The notes under the pieces: generated by a model | The model's input: only the letters and a program-made list of their open reading frames with translations | Told to the model about the DNA's origin: nothing | Databases searched by the model: none | Shown: positions 1-64,000 of the stretch, in pieces | How positions within the stretch are numbered: position 1 is the stretch's first letter | Layout of the letters: every line of letters starts with the position of its first letter | NCBI RefSeq assembly: GCF_011035165.1 | Contig: NZ_CP047588.1 | Span: forward strand, 62,001 to 126,000 | Length of the DNA: 64,000 nucleotides | Source of the DNA: Buchnera aphidicola (Uroleucon sonchi) | Lineage (GTDB): Bacteria; Pseudomonadota; Gammaproteobacteria; Enterobacterales; Enterobacteriaceae | Direction: 5' to 3' | Program-made: the position numbers and the translations under genes

Positions 1-1
1 C

Positions 2-436
2 TCCCTGATCAGCTCTTAGCGGAAAAACATGACCTGGTCTATTCAAATCATTAGGCTTAGTATTGTCCGCAGTTGCAGTTTTAATAGTAGTCCATCTATC
101 TTGAGCTGATACACCAGTAGAAATTCCTTTTGCAGCTTCTATTGTTACTGTAAAACCTGTGCGATATGCACTAGTATTTTTTTTTACCATCATAGGTAAA
201 TTCAATTGTTTACGTTTAGATTCAGTAATACACAAACATACAATACCACTACCGTATCGAATTGTGAGAGCCATTTGTTCTACTGTCATATTTTCGGGAG
301 AAAACACTAAATCTCCTTCATTTTCACGAGATTCATCGTCTAATATAATAATTCCTTGACCAGATTGCAAAGCTGATATTGATTTTTGAATTCTCTCTAT
401 AGGCGTTCCAAATTTAGATGGGAGCATTCGACTCAT
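2..436 (-). CDS. ribB: 3,4-dihydroxy-2-butanone 4-phosphate synthase, N-terminal part (cut by window edge)
   Basis: Reading the minus strand from an ATG at 436 gives 145 uninterrupted codons that run off the left edge. The protein begins [15 protein letters not shown] and carries the RibB active-site stretch [10 protein letters not shown] near residues 34-43, then [26 protein letters not shown] and [10 protein letters not shown], all aligned with E. coli RibB (217 aa). RibB converts ribulose 5-phosphate to the four-carbon precursor of riboflavin; ribE elsewhere in this window does the last step. An AAGG sequence lies about nine bases before the ATG at 436; a second in-frame ATG (427) is less well placed. 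I see no FMN riboswitch core in the 284 bases upstream, unlike E. coli ribB. Confidence 0.95.
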
Positions 437-720
437 TACAACAACCTTACTTAAGTTACATTACTGTTTACAAATCAACATTATATTGATTATATTTTAT
501 GTAAATTATGATTAAATTTATTAGTATATCTAATTTTTCCACAATGAAAATTGAAATATTATATATTGAATTTAATATAAGAGCAATTTAGAAATATTTT
601 TATTTAAGTAATATTTTCATATTTTTATTAAAATGTTTTATATGATTATCTTTATAGAATATATATTTATAAAATTAAAATATTTTAAAATTAATTTTTA
701 ACAATTATAAAAATATTTTG
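437..720. other. AT-rich spacer between ribB and hldE
   Basis: No reading frame, RNA gene or clear promoter is visible. It lies where the C-terminal cytidylyl/adenylyltransferase half of hldE would be expected to continue, but it is too short for that domain and shows no recognisable remnant of it. It presumably holds the ribB promoter and leader. Confidence 0.5.
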
Positions 721-1674
721 TTATTTTGATATAAATTTTAACACTGTATTTAATTCATTAATCGTTAATGTTTCAGTTCCAACTTTTTTTATAACTATAC
801 CTGCGCTAATATTAGCATAAAAACATGCTTCTTCTAAAGAATATCCTGATGCTAAAGCAGTTGCAATAATTGCAATAACCGTGTCTCCTGCTCCAGTAAC
901 ATCAGAAGCTTTTTTAGAGCTAGCTGGAAAATGTATTGGTTTTGTGTGTTTTTGAAATAAAGTCATTCCATTTTTAGATCGCGTTACGAGTAATGCTGAT
1001 AATTTAAGTTTCGATAGTAATTTTATTCCTTTGTTTAAAATATCATTTTCTTGATAGCATTTTCCAACTATTTTTTCAAATTCATAAAGATTTGGTGTTA
1101 ATAGACTGGCTCCAGAATATTTTTCAAAATTAATACCTTTAGGATCTATGAGTATAGGAATAGATATTTTTTTTGCAAAATTAATTATTTTTTCTATATT
1201 AATTAACGTGCCTTTTGCATAATCAGATAATATCAAAATTTTATATCTTGATAATGAATAAAAAATTTTTTGATGTAAAATATCTATATTATTAATAATA
1301 TATTGTTCTTGCAAATCTACTCTCAGAAGTTGTTGACATTCTGATAAAATTCTAATTTTTGTAATAGTTTTATTATCTTTGATAGATATTAAATCGTAAT
1401 TAATTCGAGTATGATTAAGTAATTTTTTTAATATTAATCCTTCATAATCTGATCCAATAAATCCAATTATTTTACAAAAACCTCCAATTTCTGCAATATT
1501 TTTAGCTACATTAGCAGCTCCTCCTGGTTGCTCTTTAATTGTTTGAATAGGCATAATAGGAGTATTTTTTTCAAGCATCTTGCAATTATTTTTGCTATAC
1601 CAATAGCAGTCTAATATAATATCTCCTACAACTAGTACAAGTGAAGTATTAAAATTAATTAATTTTTTTTTCAT
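721..1674 (-). CDS. hldE: D-glycero-beta-D-manno-heptose-7-phosphate kinase, kinase-only HldE
   Basis: This PfkB-family sugar kinase of 317 aa aligns with residues 1 to about 315 of E. coli HldE (RfaE, 477 aa). Visible motifs are [12 protein letters not shown] near residue 15, [13 protein letters not shown] (49-61), LIDPKG (175-180), LLTPNL and the DVTGAGDT catalytic/anion-hole signature at 258-265. The second HldE domain, the nucleotidyltransferase that makes ADP-heptose, is absent: the frame stops at the inter-domain linker with TAA at 721-723. In the normal pathway the kinase makes heptose 1,7-bisphosphate for LPS inner core. Without the second domain in cis the pathway is incomplete here, so a moonlighting or vestigial role is possible. 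It is divergent from cca, with 219 bp between them. Confidence 0.88.
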
Positions 1675-1893
1675 AATTTAATCTCGATATATTATATTAT
1701 TTTAAATATTAACATTTAAAATGTTATGTATAAAATAAAGTTTAGTTAATTTTTTCATTAAAAAAAAATAATTTTTTATATATTATTTATCATCTTATTA
1801 TAAGATTAAATAATTTAAAAATAAAAATAATTCTTAAATCAGTTAATTTTTTAAAAAATATATTTCTATTATTATGATTGTGAGATATTAAAC

Positions 1894-3156
1894 ATGAAAA
1901 TATATTTAGTAGGAGGAGCAGTTCGTGATTCATTACTAAATTTACCTGTGAAAGATAAAGATTGGGTAATAGTTGGTGGAACAGAAAAAATATTATTAGA
2001 AAAAAAATTTCGACAAGTTGGAAAAGATTTTCCAGTTTTTTTACATCCAGAAACAAATGAAGAATATGCATTAGCAAGAAAAGAGAGAAAATCTGGAAAA
2101 GGATATACTGGTTTTGATACTGATTATAATTCTAACATTACTTTAGAAGAAGATTTAGTGAGACGTGATTTAACAATGAATGCTATTGCTCAAGATCAAT
2201 ATGGTAATTATATTGATCCTTTTCACGGGAAAAAAGATATCAAATATCGTATTATACGTCATGTATCAGAATCCTTTGTCGAAGATCCTTTACGAATTTT
2301 ACGTACAGCTAGATTTGCTGCAGCATTAGTGCATTTAGGATTTACTATTGCAAAAGAAACTATGATATTAATGCAAGTTATAGTTAAAAAAAAAGAATTA
2401 TTGTATTTGACAGCAAATAGAATATGGAATGAAACAGAAAAAGCTTTTAAAACATCTAATCCACATGTATATTTTCAAGTATTACATCAATGTCATGCAT
2501 TATATTTTTTTTTTCCAAATATCAATCTTATATATAGAAAAAATTGTTTTTTTAATAATTATTTTTTTAAAAAAACATATAATCTGAATGAAGTATTGAT
2601 GAGATTAGCTAAAATATCAATTCAATATAAAGATATTGATATTCGTGTTTCTTATTTATTTCAGTTTATATCAGTTTATAATAATATATATAAAAATTTT
2701 TCAAATATATTTTTTGATAAATCTTCAGCTGATATTGTATTAAATATATGTAAACGTTTTTATATTCCGTCTTATATTAAAGAGATAGCAGTTTTAAACA
2801 CAGGTTTTTATTGTTTTTTAAATAATATTTATTATCAAACATCTGAAAATATTATAAAGTTATTTTTAAAATTAGATGCATGGAGAAAACCTAAGAGAAT
2901 TGAAAAAATTGCAAATTTAATTAATTTTCATTTTTTAAATAATTTAGAAAAAAAGTACTTTGATGTTCTACCAGGTATTTTTTTACAAAAATGTTTTTCT
3001 ATTGTTAAAAATATTTCTGTTCAATCTATCTTAAAAAATAATCTTCAAGGAATAGAAATTAAACAAGAATTAATGCGTTTAAGAATTCAAACATTAGAGT
3101 TATGGAGATATAAAACAAACAAATTTTATTTTCTTTATAATAAAATTATTTTTTAA
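1894..3156 (+). CDS. cca: CCA tRNA nucleotidyltransferase
   Basis: This 420 aa protein (E. coli 412) adds CCA to tRNA 3' ends. The nucleotidyltransferase head is well kept: GGAVRD at 7-12, the metal-binding pair D21 and D23 in VKDKDW, EDLVRRDLTMNA around 86-97, and EDPLRILRTARFA around 130-142. The second half is diverged. Where E. coli has the HD phosphohydrolase motif (HDLGKG), this protein reads QFISVY near 257-262, and the downstream histidines are also replaced, so the 2',3'-phosphodiesterase/phosphatase activity is probably gone. The C-terminal block LDAWRKPKRIEK and IEIKQELMRLRI is conserved. It ends seven bases from the convergent uppP stop. Three tRNA genes in this window lack an encoded CCA, so the head domain should be essential. 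Confidence 0.95.
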   Translation: MKIYLVGGAVRDSLLNLPVKDKDWVIVGGTEKILLEKKFRQVGKDFPVFLHPETNEEYALARKERKSGKGYTGFDTDYNSNITLEEDLVRRDLTMNAIAQDQYGNYIDPFHGKKDIKYRIIRHVSESFVEDPLRILRTARFAAALVHLGFTIAKETMILMQVIVKKKELLYLTANRIWNETEKAFKTSNPHVYFQVLHQCHALYFFFPNINLIYRKNCFFNNYFFKKTYNLNEVLMRLAKISIQYKDIDIRVSYLFQFISVYNNIYKNFSNIFFDKSSADIVLNICKRFYIPSYIKEIAVLNTGFYCFLNNIYYQTSENIIKLFLKLDAWRKPKRIEKIANLINFHFLNNLEKKYFDVLPGIFLQKCFSIVKNISVQSILKNNLQGIEIKQELMRLRIQTLELWRYKTNKFYFLYNKIIF

Positions 3157-3162
3157 ATATAC

Positions 3163-3936
3163 TTATGAATTCAAAAAATAAATTAATCCAGATATTATAA
3201 AACGATATATTCCGAAAAATATTAGCGATGTTTTATTTAATATTTTTAATAAAAATTGTATGCATAACATAGATACTACAAAAGAACTTAAACATCCTAT
3301 AAATGAAATGAGAATATCTGTTCTAGTAATATTATTCATGTTATTCAATATTTCAAACAGAAATATTCCAATCGATAATGGAATAGATATTATAAAAGAA
3401 AATTCTATTGCGACTGATTTTTTTAATCCTAATAGTAAAGCAGTTGCTATAGTCGATCCAGATCTCGAAAAACCAGGATATAAAGAAAGAATTTGAAAGA
3501 TTCCAATTATAATTGCTTGTAATAAACTAATATTATTAATATTATATATTATATATTTTTTTGGTTTAAACATTTCAGAAAATATTAGAAATAATCCACC
3601 TAATATTAATCCATATATAATATTCTCTAAATTAAATAATAATTTAATTTGTTTATAAAATATAAGCCCAAAAAATATTATTGGTAAATTTGATAATATA
3701 ACGTGTTTGATTTTATTTTTTATGATGATAACAATTTTTTGACGAAAAAAATATAATGCAGCTAATGTAGAACCAAGTTGAATAAATATTTCTAATATTT
3801 TAGTTGTATCATAATTAGTTTGTAAATAATGAGAAGCAATCATCATATGTCCTGTAGAAGAAATAGGAAGAAACTCTGTTATTCCTTCTATAATACCAAT
3901 TATGATTGAAGTAATAATTTGATATAAATTAATCAT
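3163..3936 (-). CDS. uppP: Undecaprenyl-diphosphatase (bacitracin resistance protein)
   Basis: This 257 aa polytopic inner-membrane protein (E. coli UppP/BacA 273 aa) recycles undecaprenyl diphosphate to the monophosphate carrier for peptidoglycan. The two active-site regions are intact: EGITEFLPISSTGHM near residues 17-31, with the conserved Glu/Glu and SSTGH, and LYPGFSRSGSTIA in the second half. Several hydrophobic segments are evident, ending in the family-typical FGIYRFIISG. The upstream side carries TTCCTG next to the start (AGGA on the coding strand). It is convergent with cca and lies downstream of the crr terminator, so it is probably transcribed separately from the pts operon. Confidence 0.95.
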   Translation of the reverse strand: MINLYQIITSIIIGIIEGITEFLPISSTGHMMIASHYLQTNYDTTKILEIFIQLGSTLAALYFFRQKIVIIIKNKIKHVILSNLPIIFFGLIFYKQIKLLFNLENIIYGLILGGLFLIFSEMFKPKKYIIYNINNISLLQAIIIGIFQILSLYPGFSRSGSTIATALLLGLKKSVAIEFSFIISIPLSIGIFLFEILNNMNNITRTDILISFIGCLSSFVVSMLCIQFLLKILNKTSLIFFGIYRFIISGLIYFLNS

Positions 3937-4012
3937 TTTTTCCTGTTTTTATTGTGTTTAATTTAATAGCATTAAAATTAATACTAATAATAGTCGTATT
4001 CATATAAATAAT

Positions 4013-4041
4013 AAAACGGCACTAAATAACAGCACCGTTTT
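4013..4041 (-). terminator. Intrinsic terminator of the ptsHI-crr operon
   Basis: An 11-bp stem (AAAACGGTGCT / AGTGCCGTTTT on the minus strand, two G-U pairs) with a 7-nt loop is followed by a T-rich stretch. The G-U pairs hold only in the minus-strand transcript (A-C mismatches on the other), which orients the terminator to crr. Confidence 0.8.
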
Positions 4042-4052
4042 TATATTTCAAA

Positions 4053-4556
4053 TTAATTATATAAAGATATAATAACTGTTTGCCCAGCAATAATGGTGCC
4101 AGATGATTTTTCTATTTTTTTGAAATTTTCTATATTAGATATTATAACAGGTGTCAAAATAGACTTTGCATGATTTTTTAAAAAATCTAAATCAAAAACA
4201 ATAATTTCATCTCCTATTTTTACCGTTTGGTTATCTTCAGCTTTTTTTTGAAATCCTTCTCCTTTTAATTGAACTGTATCAATACCAAAATGAACAAATA
4301 ATTCTACATTATCTTCTGAAATAATTGAAAAAGCATGTTTACTATCAAATATTTTACCAATAGTTCCATTAACTGGTGCAAGGATCTGATTTCCCGATGG
4401 TTTAATAGCAATTCCATCACCTACAATTTTTTTAGAAAAAACAGGATCTGGTATATCTTCTATTTTTATAATTTCACCTGATAAAGGTGCAAAAATTTCT
4501 ATTTTTTTAGAAAAATTGCTTTTTTTACTATTAAAAAAATCAGAAAAGAAACTCAT
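4053..4556 (-). CDS. crr: PTS glucose-specific EIIA component
   Basis: This 167 aa protein (E. coli IIAGlc 169 aa) is the cytoplasmic phosphocarrier that receives phosphate from HPr and passes it to glucose-type permeases. The two key histidines are present: H74 in DSKHAFS and the phosphorylated H89 in [11 protein letters not shown]. The N-terminus has the usual amphipathic start MSFFSDFF, and the C-terminal [11 protein letters not shown] block is conserved. It follows ptsI with a 35-bp gap and is the last gene of ptsH-ptsI-crr. A terminator follows it at 4013-4041. Confidence 0.97.
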
Positions 4557-4591
4557 TTTTTTCTCCTAATTACTTTTTTGATGATTTTTTA

Positions 4592-6325
4592 TCATGGTTT
4601 TTCTACCTTTTTATAATCAATAAATGTTTCTAATAAATTCAGTAATTCTTTTGTTGTTGATAATGTAAGTGCTTTTTGTGCCAATTTTTGAGCACGATAA
4701 AATGATGTTTTACGAATAATTTTTTTTATTTTTGGAATATTTATTGAGCTCATACTAAACTCATCTAATCCCATTCCTAACAAAAGAACAGCAGCACGTT
4801 CATCTCCTGCGAATTCTCCGCACATACCAGTCCATTTTCCATATTTATGTGAAATATTTATAACTTTTTGAATTAATTTTAAAACAGCTGGATGTATAGG
4901 ATTATAAAGATGTGAAATTAATTTATTACCTCGATCAACAGCTAAAGTATATTGTGTAAGATCATTAGTGCCAATACTAAAAAAATCCACTTCTTGAATT
5001 AAATGTTCCGCAATAATAGCCGAAGATGGAGTTTCTATCATAATTCCAATTTTAATATTTTTATCAAATAATATTTTATTTTTATTTAATTGAATTTGTA
5101 ATTTTTTAATTTCTAATTTTAAAAATTGAATTTCTTCTACAGATATTATCATAGGAAATAAAATATGTATTTTACCAAAAGCTGAAGCCCTTAGAATTGC
5201 ATTTAATTGTGTATGTAATATTTCTTGACGATCAATAGAAATACGGATAGCACGCCATCCTAAAAAAGGATTTTCCTCTTTTGGCAAATTCATATAAGGT
5301 AGATCTTTATCACCTCCAATATCTAAGGTTCTAATAATAACAGTTTTGTTTTCCATTAATTCTGCAATTGCTTTATATGCTATGAATTGTTCATTTTCAG
5401 TAGGTAAAGAATTTCGACCCATAAATAAAAATTCAGTACGATATAAACCGATGCATTCTGCTCCATATTTTTTAGCAGAATTAATTTCTTTAATATCACC
5501 GATATTTGAGCCAATTTTAATACTATGACCATCTATAGTGGTAGCACTTAAATGTTTTAAAATTATTAATTTATTTTTTTTTAATAAATATTTTTTTTGT
5601 ATCGTTTTATTTTGATTAATTAGTTCATTAGATGGATTAATAAAAATTTTATTATTAATCGAATCTAAAATAATATTATCATTATTTTTTACTAACTTCG
5701 TAATATTTCCGGTTCCTACAATAGCTGGAATTTCTAAAGATCTTGCCATAATAGACGTATGTGATGTTGTGCCTCCTAAATCAGTAATAAATCCTAGAAT
5801 ATATTTAAGATTAATTTGCGCTGTTTCAGATGGAGTCAAATCTTTTGCAATTAAAATAACTTTTTTATTAATAGCATTTAAATCAATAATATCAAGATTA
5901 AGTATGTTTCTTAATAAACGCTTACCAATATCTCTTACATCAATTGATCTATTTTTTAAATATTCATCTTTTAGTTTTTCTAATGCTTGAGCTTGATTTT
6001 CAACAATTATTTCAGTAGCAGCTGCTGCAGACATATTTTTTTCTTGTATTAGATATATGATTTCTTTTTCTAACTCTTCATCTTCTAATAGCATAATATG
6101 TCCTTCAAAAATACTCTCTTTTTGCGCTCCTAATTTTTTTCTAGTTTTAATTTTGATTTCTGTTAATTGTTGTATTGATTTTTTTCTACCTTCAAAAAAT
6201 TTTTCTATTTCTTGTTTAATATGATTAGTATTAATTAAATTCCGGTTAATAACAATTTTTTCTTCGTTTAATAAAAGAGCTCTTCCAAAAGCTATACCTG
6301 GTGATGCCAAAATACCTGAAATCAT
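4592..6325 (-). CDS. ptsI: PTS enzyme I, phosphoenolpyruvate-protein phosphotransferase
   Basis: This 577 aa enzyme (E. coli 575) autophosphorylates with phosphoenolpyruvate and phosphorylates HPr. The phosphorylated histidine is H189 in [14 protein letters not shown]. The PEP-binding signature is present in the second half ([19 protein letters not shown]), as is the catalytic cysteine in GMCGEFAGD near residue 504. It lies between ptsH (142-bp gap) and crr (35-bp gap) in the standard order. Nothing unusual beyond lysine-rich drift. Confidence 0.98.
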
Positions 6326-6466
6326 AACCTTACCTTTAATAATAAATTTTGTCTATTCAGCAGTAAAACAATGACGTGTCAGGCAAATATATATTTTATA
6401 AATTTATTAAAATAAATATATATTATGTATGATATTATCTACAATTCATAAATTTTTTATTATATA

Positions 6467-6724
6467 TTATTCTAATTCTGTCATAATTACAGATAAATGT
6501 TCAATAGCTTTTTGTTCATCTTCACCTTCAGCAAGTAGCGTAATTAAGCTACCTTGTATTAAACCTAATGTTTGAATTTTAAACAAACTTTTCGCATTTA
6601 CTGATTTTCCATTATAAAGAATAGAAATTTCAGAAATAAATTTTTTTGCTTCTTTTACAAATTGTGCAGCTGGACGAGTATGCAATCCGTGTGGTGCAGT
6701 AATTTTAATTTGATTTTTAACCAT
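6467..6724 (-). CDS. ptsH: PTS phosphocarrier protein HPr
   Basis: At 85 aa it is the same length as E. coli HPr. The active-site histidine H15 is in [13 protein letters not shown] and the conserved serine is in [13 protein letters not shown] near residue 46. It shuttles phosphate from enzyme I to IIA proteins in the cytoplasm. A good ribosome binding site (AAGGAAAAA on the coding strand) precedes the ATG. It is the first gene of the pts operon, and the 160 bp up to cysK should hold the promoter. Confidence 0.98.
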
Positions 6725-6884
6725 TTTTTTTCCTTAAAATATTCTGTATAAAAATTCTTTAAAATTTTTTTAATGATTTGTGTTATAAAAACATAAAATA
6801 TATCTTTTTAAATAAAAATAATATTTTTTAATAATTTTTTATTTTTATACAGTCATGACAATAACTGAATTTTTTTATTTTAAC

Positions 6885-7829
6885 TTAATTAGTAAATAAT
6901 TCTGTGCTTAAATAACGTTCTCCTGAAGAAGGTAAAATTACAACTATTTGTTTATTTGAAAATATTTTTTTTTGTTGTATTTTTATAGCTGCACATACAG
7001 CAGCACCAGAAGAAATACCAGCTAATATTCCTTCATTTTTCATTAATTTTTGAGCAATTATCATTGATTCTTCACTAGAAACAGTAATGACTTGATCAAT
7101 TAATTTTAAATCTAAATTTTTAGGTATAAATCCAGCGCCGATACCTTGAATTTTATGTAAACCAGGCTGTATTTCTTGACCATTTAAAAATTGTGTAATT
7201 ACAGGTGATTCGGTCGGTTCAACAGCGATGCTAATAAAATCTTTCTTTTTTTTAGTCAGTTTTATATATCTTGTAATGCCTGTAATAGTACCTCCTGTTC
7301 CAACACCAGAAATCAAAATATCTATTTTTCCTTCAGTATCAAACCAAATCTCTGGACCAGTAGTTTGTTCATGAATTTGAGGATTAGCCGGATTATCAAA
7401 TTGTTTTAGTAAAAAATATTTTTTTTTATTAGATGAAGCTATCTCATGAGCGCGAGAAACAGCTTTTTTCATTCCATATCTTCCATCAGTGAGTATTAAT
7501 TTTGCTCCTAATGCTTTTAATAATTTTCTTCGTTCAATAGACATAGAATCTGGCATAACAAGCGTTAATTGATAATTTCTAGCAGCAGAGACATAAGCTA
7601 ATGCAATTCCTGTATTACCACTTGTTGCTTCTATTAATTCTATATTTTTATTTAAATTTCCATTTTTTTCTGCAGTCCATATCATGTTAGCACCAATTCT
7701 ACATTTCACACTAAAACTAGGATTTCTTGATTCTATTTTGACTAAAATATTTCCTTGACCCATTGTTCTTAAACGTACTAACGGAGTATTTCCAATGGTT
7801 AAAGAATTATCATTATATATTTTATTCAT
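6885..7829 (-). CDS. cysK: Cysteine synthase A (O-acetylserine sulfhydrylase)
   Basis: This 314 aa PLP enzyme (E. coli CysK 323 aa) makes cysteine from O-acetylserine and sulfide. The PLP lysine is K42 in [14 protein letters not shown]. The substrate loop [14 protein letters not shown], the PLP-phosphate loop [10 protein letters not shown] and the C-terminal GISSGAAV and [12 protein letters not shown] blocks are conserved. It lacks about the last nine residues of the E. coli protein. The classical CysE-docking active-site cleft appears intact. It is divergent from ligA, as in E. coli once the genes lost between them are allowed for. Confidence 0.97.
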
Positions 7830-7964
7830 TTTTTCCCTTGTTTTACTTTTTTAAGTATGTGTATTTTACAGTTTTTAAAAATTTTTATTTTATTATAAGT
7901 GCAAATTATAATATAAAAAATATTTTAAAATATTAATATGATTAATTTATAATTTTTGAGATAA

Positions 7965-10034
<2,070 letters not shown>

Positions 10035-10044
10035 AATTATATTT

Positions 10045-10117
10045 TGGGTCGTGCAGGATTTGAACCTGCGACCAATTGATTAAAAGTCAACTGCTCTACC
10101 GACTGAGCTAACGACCC
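10045..10117 (-). tRNA. tRNA-Lys, anticodon TTT
   Basis: The minus strand folds as a 73-nt cloverleaf beginning GGGTCGTTAGCTCAG. It has anticodon loop CTTTTAA, T-loop GGTTCAAATCC and acceptor end ACGACCC with discriminator A. It is nearly identical to E. coli tRNA-Lys. CCA is not encoded: the next bases are AAA. In E. coli a lysine tRNA and several valine tRNAs lie divergent from gltX, as here. Confidence 0.97.
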
Positions 10118-10249
10118 TTAAAATTTTTATATAACTGATTTGTAAAATATATCACTGATTTTAAATTTAATTTAATAATTTATTTTAAGTTAATTTCAGA
10201 GATTTTAAAAATTATTTAATTATTTATAAAAACAACATATAATTTATTT

Positions 10250-10325
10250 TGGTAGGTGATGACGGACTCGAACCGCCGACTTCCTCCGTGTAAAGGAGGA
10301 GCTCTACCAACTGAGCTAATCACCT
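10250..10325 (-). tRNA. tRNA-Val, anticodon TAC, with encoded CCA
   Basis: This 76-nt minus-strand cloverleaf has a 7-bp acceptor stem AGGTGAT/ATCACCT, anticodon stem-loop CTCCTTTACACGGAG with anticodon TAC, and T-arm GCGGTTCGAGTCCGT. After discriminator A the CCA is encoded (10250-10252), unlike the other three tRNAs in this window. It lies upstream of tRNA-Lys (132-bp gap) and may share its transcript. Confidence 0.95.
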
Positions 10326-10356
10326 ATTTATTTATCACAAAAATATATTATTCACT

Positions 10357-10386
10357 ATTCTAAAGCTAGGATATTTAGAGAGTCAA
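10357..10386 (-). promoter_or_regulatory. Probable sigma-70 promoter of the tRNA-Val/tRNA-Lys unit
   Basis: On the minus strand, TTGACT (10386-10381) is separated by 18 bases from TAGAAT (10362-10357), about 30 bases before the mature tRNA-Val 5' end. The match is strong for such AT-rich DNA and the location fits. Confidence 0.55.
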
Positions 10387-10537
10387 TCTTTTTTTAAAAA
10401 ATAATATTTATTTGTTGTAAATTTAATCATAATGATTAAATTATACGCTATTTAAAATAATAGATTAAAAATTTATATTAAAAAATATTTTTTTTATATT
10501 TTATTTTTAAGAGTAATATTAATGTTATAAGGAATAT

Positions 10538-11950
10538 ATGAAAGTTATAACTCGTTTTGCTCCTAGTCCTACTGGAAATTTACATATTGGCAGTATTCGT
10601 ACTGCTTTATACTCTTGGTTATTTGCAAGGCATTATAATGGGAAATTTATTCTTCGTATAGAAGATACTGATCTCAGTCGTATAGATTTAATGGCAGTTG
10701 ATTCTATTTTAAATGGATTAAAATGGTTAGGTTTAAATTGGGATGAGAAACCGTTTTTTCAAACTAAGAGGTTAAGTAGATATAAAGAAGTTATTAATTT
10801 AATGTTAGAAAAAGAAGATGCATATATATGCGTTTGTTCATCAGAAAAGTTATTAGAAATAAAAAATAAACAAATTAAGTTAGGATACAAACCGCGTTAT
10901 CCTGGTATTTGTAGAAATTTAAAAATTAAAAAAGATAAATTAAATAAAAATTATGTAATACGATTTAAAAATCCACTTGTTGGTCAAGTTATATTTCAAG
11001 ATCAAATTAGAGGAGAAATTATTTTTCAAAATACAGAATTAGATGATTTTATTATTCAACGTTCAAATGGCATGCCAACTTATAATTTTTGTGTTGTAAT
11101 TGATGATGCAGATATGAAAATTACTCATATTATTCGAGGTGAAGATCATATAAATAATACACCTCGTCAAATTAATGTTTTTAAATCTTTAGGTTTTAAA
11201 ATACCTATCTATGCTCATTTATCAATGATTTTTGATGAATCAAAACAAAAATTTTCTAAAAGAAAACATGCTGTAAATATATTAGAATACTGTCAAAATG
11301 GTTTTTTACCTGAAGCTTTATTAAATTATATTGTGCGGTTAGGTTGGTCGCATGGTAATCAAGAAATTTTCAGTAAAAATGAAATGATCAAATTATTTAA
11401 TTTAAAATCTATTAATAAATCTGCTAGTATTATTAATACTAAAAAACTTCTATGGATCAACAAATATTATATTAATAATTTATCTTTAGATACTCTTACT
11501 CAATTAATATATGAATATATGACAAAACAAAAAATTAATATTACTAATGGTCCTGATTTAAAATCTTTAATAATATTATTTCAAGGTCGTCATGCTACTC
11601 TAAAAGACATGATGGAATCTTTTCGATATTTTTATGAAGAAAGTAATTTTTTTAATTCAAATATAGAACAAAAATATAATGTAATAGAAAATTGTGTTAC
11701 TTTAGAAATGTTTTATGAGAAAATAAATAATTTATTTGATTGGGAAGATAAATATATATCGATGATTATTAATGATATTTCAAAAGAAACAAGCGTACAA
11801 AAAAAAGATATTAATATGCTATTGCGTATATCTATCACAGGCAGTTTATATACACCTAGTATCAGTTCTATCATTTATTTAATTGGAAAACAAAAGGTAT
11901 TATTGAGAATTCGAAAGGCTATTAATTATATCAAAATGCATAAAGCATAA
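10538..11950 (+). CDS. gltX: Glutamyl-tRNA synthetase
   Basis: This 470 aa class I synthetase (E. coli 471) charges tRNA-Glu. The HIGH-type motif is [11 protein letters not shown] at residues 9-19 and the KMSKS-type motif is [10 protein letters not shown] near residue 240. [12 protein letters not shown] and [12 protein letters not shown] blocks are all present. A ribosome binding site (AAGGA) precedes the ATG. It is divergent from the tRNA-Val/Lys pair and followed by weak hairpins at 11974-11995 and 12033-12053. Confidence 0.98.
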
Positions 11951-11973
11951 AAAATATTATTTTTAAAAAAAAT

Positions 11974-11995
11974 TTTAGTATTTGAAAATACTAAA
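11974..11995. terminator. Hairpin just after gltX, possible terminator
   Basis: An inverted repeat TTTAGTATTT-GA-AAATACTAAA begins 23 bases past the gltX stop. The stem is AT-rich and no U-run follows, so termination strength is doubtful. Confidence 0.35.
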
Positions 11996-12032
11996 TAGTA
12001 AAAATTTAAAAATAACTTATAAAAAATTTGGT

Positions 12033-12053
12033 GATCTTATTTTTAATAAGATC
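12033..12053. terminator. Perfect 9-bp hairpin between gltX and tRNA-Ala
   Basis: GATCTTATT-TTT-AATAAGATC forms a perfect stem with a 3-nt loop. No T-run follows on the plus strand. It may help end gltX transcription or stabilise its 3' end. Confidence 0.4.
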
Positions 12054-12146
12054 TTACTTGAAGCAACTATACTATGTAAGAATTTTATTATATAATATCG
12101 ATAACATTATATGATAATAAATATAAACATAAAATTAAAAATAATA

Positions 12147-12175
12147 TTGACAGAATTCACCTGTTTTTATATTGT
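12147..12175 (+). promoter_or_regulatory. Sigma-70 promoter of tRNA-Ala
   Basis: TTGACA (12147-12152), a 17-base spacer and TATTGT (12170-12175) lie just before the tRNA, whose first base is 12185. A perfect -35 box, ideal spacing and position make this one of the most convincing promoters in the window. Confidence 0.75.
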
Positions 12176-12184
12176 AATAATTTA

Positions 12185-12257
12185 GGGGCTATAGCTCATA
12201 TGGCAGAGCACTTGCATGGCATGCAAGATGTAAGCGGTTCGATTCCGCTTAGCTCCA
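12185..12257 (+). tRNA. tRNA-Ala, anticodon GGC
   Basis: This 73-nt cloverleaf begins GGGGCTATAGCTCA. The anticodon stem-loop is CTTGC-ATGGCAT-GCAAG with anticodon GGC, the T-arm is GCGGTTCGATTCCGC, and acceptor end TAGCTCC is followed by A. It closely matches the E. coli alaW/alaX type. CCA is not encoded (next bases CAA). Confidence 0.97.
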
Positions 12258-12286
12258 CAAAAAAATGTATATGATAAATATTTTAA

Positions 12287-12314
12287 TACTGTGCCGTTTT
12301 TTATTAGCACAGTA
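12287..12314. terminator. Hairpin between tRNA-Ala and fliE
   Basis: TACTGTGC and GCACAGTA form an 8-bp GC-containing stem around a 12-base loop. It lies 29 bases after tRNA-Ala and 48 bases after the convergent fliE stop, so it could serve both directions. T-runs are imperfect. Confidence 0.5.
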
Positions 12315-12362
12315 GAAAATATTATATAAATTTATATTTATTTTATTATAATTTTATAATAA

Positions 12363-12662
12363 TTAAACTTGTTGACTCATGATCTCTTGATATGCTGATG
12401 TGATTTTATTTCTAATCTGTATAGCCATTTGTATAGAAATAGCAGATTTTTCTATATTTATCATTACATCATTAAGAGATACCCCTGATTCATTTAATAT
12501 AAATTTTTTAGTTTCAGTGTTTTCATGATGTTGATTATTACTAATTTCTTCTAAAGCTGTTTTTATATAGTTTAAAAAACTGTTTTCTTTTCTGCTTGAA
12601 TTTGTGTCTAGGTCATGAATGATTTTTACATCTTGATGACTTATATTATCAATAATCATCAT
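12363..12662 (-). CDS. fliE: Flagellar hook-basal body protein FliE
   Basis: This 99 aa protein (E. coli FliE 104 aa) is a small rod/MS-ring junction component exported by the flagellar type III system. The C-terminal block is recognisable: LNDVMINIEKSAISIQMAIQIRNKITSAYQEIM matches the family, ending in MSQQV. The N-terminal half is diverged. It is transcribed divergently from the fliF operon across a 258-bp AT-rich spacer, as in E. coli. A small CTCTTGA motif near the stop is part of the coding sequence. Confidence 0.93.
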   Translation of the reverse strand: MMIIDNISHQDVKIIHDLDTNSSRKENSFLNYIKTALEEISNNQHHENTETKKFILNESGVSLNDVMINIEKSAISIQMAIQIRNKITSAYQEIMSQQV

Positions 12663-12920
12663 CTTCCTCTACATTTTATTACACGTTATTTATATTTTTT
12701 GAAATACTATCATAATATATCTTTCACTGGAAAGATAAATTTTTAATAATGATATTAAAAATAATATTTTATTTGATATATTATTACACAACATTTTAAA
12801 AAAAATCATTTTTTTTTATAAAAAATATTTTTTATTTATACAAATTATGTAATAGTCAGTGAATTATTTGATGCTTTATTAAATTGTATTTAGAATTAAC
12901 TATTTAGATAGGAAGATTTC
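12663..12920. other. Divergent fliE-fliF intergenic region
   Basis: AT-rich spacer of 258 bp between two divergent flagellar units. It should contain both promoters but no box stands out, and I see no recognisable FlhDC site. AGGAAG before the fliF ATG is a good ribosome binding site. Confidence 0.4.
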
Positions 12921-14579
12921 ATGAATTTCAGTGCTATAGAAGATTCAGTTATGAGAGAGAAAAAAAAATTTAGTAATTTTTTATCTCGATTTTTAAAAAA
13001 TTCTCGTATTTTAATTATTTTATTAACAGCTACAGTAGTGACTACTGTTTCTGTTTCAATATGGATTAAATCTCCTGAGTATCAAATTTTATATAATAAT
13101 TTATCTAATGAAGATAGTGGGGAGATTATTAATGAATTAAATAAAATGCATATTGCTTATCAGTTTACTGATATTTCTGGTCAAATCTCTGTTCCTAAAA
13201 ATAAAGTTTATGAAGCACGTTTACATTTAGCAGAAAATAATCTTCCTAAAACTAGAGGAGTAGGTTTTGAGTTATTAGATCAAGCAAAATTCGGAGTTAG
13301 TCAATTCAATGAAAAAATAAATTATCAAAGAGCTTTAGAAGGAGAGTTAGCTAGAACTATACAAAGAATTAAAATTGTAAAAAATGCAAGAATACATATC
13401 GCTTTTCCTGAATCATCATTATTTTTAAATAATCAAAAAACATCATCTGCCTCAGTAATATTAAACCTTCAAACCGGATATCAACTAACTTTAAATCAAA
13501 TTAATGCAATATTACACTTAATTGCTAGCAGTGTATCAAATTTACCAATTAAAAATATTACTATTGTAGATCAATCAGGAGCATTATTAAATCAAAATAA
13601 TTTCGAATATGATCAAATTAACAATATACAATTGAAATATTCTGAAGATATTGAATCGCATTATAAAAATAGAATCAAAAATATTTTAGAACCATTAGTA
13701 GGACGTGGTAATGTAGATGCTCAAGTTACAGCACAAATAGATTTCAATGCACAAGAACAAACGGAAGAAAAATATTCACCAAATACTGATCGTAACAATC
13801 AAGCAATTAGATCTCATCAAACAAGCATGCATGATCAAACAAAAAAAAATGTAAAAACAGATTTTCCTAATAATTTTCCTCACTTGAATAATGATATAGA
13901 TCTTAATAGCAAAATAAATAATAAAAAAGAGTTACTTTCTAAACAAAATAATAATATTAATACTAGCTATGCTCCTCTTGACAGTGTAGTCACTAGAGAT
14001 AATACAACAAATTATGAATTAAATCACAGTGTGCTACATACTAAAATGAATATAGGAGAAATAAAAAGATTATCAGCAGCAGTAATTATTAATTTTGTTA
14101 AAGATAAAAATGGTAAAAATATACCTTTAACTCCAGAACAAATAAAGAATTTTGAAAAATTAACTCGTGAAGCAATAGGATATTCTCGCACTAGAGGAGA
14201 TAGTGTTCATATTGTTAACGCATCATTTTTTAAACATGAAAACATATTTCCTGTTGCAATTCATCATTCTCAAAAATTTGACTTATTAGATTATTTATTG
14301 ATTTTTGCACCATGGTTTTTTTCTTTTTTATTTTTGTTTTTTTTATTAAAAAAATATATTTTTTCTGCTTCTAAAAAAAAACATCTTAAAAATATAAAAA
14401 TTTCTGAAAAAACCAAACATATCAGTACAAATAATGATTTAGAAAAAGATATTGTTCAATTTGATATACAAAACAATAATAACTTAAATAAGTTAATTCA
14501 TCAGATTGGTAATATATCTAATCAAAATCCACGTACTATAGCATTAATTATTCGTAAATGGATGAGTGATAAAATATGA
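12921..14579 (+). CDS. fliF: Flagellar MS-ring protein FliF
   Basis: At 552 aa it is the same length as E. coli FliF and forms the inner-membrane MS ring that houses the export gate. There is an N-terminal membrane segment (about residues 30-49), ring-building domains with KNARIHIAFPESSLF and NITIVDQSGALL, a low-complexity Asn/Lys-rich periplasmic loop (about 290-370), and a second membrane segment near 450-472. The C-terminal tail PRTIALIIRKWMSDKI corresponds to the FliG-binding segment and is conserved. Its stop overlaps the fliG start by four bases (ATGA), so the two are translationally coupled. Confidence 0.97.
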   Translation: MNFSAIEDSVMREKKKFSNFLSRFLKNSRILIILLTATVVTTVSVSIWIKSPEYQILYNNLSNEDSGEIINELNKMHIAYQFTDISGQISVPKNKVYEARLHLAENNLPKTRGVGFELLDQAKFGVSQFNEKINYQRALEGELARTIQRIKIVKNARIHIAFPESSLFLNNQKTSSASVILNLQTGYQLTLNQINAILHLIASSVSNLPIKNITIVDQSGALLNQNNFEYDQINNIQLKYSEDIESHYKNRIKNILEPLVGRGNVDAQVTAQIDFNAQEQTEEKYSPNTDRNNQAIRSHQTSMHDQTKKNVKTDFPNNFPHLNNDIDLNSKINNKKELLSKQNNNINTSYAPLDSVVTRDNTTNYELNHSVLHTKMNIGEIKRLSAAVIINFVKDKNGKNIPLTPEQIKNFEKLTREAIGYSRTRGDSVHIVNASFFKHENIFPVAIHHSQKFDLLDYLLIFAPWFFSFLFLFFLLKKYIFSASKKKHLKNIKISEKTKHISTNNDLEKDIVQFDIQNNNNLNKLIHQIGNISNQNPRTIALIIRKWMSDKI

Positions 14580-15571
14580 GTTTAAATGGCATTGAAAAAA
14601 GCGCATTACTATTAATGACAATAGGGGCTGAACAAGCTGGAGAAATATTAAAAAATTTAACTCCTTATGAAGTTCAAGAATTAATTGCTTCTATGATAAA
14701 TATTCAAAGCGTTTCTAATAAAAAATTGCAGGAAGTTCTGTTGGAATGTTATAATCTTGCTATAAAAAACAACATTTTTAATTATAATAATAGTGATGAA
14801 TATCTTCTAAAGATGTTGACTGAAGCATTAGGAGATAAAGCAGGAAATTCTATTTTACAAGAGGCGTTAGAAATTCGTAATGCTAAAATATCTATTAAAG
14901 CTCTTAACTATATAAGCGCACAAAAAATAGCTTGTTTATTAAAAGATGAACATCCCCAAGTTATTACAACAATACTTGTATTTTTACATCAAAAGCAATC
15001 AGCACAAATTTTAACATTCTTTAATCAAGAAAAACGTGCTGAAATCATATTAAGAATCACAGAATTTCATGGAGTTGAAGAAGGTATTTTAATTGAACTT
15101 AACAAAGTAATTAAAAATTTAATTAATAATAAAAAAATAGTTTTATCAGAACGAGGAGGAGTAAAAACTGCAGTTAAAATTTTAAATTCAATGGATATAA
15201 AAAAAGAAAAAGAGACTATACAGATAATCAAAACATTTAATAAAACATTAGCAAAATCAATTATTGATGAAATGTTTTTATTTGAAAATATAGTCGATTT
15301 AGATGATAAATATATTAAAATAATTATTCAAAATTTAGAGAGAGAAAAATTATATATTGCATTAATAAACACTACAGTAGCTGTGAGAGAAAAATTTTTT
15401 AAAAATATGTCTGATAAAGAATCAAAAAGCATTTCTAATCGATTAAACGAGAAGTCTTATATTTCTAGTGTGTCTATCAAAAATGAACAAAAATTGATTT
15501 TAATAATGATTCATAATATTTTAAAGAATGGAGATCTTTCATTAGAAAATTTAAGAGAGTATTATGTCTAA
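14576..15571 (+). CDS. fliG: Flagellar motor switch protein FliG
   Basis: The 331 aa length equals E. coli FliG. It begins SLNGIEKSALLLMTIG and has the EHPQ motif (KDEHPQVITTILVFL) of the middle domain, plus the C-terminal IIDEMFLFENIVDLDD block. In free-living relatives it connects FliF to the C-ring and to the motor stators. With no chemotaxis or stator genes in this window, it may mainly support assembly of the export apparatus here. It overlaps fliF by four bases and fliH by eight. Confidence 0.97.
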   Translation: MSLNGIEKSALLLMTIGAEQAGEILKNLTPYEVQELIASMINIQSVSNKKLQEVLLECYNLAIKNNIFNYNNSDEYLLKMLTEALGDKAGNSILQEALEIRNAKISIKALNYISAQKIACLLKDEHPQVITTILVFLHQKQSAQILTFFNQEKRAEIILRITEFHGVEEGILIELNKVIKNLINNKKIVLSERGGVKTAVKILNSMDIKKEKETIQIIKTFNKTLAKSIIDEMFLFENIVDLDDKYIKIIIQNLEREKLYIALINTTVAVREKFFKNMSDKESKSISNRLNEKSYISSVSIKNEQKLILIMIHNILKNGDLSLENLREYYV

Positions 15572-16214
15572 CTTAAATACAAATAAAAAATGGGTAAATT
15601 GGTTTCCAGAAGAAGTATTTTTGAAAAATATTAATAATAACCAAACAATACTTTATAACATTGAAAAAATTAAAAAAGAAGATTTTTGTATTAACAATAA
15701 TGTAAATAATATATCGAAAGAATTAAGTATAAATAAAACTAATACAGAAATACATAAAGAAGCCTTTAAAAAAGGATTTTTAGAAGGCAAAATGGCTCAT
15801 GATATTTTAACAAAAAAATTAAATAATTTATGTTTATCGTTTGAAAAAGATCTGTCTACTTTTGAAAATCAATTATACTCTGCTGTATTAAAAATAGTTA
15901 TAAAAATTTCATCTTATATTATTGGTAAAAATATTAATATTGATCAATCTATTTTAATTAAAAACATTAAAAAAATTTTTAATGAAAATGGTTCTTTTTT
16001 AAAACATCCTCGAATTTTAGTGCATCCAGATAATAAAATATTATTAGAAAATACATTTAAAAAATTTATTAAGAATTATCAATGGAGATTAGAATATGAT
16101 GATAATATTGACATAAATGGTTGTAAAGTTATATCAGAAGATAGTTATATAGATTCTACAGTTGATGCCAGATGGGAAGAATTATATCGTCTTATATTTT
16201 CAGAGGAATATTAA
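15564..16214 (+). CDS. fliH: Flagellar export ATPase regulator FliH
   Basis: This 216 aa protein (E. coli about 235) forms the stalk that links the FliI ATPase to the C-ring and export gate. The N-terminal tryptophan motif is kept (KKWVNWFPEEV near residues 8-18). The central GxxxG repeat is reduced to about two copies (KKGFLEGKMA). The C-terminal domain is recognisable through ILVHPDNK, DINGCKVISEDSYIDSTVDARWEEL. It overlaps fliG by eight bases and its stop shares a base with the fliI start. Confidence 0.93.
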   Translation: MSNLNTNKKWVNWFPEEVFLKNINNNQTILYNIEKIKKEDFCINNNVNNISKELSINKTNTEIHKEAFKKGFLEGKMAHDILTKKLNNLCLSFEKDLSTFENQLYSAVLKIVIKISSYIIGKNINIDQSILIKNIKKIFNENGSFLKHPRILVHPDNKILLENTFKKFIKNYQWRLEYDDNIDINGCKVISEDSYIDSTVDARWEELYRLIFSEEY

Positions 16215-17575
16215 TGAATTTAAGATTTACAAAATTTTTCAAAAAATTTTCTTCTTTTGAATATCAGATTAATCAATTATCTAGTATTATTAATTATGGT
16301 CGATTAGTAAGTATTAATGGATTGGTTTTAGAAGCCGTAGGGTTAACTAGTTCTATAGGATCCGAATGTTTTATAGAACGTATAATAGAAAAAAAAAGAA
16401 GAGATATTAGAGCTCAAATAATAGGTTTTTCAGGTAAAAAAACTTTTTTATTAGCATCAGAAGAGATTAGAGGTGTATTTCCTGGAGCTCGTGTTTTTAT
16501 TAAATTTAGGAATAATAAAAATTATGTATTGAGAAAAATGCCATTTAGTACTCAGTTATTAGGAAGAGTATTAGATGCTCGAGGTGATCCATTAGATCAA
16601 TTACCTAAAATAGATTATAAATATTATTCTGCAATAGAACAAAATTCGATTAATCCGTTACATAGAGAATCAATTACTGAAATTTTAGATACTGGCATAC
16701 GTTCTATTAATACTCTTTTAACTATTGGACAAGGCCAAAAAATAGGAATTTTTTCTAGTTCAGGCCTGGGTAAAAGTATGTTGATCGGAATGATAGCAAA
16801 ATATACAAAATCTGATGTTATTGTTATTGGCTTAATTGGAGAGCGTGGCAGAGAAGTAAAAGATTTTATAAAAAATATATTAGGTCCTGAAGGTTTATTA
16901 CGATCTGTTATAATAGCTGCTCCTGCAGATGTATCTCCTATTTTAAAAATACAAGCTGCTTCTTATTCAGCTAACATTGCAGAGTATTTTTTTAAGAAAA
17001 ATAAAAATGTTTTGTTTATTATGGATTCTTTAACTCGTTATGCAATGGCTCAAAGAGAGATTGCATTATCATTAGGTGAATTACCAGTTTTTAAAGGCTA
17101 TCCAGCATCTTTATTTTCAAAAATTTCAAATTTAGTTGAGTCTACTGGAATAGTCAGTCAACAAAAAGGTTCAATTACATCATTTTATACGATTTTAAAT
17201 GAAAGTGAAGACGAACAAGATCCAGTTTCGCATCTTGCTCGTTCTATATTAGATGGTCATATTATATTATCTCGTGATTATGCTGACGCAGGACATTATC
17301 CTGCTATTGACATTGAATCGTCTATCAGTCGCGTTATGCCGAATATTATTAATTCTAAACAGTATCAACAAGCATTATATTTTAAAAAATTAGTTTCTGT
17401 ATATCAAAAAAATAAAGATTTAATTAATGTTGGAGCATATATTCATGGTACTGATATAATTTTAGATCATGCTATTAAACTCTGGCCGAAATTAGAAAAA
17501 TTTTTGCAGCAAACAATGTCAGAAAAACATGATTATTATTCTTCTTGTAAAAATTTAAATGAAATATTTCTTTAA
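16214..17575 (+). CDS. fliI: Flagellum-specific ATP synthase FliI
   Basis: I place the start at ATG 16214 because AGAGGA precedes it at 16202-16207 and it joins the fliH stop as TAATG. A longer frame from 16172 would add 14 residues inside fliH with no family support. The product is 453 aa (E. coli 457). It has the Walker A motif SSSGLGKS near residues 181-188, GERGREV, the Walker B region FIMDSLTRYAMAQRE, and a Gly/Pro-rich VFKGYPASLF loop. FliI is the F1-like hexameric ATPase that energises flagellar export. All catalytic motifs are intact, consistent with a functioning export machine. Confidence 0.96.
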   Translation: MNLRFTKFFKKFSSFEYQINQLSSIINYGRLVSINGLVLEAVGLTSSIGSECFIERIIEKKRRDIRAQIIGFSGKKTFLLASEEIRGVFPGARVFIKFRNNKNYVLRKMPFSTQLLGRVLDARGDPLDQLPKIDYKYYSAIEQNSINPLHRESITEILDTGIRSINTLLTIGQGQKIGIFSSSGLGKSMLIGMIAKYTKSDVIVIGLIGERGREVKDFIKNILGPEGLLRSVIIAAPADVSPILKIQAASYSANIAEYFFKKNKNVLFIMDSLTRYAMAQREIALSLGELPVFKGYPASLFSKISNLVESTGIVSQQKGSITSFYTILNESEDEQDPVSHLARSILDGHIILSRDYADAGHYPAIDIESSISRVMPNIINSKQYQQALYFKKLVSVYQKNKDLINVGAYIHGTDIILDHAIKLWPKLEKFLQQTMSEKHDYYSSCKNLNEIFL

Positions 17576-17602
17576 AAATTTCATAGTATTTAGGATACAA
17601 AA

Positions 17603-18046
17603 ATGCAAGATAAAAAAAATGTTTTTTCCATATTAGAAAAAATAGAAAAAAATAAATATCAAATTACAATGATGAATATTAAAAATATTTATTTACAAGA
17701 AAGAAAAAATTTAGATCAATTAAAGATATTAAATAATTATCGAAAAGAATATTTGAAAAAAATACATATAGAAATGCTAGCAGGTATTAACGTGAATTAT
17801 TTGATAAACTATAACAATTTTATGCGTATGTTAGATAAAATTATCCAAGAAAATATATGTTTTATTGAAAATCATAAAAAAATTGTTAATGAACATTTAA
17901 ATGCTATTATTAAAAGTCAGATAAATTTAAAAACTTGGGAGTATTTAGATAAAATATGTAAAAAAAATATATTAAAAAGAAAATTAAGAAAAGAACAGAT
18001 GATTAATGATAATAATATTCAACTACAATCTTTTCAAAAAGGATGA
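17603..18046 (+). CDS. fliJ: Flagellar export chaperone FliJ
   Basis: This 147 aa protein has the same length as E. coli FliJ and the expected two-helix coiled-coil composition, rich in Lys, Glu, Asn and Ile. Sequence identity is low. Identification rests on length, position between fliI and fliK, and a conserved middle with LNNYRKEYLKK and NYNNFMRMLDKII patterns (family: hYq..Y, NF...L). FliJ sits in the FliI ring like the gamma stalk of F1. Its stop overlaps the fliK start (ATGA). Confidence 0.9.
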   Translation: MQDKKNVFSILEKIEKNKYQITMMNIKNIYLQERKNLDQLKILNNYRKEYLKKIHIEMLAGINVNYLINYNNFMRMLDKIIQENICFIENHKKIVNEHLNAIIKSQINLKTWEYLDKICKKNILKRKLRKEQMINDNNIQLQSFQKG

Positions 18047-19236
18047 TTATTGTAATGCCAGAAATAATTAATAATATACAGTGTCATAAAAATATTATTA
18101 GTCAAAATAATAATTTTAAATATTCTCTTTGTAAATTTGATTTATTTACTTCTATTTTTGATGCATATAATACATATTCTTTAAAAAAAGAAATAAAATT
18201 TCATTCTATACCAGTAGAAGAAAAAAAATATGATGATAATAGTATTATATATTCTAATTTTCATTATATGTTAAATAATTTATTAAACGTTTTAGACCAT
18301 AATAAAAAGACAATTTATACTAATCAATCAAATCATGTTAAACATAAAAATATACAAAATAACACAATAGATATAAATAATGATAATCATGCTATTCAAT
18401 TCAATGATTTTTTAAGAAATACATTTAATATTAAAATCAAACAAGAAAATAATGAGGCATTTTTAAAAAAAAAACTATCTCGTCAAATTAATCGAATTGT
18501 AAAAAAGTATAAAAATGATATTACAAAAAATAATAAAATATATGAACATTATCCTATAAATAAAAGCAGTAATTTACATTTTTCTCAAACAAAAAATCAA
18601 TCTTATCAAAAACAATTAAACTGGTTTATAAAAAATATTGATTTTAGTGATCATGATAAAAAGATTGTTTTTACGTCAGATGTGAATAAATTTAAAAATG
18701 ATTTAGATTTCCCTAAGATAGAGAATAAAATATATACCGAAATCAATCATCAAAACAAATTGAATCTATTAAGTTCAAATGAATTAGATTTATTAAATAT
18801 ACAAAAAATTGTTTTACAAGATTCTAATAATTTTATTAAATGGAAAGATTTTATTAGTCAAAAAATACTTTCATTTATAGCACATAATAATAGTCACGCT
18901 AAAATTAATTTAAAACCTGAATCATTAGGATCAATAAATATTATTATGAACATAAAAAATGATAATATTATATTACAGCTGATTTCTGAAAATCACAAAG
19001 TTCGAATATTGTTCAATAAGTGTATACCGTTTTTATCACATGAACTAAATAAACAAGGAATGATATTAGAAAAATGTAATATACTTAGTTCTTTAAAACA
19101 TTATCGAAATATTTATAATAATAAAAAATGTTCTAAAAAGTCTATTGATCGTGTTAATCAATTTCAAAAAACAATAAATACTTGTGAACAAAAAAGTAGT
19201 TTTATGGAATATAAAAAAATAGATTGGTATGTTTAA
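18043..19236 (+). CDS. fliK: Flagellar hook-length control protein FliK
   Basis: This 397 aa protein (E. coli 375) is mostly Asn/Lys/Ile-rich and unrecognisable, as is usual for the N-terminal ruler region. The C-terminal substrate-switch domain is clear: AKINLKPESLGSINIIMNIK near residues 285-305, then LISENHKVRILF and LNKQGMILEKCNI. FliK measures hook length and switches export specificity by contacting FlhB. Its retention fits a system that still builds hooks. The start at 18043 (ATGATTATTGTAATG) overlaps fliJ; ATG 18055 is an alternative. The family usually has fliL next, which is missing. Confidence 0.93.
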   Translation: MIIVMPEIINNIQCHKNIISQNNNFKYSLCKFDLFTSIFDAYNTYSLKKEIKFHSIPVEEKKYDDNSIIYSNFHYMLNNLLNVLDHNKKTIYTNQSNHVKHKNIQNNTIDINNDNHAIQFNDFLRNTFNIKIKQENNEAFLKKKLSRQINRIVKKYKNDITKNNKIYEHYPINKSSNLHFSQTKNQSYQKQLNWFIKNIDFSDHDKKIVFTSDVNKFKNDLDFPKIENKIYTEINHQNKLNLLSSNELDLLNIQKIVLQDSNNFIKWKDFISQKILSFIAHNNSHAKINLKPESLGSINIIMNIKNDNIILQLISENHKVRILFNKCIPFLSHELNKQGMILEKCNILSSLKHYRNIYNNKKCSKKSIDRVNQFQKTINTCEQKSSFMEYKKIDWYV

Positions 19237-19368
19237 TGATTGATATATTTATTTATAAGAAAATATTTTTGATACAAACATATATTATTATATATCACGA
19301 TATATTATCAAAAAATTTATTTTTTATAAATTATATATTCGATTAACTGTAACCTGTGAGGTATATAA

Positions 19369-20310
19369 ATGGGGAAAACTAATATTTTAAATGATAAATT
19401 TAAAACAGTTGATCAAAAAAATAATAATTTAAAGAATTTTTTACAAGAAGATGAAATTCAAATTTTAGAAAATATTAATCAGTACTTTATTAAAAACTTT
19501 ATAAGTTTTTTTTCTAAATTAATTAAAAATCAAATTCAATTAATTGAGTATAATTTTAAAATAGAATCTTATAATTTTGATAATATTGTTAAGAAGCATA
19601 TAGAATGTTTTAATATCATTGAAATATCTCCTCGTCAAGATAATGCTTTAATTATTTTTTATAATCATTTTTTATCATACACATTAGATTTATTATTTGG
19701 GGGATTTGGGAAGATTACAAAAACAATAACAAAATCAAAAGATATTACAAATACTAATGTATTTATTAATACAAAAATTATTACATTTATTACGAATCTT
19801 CTATCTAATATTTATACAAAATATTTTTGTACAGAAATCAATTTTATTTATAAAAAACTATTTTTTGATAATAAAACGTATAAAATTGATTCAAAAACAA
19901 TATTTTTAACTAATAATTTTAATTTTATGATTAATAATATTACTTTATCTTTTGATATACTTATTCCTAAGTCAATTATCTCGCAAATTAATTTAAAAAA
20001 AAATATCTTATTAAAAAATCACAATAATGTATATAAGAAAAAAAATAAATTTTCCTTAGAAGATATAAAAGATGTAGAATTAAATATTATTGCTCGTATG
20101 ATTTCTACTACTATATCAAAAGATAAATTTGATAACTTATCAGTTGGTGATGTTTTGCCAATTCATCAGCCTGATAAAATTATAGGATATCTAGAAAATC
20201 AACCTATATTTTTCGGTAAATATAAAAGTTTTAATAAAAAATATATTGTTTTTATAGAAAAATTTATTAATCATGATTCAGAATTAAATAAAAAAGGTAA
20301 GATTAAATGA
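19369..20310 (+). CDS. fliM: Flagellar motor switch protein FliM lacking the CheY-binding peptide
   Basis: This 313 aa protein (E. coli 334) is the C-ring component linking FliG to FliN. The middle domain signature LLFGGFGK is present near residue 105-112, and the C-terminal SPOA-type domain is clear (LSVGDVLPIHQPDKIIGYLENQPIFFGKY). The N-terminus reads MGKTNILNDKFKTVDQ. The conserved CheY-P docking peptide (LSQAEIDALL in E. coli) is not present there. A 132-bp spacer separates it from fliK, and GTGAGG precedes the ATG. It overlaps fliN by four bases. Confidence 0.93.
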   Translation: MGKTNILNDKFKTVDQKNNNLKNFLQEDEIQILENINQYFIKNFISFFSKLIKNQIQLIEYNFKIESYNFDNIVKKHIECFNIIEISPRQDNALIIFYNHFLSYTLDLLFGGFGKITKTITKSKDITNTNVFINTKIITFITNLLSNIYTKYFCTEINFIYKKLFFDNKTYKIDSKTIFLTNNFNFMINNITLSFDILIPKSIISQINLKKNILLKNHNNVYKKKNKFSLEDIKDVELNIIARMISTTISKDKFDNLSVGDVLPIHQPDKIIGYLENQPIFFGKYKSFNKKYIVFIEKFINHDSELNKKGKIK

Positions 20311-20693
20311 GTAACATAGTAGAAAACTCAATAAATAAAAATATTATTGCATCTGAAAAAAAAAAATCAGAAACTGAATTGATTAATGAAAATAGCTCTA
20401 ATGAAGACACATCGAATCATTCTGAAAAATTAAGTAAATCAAAAAATATTTTACTTAATACAGAAGTTAAAATTACTATTGAATTAGGAAAATCAAAAAT
20501 TAAAATTAAAGATTTTCTTAAATTATCTGAAGAAAAAATATTTATTTTGAATAAATCGGTAAAAGAACCATTAGATATATTTATAAATGATTATTTAATT
20601 GCATCTGGAGAACTTGTAGTGTTAGATAAAAAATATGGTATTCGTATTACGAATATTAAAAGTTCTTTAAAAAATATCAATATTTCATCTTAA
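20307..20693 (+). CDS. fliN: Flagellar motor switch protein FliN
   Basis: This 128 aa protein (E. coli 137) contains the SPOA domain of the C-ring base: VKITIELGKSKIKIKDFLKL, LDIFINDYLIASGELVVLDKKYGIRITNI. The N-terminal 45 residues are Ser/Asn/Lys-rich and diverged, as usual. FliN binds FliH and positions the export ATPase. It overlaps fliM (ATGA) and is followed after 11 bases by the fliO-fliP fusion. Confidence 0.95.
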   Translation: MSNIVENSINKNIIASEKKKSETELINENSSNEDTSNHSEKLSKSKNILLNTEVKITIELGKSKIKIKDFLKLSEEKIFILNKSVKEPLDIFINDYLIASGELVVLDKKYGIRITNIKSSLKNINISS

Positions 20694-20704
20694 AATGAAA
20701 TTTT

Positions 20705-21859
20705 ATGAAAAATAACTCTTCTATTGAATCATCATTTAATAGTTTTCACTCAATATTGAATAATGAAAAAATTTTTCAAATGCTTAGTTCATTATCTTTA
20801 ATAATATTATTAATACTAATTATAACGTGGATTTTAAAAAAAATTTCTTTTATTAAAATTAATAATATGATGTCTTGTATGACGATATTAGATAGGTTGT
20901 CTATTGGTCCTCAGGAATACATTATTCTTGTTAAAATTACAGATATAAAATTAATTTTAGGTGTAACGAAAAATAATATTACTCATTTGCATACTGTTAC
21001 ATCAATTATAAAAAATACATCTACACAAGATCAATCAATAAAAAAAATAGATAATATTTTATTAAAAAAAAAATATTTTTATCATTTTTTAAGTAATTTT
21101 TCTAAAATATTCTGGAAAAAAACAATGTTTTATAAGATTATTTCAATTATATTTTTATTGCTATTTTGTCCGACTATTTATGCTCAAATACCTGGGATAA
21201 CCAGTCATATATTAAAAGACGGTGGACAAACATGGTCTGTACCTATACAAACATTAGTTTTTTTAACGTCTTTAACTTTTCTTCCAGCATTTCTTTTAAT
21301 GATGACCAGTTTTACACGAATTATTATTGTATTTGGTTTGTTACGTAATGCATTAGGTACTCCGTATGCTCCATCTAATCAAATATTACTTGGTTTAGCG
21401 CTTTTTTTAACGTTTTTTATTATGTCTCCTACATTTGATAAAATTTATCAAGATGCATATATACCGTTTAGTGAAGAGAAATTAAATATGGAAGATGCTA
21501 TTTTGAAAGGATCAGTTCCTTTAAAAAAATTTATGTTAAATCAAACACGTATTACAGATTTAGAATTATTTTCAAAATTAGCTCATATTTCTAAATATAA
21601 TAATCCAAATGATATACCTATGCGGATTTTATTACCATCTTTTATTACTAGTGAATTAAAAACCGCTTTTCAAATTGGTTTTACAATTTTTATACCTTTT
21701 TTAATTATTGATTTAATAGTAGCAAGTGTTTTAATGGCTTTAGGTATGATGATGGTGCCACCTTCAACAATTTCTTTACCTTTTAAGTTAATGTTATTTG
21801 TATTAGTAGATGGATGGCAGTTATTAGTTACGTCATTAGCAGCAAGTTTTAATACATAA
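20705..21859 (+). CDS. fliP: FliO-FliP fusion, flagellar type III export gate
   Basis: One frame of 384 codons carries two E. coli proteins in order. Residues 1 to about 140 resemble FliO (one N-terminal membrane helix near 28-45, then [27 protein letters not shown]). Residues 141-384 match FliP (245 aa) almost end to end: the former signal peptide [89 protein letters not shown] and [22 protein letters not shown]. FliP forms the core of the export gate with FliQ and FliR; FliO helps FliP assemble. An internal ATG at 21125 (codon 141) could also start FliP alone, but it has no strong ribosome binding site. Confidence 0.95.
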
Positions 21860-21915
21860 TATTTTTTTATTTTTATTGCTAATTATTTAAATTTTTTAAA
21901 AGGAGATATTAATTT

Positions 21916-22185
21916 ATGACTTCTGAGTCTGTAATGGAATTATTTTATAATGCAATCAAAGTCACATTAATTATTGCATCACCATTGTTATTAGCAACTT
22001 TAATTAGCGGTTTAATCATTAGTATATTACAAGCAGCAACACAAATTAATGAGCAAACTCTTTCTTTTATTCCAAAGATTATTTCTGTTTTAGGCATCAT
22101 AATCATCTTAGGTCCTTGGATGTTAGGTGTTATGTTAGATTATATGCATAATTTATTTACCAATATACCATTGATTACAAAATAA
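21916..22185 (+). CDS. fliQ: Flagellar export gate protein FliQ
   Basis: This 89 aa protein (E. coli 89) has two hydrophobic helices (about residues 16-40 and 54-76) and the family motifs ESVMELFYNAIKVTL, ISILQAATQINEQTLSFIPKI and LGPWML. It is a subunit of the FliPQR export gate. AAAAGGAG lies nine bases before the ATG. Its stop shares a base with the fliR start (TAATG). Confidence 0.97.
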   Translation: MTSESVMELFYNAIKVTLIIASPLLLATLISGLIISILQAATQINEQTLSFIPKIISVLGIIIILGPWMLGVMLDYMHNLFTNIPLITK

Positions 22186-22961
22186 TGTTAACTTTCAATA
22201 GTTTCGAATTAATGCAATTGATTAGTAATTTTTTTTGGCCTATGGTCCGAATTTTATCATTTTTGTCTGTTTTACCTATTTTTAATAATACTATTTTTAA
22301 TAAAAAAAACAAAATCATTTTATCTGGAATAATTAGTTGGTTAATTTCTCCATTTTTGCCTGAAGTACATATTATATTATTTTCTTTTATGGGTTTATTA
22401 TTATTTTTTCAACAAATATTAATTGGTGTAGTATTAGGTTTTATTGCGCAATTTATATTTATTACGATTGATTTAGCGGGTGAATTTATCAGCTTACAAA
22501 TGGGTTTATCATTTGCTACTATTTTTAATAGTCATATACATATTGGAAATTCTATTATATCTCGTCTATTAAATATTTTAACTTTATTTATTTTTCTTGC
22601 ATGTAATACTCATTTACATTTGATTTCTATATTAATTGATAGTTTTTATAGTATGCCGATTGATACTTACGTTTTAAATGCAAATATTTTTTTTATTTTA
22701 TTAAAATTTTCTAGTTATTTCTTTGTAAATGGTATTATTTTAATTTTACCGATAGTAATTATATTATTAGTATTAAGTTGTATGATGAGCATATTAAATC
22801 GTTTATCTCCGCAGATATCAATTTTTTCTATTGGTTTGCCATTAAATTTATTTTTTGGAATATTTATTCTATATTTTTTAATACCAAATATATTGCCATT
22901 TTTGGAAAATTTAATTCATGAGACAATTGTTTTTATTAATTATAATTTTATACAACTGTAA
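22185..22961 (+). CDS. fliR: Flagellar export gate protein FliR
   Basis: This 258 aa polytopic membrane protein (E. coli 261) completes the FliPQR gate. Family features include FFWPMVRILSFLSVLPIF, the GVVLGFIAQFIF segment, DLAGEFISLQMGLSFATIF and LLVLSCMMSILNRLSPQISIFSIGLPL. It is the last gene of the fliF-fliR operon and is followed by a strong hairpin at 22974-23003. Confidence 0.96.
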   Translation: MLTFNSFELMQLISNFFWPMVRILSFLSVLPIFNNTIFNKKNKIILSGIISWLISPFLPEVHIILFSFMGLLLFFQQILIGVVLGFIAQFIFITIDLAGEFISLQMGLSFATIFNSHIHIGNSIISRLLNILTLFIFLACNTHLHLISILIDSFYSMPIDTYVLNANIFFILLKFSSYFFVNGIILILPIVIILLVLSCMMSILNRLSPQISIFSIGLPLNLFFGIFILYFLIPNILPFLENLIHETIVFINYNFIQL

Positions 22962-22973
22962 TTTTTGATAAAT

Positions 22974-23003
22974 AAAGTATAATTTTTTGAGAAATTATAC
23001 TTT
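22974..23003. terminator. Bidirectional terminator between fliR and rpmG
   Basis: AAAGTATAATTT-TTTGAG-AAATTATACTTT is a perfect 12-bp stem with 6-nt loop, 12 bases past the fliR stop. The convergent rpmG stop lies 40 bases beyond, so the A/T-rich flanks could serve both directions. Confidence 0.75.
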
Positions 23004-23042
23004 AATTCTATTATATATTATAGGTCAGTACTTTCTCTTATT

Positions 23043-23210
23043 TTATTTAATTTTACCTTCATTGTATAAGACATGTTTTTGAATAACAGGATCATATTTT
23101 TTAAATTTTAATTTATCAGGCGTATTTCGTTTATTTTTAGTTGTTGTGTAATAATGACCAGTTCCTGCAGATGATATCATTTTAATTTTTTCACGATTTT
23201 TTTTAGCCAT
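23043..23210 (-). CDS. rpmG: 50S ribosomal protein L33
   Basis: This 55-codon gene reads [16 protein letters not shown]..., then [18 protein letters not shown] and the end [10 protein letters not shown]. It matches E. coli L33 (55 aa) along its length and is the cysteine-free (zinc-free) form. The start at 23210 is supported by AAAGGTG seven to thirteen bases upstream. It follows rpmB by 13 bp, forming the standard rpmBG operon. Confidence 0.97.
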
Positions 23211-23223
23211 AATAATATCACCT

Positions 23224-23451
23224 TTATTTTTTAAGATTTATTTTTTGTATAATGGTTTCGATTCCATTTTTATCAATACATCTCATACCATGAGCTGAAA
23301 CACGTAATTTAATAAATCTTTTTTGATCAGGAACCCAAAATCGATGATATTGAAGATTGATTAAAAACTTTCTTTTAGTAGCATTCATTGCATGAGATCG
23401 ATTATTGCCAATCATTCTTTTTTTTCTAGTAACTTGACAAATACGTGACAT
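23224..23451 (-). CDS. rpmB: 50S ribosomal protein L28
   Basis: This 75 aa protein (E. coli 78) reads [29 protein letters not shown] at its start, which matches the L28 family closely, then [30 protein letters not shown]. It is a basic component of the large ribosomal subunit. A good AAGAGAAT site precedes the ATG. It is the first gene of rpmB-rpmG; the promoter should lie in the 208 bp shared with divergent tamB. Confidence 0.97.
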
Positions 23452-23659
23452 AATTTATTCTCTTAAATTTAATTAAATCATTTATCATTTTAAATAAAAA
23501 TATTTTAACATATTATAAAATACTATAATAGTTGTTTAATTTTTACTAGTTTTTATTGTATAAAAAATTTTAATGAATTTTAGATATAAAATATTATATT
23601 AATTATTATTAAAATAACATTATACATTATAAAATTAATATCAAATCAGGATAATTTTT

Positions 23660-26581
23660 ATGAATATATGTCAGAGATTCTTATTTAAATCTTTGATGTT
23701 TTTTTCTATTTTTTTTGTGGCTTTCATATTATTGCTAGAAACTAATTTAGGTTTTAAATGGTTTTTTAATTTATCTAATCATTTTTTTATAAAATTAAAA
23801 GTAGAAAAAATATCAGGAAATTGGCGTGATTTTTTATTAAAAAATATTGAATATGATCGTTTAAATTATTCTATGAAGGCTAATAGCGTGCATATTAAAT
23901 TAGACGCTAAATCGTTATTTAATATGTTGATAGTTTTTAAAGATATTCAAATAAACCATTTAGTAGTTTTATCAAAACATAATATATCTAATGATTTTTC
24001 AAAAAAAAAAATCTTTCATAATATTATAAAAAAAAATATATTTATTAAATATCCATTAATTTTCCAAAAAATACATATAGATAATTTACTATTTCAATCT
24101 TCTCGATTTAACATATTATTTTTAAATATTTTAACTAGCATTAAATTCATGAATAATGATGTTATTTTTTCCCCTAGTTATATTGATAATATTAATGTAA
24201 AAACTCCTAATTTTCAATCATCTAGAATAATTTTCAAACAACATCATGTTACACAGAAATTTAATACAATTAAAGAATTAAAATATTTAAAAAAAATATA
24301 TCGCTTTTTAAAATATTATTCAAAAACTTCCCCAATACATATTCCATTAAATATTGATTTGAAATATGTTAAATGTAAAAAAATACAAATTATTAACAAT
24401 AAAAATATTGGTTTATTGCAATTAAAATTACAAGCTAAAATAAAGAATGATATTTTAAGTATCAAAACTGCTAACATCAAGTCGGATATTTTTCAAATAA
24501 AATCTTTTGGAAAAATTATATTTCATAATAATTCTTCTATTTCATCTATTATAAACAACAAAATAATTATACCGAAAATAAGCAATAAAAATATTAATAT
24601 TTTATTTAAATCGTATTTAAATAAATCATTTATATTTACATTAAAATCAAAAAATTTATATAAATTAAATATGCATGGATCAATTTTTTTTAATAATGTA
24701 AATGAACCATTTAATTTAAAATTAGATATCCAAAATTTATTTTGGCCTATTAAAAAAAAATATTTTTTAAAATTCATGAATTTACATGCTTGTGTAAAAG
24801 GACAAATAAATCACTATTTTATATCTTTTCAAAACATATTTGCATTAAAAGGATTACCTTCAATTTTATTAAATCTTAAAGGACAAGGTAGCTTAGAAAA
24901 TATATTTTTAAAAAAAGTGCAATTATTTCCTGTAGATATTCATAATAATAATAATACAAATATAAAATCTATTATTAATCGTCAAAAATATAATAAGAAT
25001 ATATTAGAATTAATAGGAAAAATGAATATTTTAGCTAAAATTCATAATAATATAAAACATTTATATATTCCTAATATTGATCTTAATCTTGCTTTTATGC
25101 AAAAAAAACTGGATATATTAGGATCTTTATATTATCAAAATAATAATTTACTAAGGATTCCAAAAATTAATTTATTTATAGGAAAAAATCAATTATTTTT
25201 CAAAGGTTGCATAGGTCATACATATAATATCGATTCGTCAATTTATGCAAGTAATTTAAATTATTTTATTCCTAGTTTAACAGGTCAAATTAAAGCTAAA
25301 GCAAAATTGTATGGAAATTATATTTTTTCAATATTAACTGGAAAATTTTTTGCTTCTAATCTACATGTTGACAATTTAAATATTAAAGATGTAAAAATAT
25401 CTACAAATATTAATATGCAAGATATAACTTCAGGAAAGATATTTTTATATGCAAAAAAAATAAATTTTTATAATACTTATATTAATTATTTACATATTAA
25501 AATTAATCTTCATGATAAAAACCAGAATTGTGATTTTTTACTAAAAAGTAAAAATTTTTATATGCATTTTATAATTCATGGAAAATTTAATAAAGAAGAA
25601 AAAATTTGGCATGGTTTATTAAAAACAATGAATATAAAAACATTATTCGGAGAATATCACTTGAGAAAAAAATTTTCAGTTAATTATAATATTAATTATT
25701 TTATAGATTATATATATAAAAAAAATATACAAAGAATAAATATTCTTTCATTTATAAAATATAATAAAAAATTATTTTTTTGCAATATTTTTAGCAAACC
25801 GCTAATAAAGTTTAAAAGCAATTTATTTATTAAAGGATATTTAAAAAGTTTTTTAGGAGATAAAATTTCTAATGGAAAAATATTTTTAATAGGATCCAAT
25901 ATACAAGCTGAAAAAAATCAAAATAATAAAACATTTTTAGAAAAAATTGATTTTTTAAAAATATCTGTTAATTTATTCGAAAATAATTTAAAAGCTAAAT
26001 GGATTGTCAAAAAAATCAATGCATCATTAAAAAATGGTATGATATTTGGATATTTTAATATTCTAAATTTTTATAAAAATAAAAATATAAACGGTAAATG
26101 TTATATTATTAATTTTCCGATTTCTTTATTAAATTTTATTATATCTAATAATAATACAATAAATGGCATATTTAACAGTAAAATAAAATTTTTTGGAACA
26201 ATTTATCAGCCTAAAATTTTGGCTGATATTGATGTTAAAGATATTTATATTAGAACTAATAATACATTAAAATATCTTTCTATATTATTTCCTCATTTTC
26301 TAAAAAAAATTAAATTTATAAAAATTTATCAAGAAATATTGATAAAAAAAGGAAAAATATTATTTAAATTACATCCACTTTTTAAAAATTCTCATTCTAA
26401 TTTATCATGGTATCTTTCTGTGAATAGTGATCAAATATTTATATTTATTTTTCCAAAAATTCCAATTAAATTTTCTACTCATTTAAATTTATATTATTTA
26501 TTGACAAGATATAATTTAACAGGTTTTATAAAATTACCCTTTTTATATTTTAAAATCAATGAAAAAAACTTGGTATTTTAA
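23660..26581 (+). CDS. tamB: Shortened TamB (YtfN), AsmA-like envelope lipid transport protein
   Basis: This 973 aa protein starts with a signal anchor (about residues 10-27), then matches the N-terminus of E. coli TamB: ISGNWRDFLLKNIEYDRLNYSMKANSVHIKLDAKSLF and the following IQINHLVV. The rest is a long, Ile/Asn/Lys-rich beta-repeat type sequence, as expected for the periplasmic lipid groove. E. coli TamB has 1259 aa. The C-terminal end here (FIKLPFLYFKINEKNLVF) shows no match to the conserved DUF490 C-terminus, which contacts the outer-membrane partner TamA. No tamA is adjacent, although in E. coli it directly precedes tamB. An 11-A run at 24000-24010 is in frame. Confidence 0.85.
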   Translation: MNICQRFLFKSLMFFSIFFVAFILLLETNLGFKWFFNLSNHFFIKLKVEKISGNWRDFLLKNIEYDRLNYSMKANSVHIKLDAKSLFNMLIVFKDIQINHLVVLSKHNISNDFSKKKIFHNIIKKNIFIKYPLIFQKIHIDNLLFQSSRFNILFLNILTSIKFMNNDVIFSPSYIDNINVKTPNFQSSRIIFKQHHVTQKFNTIKELKYLKKIYRFLKYYSKTSPIHIPLNIDLKYVKCKKIQIINNKNIGLLQLKLQAKIKNDILSIKTANIKSDIFQIKSFGKIIFHNNSSISSIINNKIIIPKISNKNINILFKSYLNKSFIFTLKSKNLYKLNMHGSIFFNNVNEPFNLKLDIQNLFWPIKKKYFLKFMNLHACVKGQINHYFISFQNIFALKGLPSILLNLKGQGSLENIFLKKVQLFPVDIHNNNNTNIKSIINRQKYNKNILELIGKMNILAKIHNNIKHLYIPNIDLNLAFMQKKLDILGSLYYQNNNLLRIPKINLFIGKNQLFFKGCIGHTYNIDSSIYASNLNYFIPSLTGQIKAKAKLYGNYIFSILTGKFFASNLHVDNLNIKDVKISTNINMQDITSGKIFLYAKKINFYNTYINYLHIKINLHDKNQNCDFLLKSKNFYMHFIIHGKFNKEEKIWHGLLKTMNIKTLFGEYHLRKKFSVNYNINYFIDYIYKKNIQRINILSFIKYNKKLFFCNIFSKPLIKFKSNLFIKGYLKSFLGDKISNGKIFLIGSNIQAEKNQNNKTFLEKIDFLKISVNLFENNLKAKWIVKKINASLKNGMIFGYFNILNFYKNKNINGKCYIINFPISLLNFIISNNNTINGIFNSKIKFFGTIYQPKILADIDVKDIYIRTNNTLKYLSILFPHFLKKIKFIKIYQEILIKKGKILFKLHPLFKNSHSNLSWYLSVNSDQIFIFIFPKIPIKFSTHLNLYYLLTRYNLTGFIKLPFLYFKINEKNLVF

Positions 26582-26612
26582 TTAAATATAATTCTAATAA
26601 AATATTAAAAAT

Positions 26613-27143
26613 TTATTTATTTTGTGCGCGATGATATGCTTGATGAATTTCTAATTTAGCTTCTTGACAATTTCCCCAACCAATAATTTTAACCCATTTA
26701 TCTTTTTCTAATGTTTTATAATTTTGAAAAAAATGGCTAATTTGTTTTTTTAATAAATCTGATATATCTGAAATATCATTTATATTTTTATATTCTGTAC
26801 AAATTTTACTTTTTGGTACAGCTATAATTTTTGCATCATTTCCTGATTCATCATGCATTTTTAATATTCCAATAGGTTTACAATGAATGACAGAATTTGA
26901 TTGTATTGGATAAAGAGAAGGCACTAATACATCTATAGGGTCACCATCTAAAGATAAAGTGTGATTAATATATCCGTAATTACAAGGATAAAACATAGGA
27001 GTGGGTATAAAACGATCTACAAAAAGTATTCCTGATTTTTTATCTATTTCATATTTTATAGGAGATGAATTAGATGGTATTTCTATAATGACATATACAT
27101 CATGAGGTATATTATCACCTGCTATAATATTTTTAAAATTCAT
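26613..27143 (-). CDS. ppa: Inorganic pyrophosphatase
   Basis: At 176 aa it is the same length as E. coli PPase. It hydrolyses pyrophosphate released by biosynthesis. The metal-binding signature DGDPIDVLV is present near residue 66, with NYGYINHTL before it and KDKWVKIIGWGNCQEA near the C-terminus. It is convergent with tamB (31-bp gap, no clear terminator) and divergent from pmbA, and it keeps the E. coli neighbourhood tamB-ppa. Confidence 0.98.
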   Translation of the reverse strand: MNFKNIIAGDNIPHDVYVIIEIPSNSSPIKYEIDKKSGILFVDRFIPTPMFYPCNYGYINHTLSLDGDPIDVLVPSLYPIQSNSVIHCKPIGILKMHDESGNDAKIIAVPKSKICTEYKNINDISDISDLLKKQISHFFQNYKTLEKDKWVKIIGWGNCQEAKLEIHQAYHRAQNK

Positions 27144-27323
27144 TATATTTTTTCCTTTAATAATAAATTTTTTATTAATATATCATTACACAATTTAATA
27201 AAATGTAAATCTTAATATTGAAATATAATTATATCTATTATTTATAATAACTAATTGATATTCATTTGTAATGTTTTTTTATATAATATTTTATATACAC
27301 ATAAAATTTTTAAGGATTAATAT

Positions 27324-28664
27324 ATGCAATTAATCAAAGATATAAAAATAGAGGAATTATCTTTACTAAATACTGTACAAAAGACATTAGAACTATCTAA
27401 AAATAAAAATATTTCTATTGAAGTGTATATAAAAAAAACAATTGGAATTAGTGTTAATATTAGACGTAGCATTGTAGAAAGTGTTGAATTTAATAGTGAT
27501 GGTGCATTATTTATTACAGTATATAATAAATTTTCGAAAAGCACTGTATCATCAAAAGATTTTAGCTTTAATGGCATAGAAAATATGTTAGACATAGCTA
27601 TTAATATCTCAAAACACACTTCTTCTGATTTTTTTTCAGGATTGCCTGATATAAAAAATTTATGTTTTGATGAATTAGAACTTGATTTATTTCATCCATG
27701 GGAATGGAATATCAAACATGCTATTCAATTTGCTATTTCATCAGAACAAGCGGCGTTAAATTTTGATAAAAGAATTGTAAATAGTGAAGGAAGTTTCTTT
27801 AACGGACACATTACAATGAATGTATTTGGAAATAGTTTAGGAATGTTACAAAAATATAAATCGACTCATTATTCAAGTTATAATTGTATGATTGCACAAG
27901 ATAAAAATGCTATGCAAAGAGATTTTGATTATTCTGTTTCAAGAAAAATAGATAATTTATTAAAACCAGAAACATTAGGCCAAAATAGTGCTAAACGTGC
28001 TGTATCTAGATTAGGGGCAAAAAAAATAGCTACTATGAAATCGCCAATTATTTTTTTATCTTCAATATCTTATATTTTTTTTTCACATCTTGTTTCTGCA
28101 ATTAGCGGTAATAATATTTATCAAAAATCTACATTTTTACTTAATGATTTAAAAAATAAAATTTTTCCTGATTGGTTAGATATTTTAGAAAATCCACATT
28201 TAAAACAAGGTCTAGGAAGTAAACCATTTGATGATGAAGGTGTATCTACTAATATAAAATATATTGTTCGTAATGGAATATTACAGACATGGTTATTAAA
28301 TAGTTATACTGCTCGAAAACTTCAATTAGAAAGTACAGGAAATTGTGGTGGAATTTATAATTGGCTAGTATCACATAAAAATATCTCTTTTGAAGAGTTG
28401 TTAAGATATATGAATAAAGGTGTATTAATTACAGAGTTAATGGGTCAAGGTGTAGACATTATTAATGGAAATTATTCACGAGGAGCTGTAGGTTTTTGGG
28501 TTGAACAAGGAAAAATTGCTTATCCTATACATGAAATTACAATATCTGGAAATTTAAGAAATATGTGGAATAATATTATTAGTATTAGTAATGATGTTGA
28601 TGTCCGTAATAATATTCAATGTGGTTCAGTTTTATTATCTGAAATACAGGTTTCTGGAAATTAA
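27324..28664 (+). CDS. pmbA: Metalloprotease subunit TldE/PmbA
   Basis: This 446 aa protein (E. coli PmbA/TldE 450) belongs to the U62 family and forms the TldD-TldE protease with TldD. Clear blocks are [74 protein letters not shown] and [25 protein letters not shown]. TldE itself lacks the HExxxH zinc site of TldD, and none is seen here. TAAGGAT lies before the ATG. It is followed by a perfect palindrome at 28690-28717. Confidence 0.96.
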
Positions 28665-28689
28665 TTAAAAAATATATTTTTAAGAAATA

Positions 28690-28717
28690 TTAAAGGTAAT
28701 AAATTTATTACCTTTAA
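28690..28717. terminator. Palindromic terminator between pmbA and rnpB
   Basis: TTAAAGGTAATAAA/TTTATTACCTTTAA is a perfect 28-bp palindrome 26 bases after the pmbA stop and 25 bases beyond the 3' end of the convergent rnpB RNA. It can serve both directions. Confidence 0.7.
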
Positions 28718-28741
28718 AACAAATTAAAAAATTTTTTAACT

Positions 28742-29115
28742 TTATGAAGTTGACCTATAAGCCGGGTTCTGTTTAAACAGTCATTCATCTAGATTAATAA
28801 TCACTTATTAATTCAAGCAGCCTACCCAGGTTTCAATAGCACGAGCAGCACAAGTTAATAAAATGTTATCCTATATTTGGCTTTGCTCCAGGTGGAGTTT
28901 ACCTAGCCATAATTGTTACCAATTATGCGGTGCGCTCTTACCGCACCTTTTCACCCTTTCCATATTGTATTAATGACAAATTGGAGGTTTATTTTCTGTT
29001 GCACTTGTCATAAGCTTACGCTTTCCAGGTGTTATCTGGCACCTTGCTCTATGGAGCCCGGACTTTCCTCTTTTTAATTTGATTAAAATTAAACAGCGAC
29101 TGTTTGGTCAACTTC
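28742..29115 (-). ncRNA. rnpB: RNase P RNA (M1 RNA)
   Basis: The minus strand begins GAAGTTGACCAAACAGTCGC and contains the universal class A signatures AGGAAAGTCCGGGCTCC, AAGGTGCCAG, GGTGAAAAGGTGCGGTAAGAG, AACTCCACC, GGGTAGGCTGCTTGA and AGATGAATGACTG, then ends ACAGAACCCGGCTTATAGGTCAACTTC. The 5' GAAGTTGACC pairs with the 3' GGTCAACTTC. Length is about 374 nt (E. coli 377). It is the catalytic RNA that trims tRNA 5' leaders. The exact 3' end is uncertain by a few bases. Confidence 0.97.
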
Positions 29116-29122
29116 AGAATTA

Positions 29123-29151
29123 ATAATACAATATTTAAACTTTTTTGTCAT
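29123..29151 (-). promoter_or_regulatory. rnpB promoter, overlapping the 3' end of rsmI
   Basis: On the minus strand, ATGACA (29151-29146), a 17-base spacer and TATTAT (29128-29123) end seven bases before the RNA 5' end at 29115. The -35 box lies inside the last codons of rsmI. Confidence 0.7.
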
Positions 29152-29995
29152 GCTTATTTTTGATAACATATTGATATAAATTATTTTTATTAAAATTATG
29201 TATTTTAGCTGTAATAAATACTGATGTTTTTACAGTACAAAAATTTCTTAGCATAAAAAAAGTATCTAATATTTTTTTATCTAAATTATGATTTTTTGAT
29301 TTTTTAAAACCATCAATAATAATTACCATTTCTCCTTTATAACGATTTTTTTCTTCTTTTAGCCATTTTAGTAATACAGCAGCTTGTGCTCCATAAATTG
29401 ATTCCCATTTTTTTGTAATTTCTCTAGCGATTACTATATGTCTATTTTCATCTATTTGTTCTATTATATCTTGTATACTTTCAAGAATTCTATATTTTGA
29501 TTCATAAAAAATAATTGGTCGTGTTTCTTCTCTTAAAGAATACAATAAATTACGTCTGATTTGTTTTTTAGAAGGCAAAAATCCTTCATAACAAAAACGA
29601 CCATACATTAAACCAGATGCACTTAATGCTGTAATAGCTGCGCACGGACCAGGAAGAGGGATAACTTGAATATTACAATTATGACATTTTTTTATTAATA
29701 AATTACCGGGATCATTAATAATTGGCGTACCTGCATTAGATACTAAAGCAATTTTTTTACCTATTTTAAGTTCATTAATCAAATGATCACTTTGTTTTTT
29801 TTCGTTATTTTTATTTAGTGATATTAAAAAATTTTTAATATTAAAATGCTGAAGTAAAAGATTAGTATGCTGAATATTTTCAGCAGCAATGATATTTACT
29901 GTATTTAATATTTTTAATGCTCTGTGAGTGATGTCTGATAAATTACCAATTGGAGTAGGTATAATATATAAAATACCAATATAATTTTGATTCAT
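29135..29995 (-). CDS. rsmI: 16S rRNA 2'-O-ribose C1402 methyltransferase
   Basis: The 286 aa length equals E. coli RsmI (YraL). It uses S-adenosylmethionine to methylate C1402 in the decoding centre. Motifs are IIPTPIGNLSDITHRAL near residue 10-26, IAAENIQHTNLLLQHF, LVSNAGTPIINDPG, IPLPGPCAAITALSASGL, YEGFLPSKK and VIAREITKKWES. It belongs to the tetrapyrrole-methylase-like fold. rnpB follows after about 20 bases on the same strand, with its promoter overlapping the rsmI end. Confidence 0.97.
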   Translation of the reverse strand: MNQNYIGILYIIPTPIGNLSDITHRALKILNTVNIIAAENIQHTNLLLQHFNIKNFLISLNKNNEKKQSDHLINELKIGKKIALVSNAGTPIINDPGNLLIKKCHNCNIQVIPLPGPCAAITALSASGLMYGRFCYEGFLPSKKQIRRNLLYSLREETRPIIFYESKYRILESIQDIIEQIDENRHIVIAREITKKWESIYGAQAAVLLKWLKEEKNRYKGEMVIIIDGFKKSKNHNLDKKILDTFFMLRNFCTVKTSVFITAKIHNFNKNNLYQYVIKNKHDKKV

Positions 29996-30125
29996 TTTAT
30001 TCCGTAAAATAATATTATATTATAATAATAAATATTATCTCGAATATTTAAAATAAAATAAAATATTTTTATTATGCCTAATATTATTTGATTATGTAAT
30101 TTTTTGTTAGCGTAAGGATTGCAAT

Positions 30126-31343
30126 ATGAAACGTGTCGTTATTACAGGCATTGGCATTATTTCTAGTATTGGTAATAATAAAGAAAAAGTATTAAATTCT
30201 TTATATAATGGTATTTCTGGAATTATTTTTTCAAAAGAAATGCAAAAATTAAATATGAGAAGTAATGTTTGGGGTTATGTTGAATTACAACAAAATCATA
30301 TAATTTTAAAAAAAATAAATCGATTTATGAATAATAGCTCTAAATATTCATTTATAACTATGTTAGAGGCTATTCAAGATGCAAATTTAAAAAATCAATA
30401 TTATCAAAATAATCCTCGTGTAGGCATTATTACAGGATCAGGATGTGGTTTTACAGAAAATGTTATTTATAATAAATATAATATGAAAAATAAATATATT
30501 TCAAATGTTATTAGTCCGTATCTTGCAATCAAAACGATGCCATCTACTACATCTGCTTGTTTATCTGTTTTATTTAAACTACATGGAGTTAGTTATTCGA
30601 TTAGTTCAGCTTGCGCTACTTCTGCCCATTGCATTGGAAACGCATTTGAATTAATTCAACTTGGAAAGCAAGATCTAATGTTTGCAGGAGGAAGTGAAGT
30701 GATAACTTTAGAATTAGCTCGTCAATTTGATGCTATGAAAGTGTTATCTGCTAATTTTAATGATAATCCTCAACAAGCATCACGTGTTTATGATGTAGAT
30801 CGTGATGGTTTTGTTATTTCAGGAGGAGCAGGGATGTTAGTTCTTGAAGAATTAAATTGTGCTTTATCTCGCTCAGCTAATATATATGCAGAAGTTATTG
30901 GATATGGAGCAACATCCGATGGTAGCAGTATGTTTATACCATCAGGAGATGGAGCAGAACGTTGTATGAAGTTGGCAAGAGTAAATAAAGATATATTGAT
31001 TGATTATATTAATGCGCATGGTGCATCTACACAAATTGGAGACATAACAGAATTAAAAGCTATAAAAAAAGTATTTTTCAATGAAAATCAGCCAATGATA
31101 TCAGCAACAAAATCTATGACAGGTCATGCATTAGGAGCATCAGGTGTACATGAAATAATTTATACTTTGTTGATGCTGCAACATGATTTTATAGCTCCAA
31201 CAATTAATATTAAAAAATTAGATTATCAAGCAAAAAATATGAATATTATTCAAAAAGTTACTAATGTTAAAATAACTACAGCTATGTCTAATAGCTTTGG
31301 TTTTGGAGGGTCAAATGCATCATTAGTAATACAAAAATATTAA
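30126..31343 (+). CDS. fabB: 3-oxoacyl-ACP synthase I
   Basis: This 405 aa condensing enzyme (E. coli FabB 406) elongates fatty acids. The nucleophile is C163 in SISSACATSAHCIG. The two catalytic histidines are in NAHGASTQIGD and MTGHALGASG, and the C-terminal NSFGFGGSNASLV is intact. TAAGGAT precedes the ATG. It is divergent from rsmI. A very large hairpin (31395-31451) lies between it and talA. Confidence 0.98.
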   Translation: MKRVVITGIGIISSIGNNKEKVLNSLYNGISGIIFSKEMQKLNMRSNVWGYVELQQNHIILKKINRFMNNSSKYSFITMLEAIQDANLKNQYYQNNPRVGIITGSGCGFTENVIYNKYNMKNKYISNVISPYLAIKTMPSTTSACLSVLFKLHGVSYSISSACATSAHCIGNAFELIQLGKQDLMFAGGSEVITLELARQFDAMKVLSANFNDNPQQASRVYDVDRDGFVISGGAGMLVLEELNCALSRSANIYAEVIGYGATSDGSSMFIPSGDGAERCMKLARVNKDILIDYINAHGASTQIGDITELKAIKKVFFNENQPMISATKSMTGHALGASGVHEIIYTLLMLQHDFIAPTINIKKLDYQAKNMNIIQKVTNVKITTAMSNSFGFGGSNASLVIQKY

Positions 31344-31394
31344 TGTTATATATCATAATATTTTATAAAGTAAGAGAAATTAAATATTTTAGTA

Positions 31395-31451
31395 TTAATA
31401 ATAAAAAATCATTTTAATGTTTAAAATATTAAAATGATTTTTTATTATTAA
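31395..31451. terminator. 24-bp perfect stem hairpin after fabB
   Basis: Arms 31395-31418 and 31428-31451 are exact reverse complements around a 9-nt spacer. The arm contains AAAAAATCATTTTAAT and its complement, so a run of T falls inside the right arm. It is the longest perfect inverted repeat I saw. It probably terminates fabB transcription before talA. Confidence 0.7.
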
Positions 31452-31539
31452 AATAGCCAGGTTTATTATATAAGATATACCTAAATTTAAAATTATATAT
31501 CCATAAAAATTTTTATTTTTCAATAAGAGAGTTTTAAGT

Positions 31540-32490
31540 ATGAATCAATTAGATATTTTGAAGCAATTTTCTACTATTGTAGCAGATACAAGTGATATAG
31601 AATCTATATGCAAATATCAACCTCAAGATGCAACTACTAATCCGTCACTCATATTACAAGCAGTAAATACTGATATAAATCAAAAATTTATAGATCAAGC
31701 GGTGCAATATGCAAAAAAGAAAGGAGGCTTATTAAAAGATCAGATCATTAATGCAAGTGATAAAATATTAGTTAATCTTGGAATAGAAATTTTAAAACAT
31801 ATACCAGGTTACATTTCTAGTGAAGTTGATGCTCGTTTATCTTTTAATACAGAACAATGTATTTTAAAAGCACAAAAATTGATTGATTTATATGAAGAAT
31901 CAGGTATTTCTAGAAATAGAGTATTAATTAAACTAGCAGCAACTTGGGAATGTATAAAAGCTGCAGAAGAACTAATAAAAAATAATATTTTTTGCAATTT
32001 GACTCTTTTATTTTCTTTTGCACAAGCACGAGCTTGTGCTGAATCGAAAGTTTTTTTAATTTCTCCCTTTGTTGGTAGAATTTATGATTGGTATGTTGCA
32101 CAAAATTTATTATCAAAATCTTTTGTAGGTAAAGATCCTGGTGTTATATCGGTTTGTAAGATTTATGATTATTATAAACAACATAATTATAAAACTATTA
32201 TTATGGCAGCAAGTTTTCGTAATATTCAACAGATATTATATTTATCCGGATGTGACAAATTGACTATTTCACCTATTTTATTAAAACAATTACAATCTTA
32301 TCCTGGTAAAATAGAGAGACAATTAAAACTTCCTAATATTTTATTATCATCTCCAAATTCATTATCTGAAGATGAATTTCGTTGGGAACACAATCAAGAT
32401 GCCATGGCTGTTCAAAAATTATCTGAAGGTATACGTAATTTTGGAAAAGATCAAATGGATTTAGAAAAAATACTTTCTAAACGGATATAG
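31540..32490 (+). CDS. talA: Transaldolase
   Basis: The 316 aa length equals E. coli TalA. It transfers dihydroxyacetone units in the non-oxidative pentose phosphate pathway. The Schiff-base lysine is K131 in [11 protein letters not shown]. The DATTNPSLI and EVDARLSF blocks and the C-terminal [22 protein letters not shown] are conserved. It is followed 44 bp later by tkt, an arrangement shared with E. coli talA-tktB. Assignment to TalA rather than TalB rests on this context. Confidence 0.96.
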
Positions 32491-32534
32491 TATTTTATCA
32501 TATTAAATAATATTAATAATTTTAAGGAAAATAT

Positions 32535-34532
32535 ATGTATTTACGAAAAAAATTGGCTAATGCGATTCGAATATTAAGCATAGATGCTATTCAAAAAGCA
32601 AAATCAGGACATCCTGGTATGCCTATGGGTATGGCTGATATTGCTGAAGTTTTATGGAGAGACTTTTTCAAACATAATCCTAAAAATCCTAACTGGTATA
32701 ATCGTGATCGATTTGTTCTATCAAATGGACATGGTTCAATGTTATTATATAGTTTATTGCATCTTACAGGATATCATTTGTCAATAGAAGAATTAAAAAA
32801 TTTTAGACAAATGAATTCAAAAACTCCAGGACATCCTGAAATAGGAGAAACACCTGGTGTTGAAGTAACTACTGGCCCTTTAGGACAAGGATTAGCGAAT
32901 GCTGTTGGCATGGCTATTGCTGAAAAAACTTTAAGCGCTTATTTTAATAGATCAGAATATAATATAGTAGATCACTATACTTGGGTGTTTGTTGGTGATG
33001 GTTGTTTAATGGAAGGCATTTCTCATGAAGTATGTTCTTTAGCTGGTACACTAAATCTTGGTAAATTAATTGTTTTTTATGATAAAAATGGTATTTCAAT
33101 AGATGGTCAAACATCTAATTGGTTTACGGATAATACAGCTCAACGTTTTAGATCGTATAATTGGCATGTTATAGATAATATTGATGGCCATAATTCAAGT
33201 GTTATTAGTGATAGCATCAAATTAGCTCAATCAGTGAAAAATAAACCATCTATTATAATTTGTAACACAATTATTGGATTTGGTTCGCCAAATAAATCAG
33301 GAACATCAGAATCACATGGCGCTCCTCTTGGTGAAGTAGAGATTTCTTTAACACGAAAACATTTAAATTGGCATTATGATCCTTTTCATATTCCTGAAGA
33401 AATTTATTCAGAATGGAACAGTGTACAAAAAGGTTTAGACTTAGAAAGTCAATGGAATGAATTATTTTCTTTATATAGATCTAAATACCCAAGTTTATCA
33501 TTAGAATATTTAAGACGAATGAATCATAAGTTTCCTGAAAATTGGAATAAAATTACTAATAATTATATTCATTTTTTACAGAATAATAAACAAGATATTG
33601 CAAGTCGACAAGCTTCTCAAAATACATTAGAAGAATATAGTAAAATTTTACCTGAACTAATCGGTGGTTCAGCTGATTTATCACCCAGTAATTTAAGTAT
33701 GTGGTCTGATTGCATTTCTATTAAGGACAATACATCAGGTAATTATATTCATTATGGAGTTCGTGAATTTGGAATGACTGCAATTGCAAATGGAATATCA
33801 CACTATGGTGGCTTCATTCCTTATACTGCTACATTTTTAATATTTTTTGAATATGCAAGAAATGCAGTACGAATGGCTGCTTTAATGAATACAAAACATA
33901 TTTTTGTATATACTCATGATTCTATTGGATTAGGAGAAGATGGCCCTACACATCAACCTATAGAACAAATAGCTAGTTTACGTATGACTCCTAATATAGA
34001 TGTATGGAGACCTAGTGATCAAGTAGAAACAGCAGTAGCGTGGAAAATAGCTCTTGAGAAAAAATCAGGACCAACAGCATTAATTTTATCACGTCAAAAT
34101 TTACCTCAGTTTCATAGAAATTCTAAACAATTAAATAGCATTTCTCATGGAGGATATATATTATATGATTCTGATAAACCGCTAGATATTATTTTTATTT
34201 CTACTGGATCAGAACTTTATATTACTCTAATGGCTGCAAAAAAACTTACAAATTTAGGATATTCTATACGTGTCGTGTCTATGCCTTCTACTAATGTCTT
34301 TGATAGACAAGATATTATTTATAAAGAGTCTATATTACCATCGGATAATACTAAAAGAATTGCAATTGAAGCGAGTATAAAAGATTTTTGGTACAAATAT
34401 GTAGGTATTAATGGTTTAATCATTGGTATGAAGACATTTGGTGCATCAGCTCCCGCAAATGACTTATTTAAAAAATTTGGTTTTACTGTTGAAAATATAG
34501 TTAAAAAATCCATAATATTTTTACAATCTTAA
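32535..34532 (+). CDS. tkt: Transketolase
   Basis: This 665 aa thiamine-diphosphate enzyme (E. coli 663-667) moves two-carbon units between sugar phosphates. Visible sites include [18 protein letters not shown], the ThDP-binding [26 protein letters not shown], the substrate-binding SHGAPLG, and the second-domain [33 protein letters not shown]. It pairs with talA and with gnd in this window to run the pentose phosphate pathway. The neighbourhood talA-tkt resembles tktB, but I use the general symbol because tktA and tktB are hard to separate by eye. Confidence 0.97.
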
Positions 34533-34558
34533 TATTTTTTGATTTGATTAAAATAATT

Positions 34559-34587
34559 ATGGGGCTAAAATATAGCCCCATTTTTTT
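34559..34587 (+). terminator. Intrinsic terminator of talA-tkt
   Basis: ATGGGGCTA-AAATA-TAGCCCCAT followed by TTTTTTT is a textbook rho-independent terminator 27 bases after the tkt stop. It is the most GC-rich terminator in the window. Confidence 0.93.
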
Positions 34588-34638
34588 ATGAAAATAAAAA
34601 TAATATTGATTGATATTATCTTAAAATTAAGGAAAGAT

Positions 34639-35766
34639 ATGATTTGCCCTATTACTCAATTAGCAAAACAGTTAATTTCTATTCCATCTATTAGTCCGCA
34701 GGATTTAGGTTGTCAAGAAATTATTATCAAGCGTTTATATTCTATGGGATTTACAATTAAGAAAATTAACATTAATGATACAAAAAATTTCTGGGCTTTT
34801 AGAGGTACCGGAAAAACATTGACATTTTTAGGGCATACAGATGTCGTTCCTCCAGGGAAATATGAAGATTGGCATACACATCCTTTTAATCCGATTGTTC
34901 GTGATGGATTTTTATTTGGTCGTGGGTCTTCTGATATGAAAGGTTCTTTAGCATCTATGATAATAGCTGTAGAAAATTTTATAAAAAAATTCCCGTACTA
35001 TAAAGGACGATTATCTTTTTTAATCACTTCAGATGAAGAATCTAGTGCCATTAACGGTACTACGAAAGTAGTAGAATATTTACAAAATCAAAATGATACA
35101 ATTGATTATTGTATAGTAGGAGAACCATCGAGTATTAAAAAAGTTGGTGACGTTATAAAACATGGTAGACGTGGTTCTATTACAGCTAACATTACTATTT
35201 ATGGAACTCAAGGACATATTGCATATCCTCATTTAGCAGATAATCCAATACATAAGTCGTTACCTCTTATTTTAAAAATATTATCTATTCAATTAGATCA
35301 TGGGAATAATTTTTTTTCACCAAGTAGCATAAATGTCGCTAATATTCATTCAGGAGAAGGCATTAGTAATATTATTCCAAAATCATTATTTGTTCAAATT
35401 AACATTCGTTTTAACCCAGAAACATCAGCGACTAAAATTCAATCAAAAATTATTAATTTATTAAATGAAAGTAAAATTGATTTTTGTATAAAATGGGATA
35501 TTTCAGGTCAACCTTTTCTTACTAAACATGGTCTTTTAATCAAGACTGTTATGCAATCTATTAAATATTTTAATAAAAATCCTCCTATTTTATCTACTTC
35601 GGGTGGCACTTCTGATGGAAGATTTATAGCATCAATGGGATCTGAAGTAGTTGAATTAGGTTTAACAAATAATACAATTCATAAAATTAATGAATGTGTA
35701 AAAATATCTGATTTAAAAATATTAAGTTGTATTTATGAAGATATTATAAAAAAATTGTTTACTTAA
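34639..35766 (+). CDS. dapE: Succinyl-diaminopimelate desuccinylase
   Basis: I choose ATG 34639 because TAAGGAAAG precedes it and the product then starts [13 protein letters not shown], matching E. coli DapE, with the same length of 375 aa. An earlier in-frame ATG at 34588 lies directly on the T-run of the tkt terminator. DapE is a dinuclear zinc hydrolase in lysine/diaminopimelate synthesis. Metal and catalytic motifs are [22 protein letters not shown] and [12 protein letters not shown], with the C-terminal [11 protein letters not shown] and [14 protein letters not shown]. It works upstream of lysine and peptidoglycan, along with dapA nearby. Confidence 0.96.
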
Positions 35767-35810
35767 TTTAAAAGATAATATTTATATAATTATTATTTTA
35801 TTTGTGTTTA

Positions 35811-35841
35811 GATTCAGTCTATTATTGCAATAGACTGAATC
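35811..35841. terminator. Terminator shared by dapE and the mini-bamC gene
   Basis: GATTCAGTCTATT-ATTGC-AATAGACTGAATC is a perfect 13-bp stem lying 44 bases after the dapE stop and 59 bases after the convergent bamC stop. T-runs are weak, but it is likely bidirectional. Confidence 0.75.
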
Positions 35842-35900
35842 AATTAACACATAATGCAAATATAGTTTTAATTTGACTTAACTATTTTTAAAATATATTT

Positions 35901-36155
35901 TTATATCGGAGGTAATATATTATAATTGTTTTCTTCTATATCTTTATAAGGAATATTATATTCTTCATTTTTAACAGGTATATTAGTATCATTTGGTACA
36001 GTTAATTCTTCTAATTGACTAATAGCTTTTTTAAACCTTAAATTATCATTTTGATTATTTTGTTTTAACATACAAGAAGAAGTAAATAATGTACTAAATA
36101 TTTGTAAGATAATTATAATTTTAAAAAATTTTTTGTTTGTGCGAAATATTAGCAT
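35901..36155 (-). CDS. bamC: Miniature BamC lipoprotein (N-terminal anchor and tail only)
   Basis: This 84 aa frame follows dapA as bamC (nlpB) does in E. coli and overlaps its 3' end by 35 bp. It has a lysine-rich signal peptide with hydrophobic core [12 protein letters not shown] and a lipobox-like TSSC, giving C28 as lipidated residue. The mature part aligns with the unstructured N-terminal region of E. coli BamC: RFKKAIS with [21 protein letters not shown] with LAELHAPAGMILPV, EEYNIPY with GDYAIPV, and ILPPI with DIRPP. It then stops. Both helix-grip domains of the 344 aa E. coli protein are absent. The retained stretch is the part known to bind BamD in the outer-membrane beta-barrel assembly machine. 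Confidence 0.8.
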
Positions 36156-37017
36156 ATTGAATTGCTTTTTCCAATTGTAAACGAGTAGAATTTAAAATAG
36201 GTGTCATTGGTAAACGAAGCGTAGCATTTTTAATTAATCCTATTTTTTTAGCTAACCATTTTACGGGAATGGGATTAGGTTCTATAAATAGTGCTTCGTG
36301 TAGTAATGTTAAACGTTTATTGATAGATCGCGCATTAATGAAATCTCCTTGAAGCGCATAAGAACAAATTTTTACCATTTCTTTTGCAGCAATATTTGCT
36401 GTTACTGATATAACTCCCGAACCACCTAATTGTATAAAATCTAATGCTGTAGCATCATCGCCACTAATTAATAAAAAATCATTTTTTACTATTTCTTTGA
36501 TTTGATTAATTCTTGATAAATCTCCGGTTGCTTCTTTAATTCCTATTATATTTTTAAATTTAGCTAATCTCGCAACTGTTTTAGGTAATAAATCACATCC
36601 TGTACGACTAGGGACATTATATAAAATTTGAGGTAATTCAGTATTTTCTGAAATAGCTTTAAAATGCTCATATAATCCATCTTGAGTCGGTTTATTATAA
36701 TAAGGAGTAACAGTTAGACAACCGCAAATACCAGATTTTTCAAATCTTTTTGTTAAAGAAATAGCTTCTGTTGTCGCATTAGCTCCTGTACCAGCAATAA
36801 CTGGAATACGTTTATTTGATAATTCTAATGTTAACATAACAACATTTATGTGTTCTTCTTGACTAAGTGTTGCTGATTCTCCAGTTGTTCCAACAGAAAC
36901 AATAGCTGTAGTTTTATTAAAAACATGGTAATCAATTAATTTTTTTAAACTAGAACGACAAATTTGACCTTTTTCATCCATGGGTGTAATTAGTGCAACA
37001 ATACTTCCTGTGAACAT
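36121..37017 (-). CDS. dapA: 4-hydroxy-tetrahydrodipicolinate synthase
   Basis: This 298 aa enzyme (E. coli 292) condenses pyruvate with aspartate semialdehyde, the first committed step to lysine. T44/T45 in VGTTGES, the tyrosine in [12 protein letters not shown], and the Schiff-base lysine in [11 protein letters not shown] (about residue 161) are present. It runs six residues longer than E. coli at the C-terminus (SHKQKIF), through the overlap with bamC. A strong GGAGGAGA site precedes the ATG. Confidence 0.98.
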
Positions 37018-37429
37018 TATTTGTTCTCCTCCATAAAAATATCTTATGGGATGTTTGATATATTTAGAAGATAAAATATATATTAGTAATAGAGGTACTA
37101 TTTAAAAATATCTTTTTAAATATATTAAAGTATAAATCATAAAAAAATTTTTATTTTATAATATTAATAATAAAATTGATTATATGATTAGAATCATTTA
37201 ATTAAAAATTAAATTTTTTTGATATATTTGATTCATTTATACATAATATAAAATGAATGCATACTGAAAGATAATATTTTAATATAATTTAATCTGACAT
37301 CAACATACATATAATATAATATAAAATTTCGATATTATTTAATTATAAAAATTATCTGATAATATATTAAGTAACTCTAAAATTAATCGTCATGATAAAT
37401 AACAATTAGCTTACAAATTTTTATAAAAA
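37018..37429. other. Spacer between aroC and dapA
   Basis: This 412-bp stretch lies downstream of aroC and upstream of dapA. It is extremely AT-rich, with no frame, tRNA or strong hairpin. The dapA promoter should be here, and the dapA ribosome binding site (GGAGGAGA) is at its edge. Nothing else is seen. Confidence 0.5.
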
Positions 37430-38494
37430 TTATTTTTTATTGCATTGTGCACGAAATCTTAATAAATGATCCATCAATACAATAGCAACCATAGCTTCAG
37501 TAATTGGAACTGCACGCAATCCTACACATGGGTCGTGTCTACCTTTAGTAATAATTGAAATTTTTTCATTTTTGTTATTAATTGTATTACCTGGTTTAGT
37601 AATACTGGATGTAGGTTTAAACGCTGCTTTTAATATAATTTTTTCACCATTACTAATACCTCCTAAAATACCTCCAGCATGATTAGTGGTAAATCCGTTA
37701 GGTGTTATTTCATCTCGATGTATACTCCCTTTTTGACTGATTACTTCAAAGCCATCTCCAATTTCTACACCTTTAACAGCGTTAATGCTCATTAGTCCAT
37801 GAGCTAAATCAGCATCAAGACGATCAAAAATAGGTTCTCCAAGTCCAATAGGAACATTTTCAGCAATAATAGTAATTTCAGCTCCAATTGAGTCACCAGC
37901 TTTTTTTAAATCTTTAATTAAATGCTCTATTTTTAAAACTTTTTCGTGATCTGAACAAAAAAAAGGATTTTTTTCGATTTCTTCCCACGATTTAAAAGGA
38001 CAATTTATATGCCCTATTTTAGACAAATATGCACGTATAATGATTCCATGTTGATTATTAAGATATTTTTTAGCAATAGCTCCGGCAGCAACTCTCATTG
38101 CAGTTTCGCGAGCAGAAGATCGTCCACCTCCCCTATAGTCTCTAATGCCATATTTTTTTTCATAAGTATAATCTGCATGTCCTGGTCGAAATATATTTTT
38201 TATACTTTTATAATCTTGTGAACGTTGATCATTATTATAAATCATTAATCCAATACTAGTGCCTGTTGTTAAGCCATTAAATACACCAGAAAGTATATTA
38301 ATTTGATCAAGTTCTTGACGTGGAGTTGTATAACGAGATAAACCTGGTCGTCTGCGATTTAAATCGTACTGTAAATCTGAACAGCATAATCTAAGTCCTG
38401 GTGGAGTTCCGTCAACTATACATCCTAATGCTGTTCCATGTGATTCACCGAAAGTAGTTACACAAAATATCTTACCAATTGTATTTCCAGACAT
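37430..38494 (-). CDS. aroC: Chorismate synthase
   Basis: This 354 aa FMN-dependent lyase (E. coli 361) makes chorismate, the branch point to aromatic amino acids. Family signatures are [15 protein letters not shown], the RRRPG motif in [54 protein letters not shown] and [13 protein letters not shown]. It is divergent from smrB. In E. coli prmB lies between these two and is not present here. Its partner aroH lies near the other end of this window. Confidence 0.98.
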
Positions 38495-38752
38495 AATTTT
38501 TCTCTAATATAAAAGGGAATGACATATTTATAAAAAGTAAATATAAGACACGATTTTTATATAAAATGTAAAATATATTAAATTTTAAATGTTTTTTAAA
38601 AAATTAATTTTTTAAGAAAAATATTTTATTTGTTGTTTTTATAAAAACTAAATTATATAATTAATGTAAATAAGTAAATAACTATATAAATTTAAATAAA
38701 TTATATTACGTTTAATTTATTAAATGAATTAATTTTATTGGTAATTAAAATT

Positions 38753-39289
38753 ATGAATAAAAATAACCAAGATATTATTAATTCGAAGAATTTATTTCGA
38801 AAATGGTTGAACGGTACTCGTGAGATAGTACAAGATACTATTTTTCATTCTCGAGTTCATAAAAAAAATAATACTAATATTATATCTAAACGCCTTATGT
38901 TTGAGCAAAACGCTCATAGTCATTATTTCTCTTATAGAAACCAAAAAAAAAATTTATTTAAAGACAATCCTGTATCTTATATTCGTCACGATAGCGCATA
39001 TAATATATTAAAAAATTTACAAGCAGGAAAATATGATCCAGATATTTTTCTTGATTTACATGGATTAACACAGTATCAAGCGCAACAAGCGTTAGCAGAA
39101 TTAATTACCACATGTCAAAAAGAAAAATTTTTTTGTGCGCATGTGATGCATGGATACGGTAAAAATATATTAAAAAAGCAAACTCCTTTTTGGTTATCTC
39201 AACATCCAGATATTATAGCTTTTCATCAAGCTCCTAAATTTTTTGGAAGTGATGCTGCTATTATAGTTATAATTGAAATTCATTCTTAA
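38753..39289 (+). CDS. smrB: Ribosome rescue factor / mRNA endonuclease SmrB
   Basis: I choose ATG 38753; a TTG at 38738 would add five unsupported residues. The product of 178 aa (E. coli SmrB, formerly YfcN, 183) starts MNKNNQDIINSKNLFRKWLNGTREI. It contains the Smr domain: FLDLHGLTQYQAQQAL near residue 100, then the MHGYGKNILKKQTPFWLSQHP block with the conserved HG-GK signature. In E. coli SmrB cleaves mRNA between collided ribosomes. Retention in a reduced genome suggests ribosome rescue is important. No strong ribosome binding site is visible. Confidence 0.93.
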   Translation: MNKNNQDIINSKNLFRKWLNGTREIVQDTIFHSRVHKKNNTNIISKRLMFEQNAHSHYFSYRNQKKNLFKDNPVSYIRHDSAYNILKNLQAGKYDPDIFLDLHGLTQYQAQQALAELITTCQKEKFFCAHVMHGYGKNILKKQTPFWLSQHPDIIAFHQAPKFFGSDAAIIVIIEIHS

Positions 39290-39656
39290 AAATATAAATA
39301 TATTTTTTTATTACTACTAAATTACATAGTTTATATATATCTTAAAATAGGTCTTAAAAATATAGATTTTATAAAGACTAATGTTAATGATAATTACTGC
39401 TTTAAATTTTCTTAAATAATTTTTCATAGTTTACAATCTTCTTTATTTAATATAGTTCTAATTGTATTTATAAATAATTATAATTTATTTTTTTAAAACT
39501 TATTGTAATAATAATATTGTTGTAATTATTTCAATAATATACTTTCTGAACATTATAATAAAATATTTTTCAAAAACCCTAATTATGGGTTTTTTCTTTT
39601 TTAAGTTAATAAAGTGCAAATTAATTGTTTGATAAAAATTTTTCAGGAATTGAAAC
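39290..39656. other. his operon leader region
   Basis: This 367-bp stretch upstream of hisG is AT-rich. It contains the terminator at 39572-39602 but no run of histidine codons of the kind found in the hisL leader peptide of E. coli. The only short frame starting with ATG that I noted (39381, 11 codons) has no His. The his promoter should lie here but is not identifiable by eye. Confidence 0.6.
39572..39602 (+). terminator. Intrinsic terminator just before hisG (attenuator-like)
   Basis: AAAAACCC-TAATTAT-GGGTTTTTT followed by CTTTTTT lies 55 bases before the hisG ATG. Stem plus long T-run fit a rho-independent terminator. In E. coli a terminator at this position is the his attenuator. Alternatively it ends smrB transcription and the his promoter lies after it. 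Confidence 0.8.
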
Positions 39657-40556
39657 ATGTTTGAAAATAATCGTGTACGCATAGCGATGCAAAAAAATGG
39701 TCGTTTAAGCAATGATTCTATAAAATTATTAACATGTTGTGGTATTAAAATTAATTTAAAACAAAAAAAATTGATAGCTTTTGCTGAAAATATGCCTATT
39801 GATGTTATGTTAGTTCGTGATGATGATATTCCTGGTTTAATCATGGATAATATAGTAGATTTAGGAATAGTAGGAGAAAATGTACTTGAAGAAGAATTAT
39901 TAAAACGTTCATCACAAAAATTAGAATGTTCTTATATTATGTTAAAACGACTTGATTTCGGAATATGTCGATTATCTTTAGCACTACCAATTGATATAAT
40001 TTATTCTAATATTCAATCTTTAAAAAATATCAGAATAGCAACCTCATATCCTCATTTATTAAAAAAATATCTAGATTCAAAAAATGTTATATTTAAGTCC
40101 TGTATGTTAAATGGATCAGTAGAAGTAGCTCCTAGAGCAGGATTAGCTGATGCTATTTGTGATTTAGTTTCTACAGGAGCAACATTAGAAGCTAATGGTT
40201 TACGTGAAGTAGAAGTAGTTTATCGTTCTCATGCGTGTCTTGTTTGCAAAACAGGTCATATCAATTTAGAAAAAAAAGAAGTTATTAATAAATTAATGAC
40301 TCGTATTCAAGGGGTTATTAAAGCACGTGAATCGAAGTATATTATGCTACACGCTCCTATAAGTAAGTTAAGTGAAGTAATATCATTATTGCAAGGAGCA
40401 GAAAAACCTACTATTTTAAAATTAGCAGGAGATAAAAATAGAGTAGCTATGCATATGGTAAGTAGTGAGACAGTATTTTGGGATACTATGGAAAAATTAA
40501 AATTATTAGGTGCTAGTTCAATTTTAGTTTTACCAATTGAAAAAATGATGGAGTAA
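39657..40556 (+). CDS. hisG: ATP phosphoribosyltransferase
   Basis: The 299 aa length equals E. coli HisG. It catalyses the first step of histidine synthesis. Landmarks are [49 protein letters not shown], the PRPP loop around [29 protein letters not shown], and the C-terminal regulatory domain with [12 protein letters not shown]. It belongs to the long, self-regulated form. CAGGAA precedes the ATG. It is first in hisGDCBHAFI. Confidence 0.98.
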
Positions 40557-40563
40557 AATTAAT

Positions 40564-41877
40564 ATGAATCATTTTAAAAAAATATTTTTTTGGAATCAAT
40601 TAAGTGCAGATAAACAAAAAAAAATATTATCTAGACCTTGTTTAAAAAAAAAATCTAATATTAAAAATATTGTTAAAAAAATTATTCATAATGTTCAAAT
40701 ATACGGAGATCAAGCGTTAAAAGATTATTCTATTTTGTTTGATAAATATGATTGTAAAACATTACAAGTATCAAATAAAAAAATTTCTTTATCATCTTTG
40801 CACGTCAGTGAAGACTTGAAAAAATCCATTTTAATTGCTAAAAAAAATATTCAATCTTTTCATCAAGCACAAAATTTATCTGCAATAGATATTGAAACTG
40901 AAAATGGTGTGCGTTGTCAGCAAATCTATCGACCTTTAAAAACTATAGGAATTTATATACCAGGCGGAACAGCTCCTTTATTGTCTACTGTATTAATGTT
41001 AGCAATACCAGCTAAAATTGCTGGTTGTAACAAAATTATTCTTTGTTCCCCTCCTCCAATTAGCCATGAAATATTATATGCAGCCCATATTTGTAAAATT
41101 AATACTATTTTTCAAATTGGAGGAGCTCAAGCAATAGCAGCATTGGCTTTTGGAACTGAAACTATTCCTAAAGTAGATAAAATTTTTGGCCCAGGTAATG
41201 CTTATGTCACAGAAGCAAAATTGCAAGTTAGCTCAGTTTTTCATGGTACATCTATAGACATGTTAGCAGGTCCATCAGAATTATTAATCATAGCTGATGA
41301 CATGGCGAATCCAGATTTTATTGCTGCTGATTTATTATCACAAGCTGAACATGGGCCATATTCTCAAGTGATTTTATTAACAACATGTTACAAGTTAGCA
41401 AAAAAAGTTTTGTTATCTTTAAACAAACAGCTAAAAAATTTATCTAGATTTTTAGAAATTTTAACTGCATTAAAAAATAGTGCAATTATTATTGCTAAAG
41501 ATATATTAGAATGCATAAATATAGCTAATATTTATGCTCCTGAACATTTAATTATTCAAACAATAAATCCAAGAAAAATAATTCATTATATTTCTAATGC
41601 TAGTTCTATTTTTTTAGGTTCATGGTCACCTGAATCTGCAGGAGATTATGCGTCTGGAACTAATCATGTTTTACCAACTTATGGTAGATCTATTACTGAT
41701 TCCGCTTTAGGTTTATTAGATTTTCAAAAACGTGTACTAGTTCAAGAATTAACACCAACAGGATTAAAAAATTTATCTCATACTATCGAAATTTTAGCTT
41801 CTGCAGAAAAACTTGAAGCGCATAAAAATGCTGTAAAAATTAGAATAAATTTTTTAAAGGAAAAATATGAAAAATAA
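40564..41877 (+). CDS. hisD: Histidinol dehydrogenase
   Basis: This 437 aa zinc enzyme (E. coli 434) performs the last two oxidations to histidine. Blocks are IYIPGGTAPLLSTVLMLAIPA, IGGAQAIAALAFGTE, FGPGNAYVTEAKL, DMLAGPSELLIIAD, LLSQAEHGP and YAPEHLIIQ, with the C-terminal SAGDYASGTNHVLPTYG. It follows hisG by seven bases and overlaps hisC by 11. Confidence 0.98.
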   Translation: MNHFKKIFFWNQLSADKQKKILSRPCLKKKSNIKNIVKKIIHNVQIYGDQALKDYSILFDKYDCKTLQVSNKKISLSSLHVSEDLKKSILIAKKNIQSFHQAQNLSAIDIETENGVRCQQIYRPLKTIGIYIPGGTAPLLSTVLMLAIPAKIAGCNKIILCSPPPISHEILYAAHICKINTIFQIGGAQAIAALAFGTETIPKVDKIFGPGNAYVTEAKLQVSSVFHGTSIDMLAGPSELLIIADDMANPDFIAADLLSQAEHGPYSQVILLTTCYKLAKKVLLSLNKQLKNLSRFLEILTALKNSAIIIAKDILECINIANIYAPEHLIIQTINPRKIIHYISNASSIFLGSWSPESAGDYASGTNHVLPTYGRSITDSALGLLDFQKRVLVQELTPTGLKNLSHTIEILASAEKLEAHKNAVKIRINFLKEKYEK

Positions 41878-42952
41878 AATTTTGAAATTATCTAGAGATA
41901 ATATACAAAATTTAACACCGTATCAATCTGCAAGATCTATTGGAGGTACGGACGGTAGTATATTATTAAATGCAAATGAATCTCCACTTCCTGTTGCCTT
42001 TAAATTAAAAAAAAAAATATTTAATCGTTATCCTGAGTGTCAACCGTATAATTTGATATTATTATATTCTGATTATATTAATTTATCTTGTGAACAAATA
42101 TTAGTAACACGCGGGGCTGATGAAGGTATTGAATTGTTAATAAAAGCTTTTTGTCAACCTAGACGTGATGCAATTATTTATTGCCCTCCTACTTATGATA
42201 TGTATAGAGTTAGTGCAAAAATAGCAGATATTCACATAAAAACAATCCCTACTATAAAAAATACTTGGCAATTAGATTTACCTAATATTCAATGTAATCT
42301 TATTGGGGTTAAATTAATATATATTTGTAATCCTAATAATCCTACTGGCAATCTTATATTACAAAATGATCTTATAAGTTTATTAAAAATGACCGTTGGT
42401 CAATGTTTAGTTGTTATTGATGAAGCATATATTGAGTTTACTCCTACAAATACAATGACTAATTATTTATCAAAATATTCAAATTTAGTTATTTTGCGTA
42501 CATTATCAAAAGCTTTTGCATTAGCTGGTATAAGATGTGGTTTTACTTTATCACATCCAGAAATAATTAATACTTTAAAAAAAGTTATTAGTCCTTACCC
42601 TATATCTATACCTGTTGCTGATATTGCTATTCAAGCTTTAAAAACAAAAAATATTCAATTGATGCGAAATAGAGTATTAAGTTTAAATAATAATCGTACT
42701 TGGTTAATTGAAAAATTACAACACATTCCATGTGTAGAAAAAGTTTTTGTAAGTCATGCTAATTATATATTAGTCAAATTTTTTATGTTTAAAAAAATTT
42801 TTGATACGTTATGGAAAAAAGGAATAATTTTAAGAAATCAAAATGAAAAAAATAATTTAAATAAATGTATCAGAATATCAATTGGAACACATTTAGAAAA
42901 TATACTTTTAATTAAAGAACTAAAAATATTTTCTGAAGAAAATATGTTTTAA
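41867..42952 (+). CDS. hisC: Histidinol-phosphate aminotransferase
   Basis: This 361 aa class I PLP aminotransferase (E. coli 356) includes LLNANESPLP, NRYPECQPYNL, TRGADEGIELLIKAFC, YICNPNNPTGN, VVIDEAYIEF and the PLP-lysine motif TLSKAFALAGIRCGF. It converts imidazole acetol phosphate to histidinol phosphate. It overlaps the hisD end; AAAGGAAAA upstream lies inside hisD. Confidence 0.98.
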   Translation: MKNKILKLSRDNIQNLTPYQSARSIGGTDGSILLNANESPLPVAFKLKKKIFNRYPECQPYNLILLYSDYINLSCEQILVTRGADEGIELLIKAFCQPRRDAIIYCPPTYDMYRVSAKIADIHIKTIPTIKNTWQLDLPNIQCNLIGVKLIYICNPNNPTGNLILQNDLISLLKMTVGQCLVVIDEAYIEFTPTNTMTNYLSKYSNLVILRTLSKAFALAGIRCGFTLSHPEIINTLKKVISPYPISIPVADIAIQALKTKNIQLMRNRVLSLNNNRTWLIEKLQHIPCVEKVFVSHANYILVKFFMFKKIFDTLWKKGIILRNQNEKNNLNKCIRISIGTHLENILLIKELKIFSEENMF

Positions 42953-42964
42953 GGTGAATTTATA

Positions 42965-44026
42965 GTGAAAAAGAAAATATTATTTCTTGACCGAGATGGT
43001 ACATTAATTGACGAACCAAAAAATACGTATCAAATAGACTCAATAAGTCAATTAAGATTTAAAAAACATGTTATTTCTTCGTTGCGTGCATTAATAAAAT
43101 TAAACTATAAATTAATTATGGTGACAAATCAAGATGGACTTGGCAGTAAAAATTTCTTGTTAAATAATTTCAATCGTGTACATAAATTTATGTTACATAT
43201 TTTTAATTCAGAAGACATAATATTTGATGAAATATTAATTTGCCCTCATTATTCACATGATAATTGTTTATGTCGTAAACCTAAAATTCATATGCTCAAG
43301 CCTTGGTTAAATCAAATTAATATAAATAACAGTTATGTGATTGGCGATCGCATCACAGATATGGAGTTAGCAAAAAATATGCAGTTGCCAGGCATTCAAT
43401 ATAATGATAAATCATTTAATTGGATTGATATTAAAAAACATATTATTAAATATAATAGATATTCAGAAGTATTTCGAAATACCAAAGAAACTGTATCTCA
43501 TATACGATTATGGCTGGATTCAGATGAAACTAGTGAAATTGATACAGGTATTAAATTTTTTGATCATATGTTAGAACAATTATCAGTACATAGTGGAATT
43601 TGTATGCACATTAAGATTACAGGTGATCTAGAAGTTGATGATCATCATACTATCGAAGATACAGGTATTGTTTTAGGGGATGCTTTATTGCAAGCTTTAG
43701 GAAATAAAATAGGATTATCTAGATTTGGTTTTTATTTACCTATGGATGAAAGCAAATCTAATTGTATTATAGATATATCTAATCGACCGTATTTCGTATT
43801 TAATGCAAAATTTCATTATAATATGGTTGGAGATCTTAGCACAAATATGATTGAACATTTTTTTTATTCTTTATGCTATTCAATGAAAATTACTCTTCAT
43901 TTATATGCTGAAGGCAAAAACGATCATCATTGTATTGAAAGTTTATTTAAAGCTTTTGGACGCGCATTACGTCAAGCTATTAAAATTGAAGGAAGTACAT
44001 TACCTACTTCAAAAGGAATTTTATAA
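42965..44026 (+). CDS. hisB: Bifunctional histidinol phosphatase / imidazoleglycerol-phosphate dehydratase
   Basis: This 353 aa fused enzyme (E. coli 355) starts with GTG, preceded by AAGGTG. The N-terminal HAD phosphatase has [19 protein letters not shown], the zinc loop [15 protein letters not shown] and [13 protein letters not shown]. The C-terminal dehydratase has the metal-binding motifs [40 protein letters not shown] and [20 protein letters not shown]. It catalyses steps 6 and 8 of the pathway. Confidence 0.98.
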
Positions 44027-44616
44027 TGAATATAGTTATTATAGATACAGGATGTGCAAACTTAACGTCAATACAAGTAGCTATTAAAAAGTTAGGTTAT
44101 AATTCTATAGTTACGTCTCGTTCTTCTGTTATTTTAAAATCTAAAAAAATTTTTTTACCTGGAGTAGGAACAGCTGCTAGTGTTATGAATTTTTTACAAA
44201 AAAAAAATATAATTAATATTATCAAAGAATTAAAACAACAAATTTTAGGTATATGTCTTGGTATGCAACTATTTTGTAATTTTAGTGAAGAATGTAATGG
44301 TATTCAAACTTTGGGTATTATGAAATATCCTGTATTACATTTAAAACATAATAATTTGCCATTACCTCATATCGGATGGAATCGAATTCAATTTAATACG
44401 GAACATCCTTTATTGAAAAATATTCCTAATTATTCAAGATTTTATTTTGTTCACAGTTATGTTGTTCCAATTAATAAAAATACATTATCTACTACTAGTT
44501 ATGGTATTGATTTTAGTTCAATTATACACAAAAATAATTTTTTTGGTGTTCAATTTCATCCAGAAAAATCTGGTCATGTTGGATCTCAATTATTAAAAAA
44601 TTTTTTGGAGATGTAA
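44026..44616 (+). CDS. hisH: Imidazole glycerol phosphate synthase, glutaminase subunit
   Basis: This 196 aa protein (E. coli 196) is the class I amidotransferase that feeds ammonia to HisF. The nucleophile is C77 in [11 protein letters not shown]. The His-Glu dyad is in VQFHPEKSG. It begins TAATG-coupled with hisB and precedes hisA by four bases. Confidence 0.98.
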
Positions 44617-44620
44617 TTTA

Positions 44621-45361
44621 ATGATCATTCCAGCATTTGATATAATTAACAATCAAGTAGTACGATTATATCAAGGAAATTATTTAAATCAGAAAAAATA
44701 TAATATTAATTTGATAAATTATTTGACAGAATATAAATCAAAAGGAGTGAAAATTGTTCATTTAGTTGATTTAGATGGAGCTAAAGATCAAAAAAATAGA
44801 CAAATAAAATTATTTCATCAGATATTATCTTCTACTAATATATCTATACAAATAGGAGGAGGAATTAGAACTAATAAAGATATTAATGAATTATTGACAT
44901 TAGGAGTAAAAAGAGTCGTAATCGGTTCTTCATGCATACAAAATAAAGAAAAGATAAAAGAATGGTTAGAAATTTATGGTCCAGATGCAATTGTTTTAGC
45001 ACTAGATATACAAATTAATAGTAAATATCGTAAAGAGATATATATTAACGGCTGGATAAAAAAAACTAATTTTATTTTAGAAGAAATTATTGAATATTTT
45101 TTACCGAGCGGATTAAAACATGTATTATGTACAGATATATCTAAAGATGGAACATTATTAGGTCCAAATATTCAATTATATCAAGAAATTTCGAATAATT
45201 TTCAAACAATATCATTTCAAGCATCTGGGGGAATTTCTACATCAAAAGATATTATTGAATTACGAAAAACTGGCGTAAAAAGTGTTATTATTGGCCGTAG
45301 TTTATTAGAAAGGAAGTTTACAATCGAAGAGGCATTAAAATGTTGGCAAAACGACTTATAG
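44621..45361 (+). CDS. hisA: ProFAR isomerase (HisA)
   Basis: This 246 aa TIM-barrel isomerase (E. coli 245) has the catalytic aspartate in [21 protein letters not shown] (D7), the phosphate-binding [13 protein letters not shown], and the second aspartate in [16 protein letters not shown], then [12 protein letters not shown] and [18 protein letters not shown]. It overlaps hisF by 22 bases. Confidence 0.98.
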
Positions 45362-46116
45362 CTTGTCTTGATGTAAGAAATGGTGTAGTAGTAAAAGGAA
45401 TTAAGTTCAAAAATCATGAAATTGTAGGTAATATAATACCTTTAGCCAAACGTTATGCAAAAGAAGGTATAGATGAACTAGTTTTTTATGATATAGCTGC
45501 ATCAGTCAACAATAAATTAGTCAGTAATCATTGGATTAAAAAAATTGCCCAAGTAATTAATATCCCATTTTGTGTAGCTGGAGGTATTAAAAATATACAA
45601 GATGTTCAAAATATTTTATCTAGTGGGGCAGATAAAATATCAATTAATTCCTCTGCATTAATTGATCCAAATTTAATCACTAAAATTTCAAATCAATTTG
45701 GAGTGCAGTGTACAGTAGTAGGAATTGATTCTTTTTTTGATCAAAAAAAAAAATGTTATATGGTTCAACAATATACAGGAGACATTAATAAAACTTATCA
45801 AACTTCTTGGAAAACAATTGATTGGGTAAAGGAAGTACAAGAAAAAGGTGCTGGTGAAATTGTGTTGAATGTGATGAATCACGACGGATTACAAAAAGGT
45901 TATGATATTTCTCATCTCCAACAAATTAGAAAAGTATGCCAAGTACCATTAATTGCATCAGGAGGAGCTGGGCATTTAGAACATTTTTATGAGGCGTTAT
46001 ATTATGCTAACACCGATGGTGTTTTAGCTGCATCTGTGTTTCATAAAAAAATCATAAATATTAAGATTTTAAAAAATTTTTTAATTAAAAAAGGTATAGA
46101 AATTAGAGAATGTTAA
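45340..46116 (+). CDS. hisF: Imidazole glycerol phosphate synthase, cyclase subunit
   Basis: The 258 aa length equals E. coli HisF. The catalytic aspartates are in [16 protein letters not shown] (near residue 11) and [25 protein letters not shown] and [13 protein letters not shown] form the phosphate sites. It produces imidazole glycerol phosphate and AICAR using ammonia from HisH. It overlaps hisA and hisI. Confidence 0.98.
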
Positions 46117-46763
46117 AACAATATGATTTATCTAATCTAGACTGGATTAAAACTAATGGTATGATTCCTGTAATAATACAAAATTATGATTCATATGAAA
46201 TTTTAATGCATGGATATATGAATAAAGAAGCGTTATATAAAACGCAACAAGAAGGTTTAGTAACATTTTATTCGCGTACCAAAAAATGTTTATGGACTAA
46301 AGGCCAAACATCTGGTAATTATCTGAAAGTTATAGAAATTAGTACTGATTGTGATCATGATACATTATTAATTTTAGTTTTATCGATTAGAGAAACGTGT
46401 CATTTGGGTAATAAAAGTTGTTTTTCTGTCAAAAAATATAATATAGATTTTTTATTTGATTTAGAAGAATTGATAGAAAATAAAAAAAATAATTATACTG
46501 ATAAGTCATATACTTCTTATTTATACCAATCTGGAACAGGTCGTATTGCTCAAAAAGTAGGTGAAGAAGCGATAGAAACCATATTATCTGCTATGAAGAA
46601 AGATAAAAATGAATTAATTAATGAATCTTCAGATTTAATTTATCATCTCATTGTTTTGCTACATAATCAAGATTTGAATTTAAATATGGTGATAGAAAAT
46701 TTAAAAAAAAGAAATAAAAAAGATATTTTTATAAAAAATAAGATTAAGATGATCAAAAAATAA
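46110..46763 (+). CDS. hisI: Bifunctional phosphoribosyl-AMP cyclohydrolase / phosphoribosyl-ATP pyrophosphatase
   Basis: This 217 aa fused enzyme (E. coli HisIE 203) has cyclohydrolase motifs [35 protein letters not shown] and [11 protein letters not shown], then the pyrophosphohydrolase domain [23 protein letters not shown] and [13 protein letters not shown]. It catalyses steps 2 and 3. It is the last gene of the operon; I see no good terminator after it. Confidence 0.98.
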
Positions 46764-46995
46764 TAAAATAATATTTTAAACAGATTTGATTTTTAATATG
46801 AAATAATATCAAAAATATATTACTAATAGTTATATTTTATAAAACTATATTTTAATAACATTAAAATTAATATATAAATATTTTTTTGAAATTGTATAAA
46901 AATATAATAATGATGTTAATATAAAAATTTATTCATAATAGCATATAATATAATTATAGTTGTTAACTATTTATTTTATTCATTCAGGAGAACAA

Positions 46996-48405
46996 ATGTC
47001 AAAACAACAAATTGGTGTTATAGGCATGGCAGTTATGGGTAAAAACTTAGCTTTAAATATTGCTAATAAAGATTATACTGTATCTATATTTAATAGAACT
47101 CGTAATATTACTGAAACAATCATTAACACTTATCGTCATAATAATCTTTTTGCATATTTTTCAATAAAAGATTTTATTCATTCTCTATTAACACCTAGAT
47201 GTATTATACTCATGGTACAAGCTGGATCAGCTACTGATGATATAATTAAATTAATTATGCCTTATTTAGAAAAAAAAGATATTTTAATTGATGCAGGAAA
47301 TGCTTTTTATAAAGATTCTATTAGAAGACATGATCAATTATCTCGATATGATATTAATTTTATAGGTATGGGTATCTCAGGAGGAGAATTAGGAGCATTA
47401 AACGGCCCATCTCTCATGCCTGGAGGCCAAAAAAAAGCATATCAACTTGTTTATCCTATGTTAAAAAAAATATCAGCTAAATTTCAAAATGAACCTTGTG
47501 TTAACTATATTGGACCAGATGGATCGGGTCATTATGTTAAAATGATACATAATGGTATTGAATATGGAGATATGCAATTAATTGCAGAATCTTATTATTT
47601 ATTAAAAAATATATTATTTTTGAACAATGAAGAGTTATCTATCATATTTTCGAAATGGAATAAGAGTGAATTAAATAGCTATTTAATTGAAATCACAGTA
47701 GATATTTTTTTAAAAAAAGATGAAAATAATCAGTATTTAATAGATGTTATTCTAGATCAAGCTCAAGATAAAGGTACTGGAAAATGGATTAGTCAAGATG
47801 CTTTAGAAATTCGCGAACCACTTTCTCTAATTACTGCTTCGGTTTTTTCTCGTTATTTATCTAATTTAAAAAAACAACGCATGATTGCGTCAAATATTTT
47901 AACAGGACCTAATGTAAACAATGTAATTAGCGATAAAAATAGTTTTATTGAAGAAATTAGACGAGCTTTGTATTTAGGAAAAATTATTTCTTATGCTCAA
48001 GGTTTTTCACAATTACGTACTGCTTCAAAAAAATATAATTGGAATTTAAAATATGCAGAAATAGCTAAAATTTTTCGTGCTGGATGTATTATTAGAGCAA
48101 AATTTTTAGAAAAAATCACTGAAGAATACTTTCAAAATAAAAATATAGTTAACTTATTATTAACTCCTTATTTTTCAAAAATCGCTAATGAATATGTTAA
48201 ATCGTTGCGTCAGGTAGTAATATATGCAATAAAATATGGCATTTCTATACCAGCATTTTCTACTGCTATGTCGTATTATGATAGTTATAGATCAGCTAAT
48301 TTACCTGCGAATTTAATTCAAGCACAAAGAGACTTTTTTGGATCACATACTTATAAAAGAATTGATAAATTAGGTGATTTTCATTCTAATTGGTCAATTA
48401 AATAA
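46996..48405 (+). CDS. gnd: 6-phosphogluconate dehydrogenase, decarboxylating
   Basis: I choose ATG 46996 because CAGGAGAAC precedes it and the product then starts [21 protein letters not shown] like E. coli Gnd (468 aa; here 469). An in-frame ATG at 46960 would add 12 unsupported residues. The NADP fold [60 protein letters not shown] and [12 protein letters not shown] are intact. It makes ribulose 5-phosphate and NADPH, feeding tkt and talA. Its nearness to his genes is as in E. coli. Confidence 0.97.
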
Positions 48406-48495
48406 TAAGATTAGAAACAATGAAAATATACTACTATTTCTTATAGTATAAAATATTATTAATTTTATAATTAAAATTTTATGACTAGATATAAA

Positions 48496-48530
48496 AATAG
48501 CAGAATATATTAAATTATATTTCTGCTATT
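48496..48530 (+). terminator. Hairpin after gnd, probable terminator
   Basis: AATAGCAGAA and TTCTGCTATT pair over ten base pairs around a 15-base AT loop that can partly zip further. It is 91 bases past the gnd stop and followed by ATATTG. Confidence 0.55.
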
Positions 48531-48606
48531 ATATTGTATATATGATTTAAATATTTTATCTTATAATCATTATATAAAATAAATTGTTAATATGATAAGG
48601 CTGAAA

Positions 48607-49188
48607 ATGCGTTTATGTGATAAAGATATTGAAAGATGGTTAAAAAGAAAAGACTTAATTATTAAACCATATCCTGAAAAAAAACTAATAAATGGTATTA
48701 CAGTTGATATACATCTTGGTAATACATTTCGTGTTTTTAATGAACATACTAGATCTGTTTTTGATTTAAGCGATTCTAAAATTAATAAGGCATTAGCGTT
48801 AATAGAAATTATGAGTGATGAAATAATTTTTTCTAAAGAAAAACCATTTTTTTTACAACCAGGATCTTTAGCATTATTTTCAACGTTCGAACATATTACG
48901 ATTCCAAATAATTTAGTAGGCTGGTTGGATGGTCGCTCTTCACTAGCTCGCCTTGGATTAATGGTTCATGCTACTGCACATCGTATTGATCCAGGATGGC
49001 AAGGTAACATTGTTTTAGAAATATTTAATGCAGGGAAATTAACTTTAGTTTTGCGTCCTAAAATTAAAATTGCAACGTTAAGTTTTGAGGTATTATCTCA
49101 GCCAGTTTCGCGCCCTTATTATCTAAGACAAGAAGCTAAATATAATAATCAAAGCGGTGTGACACCTAGTCGTATTCATCAAGAATAA
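48607..49188 (+). CDS. dcd: dCTP deaminase
   Basis: ATG 48607 gives 193 aa, the length of E. coli Dcd, with AAGG nine bases upstream. ATG 48592 would add five residues. It starts [12 protein letters not shown] and carries the active-site block [27 protein letters not shown], then [12 protein letters not shown]. It deaminates dCTP to dUTP, supplying dTTP synthesis. Confidence 0.97.
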
Positions 49189-49286
49189 TATTGATAATAT
49201 TTTTTAAAAAATTATTTATTTAGTATTAAAATAGTTTATTATTAATATTATTTGTTATAATAAAAATTTATTAAAAGTATAATATT

Positions 49287-50930
49287 ATGTCACATATATT
49301 AAGGAAAATTTTAGTTACTTGCGCATTACCATACGCTAATGGGCCAATTCATATTGGTCATATGTTAGAGCATATTCAAGCAGATATTTGGGTGCGTTAT
49401 CAGAGAATGTGTGGACATGAAGTTTGGTTTGTTTCGGCAGATGATGCACATGGTACAGCGATAATGTTAAAATCGCAAGATTTAGGCATATCTTCAAATG
49501 AATTAATTAAAAATATAAGAAAAGAACATAAACAAGATTTTTTAAACTTTAATATTTCACATGATAACTATTATTCTACACATAGTTTAGAAAATTTATA
49601 TTTGTTGAGAAAAGTATTTAAATGTTTAAATCAGAAAAGATTAATTCAAGAAAAAAATATTTTTCAATTTTATGATAATATAAAAAATATTTTTCTTCCT
49701 GATAGATTTATTAAAGGAATTTGTCCTATTTGTAATGCACAGAATCAATATGGAGATATTTGTGAAATATGTAGTGCAACATACGAACCTACAGATTTAA
49801 TTAATCCTATATCTGTTCTTTCAGGTTCACGGCCTATTTTAAAAAAAACAAAACATTTATATTTTAATTTACCGATTTTCAGTGATATGTTAAAAAATTG
49901 GATCAATTCTGGAGTTGTAGATAATGCAATTATTAATAAAACAAAAGAATGGTTTAAGATCGGTTTAAAATCGTGGTGTATTTCTCGTGATGAGCCTTAT
50001 TTTGGATTTAAAATACCACAACATAAAAATAAATATTTTTATGTTTGGCTTGATGCTCCAATTGGTTATATGAGTTCGTTTAAAAATCTTTGTTTTAAAA
50101 ATAAACAATTAAGTTTCAATGATGTTTGGAATGAAACATCTAATTATGAATTATACCATTTTATTGGTAAAGATATTATTTATTTTCATACTTTATTTTG
50201 GCCTGCAATATTAGAAGCAGCTTCTTTTAGAAAACCAAATAAAATTTTTGTCCATGGTTATCTTACTATTAATGGTTTAAAGTTGTCTAAATCACGAGGA
50301 GCTTTAATTAAAGCTAGCGATTGGATTAAATGTTTTGATTCAGATAGCTTACGTTATTATTATGCAAGTAAGTTATCTAATAAAATTGATGATATTGAAA
50401 TAAATTTAGAAGAGTTTATTCATAAAATTAATAGTGATATTGTGAATAAATTAGTAAATTTAGCATCAAGAAGTGCTAGTTTCATTAACAAATATTTTAA
50501 TGGATATTTATCTAACGAATTAGATGACGCGCAATTATATAAATATTTTGTAGATTCTGGTGTAAATATTAAAAGTTTTTTAGAAAATCGTCAATATAGT
50601 TTTGTAATAAAAGAATCTATGCGACTATTAGATATAGCAAACCAATATATTAATGAAAAAAAACCATGGACAATTTTAATTAATCAAAAAAATCTTATTC
50701 AATTACAAAAAATATGTACAATGGGTATTAATTTTTTTAGAATTGTAATGATTTTTTTAAAACCTATTATTCCTGATTTAACATGTAAAACAGAATTATT
50801 TTTAATCGTCAAATTAACATGGGAAGATATTAAACAACCTCTTTTATCACATAAAATCAATCATTTTTTATCATTATATGAAAGGATTAATCGTGAAAAA
50901 ATAATGGAGTTGATAAAATTAACGGAATAA
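49287..50930 (+). CDS. metG: Methionyl-tRNA synthetase, short (monomeric-type) form
   Basis: This 547 aa class I synthetase has the HIGH motif in LPYANGPIHIGHMLEHI, a zinc knuckle CPIC-X9-CEIC near residues 145-161, the KLSKS motif in INGLKLSKSRGALI, and the anticodon-binding helices. E. coli MetG is 677 aa; the C-terminal dimerisation/tRNA-binding domain (about 110 residues) is absent here. The catalytic core of E. coli is active without it. It is convergent with tilS. Confidence 0.96.
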   Translation: MSHILRKILVTCALPYANGPIHIGHMLEHIQADIWVRYQRMCGHEVWFVSADDAHGTAIMLKSQDLGISSNELIKNIRKEHKQDFLNFNISHDNYYSTHSLENLYLLRKVFKCLNQKRLIQEKNIFQFYDNIKNIFLPDRFIKGICPICNAQNQYGDICEICSATYEPTDLINPISVLSGSRPILKKTKHLYFNLPIFSDMLKNWINSGVVDNAIINKTKEWFKIGLKSWCISRDEPYFGFKIPQHKNKYFYVWLDAPIGYMSSFKNLCFKNKQLSFNDVWNETSNYELYHFIGKDIIYFHTLFWPAILEAASFRKPNKIFVHGYLTINGLKLSKSRGALIKASDWIKCFDSDSLRYYYASKLSNKIDDIEINLEEFIHKINSDIVNKLVNLASRSASFINKYFNGYLSNELDDAQLYKYFVDSGVNIKSFLENRQYSFVIKESMRLLDIANQYINEKKPWTILINQKNLIQLQKICTMGINFFRIVMIFLKPIIPDLTCKTELFLIVKLTWEDIKQPLLSHKINHFLSLYERINREKIMELIKLTE

Positions 50931-50965
50931 AAAAGATAAATTATATTATATCAATAATAATATTT

Positions 50966-52299
50966 TTAATGAAAATTAAATATATTATCATGAGATAATT
51001 CTAAATGACTTTCCCACGAAACTGTCCAATAATTTCGATCAGTAATATCCAGATTAATAACAAATACTCCGATAGCAGCAATAAAAAGATTATTATAAAA
51101 TAAAAGTGGAATTTGATTTCTTAACCATGGTGGAATTTTTTTTTCTTGCCAAATTTTTTTTATTTGTCTTTTTTGATCTCTTCCTAAAATTAAAATTTTA
51201 CCTTCGTATTGAAAACGAATATTTATTAATTCATTATTTTTTGGAGCAGGTAGTTGATTTCCACCGTATAAACTTAGTTTTAAATATCCTAAATAATTTG
51301 GTAGTTTTAGTGTTTTTTTTGGATTATGCCAAAATAATAATTTATTTTGAATATTTGGTTGAGTTTTTACAAAATATAGAGATGACTGATATCGTCTAAT
51401 TTCATAATTTTTTAAAATTATTTTAGGATTAGCATCTTGTCGACTAAAAACCATTTGTTTATAAATATATTGAATACTTTTATATGAAGGTATCTTGATT
51501 TTTTTAAATGAAAGCCAGTATCTAATTAATGCTGTACACATATCTTCTTTCATATTTTTAAATTTTTGAATATTTAAACAATCATTAAATTTAATGAAAT
51601 AATAAATTTTTTTTCGTAGAAAATAATTAAGTAATTTAGTTTCTTTTTGACATATCTTGATTGTACGTAGACAATTATTAATAAAATAAGGCCATCTTTG
51701 TTCAAATACTGGTATAATTTTTTTACGTATAAAATTACGATCGTAATTAATTTGAAAATTACTAATATCTTCTATCCATGTTAATTGATTTTTTTTAGCC
51801 CATAATTCTAATTCTTTTTTCGTAACATTTAAAAACGGGCGAATAATAGTTTTTCTTCCTAATGAAGTCTTGACAGACATGCAAGATAGTCCGGTCGGAC
51901 CACTTCCTCTTTTTAAAGATAAAATAAATGTTTCACATTGATCATTAACATGATGTCCAGTAAGTAATATTTCATTGTGCAATAAATTTTTATAAAAAAT
52001 ATTATATCTTTGTATTCTTAGTTTTTCTTCAATATTGCTGATTATATTTTTAATTTGAATGTTTTCAATAATTAATGGTATTTGATTTGTAACACAAATT
52101 TTCTGACAATGTTTAGTCCATTTTATGGACAGAGGATTTAAATTATGATTGATATGAATAGCTCGTATTTGAATATTTTTTTTTTTTTTATTTTTAGTAG
52201 TTTATAAAGTAGTACTGTAGAATCTAATCCACCACTATAAGCAATTAAAAAAGATTTGTTTATATTTTCTTGAATAATTTTTTCAATCAAATTTATCAT
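50966..52299 (-). CDS. tilS: tRNA(Ile)-lysidine synthase, split by a frameshift at a 14-A run
   Basis: TilS modifies C34 of tRNA-Ile(CAU) to lysidine so that AUA is read, an essential step. From ATG 52299 the frame reads MINLIEKIIQENINKSFLIAYSGGLDSTVLLYKLL with the PP-loop motif SGGLDS, then meets 14 A (52176-52189) and a stop at 52138-52140. Shifting by one base restores a continuous frame to the stop at 50966: IRAIHINHNL, GHHVNDQCETFILSLKRGSGPTGLS, WIEDISN, YDRNFIRKKIIPVFEQRWP and the C-terminal domain. A run of 15 or 12 A would encode the whole protein. Everything else looks well conserved. AGGA lies five bases before the ATG, which is only 20 bases from tRNA-Val(GAC). Confidence 0.88.
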
Positions 52300-52318
52300 T
52301 ATTCCTAAAGATATTTAA

Positions 52319-52392
52319 TACGTCCGAGTGGACTTGAACCACTAACTTCTACCATGTCATGGTAGCGCTCTAACCAATTGAGCTACGAACGT
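52319..52392 (-). tRNA. tRNA-Val, anticodon GAC
   Basis: This 74-nt minus-strand cloverleaf has acceptor stem ACGTTCG/CGGACGT (one G-T pair), D-arm GCTCAATTGGTTAGAGC, anticodon stem-loop CTACC-ATGACAT-GGTAG with anticodon GAC, and T-arm AGTGGTTCAAGTCCACT. It resembles E. coli valV/valW. CCA is not encoded (following bases TTA). tilS begins 20 bases downstream on the same strand. Confidence 0.95.
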
Positions 52393-52513
52393 AAAATATT
52401 TTTGTTGCAATTATACATTATAATTATCACAATATACAAATATTTTTTAAAAATATATGAATTTTCATGTAAAATATTATTATATTTTACAAATATTTTT
52501 AAAAGGCAATATT

Positions 52514-53134
52514 ATGTTTACAGGTATTGTGCATGGAATAGCTACGATTATTTTTATAGAAAAGAAAAAAAATATTTATACTTTTACCATAAAAATCCCT
52601 TCTTGTTTATCTAAAAATCTAAAATTAGGTGATTCCATTGCATGTAACGGATGTTGTTTGACAATTCGAGATATAAATAATTCTTATTTTATATGCGATG
52701 TTATTAAAGAAACATTAAAAACTACTAATTTAGGATTGCTTTCTGTTCACGATCATATAAATATTGAAAGATCAGTAAAACTTGGAGATGATATTAGTGG
52801 TCATATAATATCAGGTCATATTATGACTACTGCAAAAATTTCTAATATATTTAATGTCGATAATAATTATATAATATGGCTAGAATTAACAAAACAAAAA
52901 TTCATGAAATATCTTTTTTATAAAGGATTTATTTGTATTGATGGTATTAGTCTAACCGTTAGTAATATTACTCAAAATGAGTTTTGTGTTAATATAATAC
53001 CACATACTTTATTTTCTACAACAATCTTTAAAAAAACAATAAGTAGTATTATGAATATTGAAATTGATTTTTATACCCAAACAATTGTGGATACAACAGA
53101 ACATCTAATAAAACAAAAAATTAAATTATTATAA
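52514..53134 (+). CDS. ribE: Riboflavin synthase alpha chain
   Basis: ATG 52514, with AAAAGG before it, gives 206 aa (E. coli RibC/RibE 213) beginning [12 protein letters not shown], the invariant N-terminus. The two lumazine-binding repeats are visible: [17 protein letters not shown] with [15 protein letters not shown] block, and [17 protein letters not shown] with [25 protein letters not shown] is the linker. It condenses two lumazines into riboflavin. A longer frame upstream to 52457 is not supported. Confidence 0.97.
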
Positions 53135-54264
53135 ATATATAATAAATTGATATTTGATATCTTCATTAAACTAATAAAATTTTTTATTTATACAATAGAT
53201 TTGATATTAAAATTATATATTTTATATAAATTTATATATCATATAAGAAAATATATAATATTATTGATTAACAATATTCGTATTTTATATAAAATATAAG
53301 AATATTAAGTTTAATAATAATTAATATTTTTATAAAACAGATTGTTATGTCATGAAACATTGAATTTGATGATGCTATTTTTTTTGAGTCATTTTCTAAT
53401 TTTTTCAAATTATTTCAATAAGTCAAGATTAATATAATATAAATATTTTATTAGAATCAAAAAAATATTTTTTACAATGAACTTAGTATATCAATATTGT
53501 ATTTTACAAATATTATGTTAATATCGTATATTTTTTATGATTTTGATTCATAAAATGCTATTTTGTAATATGAAAGATCAAATTATATGGTTAAACTTTA
53601 TATTAATATTTATAAAATATACTAATATAAATTAGTATTAATTTTTATAAAAATCTAATTAAACATGATTAGTATAACATGTCTATATTATAAGGAAATT
53701 ATAAAAATTTAATATGTAAATTATATTATTTTAATTAAATGTTTGAGTTAAATAAATACATTATATAACATATATTCATTGTTTTAAAATATAGAAAATT
53801 TTTGTATATTAATAATATTGTTTTTAAATTTATTTTTTTTAAATTCGATAAACAATTTATTCATTTCGCTTATAATATGACATCAATTATTGTATAAATT
53901 CTTAAATATTTTTAAAATTATTTAAGCTTATACAGAAAAACATTGTTTATAAAAATATTATGATATCAATGATTAAATGTTATTGTTTATTATAGATTTT
54001 GTCATTTGTGCTTTGTTAAAATTCTATATCAATATTTATAATAGTCTTCTATTCATATGTATATTATAAAATATATAATAAAAAAATTTCATTTTTATTT
54101 ATTAATTATATAATGTTGAGTATGATAATTCATTGTTTTTTATAATTTTTAAAATATTTATTATTAGTTTAATTTTTATAAAAAATTTTATAAATATATA
54201 TTTATAAAAATAATACAATAAAATACTATTTTCAATATGTTTTATTAATACTATTGAAAATTAC
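53135..54264. other. 1.1-kb gene-free region, probable site of lost rsx (rnf) genes
   Basis: No frame of useful length, tRNA or conserved RNA is visible, and stops occur in all frames. Composition is even more AT-rich than the flanking genes. In E. coli rsxABCDGE lies immediately before nth, and none of the six genes is here. The region is best explained as an eroded remnant. The nth promoter should lie near its right end. Confidence 0.6.
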
Positions 54265-54270
54265 ATGATT

Positions 54271-54897
54271 ATGAATAAAGAAAAACGTTATAAAATTTTA
54301 TCATTATTTCAAATGAAATATCCTAATCCTGCAACAGAGCTTATTTTTTCTTCTAGTTTTGAATTATTATTGTCTGTCATCTTATCTGCTCAATCTACTG
54401 ATGCAATTGTGAATAAAGTTACTAAAAAATTATTTCGAATAGCAAATACTCCTGAAAAAATTTTATTGTTAGGCGAAAAAGGTCTTAAGTATTATATTAA
54501 AAGTATTGGATTATATAATATTAAATCATCTAATATAATTCATACTTCTTTTTTAATATTAACTAAATATAATGGATATGTTCCCAATAATCGTATCGAA
54601 TTGGAATCTTTACCTGGAGTTGGAAGAAAAACTGCAAATATTATTTTAAATATACTATTTAACAAAAAAACTATTGCTGTAGACACTCATGTATTTAGAG
54701 TATCAAATCGTACTAATTTTGCTACAGGTAAAAATGTTCAAGAAGTTGAAAAAAAATTAATTAAAGTTGTGCCTAGTATTTTTAAATTATCTGTTCATAG
54801 TTGGTTTATTTTGCATGGGAAATATATTTGTACTGCGCGAAAAATTCAATGTAATATATGTTTAATATTTGAATTATGTGAATTTAAAAAAAAATAA
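54271..54897 (+). CDS. nth: Endonuclease III
   Basis: Starting at the second ATG (54271) the 208 aa product matches E. coli Nth (211) from MNKEKRYKIL; ATG 54265 would add two residues. Nth is a DNA glycosylase/AP lyase for oxidised pyrimidines. The catalytic lysine is in LPGVGRKTANIIL and the aspartate in AVDTHVFRVSNR. The C-terminal iron-sulfur loop C-X6-C-X2-C-X5-C (CTARKIQCNICLIFELC) is complete. It precedes priA by eight bases. Confidence 0.97.
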   Translation: MNKEKRYKILSLFQMKYPNPATELIFSSSFELLLSVILSAQSTDAIVNKVTKKLFRIANTPEKILLLGEKGLKYYIKSIGLYNIKSSNIIHTSFLILTKYNGYVPNNRIELESLPGVGRKTANIILNILFNKKTIAVDTHVFRVSNRTNFATGKNVQEVEKKLIKVVPSIFKLSVHSWFILHGKYICTARKIQCNICLIFELCEFKKK

Positions 54898-54905
54898 TAT
54901 ATTTT

Positions 54906-57101
54906 ATGGATACATATGTGATGATTGTGAAAGTTGTTTTACCGTTTTCAATTAGACAACACTTTAAATATATTATACCTGATTTTATGCGTCCCATTAT
55001 TGGGGCGCGTATTTTAGTGCCATTCAATTCAAAAGATGTTGTAGGTATTATAATTGATTTTTATAAAACTAATAGTATCTGTCAATTAAATTTAAAATAT
55101 GCTAAATCATTAATTGATACTCAATCTCTTTATAGTCCAATTGTTTTAGATATTTTAATTTGGATTAGCAAAAATTATCATTGTCCTGTTGGAAATTTAT
55201 TGTTTTCTGTTCTACCAAAATGTTTACGTAAAACTTATGTGTTACAAGATATGATGATAAAATGGACAATAACAAAAAAAGGTCAAACATTAGATTTAAA
55301 TTTTTTAAAAAATAGAAAAAAACAATTATATGCACTACAAACTTTTAGAAAGACTAGTATATTAAATTCTGAATTAAAAAAATACAAATTATCTAAGTTT
55401 ATTTTAAAAAAATTAGAAAATAAAAAATTATGCAAAATAGATGTGTCAAATAATTGCGTTTTACAAGATACATGTCATATGACAATGAAAAAAAAATTTT
55501 TTTTAAATAAAAAAATATTAGTCATAATTAATAACATTTTAAATAAAAAATGTTTTATCTCGTGTTTATTAACAAATATTACTTTATACAATAAAACAAA
55601 ATTTTATTTAGGTTTAATTAAAACTGTATTATTTAACGGTAAACAAGTGCTAATATTAGTTCCTTATATTAAATATATTAATATAATTGTTATGTTTTTA
55701 GAAAAATATTTTAATATTTCTATATATGTTTGTCATGCTAAATTAACTAATAAACAATATTTTACAGTATGGTGGAATATCAAGAATAGTAAATATTCTA
55801 TTGTGATTGGAACAAATAAAAGTATTTTTTTACCTTTTTTAAAATTAGGTTTAATTATTATTCTTGAAGAACATAGTTTAAAATACAAAAACAAAAATCA
55901 ATATAGATATCATATTCGCGATTTAGGGATATTAATAGCTTATAAAACAAATATACCTGTTATTTTAGATTCAAATACTCCTTCATTAAAGACATTATAC
56001 AATATTTTATATAAAAAAAAATGTTTATATATTAGTTTTAATCAATATCATATTTCTGATAAATATAATTATAAAATTATTGATTTAAAAAAAGATAAAA
56101 TAAAATTTCGTTTATCTTTGACTCTAATTAATTCAATTTATGAAAACTGCAAAAATAAACAAGTATTATTGATTTTTAATAAATTTAGTTTGTTATTTTA
56201 TATTTTGACATGCAATGAATGTTCGTGGATATTTACATGTTTTATATGCCAAGAAAATATAGAAATAAATGAATATTGTAATATTTTATTCTGTAAATTT
56301 TGTTTAATTAAGTTAGAAAAACCAAAATTTTGTTATTCTTGCGGGAGTTTATCTTTAATAATTAAAAATATTCATTTAGAAGAAGTAAAAAATAATATAA
56401 AAAATATTTTTCCAAATATTCCATTATTTTTTCTATTTAATAAAAATAAAATTTATAAAAATACATTGAATCAGAATCCTTTTAAAATTTCTTTACCTAA
56501 TCCTTATATTATTGTAACAACAGAAGAAATTGTAGAAAATTATTATTTTCCTAACGTGCAATTAATTGGTTTAATTTGTATTGATCATTATTATTTTTCG
56601 TTTCATTTTCGTTCTATAGAATATTTTTCACAATTTTATCAAAATTTAGATCAATTAACTCGATTTAAAAAAGAATCTTTAACAATCTTGATACAAACAT
56701 CATTGTCAGATACTTTACATTTTAATAAAATATATAATAATAAGTATTATGATTTTGCTGATAAATTGCTATCTATAAGAAAAAATTTTTTACTGCCACC
56801 TTGGAGTTGCCAAAGTATTATTTATGCTGAAAGCATATATTCTGAAGATAATATTATTTTTTTAAATTTAATGCGTAAAATCTTAGAAAAAAAATCCTAT
56901 GAATATAATATTTTTTTATGGTTTATAGGTCCTTATCATTCTGTAGATCTGAAAAATAAAAAAAAATTTTGTAATCAATTATTAATCGAATGTTCTTCAC
57001 GTGTTATTTTAAATGCTTTATTAAATATTTCTATTGATATAATCAATATTTTTACTATTTCAAAACGTGTAAAATGGTTTATAGATATTGAACCTAATTA
57101 A
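54906..57101 (+). CDS. priA: Primosomal protein PriA with degenerate helicase motifs
   Basis: This 731 aa frame aligns with E. coli PriA (732) along its length. The N-terminal DNA-binding part is recognisable (GARILVPFNSKDVVGIIIDF, KNYHCPVGNLLFSVLP). The eight zinc-binding cysteines are kept as four pairs (CNEC, CFIC, CKFC, CYSC). The ATPase/helicase motifs are not: Walker A GVTGSGKTE reads NITLYNKTK (224-232), DEEHD reads LEEHS (320-324), GSATP reads DSNTP, GTQMLAKGHHFP reads TTEEIVENYYFP, and QVAGRAGRA reads QNLDQLTRFK. The C-terminal LPPWS and VKWFIDIEPN are kept. PriA normally restarts replication forks. It may persist as a non-helicase scaffold. Confidence 0.9.
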   Translation: MDTYVMIVKVVLPFSIRQHFKYIIPDFMRPIIGARILVPFNSKDVVGIIIDFYKTNSICQLNLKYAKSLIDTQSLYSPIVLDILIWISKNYHCPVGNLLFSVLPKCLRKTYVLQDMMIKWTITKKGQTLDLNFLKNRKKQLYALQTFRKTSILNSELKKYKLSKFILKKLENKKLCKIDVSNNCVLQDTCHMTMKKKFFLNKKILVIINNILNKKCFISCLLTNITLYNKTKFYLGLIKTVLFNGKQVLILVPYIKYINIIVMFLEKYFNISIYVCHAKLTNKQYFTVWWNIKNSKYSIVIGTNKSIFLPFLKLGLIIILEEHSLKYKNKNQYRYHIRDLGILIAYKTNIPVILDSNTPSLKTLYNILYKKKCLYISFNQYHISDKYNYKIIDLKKDKIKFRLSLTLINSIYENCKNKQVLLIFNKFSLLFYILTCNECSWIFTCFICQENIEINEYCNILFCKFCLIKLEKPKFCYSCGSLSLIIKNIHLEEVKNNIKNIFPNIPLFFLFNKNKIYKNTLNQNPFKISLPNPYIIVTTEEIVENYYFPNVQLIGLICIDHYYFSFHFRSIEYFSQFYQNLDQLTRFKKESLTILIQTSLSDTLHFNKIYNNKYYDFADKLLSIRKNFLLPPWSCQSIIYAESIYSEDNIIFLNLMRKILEKKSYEYNIFLWFIGPYHSVDLKNKKKFCNQLLIECSSRVILNALLNISIDIINIFTISKRVKWFIDIEPN

Positions 57102-57225
57102 TATAATAATTATTTTTATTAATTGAAGTTATAAACAAATTAGAATAAAATATTTTGATTATAAAAATTAGATTATCAATATAAACACAATTTAATTTGA
57201 TATAAATAAAAAAATAGAAGGTTTT

Positions 57226-58494
57226 ATGAGTCAATTTAATTTAATTGAAAGATTACGTGATAGAAATTTAGTATCATATATTTCGCATGAAAATAGTTTA
57301 AACGAAATACTTCAAAATAACTCTATTTCACTTTATTGTGGTTTTGATCCTACAGATAATAGTTTACATATTGGTCATCTTTTGCCTTTGATTACTTTAA
57401 GAAGATTTCAAATATCCGGTCATAAACCTATAGCCCTAATAGGTGGTGCTACCAGTTTAATTGGTGATCCGAGTTTTAAGAAAAAAGAGCGTATTTTTTG
57501 TTCTAAAAATAGTATTAATTTATGGACAGAACAAATTAGTAAACAAATTTCTTATTTTTTAGATTTTAACTGCGGAGATAAAAGTGCAGTTTTATTAAAC
57601 AATAATATGTGGTTCAATGAAATTAATATTTTAACTTTTTTACGTGATGTCGGAAAACATTTTTCGATTAATACTATGATTAATCGAACTGCAGTTAAAC
57701 AAAGAATAATTAGACCTGATCAAGGTATTTCATTTACAGAATTTTCTTATAATTTATTACAAGCATATGATTTTTTTATTTTACATCAGAAATATAAAGT
57801 GTTACTCCAAATTGGAGGAGCAGATCAATGGGGTAATATTTCTTCTGGTATGCATTTGATTTATCGCAAAAACCGAAAAAAAGTTTTTGGTTTAACTATC
57901 CCACTTTTAATTCAATCTAATGGAATTAAATTTGGAAAAACAGAATCTGGAACTATATGGTTAAATTCTGATAAAACTAGTCCTTATAAATTTTATCAAT
58001 TTTGGATGAATATAGATGATTCTAATGTTTATTATTTTTTAAAAATGTTTACTTTTTTAGATATTTTAGAAATTAATCAAAGAGAGAAAGAAAGGCATAT
58101 TGGAAATAATATTATTTATGACAAATCTTGTCTTGCAAAAAGTATTACTGAATTAGTTCATGGAAAAGAAAATTTATTATCCGTTGAACGTATCACTAAT
58201 TTTCTTTTTTCAAAAAAAAATATACATATTAAAGAATCTGATTTCGATCAATTAAAACAAGATGGTATACCATCAGAACAAGCACATAATATAAAAGATT
58301 TACAAGACGCATTAGTTTTGACTGGATTAGCAAAGTCTCGAACTCAGGCTAAAAATATGATTATTTCAGATTCTATTTCAATTAATCGACAAAAAATAAG
58401 AAAAAATCATATTTTTAATAATCAAGATAAATTTTTTGGCAAGTTTACTTTGTTATCTAGAGGTAAAAAAAATCATTCTTTATTGTGCTGGTAA
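57226..58494 (+). CDS. tyrS: Tyrosyl-tRNA synthetase
   Basis: This 422 aa class I synthetase (E. coli 424) has the HIGH motif in DPTDNSLHIGHLLPL (41-55), the tyrosine-binding LLQIGGADQWGNI, and KFGKT in NGIKFGKTESGTIWL. The C-terminal S4-like domain is present (LALTGLAKSRTQAKNMI-type). AGAAGG precedes the ATG. Its 3' end overlaps the convergent sufA gene by 22 bp. Confidence 0.97.
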   Translation: MSQFNLIERLRDRNLVSYISHENSLNEILQNNSISLYCGFDPTDNSLHIGHLLPLITLRRFQISGHKPIALIGGATSLIGDPSFKKKERIFCSKNSINLWTEQISKQISYFLDFNCGDKSAVLLNNNMWFNEINILTFLRDVGKHFSINTMINRTAVKQRIIRPDQGISFTEFSYNLLQAYDFFILHQKYKVLLQIGGADQWGNISSGMHLIYRKNRKKVFGLTIPLLIQSNGIKFGKTESGTIWLNSDKTSPYKFYQFWMNIDDSNVYYFLKMFTFLDILEINQREKERHIGNNIIYDKSCLAKSITELVHGKENLLSVERITNFLFSKKNIHIKESDFDQLKQDGIPSEQAHNIKDLQDALVLTGLAKSRTQAKNMIISDSISINRQKIRKNHIFNNQDKFFGKFTLLSRGKKNHSLLCW

Positions 58495-58892
58495 CTATTA
58501 AAATTAATTGAAAAACTTTCTCCACAACCACAAAATTTTTCTAGTTTATTGTTGTAAAATTTAAATACTTTATTTACATTCTTTGTAATAAAATCTATTT
58601 TTAATCCTTCTAATAAAGGCATGTCTTTAGAAAATATATATATTAAAATGTTTTTATAAAAAAAAGTTACTTCTTCTGCATCATTATCTTGTTTACAATC
58701 TGAATATTTTACTAATTCCATTATATAACGAAATCCCGCACATCCTGATTTTTTTATTTTTAATCTAATTCCTTTATTATTAGTACTAGAATTAATTAAA
58801 AATATCATTTGATTTATAGCATTATCAGTAATAACAATACCGTTCCATGCTGTTTTATTTATTGCATTTATATTTATTGCATATTTTTTCAT
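58473..58892 (-). CDS. sufA: A-type iron-sulfur carrier, SufA-like
   Basis: This 139 aa protein of the HesB/IscA family (E. coli SufA 122) has the three cluster cysteines: C51 in KKSGCAGFRYIME, and C121 and C123 in KFCGCGESFSI. The N-terminal WNGIVITDNAINQ and the KVFKFYNN block favour SufA over IscA or ErpA. It carries Fe-S clusters to targets such as Nth in this window. No other suf genes are adjacent, although in E. coli sufA heads sufABCDSE. It overlaps the tyrS end. Confidence 0.9.
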   Translation of the reverse strand: MKKYAININAINKTAWNGIVITDNAINQMIFLINSSTNNKGIRLKIKKSGCAGFRYIMELVKYSDCKQDNDAEEVTFFYKNILIYIFSKDMPLLEGLKIDFITKNVNKVFKFYNNKLEKFCGCGESFSINFNSYQHNKE

Positions 58893-59121
58893 AATATTCT
58901 CTTTGTAAAATATTTTATAAAGAAAAAAATAATAGTATTTAAAAATGTTTTCATTATTATTAAATATTTATAATTTTAAACAATATTTTTTTTATTAATT
59001 ATTTTTATCATTTTTAATGTTATAATTATTTTATATTTCTATAGAAATATAAATTTTTTATGAAAATTAATTTTGCAAGAAATTACTTATAATATATAAA
59101 TATTGGGGTAAAAATAATTAT

Positions 59122-60216
59122 ATGCAAAATTCAATAGACAAGATAGATTTGTTGAAATCTATTTTATCACTGATATTTATTATTTCTATGGGTGTAATAA
59201 GTTTTTTAGTTATTAGACCATTTATATTAGGATTTTCTTGGGCAAGTATGATTGTTATCGCTACTTGGCCACTTATGTTAAAAATACAAAAATTTTTTGG
59301 TAGTCAACGTTCTATTGCAGTAATAATGATGATTATCATGTTACTACTTTTGTTTATCATCCCAGTATTTTGTTTAGTAAATAGTTTAATTGCTACAAGC
59401 ATACCAGTTATACATTGGTTAAGTTCAAATGCGTTAGAATTTCCAGAGTTGGAATGGTTGCAAGATATTCCCTTAATTGGAAAAAAAATATTTCTCAGTT
59501 ACCAAGAATTATTAGATAGCGATGGAAGAGCTTTAATTCGAGAAATAAAACCTTATATGGGACGTACAACAGAATTTTTTATCATACAAGTTAAAAATTG
59601 TGGTTTATTTTTCGTCCATTTAATACTAATGTTATTTTTCAGCGCTTTACTATATTGGAATGGTGAAAAAATTAATGAAATTGTGAAAAAATTTGCATTA
59701 CGGCTCAGTCAAAATAATGGTTATGCTATTGTTTTATTAGCAACACAAGCTATAAGAGCTGTTGCATTAGGTGTTGCAGTGACAGCTTTAATACAAGCTT
59801 TATTATCTGGTATAGGACTGTTAATATCAGGCATTCCTTATTGGGCATTGCTAATGATAATCATTTTTTTTTCTTGTCTCATACAATTAGGACCTTTACC
59901 CATTTTAATACCTTCAATTATATGGCTGTATTGGAATAATAATACTACTTGGGGTACAATATTATTAATTTGGAGTAGCTTGGTATTTATTCTCGATCAT
60001 ATACTTAGACCATTTTTTATACGTATCGGATCAGATTTACCTATTTTATTAATTTTATTTGGAGTTATTGGTGGTTTATTGACTTTTGGTATGATTGGTT
60101 TATTTATTGGACCAGTTGTATTAGTTATATTTTATCGATTGATAATATCATGGATATATGGTATTTCAATCGCATCTTTTTTAGAAAAAAATACATTATT
60201 AAAAATAAATAAATAA
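59122..60216 (+). CDS. ydiK: AI-2E family transporter YdiK
   Basis: This 364 aa polytopic membrane protein (E. coli YdiK 370) belongs to the UPF0118/AI-2E transporter family. Its hydrophobic segments fall at both ends, with a central amphipathic region. Conserved stretches include RPFILGFSWASMIVIATWPL, LLFSALLYWNGEKI-like, GVAVTALIQALLSGIGLLISGIP, LGPLPILIPSIIWLYW and DHILRPFFIRIGSDLPILLILFGVIGGL. The transported substrate is unknown. It keeps the E. coli neighbourhood near aroH. Confidence 0.94.
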   Translation: MQNSIDKIDLLKSILSLIFIISMGVISFLVIRPFILGFSWASMIVIATWPLMLKIQKFFGSQRSIAVIMMIIMLLLLFIIPVFCLVNSLIATSIPVIHWLSSNALEFPELEWLQDIPLIGKKIFLSYQELLDSDGRALIREIKPYMGRTTEFFIIQVKNCGLFFVHLILMLFFSALLYWNGEKINEIVKKFALRLSQNNGYAIVLLATQAIRAVALGVAVTALIQALLSGIGLLISGIPYWALLMIIIFFSCLIQLGPLPILIPSIIWLYWNNNTTWGTILLIWSSLVFILDHILRPFFIRIGSDLPILLILFGVIGGLLTFGMIGLFIGPVVLVIFYRLIISWIYGISIASFLEKNTLLKINK

Positions 60217-60535
60217 ATATATTAATAATTCAATGAGATTAATTTTTTAAATGCAATATAATCTAAATTATGATATATGCAAAAATTATTTTTTTATACG
60301 TAATATTAATAAAAAATTATTATAATATACTATTTTTTAAAGATTTAATTTATGTTTATTTCTATTTAAAATTTCTATTATATTATACTATTAATAATTC
60401 TTCTCCCTAATATATGACACTTTTCTATAAAGTATTAAAAACTATTAGAAATTAAATTTGTACTAATTAATTTTTTCATGATTTTATCATATCTTGCTAT
60501 TCTTTCCAGAATAAAAAATTCATTTAGAGAATAAA
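60217..60535. other. Spacer upstream of aroH
   Basis: This 319-bp AT-rich stretch between ydiK and aroH holds no frame or RNA. I looked for the TrpR operator that controls aroH in E. coli (palindromic ACTAGT core) and did not find one. AGAG before the ATG is the only ribosome binding site candidate. Confidence 0.5.
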
Positions 60536-61582
60536 ATGAAAAAAACAGATGAACTACGTACAATACGAATTGATCCATTAATTACTCCAGCTGAATTGGC
60601 TAAGAAATATGCTATTACTTCAGAGATTATGGATACTGTTATCGCAACAAGACAAAATATTGCTCGTATCATGACTGGAAAAGATTTGCGATTACTTGTT
60701 GTTATAGGTCCATGTTCGGTTCATGATCCTATTGCCGCAGTAGAATATGCTCATCGATTATATGAATTACGATTAAAATATAAAGAACGTCTTGAAATTA
60801 TCATGCGTACATATTTTGAAAAACCAAGAACAGTAGTTGGATGGAAAGGATTAATTTCAGACCCAGATTTAAATGGCAGTTTTAGAGTCAATCATGGATT
60901 AGCTATTGCTCGAAAATTACTATTAGATATCAATTCAATAGGAGTACCTGCAGCAACAGAATTTCTTGATATAGTTATCGGTCAATTTATTGCAGATTTA
61001 ATTAGTTGGGGTGCTATTGGAGCTAGAACCACTGAAAGTCAAATTCATAGAGAAATGGCTTCTGGTCTTTCCTGTCCAGTAGGATTTAAAAATGGTACTG
61101 ATGGAAATATACGAATTGCTATTGATGCTATTCGTGCAGCAAAAGTAAAACATTTATTTTTAGCTCCTAATAAAAATGGTCAAATGACAATTAATCACAC
61201 TAGTGGAAATCCATATGGCCATATAATCATGCGAGGTGGTCGTATTCCTAATTATCATGCTAATGATATTAATTCAGCTATAAATAATTTACGTGAATTT
61301 AATTTATCAGAATATTTAATGGTTGATTTTAGTCATGGTAATTGTTTGAAAGAACATATTCGTCAAAAAGATGTTGCTAAATCTATTGCACATCAAATTT
61401 TTAATGGCTCTAAAGCAATATTTGGTGTCATGATCGAAAGCTTTTTAGAAGAAGGTTTTCAAACAGTAGAAAAAAACCAATCATTAATATATGGAAAATC
61501 AATTACGGATGCTTGTTTAAATTGGAAAGACAGTGCTTTAATTATTCGACAATTAGCTGATGCTGTAGATGCTCGTTTTTAA
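60536..61582 (+). CDS. aroH: DAHP synthase, AroH type
   Basis: The 348 aa length equals E. coli AroH. It condenses erythrose 4-phosphate and PEP to start the shikimate pathway that ends at aroC. Conserved blocks are IDPLITPAELA, LVVIGPCSVHDPIAAVEYA, MRTYFEKPRTVVGWKGLISDPDLNGS, ATEFLDIVIGQFIADLISWGAIGARTTESQ, GFKNGTDGN and VDFSHGNC. Similarity is closest to the tryptophan-sensitive isozyme, as far as can be judged by eye. A 12-bp hairpin follows. Confidence 0.95.
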   Translation: MKKTDELRTIRIDPLITPAELAKKYAITSEIMDTVIATRQNIARIMTGKDLRLLVVIGPCSVHDPIAAVEYAHRLYELRLKYKERLEIIMRTYFEKPRTVVGWKGLISDPDLNGSFRVNHGLAIARKLLLDINSIGVPAATEFLDIVIGQFIADLISWGAIGARTTESQIHREMASGLSCPVGFKNGTDGNIRIAIDAIRAAKVKHLFLAPNKNGQMTINHTSGNPYGHIIMRGGRIPNYHANDINSAINNLREFNLSEYLMVDFSHGNCLKEHIRQKDVAKSIAHQIFNGSKAIFGVMIESFLEEGFQTVEKNQSLIYGKSITDACLNWKDSALIIRQLADAVDARF

Positions 61583-61587
61583 TTTAT

Positions 61588-61614
61588 ATGCTAGTCAAAT
61601 ATTTTGACTAGCAT
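61588..61614 (+). terminator. Terminator of aroH
   Basis: ATGCTAGTCAAA-TAT-TTTGACTAGCAT is a perfect 12-bp stem beginning six bases after the aroH stop. The T-run after it is interrupted. Confidence 0.75.
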
Positions 61615-61765
61615 AATTCAGTTTAATTAAAAATTATTTTATATGTTTTTTAATATATAATTATTGTATTTTAATATATAAAATATTTTTTTATAAATAA
61701 TTATTTTTTTTAAATTGATAATTGAATTATCAAATTAATAATATTTTGATTAAGGACTTAATAGA

Positions 61766-63694
61766 ATGCCTGTAATAAGATTTTGCGATGGAAGTCAACA
61801 GGTGTACGAGAATTCTATTGCATTAATAGAAATTATTAAAAATAAATATCCTAATATCATTAAGTCTCTTATTGCAATTTCTATAAATAATCATTTTGCT
61901 AATTTAAATTTTATAATCACACAAGATTCTATTGTAAAATTCATCAGCAAACAAGACTCTCAAGCATTAGATATTATTCGGTATTCTTGTGCACAACTTT
62001 TAAGTTATGCTATAAAAAATATATGGCCATATGGGAAAATTGCTGAAATTAATATTTCAAAGGATGGTTTTTATTGTGATATAGATTTGAAAGATCAGAT
62101 TACCATTAAAGATCTTTTAATATTAGAAAATCAAATGAAACTTTTGATTAAAAAAAAATATGATATTGTAAATAAGTTTGTTTCTCATTCTAAAGCTAAA
62201 AAAATATTTCAAGCATATAATGAAACATATAAAATATTTTTTATAAATAATAGTGTTGATCCTAATATTAATGTTTCTTTATATTATCATGAAAATTATG
62301 TAGATTTTGATATTGGCATGCAAGTATATAATATAAAATTTTGTGATCATTTTAAATTGCAAAATATAGGAGGTGTTTATTGGAAAGGAAATAAAAAAAA
62401 TAAGATGTTACAACGTATTTATGGTACCGCTTGGTCTAATCAAGAAGAATTGAAAAAACATCTAAAATACTTAAATGAATTAGACAAAAGAGATCACAGA
62501 AAGATTGGGAAACATCTTGAGTTATATCATATGCAAGAAGAATCTCCAGGTATGATTTTTTGGCACGATAAAGGTTGGATTATTTTTAATGAATTACAAA
62601 ATTTTGTACGATTAAAATTAAAAGAATATCAGTATGAAGAAGTTAAAACACCGTTGTTGATAGATAAATCAATATGGGAGAAAAGCGGACACTGGGATAA
62701 TTATAAAAATGCGATTTTTACGACGTTATCAGAACATCGAGAATATTGTATTAAACCTATGAACTGTCCTGGTCATCTGCAAATTTTTAATAGTAAATTA
62801 AAATCTTATCGAGATTTACCTATTCGTATGGCAGAATTTGGTAGTTGTCATCGCAATGAACCTTCAGGGTCTTTACATGGTCTTATGCGTGTACGTAATT
62901 TTACGCAAGATGATGCGCATATATTTTGTACGCGAGAACAAGTACGTACTGAAATTAATGATTGTATTAAAATGATATATGATTTATATAGTATATTTAA
63001 TTTTAAAAAAATATTAGTTAAATTATCTACACGTCCAGATAAACGCATTGGAACTGATATTTTATGGGATGAAGCAGAAAAAGATTTATCTGATATGCTA
63101 ATAAAAAATCATTTATCATTTGAATATCAATTAGGAGAAGGCGCTTTTTATGGGCCTAAAATTGAATTTATTTTACAAGATTCTTTAGATAGAAATTGGC
63201 AATGTGGAACAATTCAACTTGATTTTTATTTACCATTACGTTTAAATTCATTTTATATCAATAAAGACAATGAACGTCAAGTTCCTATTATGATTCATCG
63301 TGCAATACTAGGTTCAATAGAACGTTTTATTGGTATATTAATTGAAGAATCTTCAGGGAATTTACCAACATGGTTATCTCCAATACAAGTAGTTTGCGTA
63401 AGTGTTGCAAATGTTAATGACAAATATATTAAAAAATTGATTAAAAAATTTTCTAGTAGTAATATTCGTATAAAATCAGATTTAAGAAACGAAAAAATAG
63501 GTTTTAAAATTCGAGAACATATATTACATAAAATACCCTATATTATTATTTGCGGTGAAAAAGAAATTAATTCTAAAAAAATATCTGTGCGTAATAGAAA
63601 AGGTAAGAATTTTAATATGATTGATGTTAATGTTTTTATTGAAAAGTTACGAAATGAAATCATAAATCGTGATTTTCATCAAATGGAGGAATAA
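61766..63694 (+). CDS. thrS: Threonyl-tRNA synthetase
   Basis: The 642 aa length equals E. coli ThrS. The order is N-terminal TGS and editing domains (residues 1 to about 225, diverged), class II catalytic domain, and anticodon-binding domain. Zinc ligands are in KPMNCPGHLQIF, DDAHIFC and VPIMIHRAILGS. Motif 2 is RMAEFGSCHRNEPSGSLHGLMRVR. infC follows with four bases between the thrS stop and the infC start codon. An 8-bp hairpin (61715-61733) lies in the leader but shows no tRNA-Thr anticodon mimicry. Confidence 0.98.
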   Translation: MPVIRFCDGSQQVYENSIALIEIIKNKYPNIIKSLIAISINNHFANLNFIITQDSIVKFISKQDSQALDIIRYSCAQLLSYAIKNIWPYGKIAEINISKDGFYCDIDLKDQITIKDLLILENQMKLLIKKKYDIVNKFVSHSKAKKIFQAYNETYKIFFINNSVDPNINVSLYYHENYVDFDIGMQVYNIKFCDHFKLQNIGGVYWKGNKKNKMLQRIYGTAWSNQEELKKHLKYLNELDKRDHRKIGKHLELYHMQEESPGMIFWHDKGWIIFNELQNFVRLKLKEYQYEEVKTPLLIDKSIWEKSGHWDNYKNAIFTTLSEHREYCIKPMNCPGHLQIFNSKLKSYRDLPIRMAEFGSCHRNEPSGSLHGLMRVRNFTQDDAHIFCTREQVRTEINDCIKMIYDLYSIFNFKKILVKLSTRPDKRIGTDILWDEAEKDLSDMLIKNHLSFEYQLGEGAFYGPKIEFILQDSLDRNWQCGTIQLDFYLPLRLNSFYINKDNERQVPIMIHRAILGSIERFIGILIEESSGNLPTWLSPIQVVCVSVANVNDKYIKKLIKKFSSSNIRIKSDLRNEKIGFKIREHILHKIPYIIICGEKEINSKKISVRNRKGKNFNMIDVNVFIEKLRNEIINRDFHQMEE

Positions 63695-63697
63695 AGT

Positions 63698-64000
63698 ATT
63701 AAAGGTGGAAAAAGAATGCAATTAATACGTCCTAATCGAATTAACAGTGAAATACGTGCTGTTAAAGTTCGTCTAACAGGAATAGATGGTAATCAAATTG
63801 GGATAGTTAATTTACGTGAAGCTTTAGAAAAATCTGAAGCATTAGGATTGGATTTAGTAGAAATTAGTCCGAATGCTGAGCCTCCTGTTTGTCGTATTAT
63901 GGATTATGGAAAATTTCTTTATGAAAAAAGTAAATCTTCTAAGGAGCAAAAAAAGAAACAAAAAATCATTCAAATAAAAGAAATAAAATTTCGACCTGGA
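63698..64000 (+). CDS. infC: Translation initiation factor IF-3, N-terminal part (cut by window edge), AUU start
   Basis: The frame from ATT 63698 reads (M)[21 protein letters not shown], then [62 protein letters not shown], matching E. coli IF-3. E. coli starts infC with AUU followed by Lys-Gly-Gly-Lys-Arg, and the same codons are here. GGAGGA at 63685-63690 lies seven bases before the ATT, an ideal distance. An in-frame ATG at 63716 has a weaker site. IF-3 discriminates against non-AUG starts and so represses its own AUU-initiated synthesis. 101 codons are visible. It follows thrS as in E. coli. Confidence 0.95.

Follow-up and report, generated by a model that had tools for sequence, protein, structure and literature searches.

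Degenerate helicase motifs in a selectively maintained PriA throughout Buchnera

PriA of Buchnera has lost the key motifs of its helicase motor throughout the genus, and its gene is still under purifying selection. We came upon this in a window of 64,000 nucleotides (positions 62,001 to 126,000 of contig NZ_CP047588.1) from Buchnera aphidicola of Uroleucon sonchi, in which the gene is full-length and open. Because the key motifs are lost while the gene remains under selection, PriA is here probably a passive docking platform and not an engine, and the reading that we consider likely is that the protein has ceased to be an ATP-driven helicase and has been maintained as a platform for replication restart. 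A genus that lives without the PriA motor and still selects for the protein would be a natural separation-of-function experiment, showing which parts of PriA are still worth having once repair has been reduced to the bare essentials.

The window priA is a single uninterrupted frame (Table 1). Its translation bore out the description in an earlier note made from the sequence of the window, namely a 731-codon frame with no stop that keeps eight zinc cysteines (C436, C439, C445, C448, C463, C466, C476 and C479) and the LPPWS block. The homologous start is probably the ATG at codon 6, since 17 of the 27 open Buchnera frames are cut off by a stop codon immediately 5' of window residue 5. The protein scores 258.4-259.6 bits with TIGR00595 (cut-off 230.35) and 477.5 bits with NF004065 (cut-off 858), and the PriA chains of E. 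coli and Klebsiella match it across its full length. In Pfam searches the DEAD lobe was found with 31.6 bits (cut-off 26) and Helicase_C just under its cut-off; together with the fold match described below, these hits give the PriA domain order of 3'-DNA-binding domain (3'BD), winged helix (WH), helicase lobes with inserted zinc region (CRR) and C-terminal domain (CTD). LPPW stands immediately ahead of the CTD, and G674 and P675 (E. coli numbering, as for the residues below) are retained in the genus, as are for the most part F16 and K61 of the 3'BD. We take the window gene to be a true PriA ortholog. It is also the sole copy, as had been claimed: the 614,349-base genome yields one match above the TIGR00595 cut-off, at 259.6 bits, which rules out a second, intact PriA elsewhere. 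Two weaker TIGR00595 matches are frames with intact Walker motifs, presumably Mfd and a DEAD-box protein. The flanking genes, which from their sequences we take to be nth (endonuclease III) upstream and tyrS (tyrosyl-tRNA synthetase) downstream, stand in the same order around priA in the Buchnera of Pemphigus obesinymphae (L104).

Table 1. Features of the priA region, in window coordinates
Feature	Position	Strand	Remarks
priA	54906..57101	+	731-codon frame; PriA family matches; probable functional start ATG 54921 (codon 6)
3'-DNA-binding domain (3'BD)	54930..55217	+	PF17764, 72.8 bits
Winged-helix domain (WH)	55260..55436	+	PF21213, 25.8 bits, just short of the cut-off of 27
Walker A (motif I), degenerate	55575..55607	+	NITLYNKTKFY; glycines lost, K230 and T231 kept
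Walker B (motif II), degenerate	55863..55877	+	LEEHS; D320 lost, E321, E322 and H323 kept
Motif III	55965..55991	+	LDSNTPSLK, LGSATPALE in other PriA; D355 in 36/36 Buchnera
Cysteine-rich zinc region (CRR)	56211..56342	+	C436 to C479, all eight cysteines; PriB-docking D438, T482 and H483 replaced
Motif V region	56517..56552	+	TTEEIVENYYFP, GTQMLAKGHHFP in others
Motif VI position	56643..56666	+	NLDQLTRF, QVAGRAGR in others; arginine finger lost
C-terminal domain (CTD)	56799..57095	+	PF18074, 26.9 bits, at the cut-off
Upstream neighbour, nth-like	54265..54897	+	Control gene; omega 0.080
Downstream neighbour, tyrS-like	57226..58494	+	Control gene and synteny marker; omega 0.071

The motif readings given earlier (NITLYNKTK, LEEHS, LDSNTP, and ENYYFP at the KGHHFP motif) were confirmed, with NLDQLTRF where QVAGRAGR would be expected, and the window protein is changed at positions 224, 227, 229, 320 and 584, which carry the Walker A, Walker B and arginine-finger signature of an active SF2 DNA helicase. 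That every helicase motif is destroyed, as the earlier note put it, holds in so far as the motifs are broken and goes too far for single residues, K230, T231, E321, E322, H323, T358, P359, T539 and F548 being kept. Across the genus, none of the 36 genomes retains G224, G227, S228, D320, G355, A357, G538, G545, Q580, V581, G583 or R584, and one retains G229; residue 230 is lysine in 34 and arginine in two, and E321, E322 and H323 are found in 33, 36 and 35 genomes, respectively. All eight zinc cysteines are present in all 36, broken copies included. Judged by these residues, the whole genus has lost the glycine loop, the aspartate that binds magnesium and the arginine finger, one lysine and the EEH stretch persisting, and the PriA motor is almost certainly dead. 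The loss, common to all 36 genomes, is an old one, and intact motifs in close relatives, which would have pointed to a recent local loss, were found in none. A general decay of P-loops is likewise ruled out by the Mfd-like and DEAD-box proteins of the window genome, which retain G-x-GKT and DEEH/DEAD, and by its intact DnaC-type protein. The threonine at Walker A position 231 (codon 55596-55598) occurs in the window genome alone among the 36, the others having V or I, and so may be a reversion.

K230, E321, E322 and H323 could in principle form a degenerate ATP-binding switch that permits a conformational change without processive unwinding, a use that their frequencies in the genus would fit, as would K230 in 20 of 20 other degenerate PriA copies counted. 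Nevertheless, this residual nucleotide use is very improbable: G224, G227, D320 and R584 are lost in 36/36 genomes and G229 in 35/36, AT-rich composition may by itself favour an AAA lysine, and K230R alone is reported to abolish the E. coli ATPase (PMC4504706).

The gene is under purifying selection. A codon model fitted to the 27 open Buchnera frames gave an omega of 0.133 for priA overall, with 0.130 for the 3'BD, 0.148 for WH, 0.122 for HD1, 0.110 for the zinc region, 0.148 for HD2 and 0.140 for the CTD. When omega is fixed at 1 and kappa kept as fitted, the log-likelihood falls by 1521.5 units for the whole gene and by 76.7 for the domain with the smallest difference. Hence a dN/dS near 1 in the gene or in its zinc domain, the sign by which the earlier note would have recognised decay, is absent, and the combination of a disrupted frame with an omega near 1 that defines a pseudogene is not found in the window. 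Four smaller clades gave 0.097-0.133, and all 36 genomes, with broken pieces read in their own frames, 0.130; for Wolbachia priA, a Ka/Ks of 0.143-0.147 has been reported (PMC4224334). The neighbouring control genes give lower values (nth 0.080 in 35 genomes, tyrS 0.071 in 36), and the constraint on priA is thus somewhat looser. HD1 shows no less constraint than the DNA-binding domain, so the degenerate sequence has been conserved in its own right. Eleven columns have become fixed, in 90% or more of Buchnera, for a residue other than that of PriA in general, with G355D and V581L in 36/36; AT-rich codon bias may favour some of the new residues (K, N, I, F, L), which is less obvious for G355D. 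The idea of an ATPase-dead scaffold under selection is thus supported by omega and by the lack of an intact relative, and its scaffold part would follow from the comparisons given below.

To see which parts were given up, we used 121 reference columns, each conserved to 95% or more among 104 other PriA proteins, and called a column kept at ≥90% and lost at ≤10% in Buchnera. The comparison set consists of the 30 best-scoring proteins from a search for PriA and 74 loci from a pattern search in which 80 of 283 loci were kept; as the patterns cover motif III and some of the zinc region, the 8/8 zinc score and the completeness of this set are partly selected. Buchnera retains 52 of the 121 columns and has lost 50: 26/57 in HD1, 21/31 in HD2, 2/13 in the CRR, 1/8 in the CTD, 0/11 in the 3'BD and 0/1 in WH/linker. 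The helicase lobes have therefore lost 47/88 columns compared with 3/32 in the 3'BD, CRR and CTD together (Fisher p 7.5e-6, with non-independent columns and shared ancestry ignored); a finer test of core-motif columns against the others gave p = 0.054, the domain-level test being the clearer. Among the residues that we take to line the SSB pocket, a list presumed by us except for R697 of Klebsiella, W83 is kept in 35/36 genomes, K371 in 36/36, R698 in 27/36, Y87 in 14/36 and Q702 in 7/36. D17 of the 3'-end pocket is lost in 36/36. A review names R697 of Klebsiella PriA as an SSB-pocket residue and calls D17 crucial for recognition of the 3' base (PMC4129139).

A priA match was found in all 36 genus genomes searched, as one open frame in 27, including the window, and broken in nine. 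Eight of the nine broken genes lie in two pieces, and at each junction there are 9-12 consecutive A or T, within which the break presumably sits (L018, L019, L022, L025, L026, L027, L028 and L038); priA of G008 has at least two junctions. Six of the eight breaks at A/T runs lie close to the WH/linker stretch (window residues 138-204). For trios that include a broken copy omega was 0.043-0.145 and for control trios 0.060-0.133, rough estimates as several trios are distant; because the two ranges overlap, the breaks are either of recent date or read through, or else they are sequencing errors. A rescue of such breaks by slippage during transcription has been suggested, and a genome-wide Buchnera study reports no frame-restoring case (PMC5574713). 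Most of the winged helix, 61-67 residues, is missing from nine Buchnera genomes, eight with open frames, in which the deletion is in frame, and one with a broken frame (loci L030-L037 and L038). In one further case (L029; G030) the loss of the winged helix is partial.

With 9/36 frames broken, a slow loss may be under way in some lineages, and one could read the whole genus in this way: in a symbiont without RecA and PriB, PriA would be dispensable, the selection would reflect a weak or past role, and broken frames would be the next step. The largely deleted winged helix of the nine genomes and the higher omega of priA relative to its neighbours are in line with such a slow death, and so are two further genomes that contain DnaT with no usable PriA, namely G053 (L092, L195), where PriA survives as scattered pieces in different frames, and G134, where nothing beyond a 3.4e-4 match was found. 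We regard it as unlikely in view of the omega of 0.133, the 27 open frames, the newly fixed derived residues, the overlap of broken-copy and control trios (with the roughness just mentioned) and the eight zinc cysteines kept even in broken copies. That a pseudogene or an assembly artefact has been taken for a gene, as the broken frames and the A/T runs at eight junctions might suggest, is extremely improbable, given the open frames in 27/36 genomes including the window, an omega far below 1 and the adjoining tyrS in relatives.

An AlphaFold2 model of the window PriA (alignment of 36 PriA proteins) has a mean pLDDT of 81.7 and a pTM of 0.79. Its best matches in the PDB are PriA chains (6dgd_A with TM 0.77/0.80, 4nl4, 6dcr and 8fak), followed far more weakly by Mfd, and the matches to 6dgd and 4nl4 extend over the whole chain. 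As the alignment consists mainly of motif-intact PriA, the model indicates that the sequence is compatible with the PriA fold, which falls short of proof.

The partner proteins of Buchnera point in the same direction as the favoured reading of a restart platform. DnaT is present in 36/36 genomes (intact, 172 aa, in the window genome), as is a DnaC-type loader detected by an IstB/DnaC-like profile (P-loop intact in the window genome). Profile searches found neither PriB, PriC nor RecA above cut-off in any of the 36; for RecA this matches a published survey (PMC1193525). Matches of 24.6-28.3 bits to PriB fall in frames of 172-204 aa, and the one in the window genome is SSB, with its DFDDDIPF tail retained, so that a hidden PriB was rejected. 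The PriB-docking residues D438, T482 and H483 are each kept in 0/36 genomes, and replacing D438 or H483 by alanine greatly weakens the binding of PriB in E. coli (PMC10175261); a PriA-PriB-DnaT preprimosome with PriB docked on these residues is thus not what Buchnera has. That PriB and its dock have faded side by side leads to a testable prediction on the purpose of PriB.

In E. coli, fork binding is described to swing the zinc region so that a pore forms round the lagging strand and to expose docks for PriB on the zinc region and for DnaT on HD2/CTD, and the helicase activity serves when the lagging arm is duplex (PMC10175261, PMC13377028). The preprimosome structures have DnaT docked directly on PriA HD2/CTD (PMC13377028). 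Buchnera shares with this PriA-PriB-DnaT preprimosome the domain order, the zinc region, DnaT and a DnaC-type loader (PMC10175261, PMC13377028), and differs from it in having no PriB above cut-off, in the replaced D438, T482 and H483 and in the lost helicase motifs. We infer a scaffold role from the E. coli precedent of ATPase-dead PriA, the presence of DnaT and a DnaC-type loader in 36/36 genomes and the kept zinc fold. In the mechanism that we propose as the simplest, PriA would bind forks whose lagging arm is already single-stranded and coated with SSB, thread the strand through the zinc-region pore and, with no need of PriB, take up DnaT directly on the surface of its HD2 and C-terminal domain; DnaT would then bring DnaC-DnaB, and unwinding of a duplex lagging arm would have been abandoned. 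For the loading of DnaB we lean towards this DnaT route.

Several findings weigh against these proposals. A simple E. coli-like scaffold fits poorly with the missing PriB, its lost dock and the loss of D17 in 36/36 genomes. The restart platform more generally is opposed by the losses in HD2, part of the DnaT dock (21/31 conserved columns), the nine broken frames, an omega above that of both neighbours, an SSB pocket only partly kept, the absent D17, the retention of DnaT without a usable PriA in G053 and G134, and the failure to find DnaT in 11/21 genomes with degenerate PriA. The lost PriB dock and D17 pocket, the new residues fixed in the dead site and the DnaT of G053 and G134 could also mean that PriA has left restart altogether and become a structural protein that binds DNA or SSB, for instance together with DnaT and DnaC at the origin. 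Such moonlighting seems to us improbable, as the PriA-compatible fold and the zinc ligands are kept and DnaT and the DnaC-type loader are retained alongside PriA in 36/36 genomes.

The E. coli mutants K230R and K230A, which we take to be of the priA300 type, are engineered single changes in a cell with PriB and PriC, whereas the loss in Buchnera is natural and genus-wide, with neither partner detected. ATPase-dead E. coli PriA is reported still to assemble primosomes (PMC4504706), and K230A PriA was used in E. coli DnaB-loading assays (PMC10175261). The E. coli PriA without winged helix in PDB 6dcr resembles the nine WH-deleted Buchnera proteins; it is engineered, with helicase motifs presumably intact. 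PriA helicase motifs have been described as well conserved across bacteria and ATPase-dead E. coli mutants as viable (PMC4504706). The earlier note called a helicase-dead PriA as sole copy unusual, which holds; a published precedent exists in Deinococcus radiodurans, whose PriA has been shown biochemically to be a pseudohelicase that binds DNA and DnaB without ATPase or unwinding activity (Lopper et al. 2015, PMC4504706). The kind is therefore already known. Buchnera PriA would belong to it by its degenerate ATPase motifs in an otherwise conserved protein, and both proteins have lost the Walker A/B consensus and kept the remainder. However, the Walker A lysine is arginine in Deinococcus and is kept in 34/36 Buchnera genomes, whereas the glycines and D320 are missing in Buchnera, as is a large part of motifs III, V and VI; moreover, Buchnera belongs to a different phylum, lacks PriB and its dock and, in nine genomes, has lost the WH. 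On its motifs, Buchnera PriA thus appears to be a separate and more extreme variant. Among the titles and abstract openings of the open-licence papers listed, we found no report of a helicase-dead PriA in Buchnera, and a published inventory lists the Buchnera protein (BU120) as an ATP-using primosome helicase (PMC6389857), an assignment that the present evidence contradicts.

Degenerate PriA is not confined to the genus. We counted 20 other copies, nine from Buchnera sensu lato (eight with tyrS adjoining, and L104) and 11 from other symbionts, with L076, L084, L085 and L087 counted from fragments and with L077 and L091 (in-frame TGA) and L092 (a remnant) left out. These keep 2 to 11 of 14 catalytic residues (12-14 aligned), whereas the 104 comparison proteins, like those of five symbionts of the Pantoea edessiphila type, have 14/14, and all 20 have the eight zinc cysteines. 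L072 retains Walker B and the SGKTE of Walker A and has lost motif VI; L073 retains SGKT but has D320N. Different motifs fell in different lineages. In a PriA tree the intact Pantoea edessiphila proteins lie between degenerate groups, at forks with 85-93% support and a long-branch warning. The non-Buchnera symbiont label needs three changes on this tree, two forced by well-supported branches, gains and losses being indistinguishable and long branches flagged.

We also classed 59 chosen genomes, nearly all small, by their PriA score (other small genomes, such as G048, G064, G071, G072, G090 and G114, lie outside this set): 15 were intact-scoring, 21 degenerate and 23 absent, the last meaning a weak, partial or no match. 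PriB was above cut-off in 10/15, 2/21 and 0/23 of them, respectively (Fisher p = 0.0008, or 0.009 without Buchnera sensu lato, both uncorrected for kinship), and the two PriB-keeping exceptions with degenerate PriA, G215 (L071) and G101 (L073), carry two of the three copies that are least degenerate within the 20. DnaT was found in 10/21 genomes with degenerate PriA (eight of them Buchnera sensu lato), 1/15 intact-scoring and 2/23 absent. PriB with intact-scoring PriA and DnaT mostly with degenerate PriA form almost complementary sets in the 59 genomes. Because G053 and G134 keep DnaT without a usable PriA, its retention alone is no proof of PriA-dependent restart, and these two genomes warn that DnaT can have another use. 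As a tentative generalisation, which we put at somewhat less than an even chance, insect symbionts may repeatedly have turned PriA into an ATP-free platform as PriB was lost. This would be a second minimal restart mode (pseudo-PriA, DnaT and DnaC, without PriB, PriC or RecA) beside that of PriA helicase with PriB, the dead ATP site being rebuilt as a newly conserved structural or binding surface.

The two copies with in-frame TGA carry it at tryptophan positions, L077 (G150) at those of E. coli-type W333 and W441 and L091 (G136) at that of W289, and another TGA of L091 falls at an alignment gap, which suggests that TGA may be read as Trp in these symbionts.
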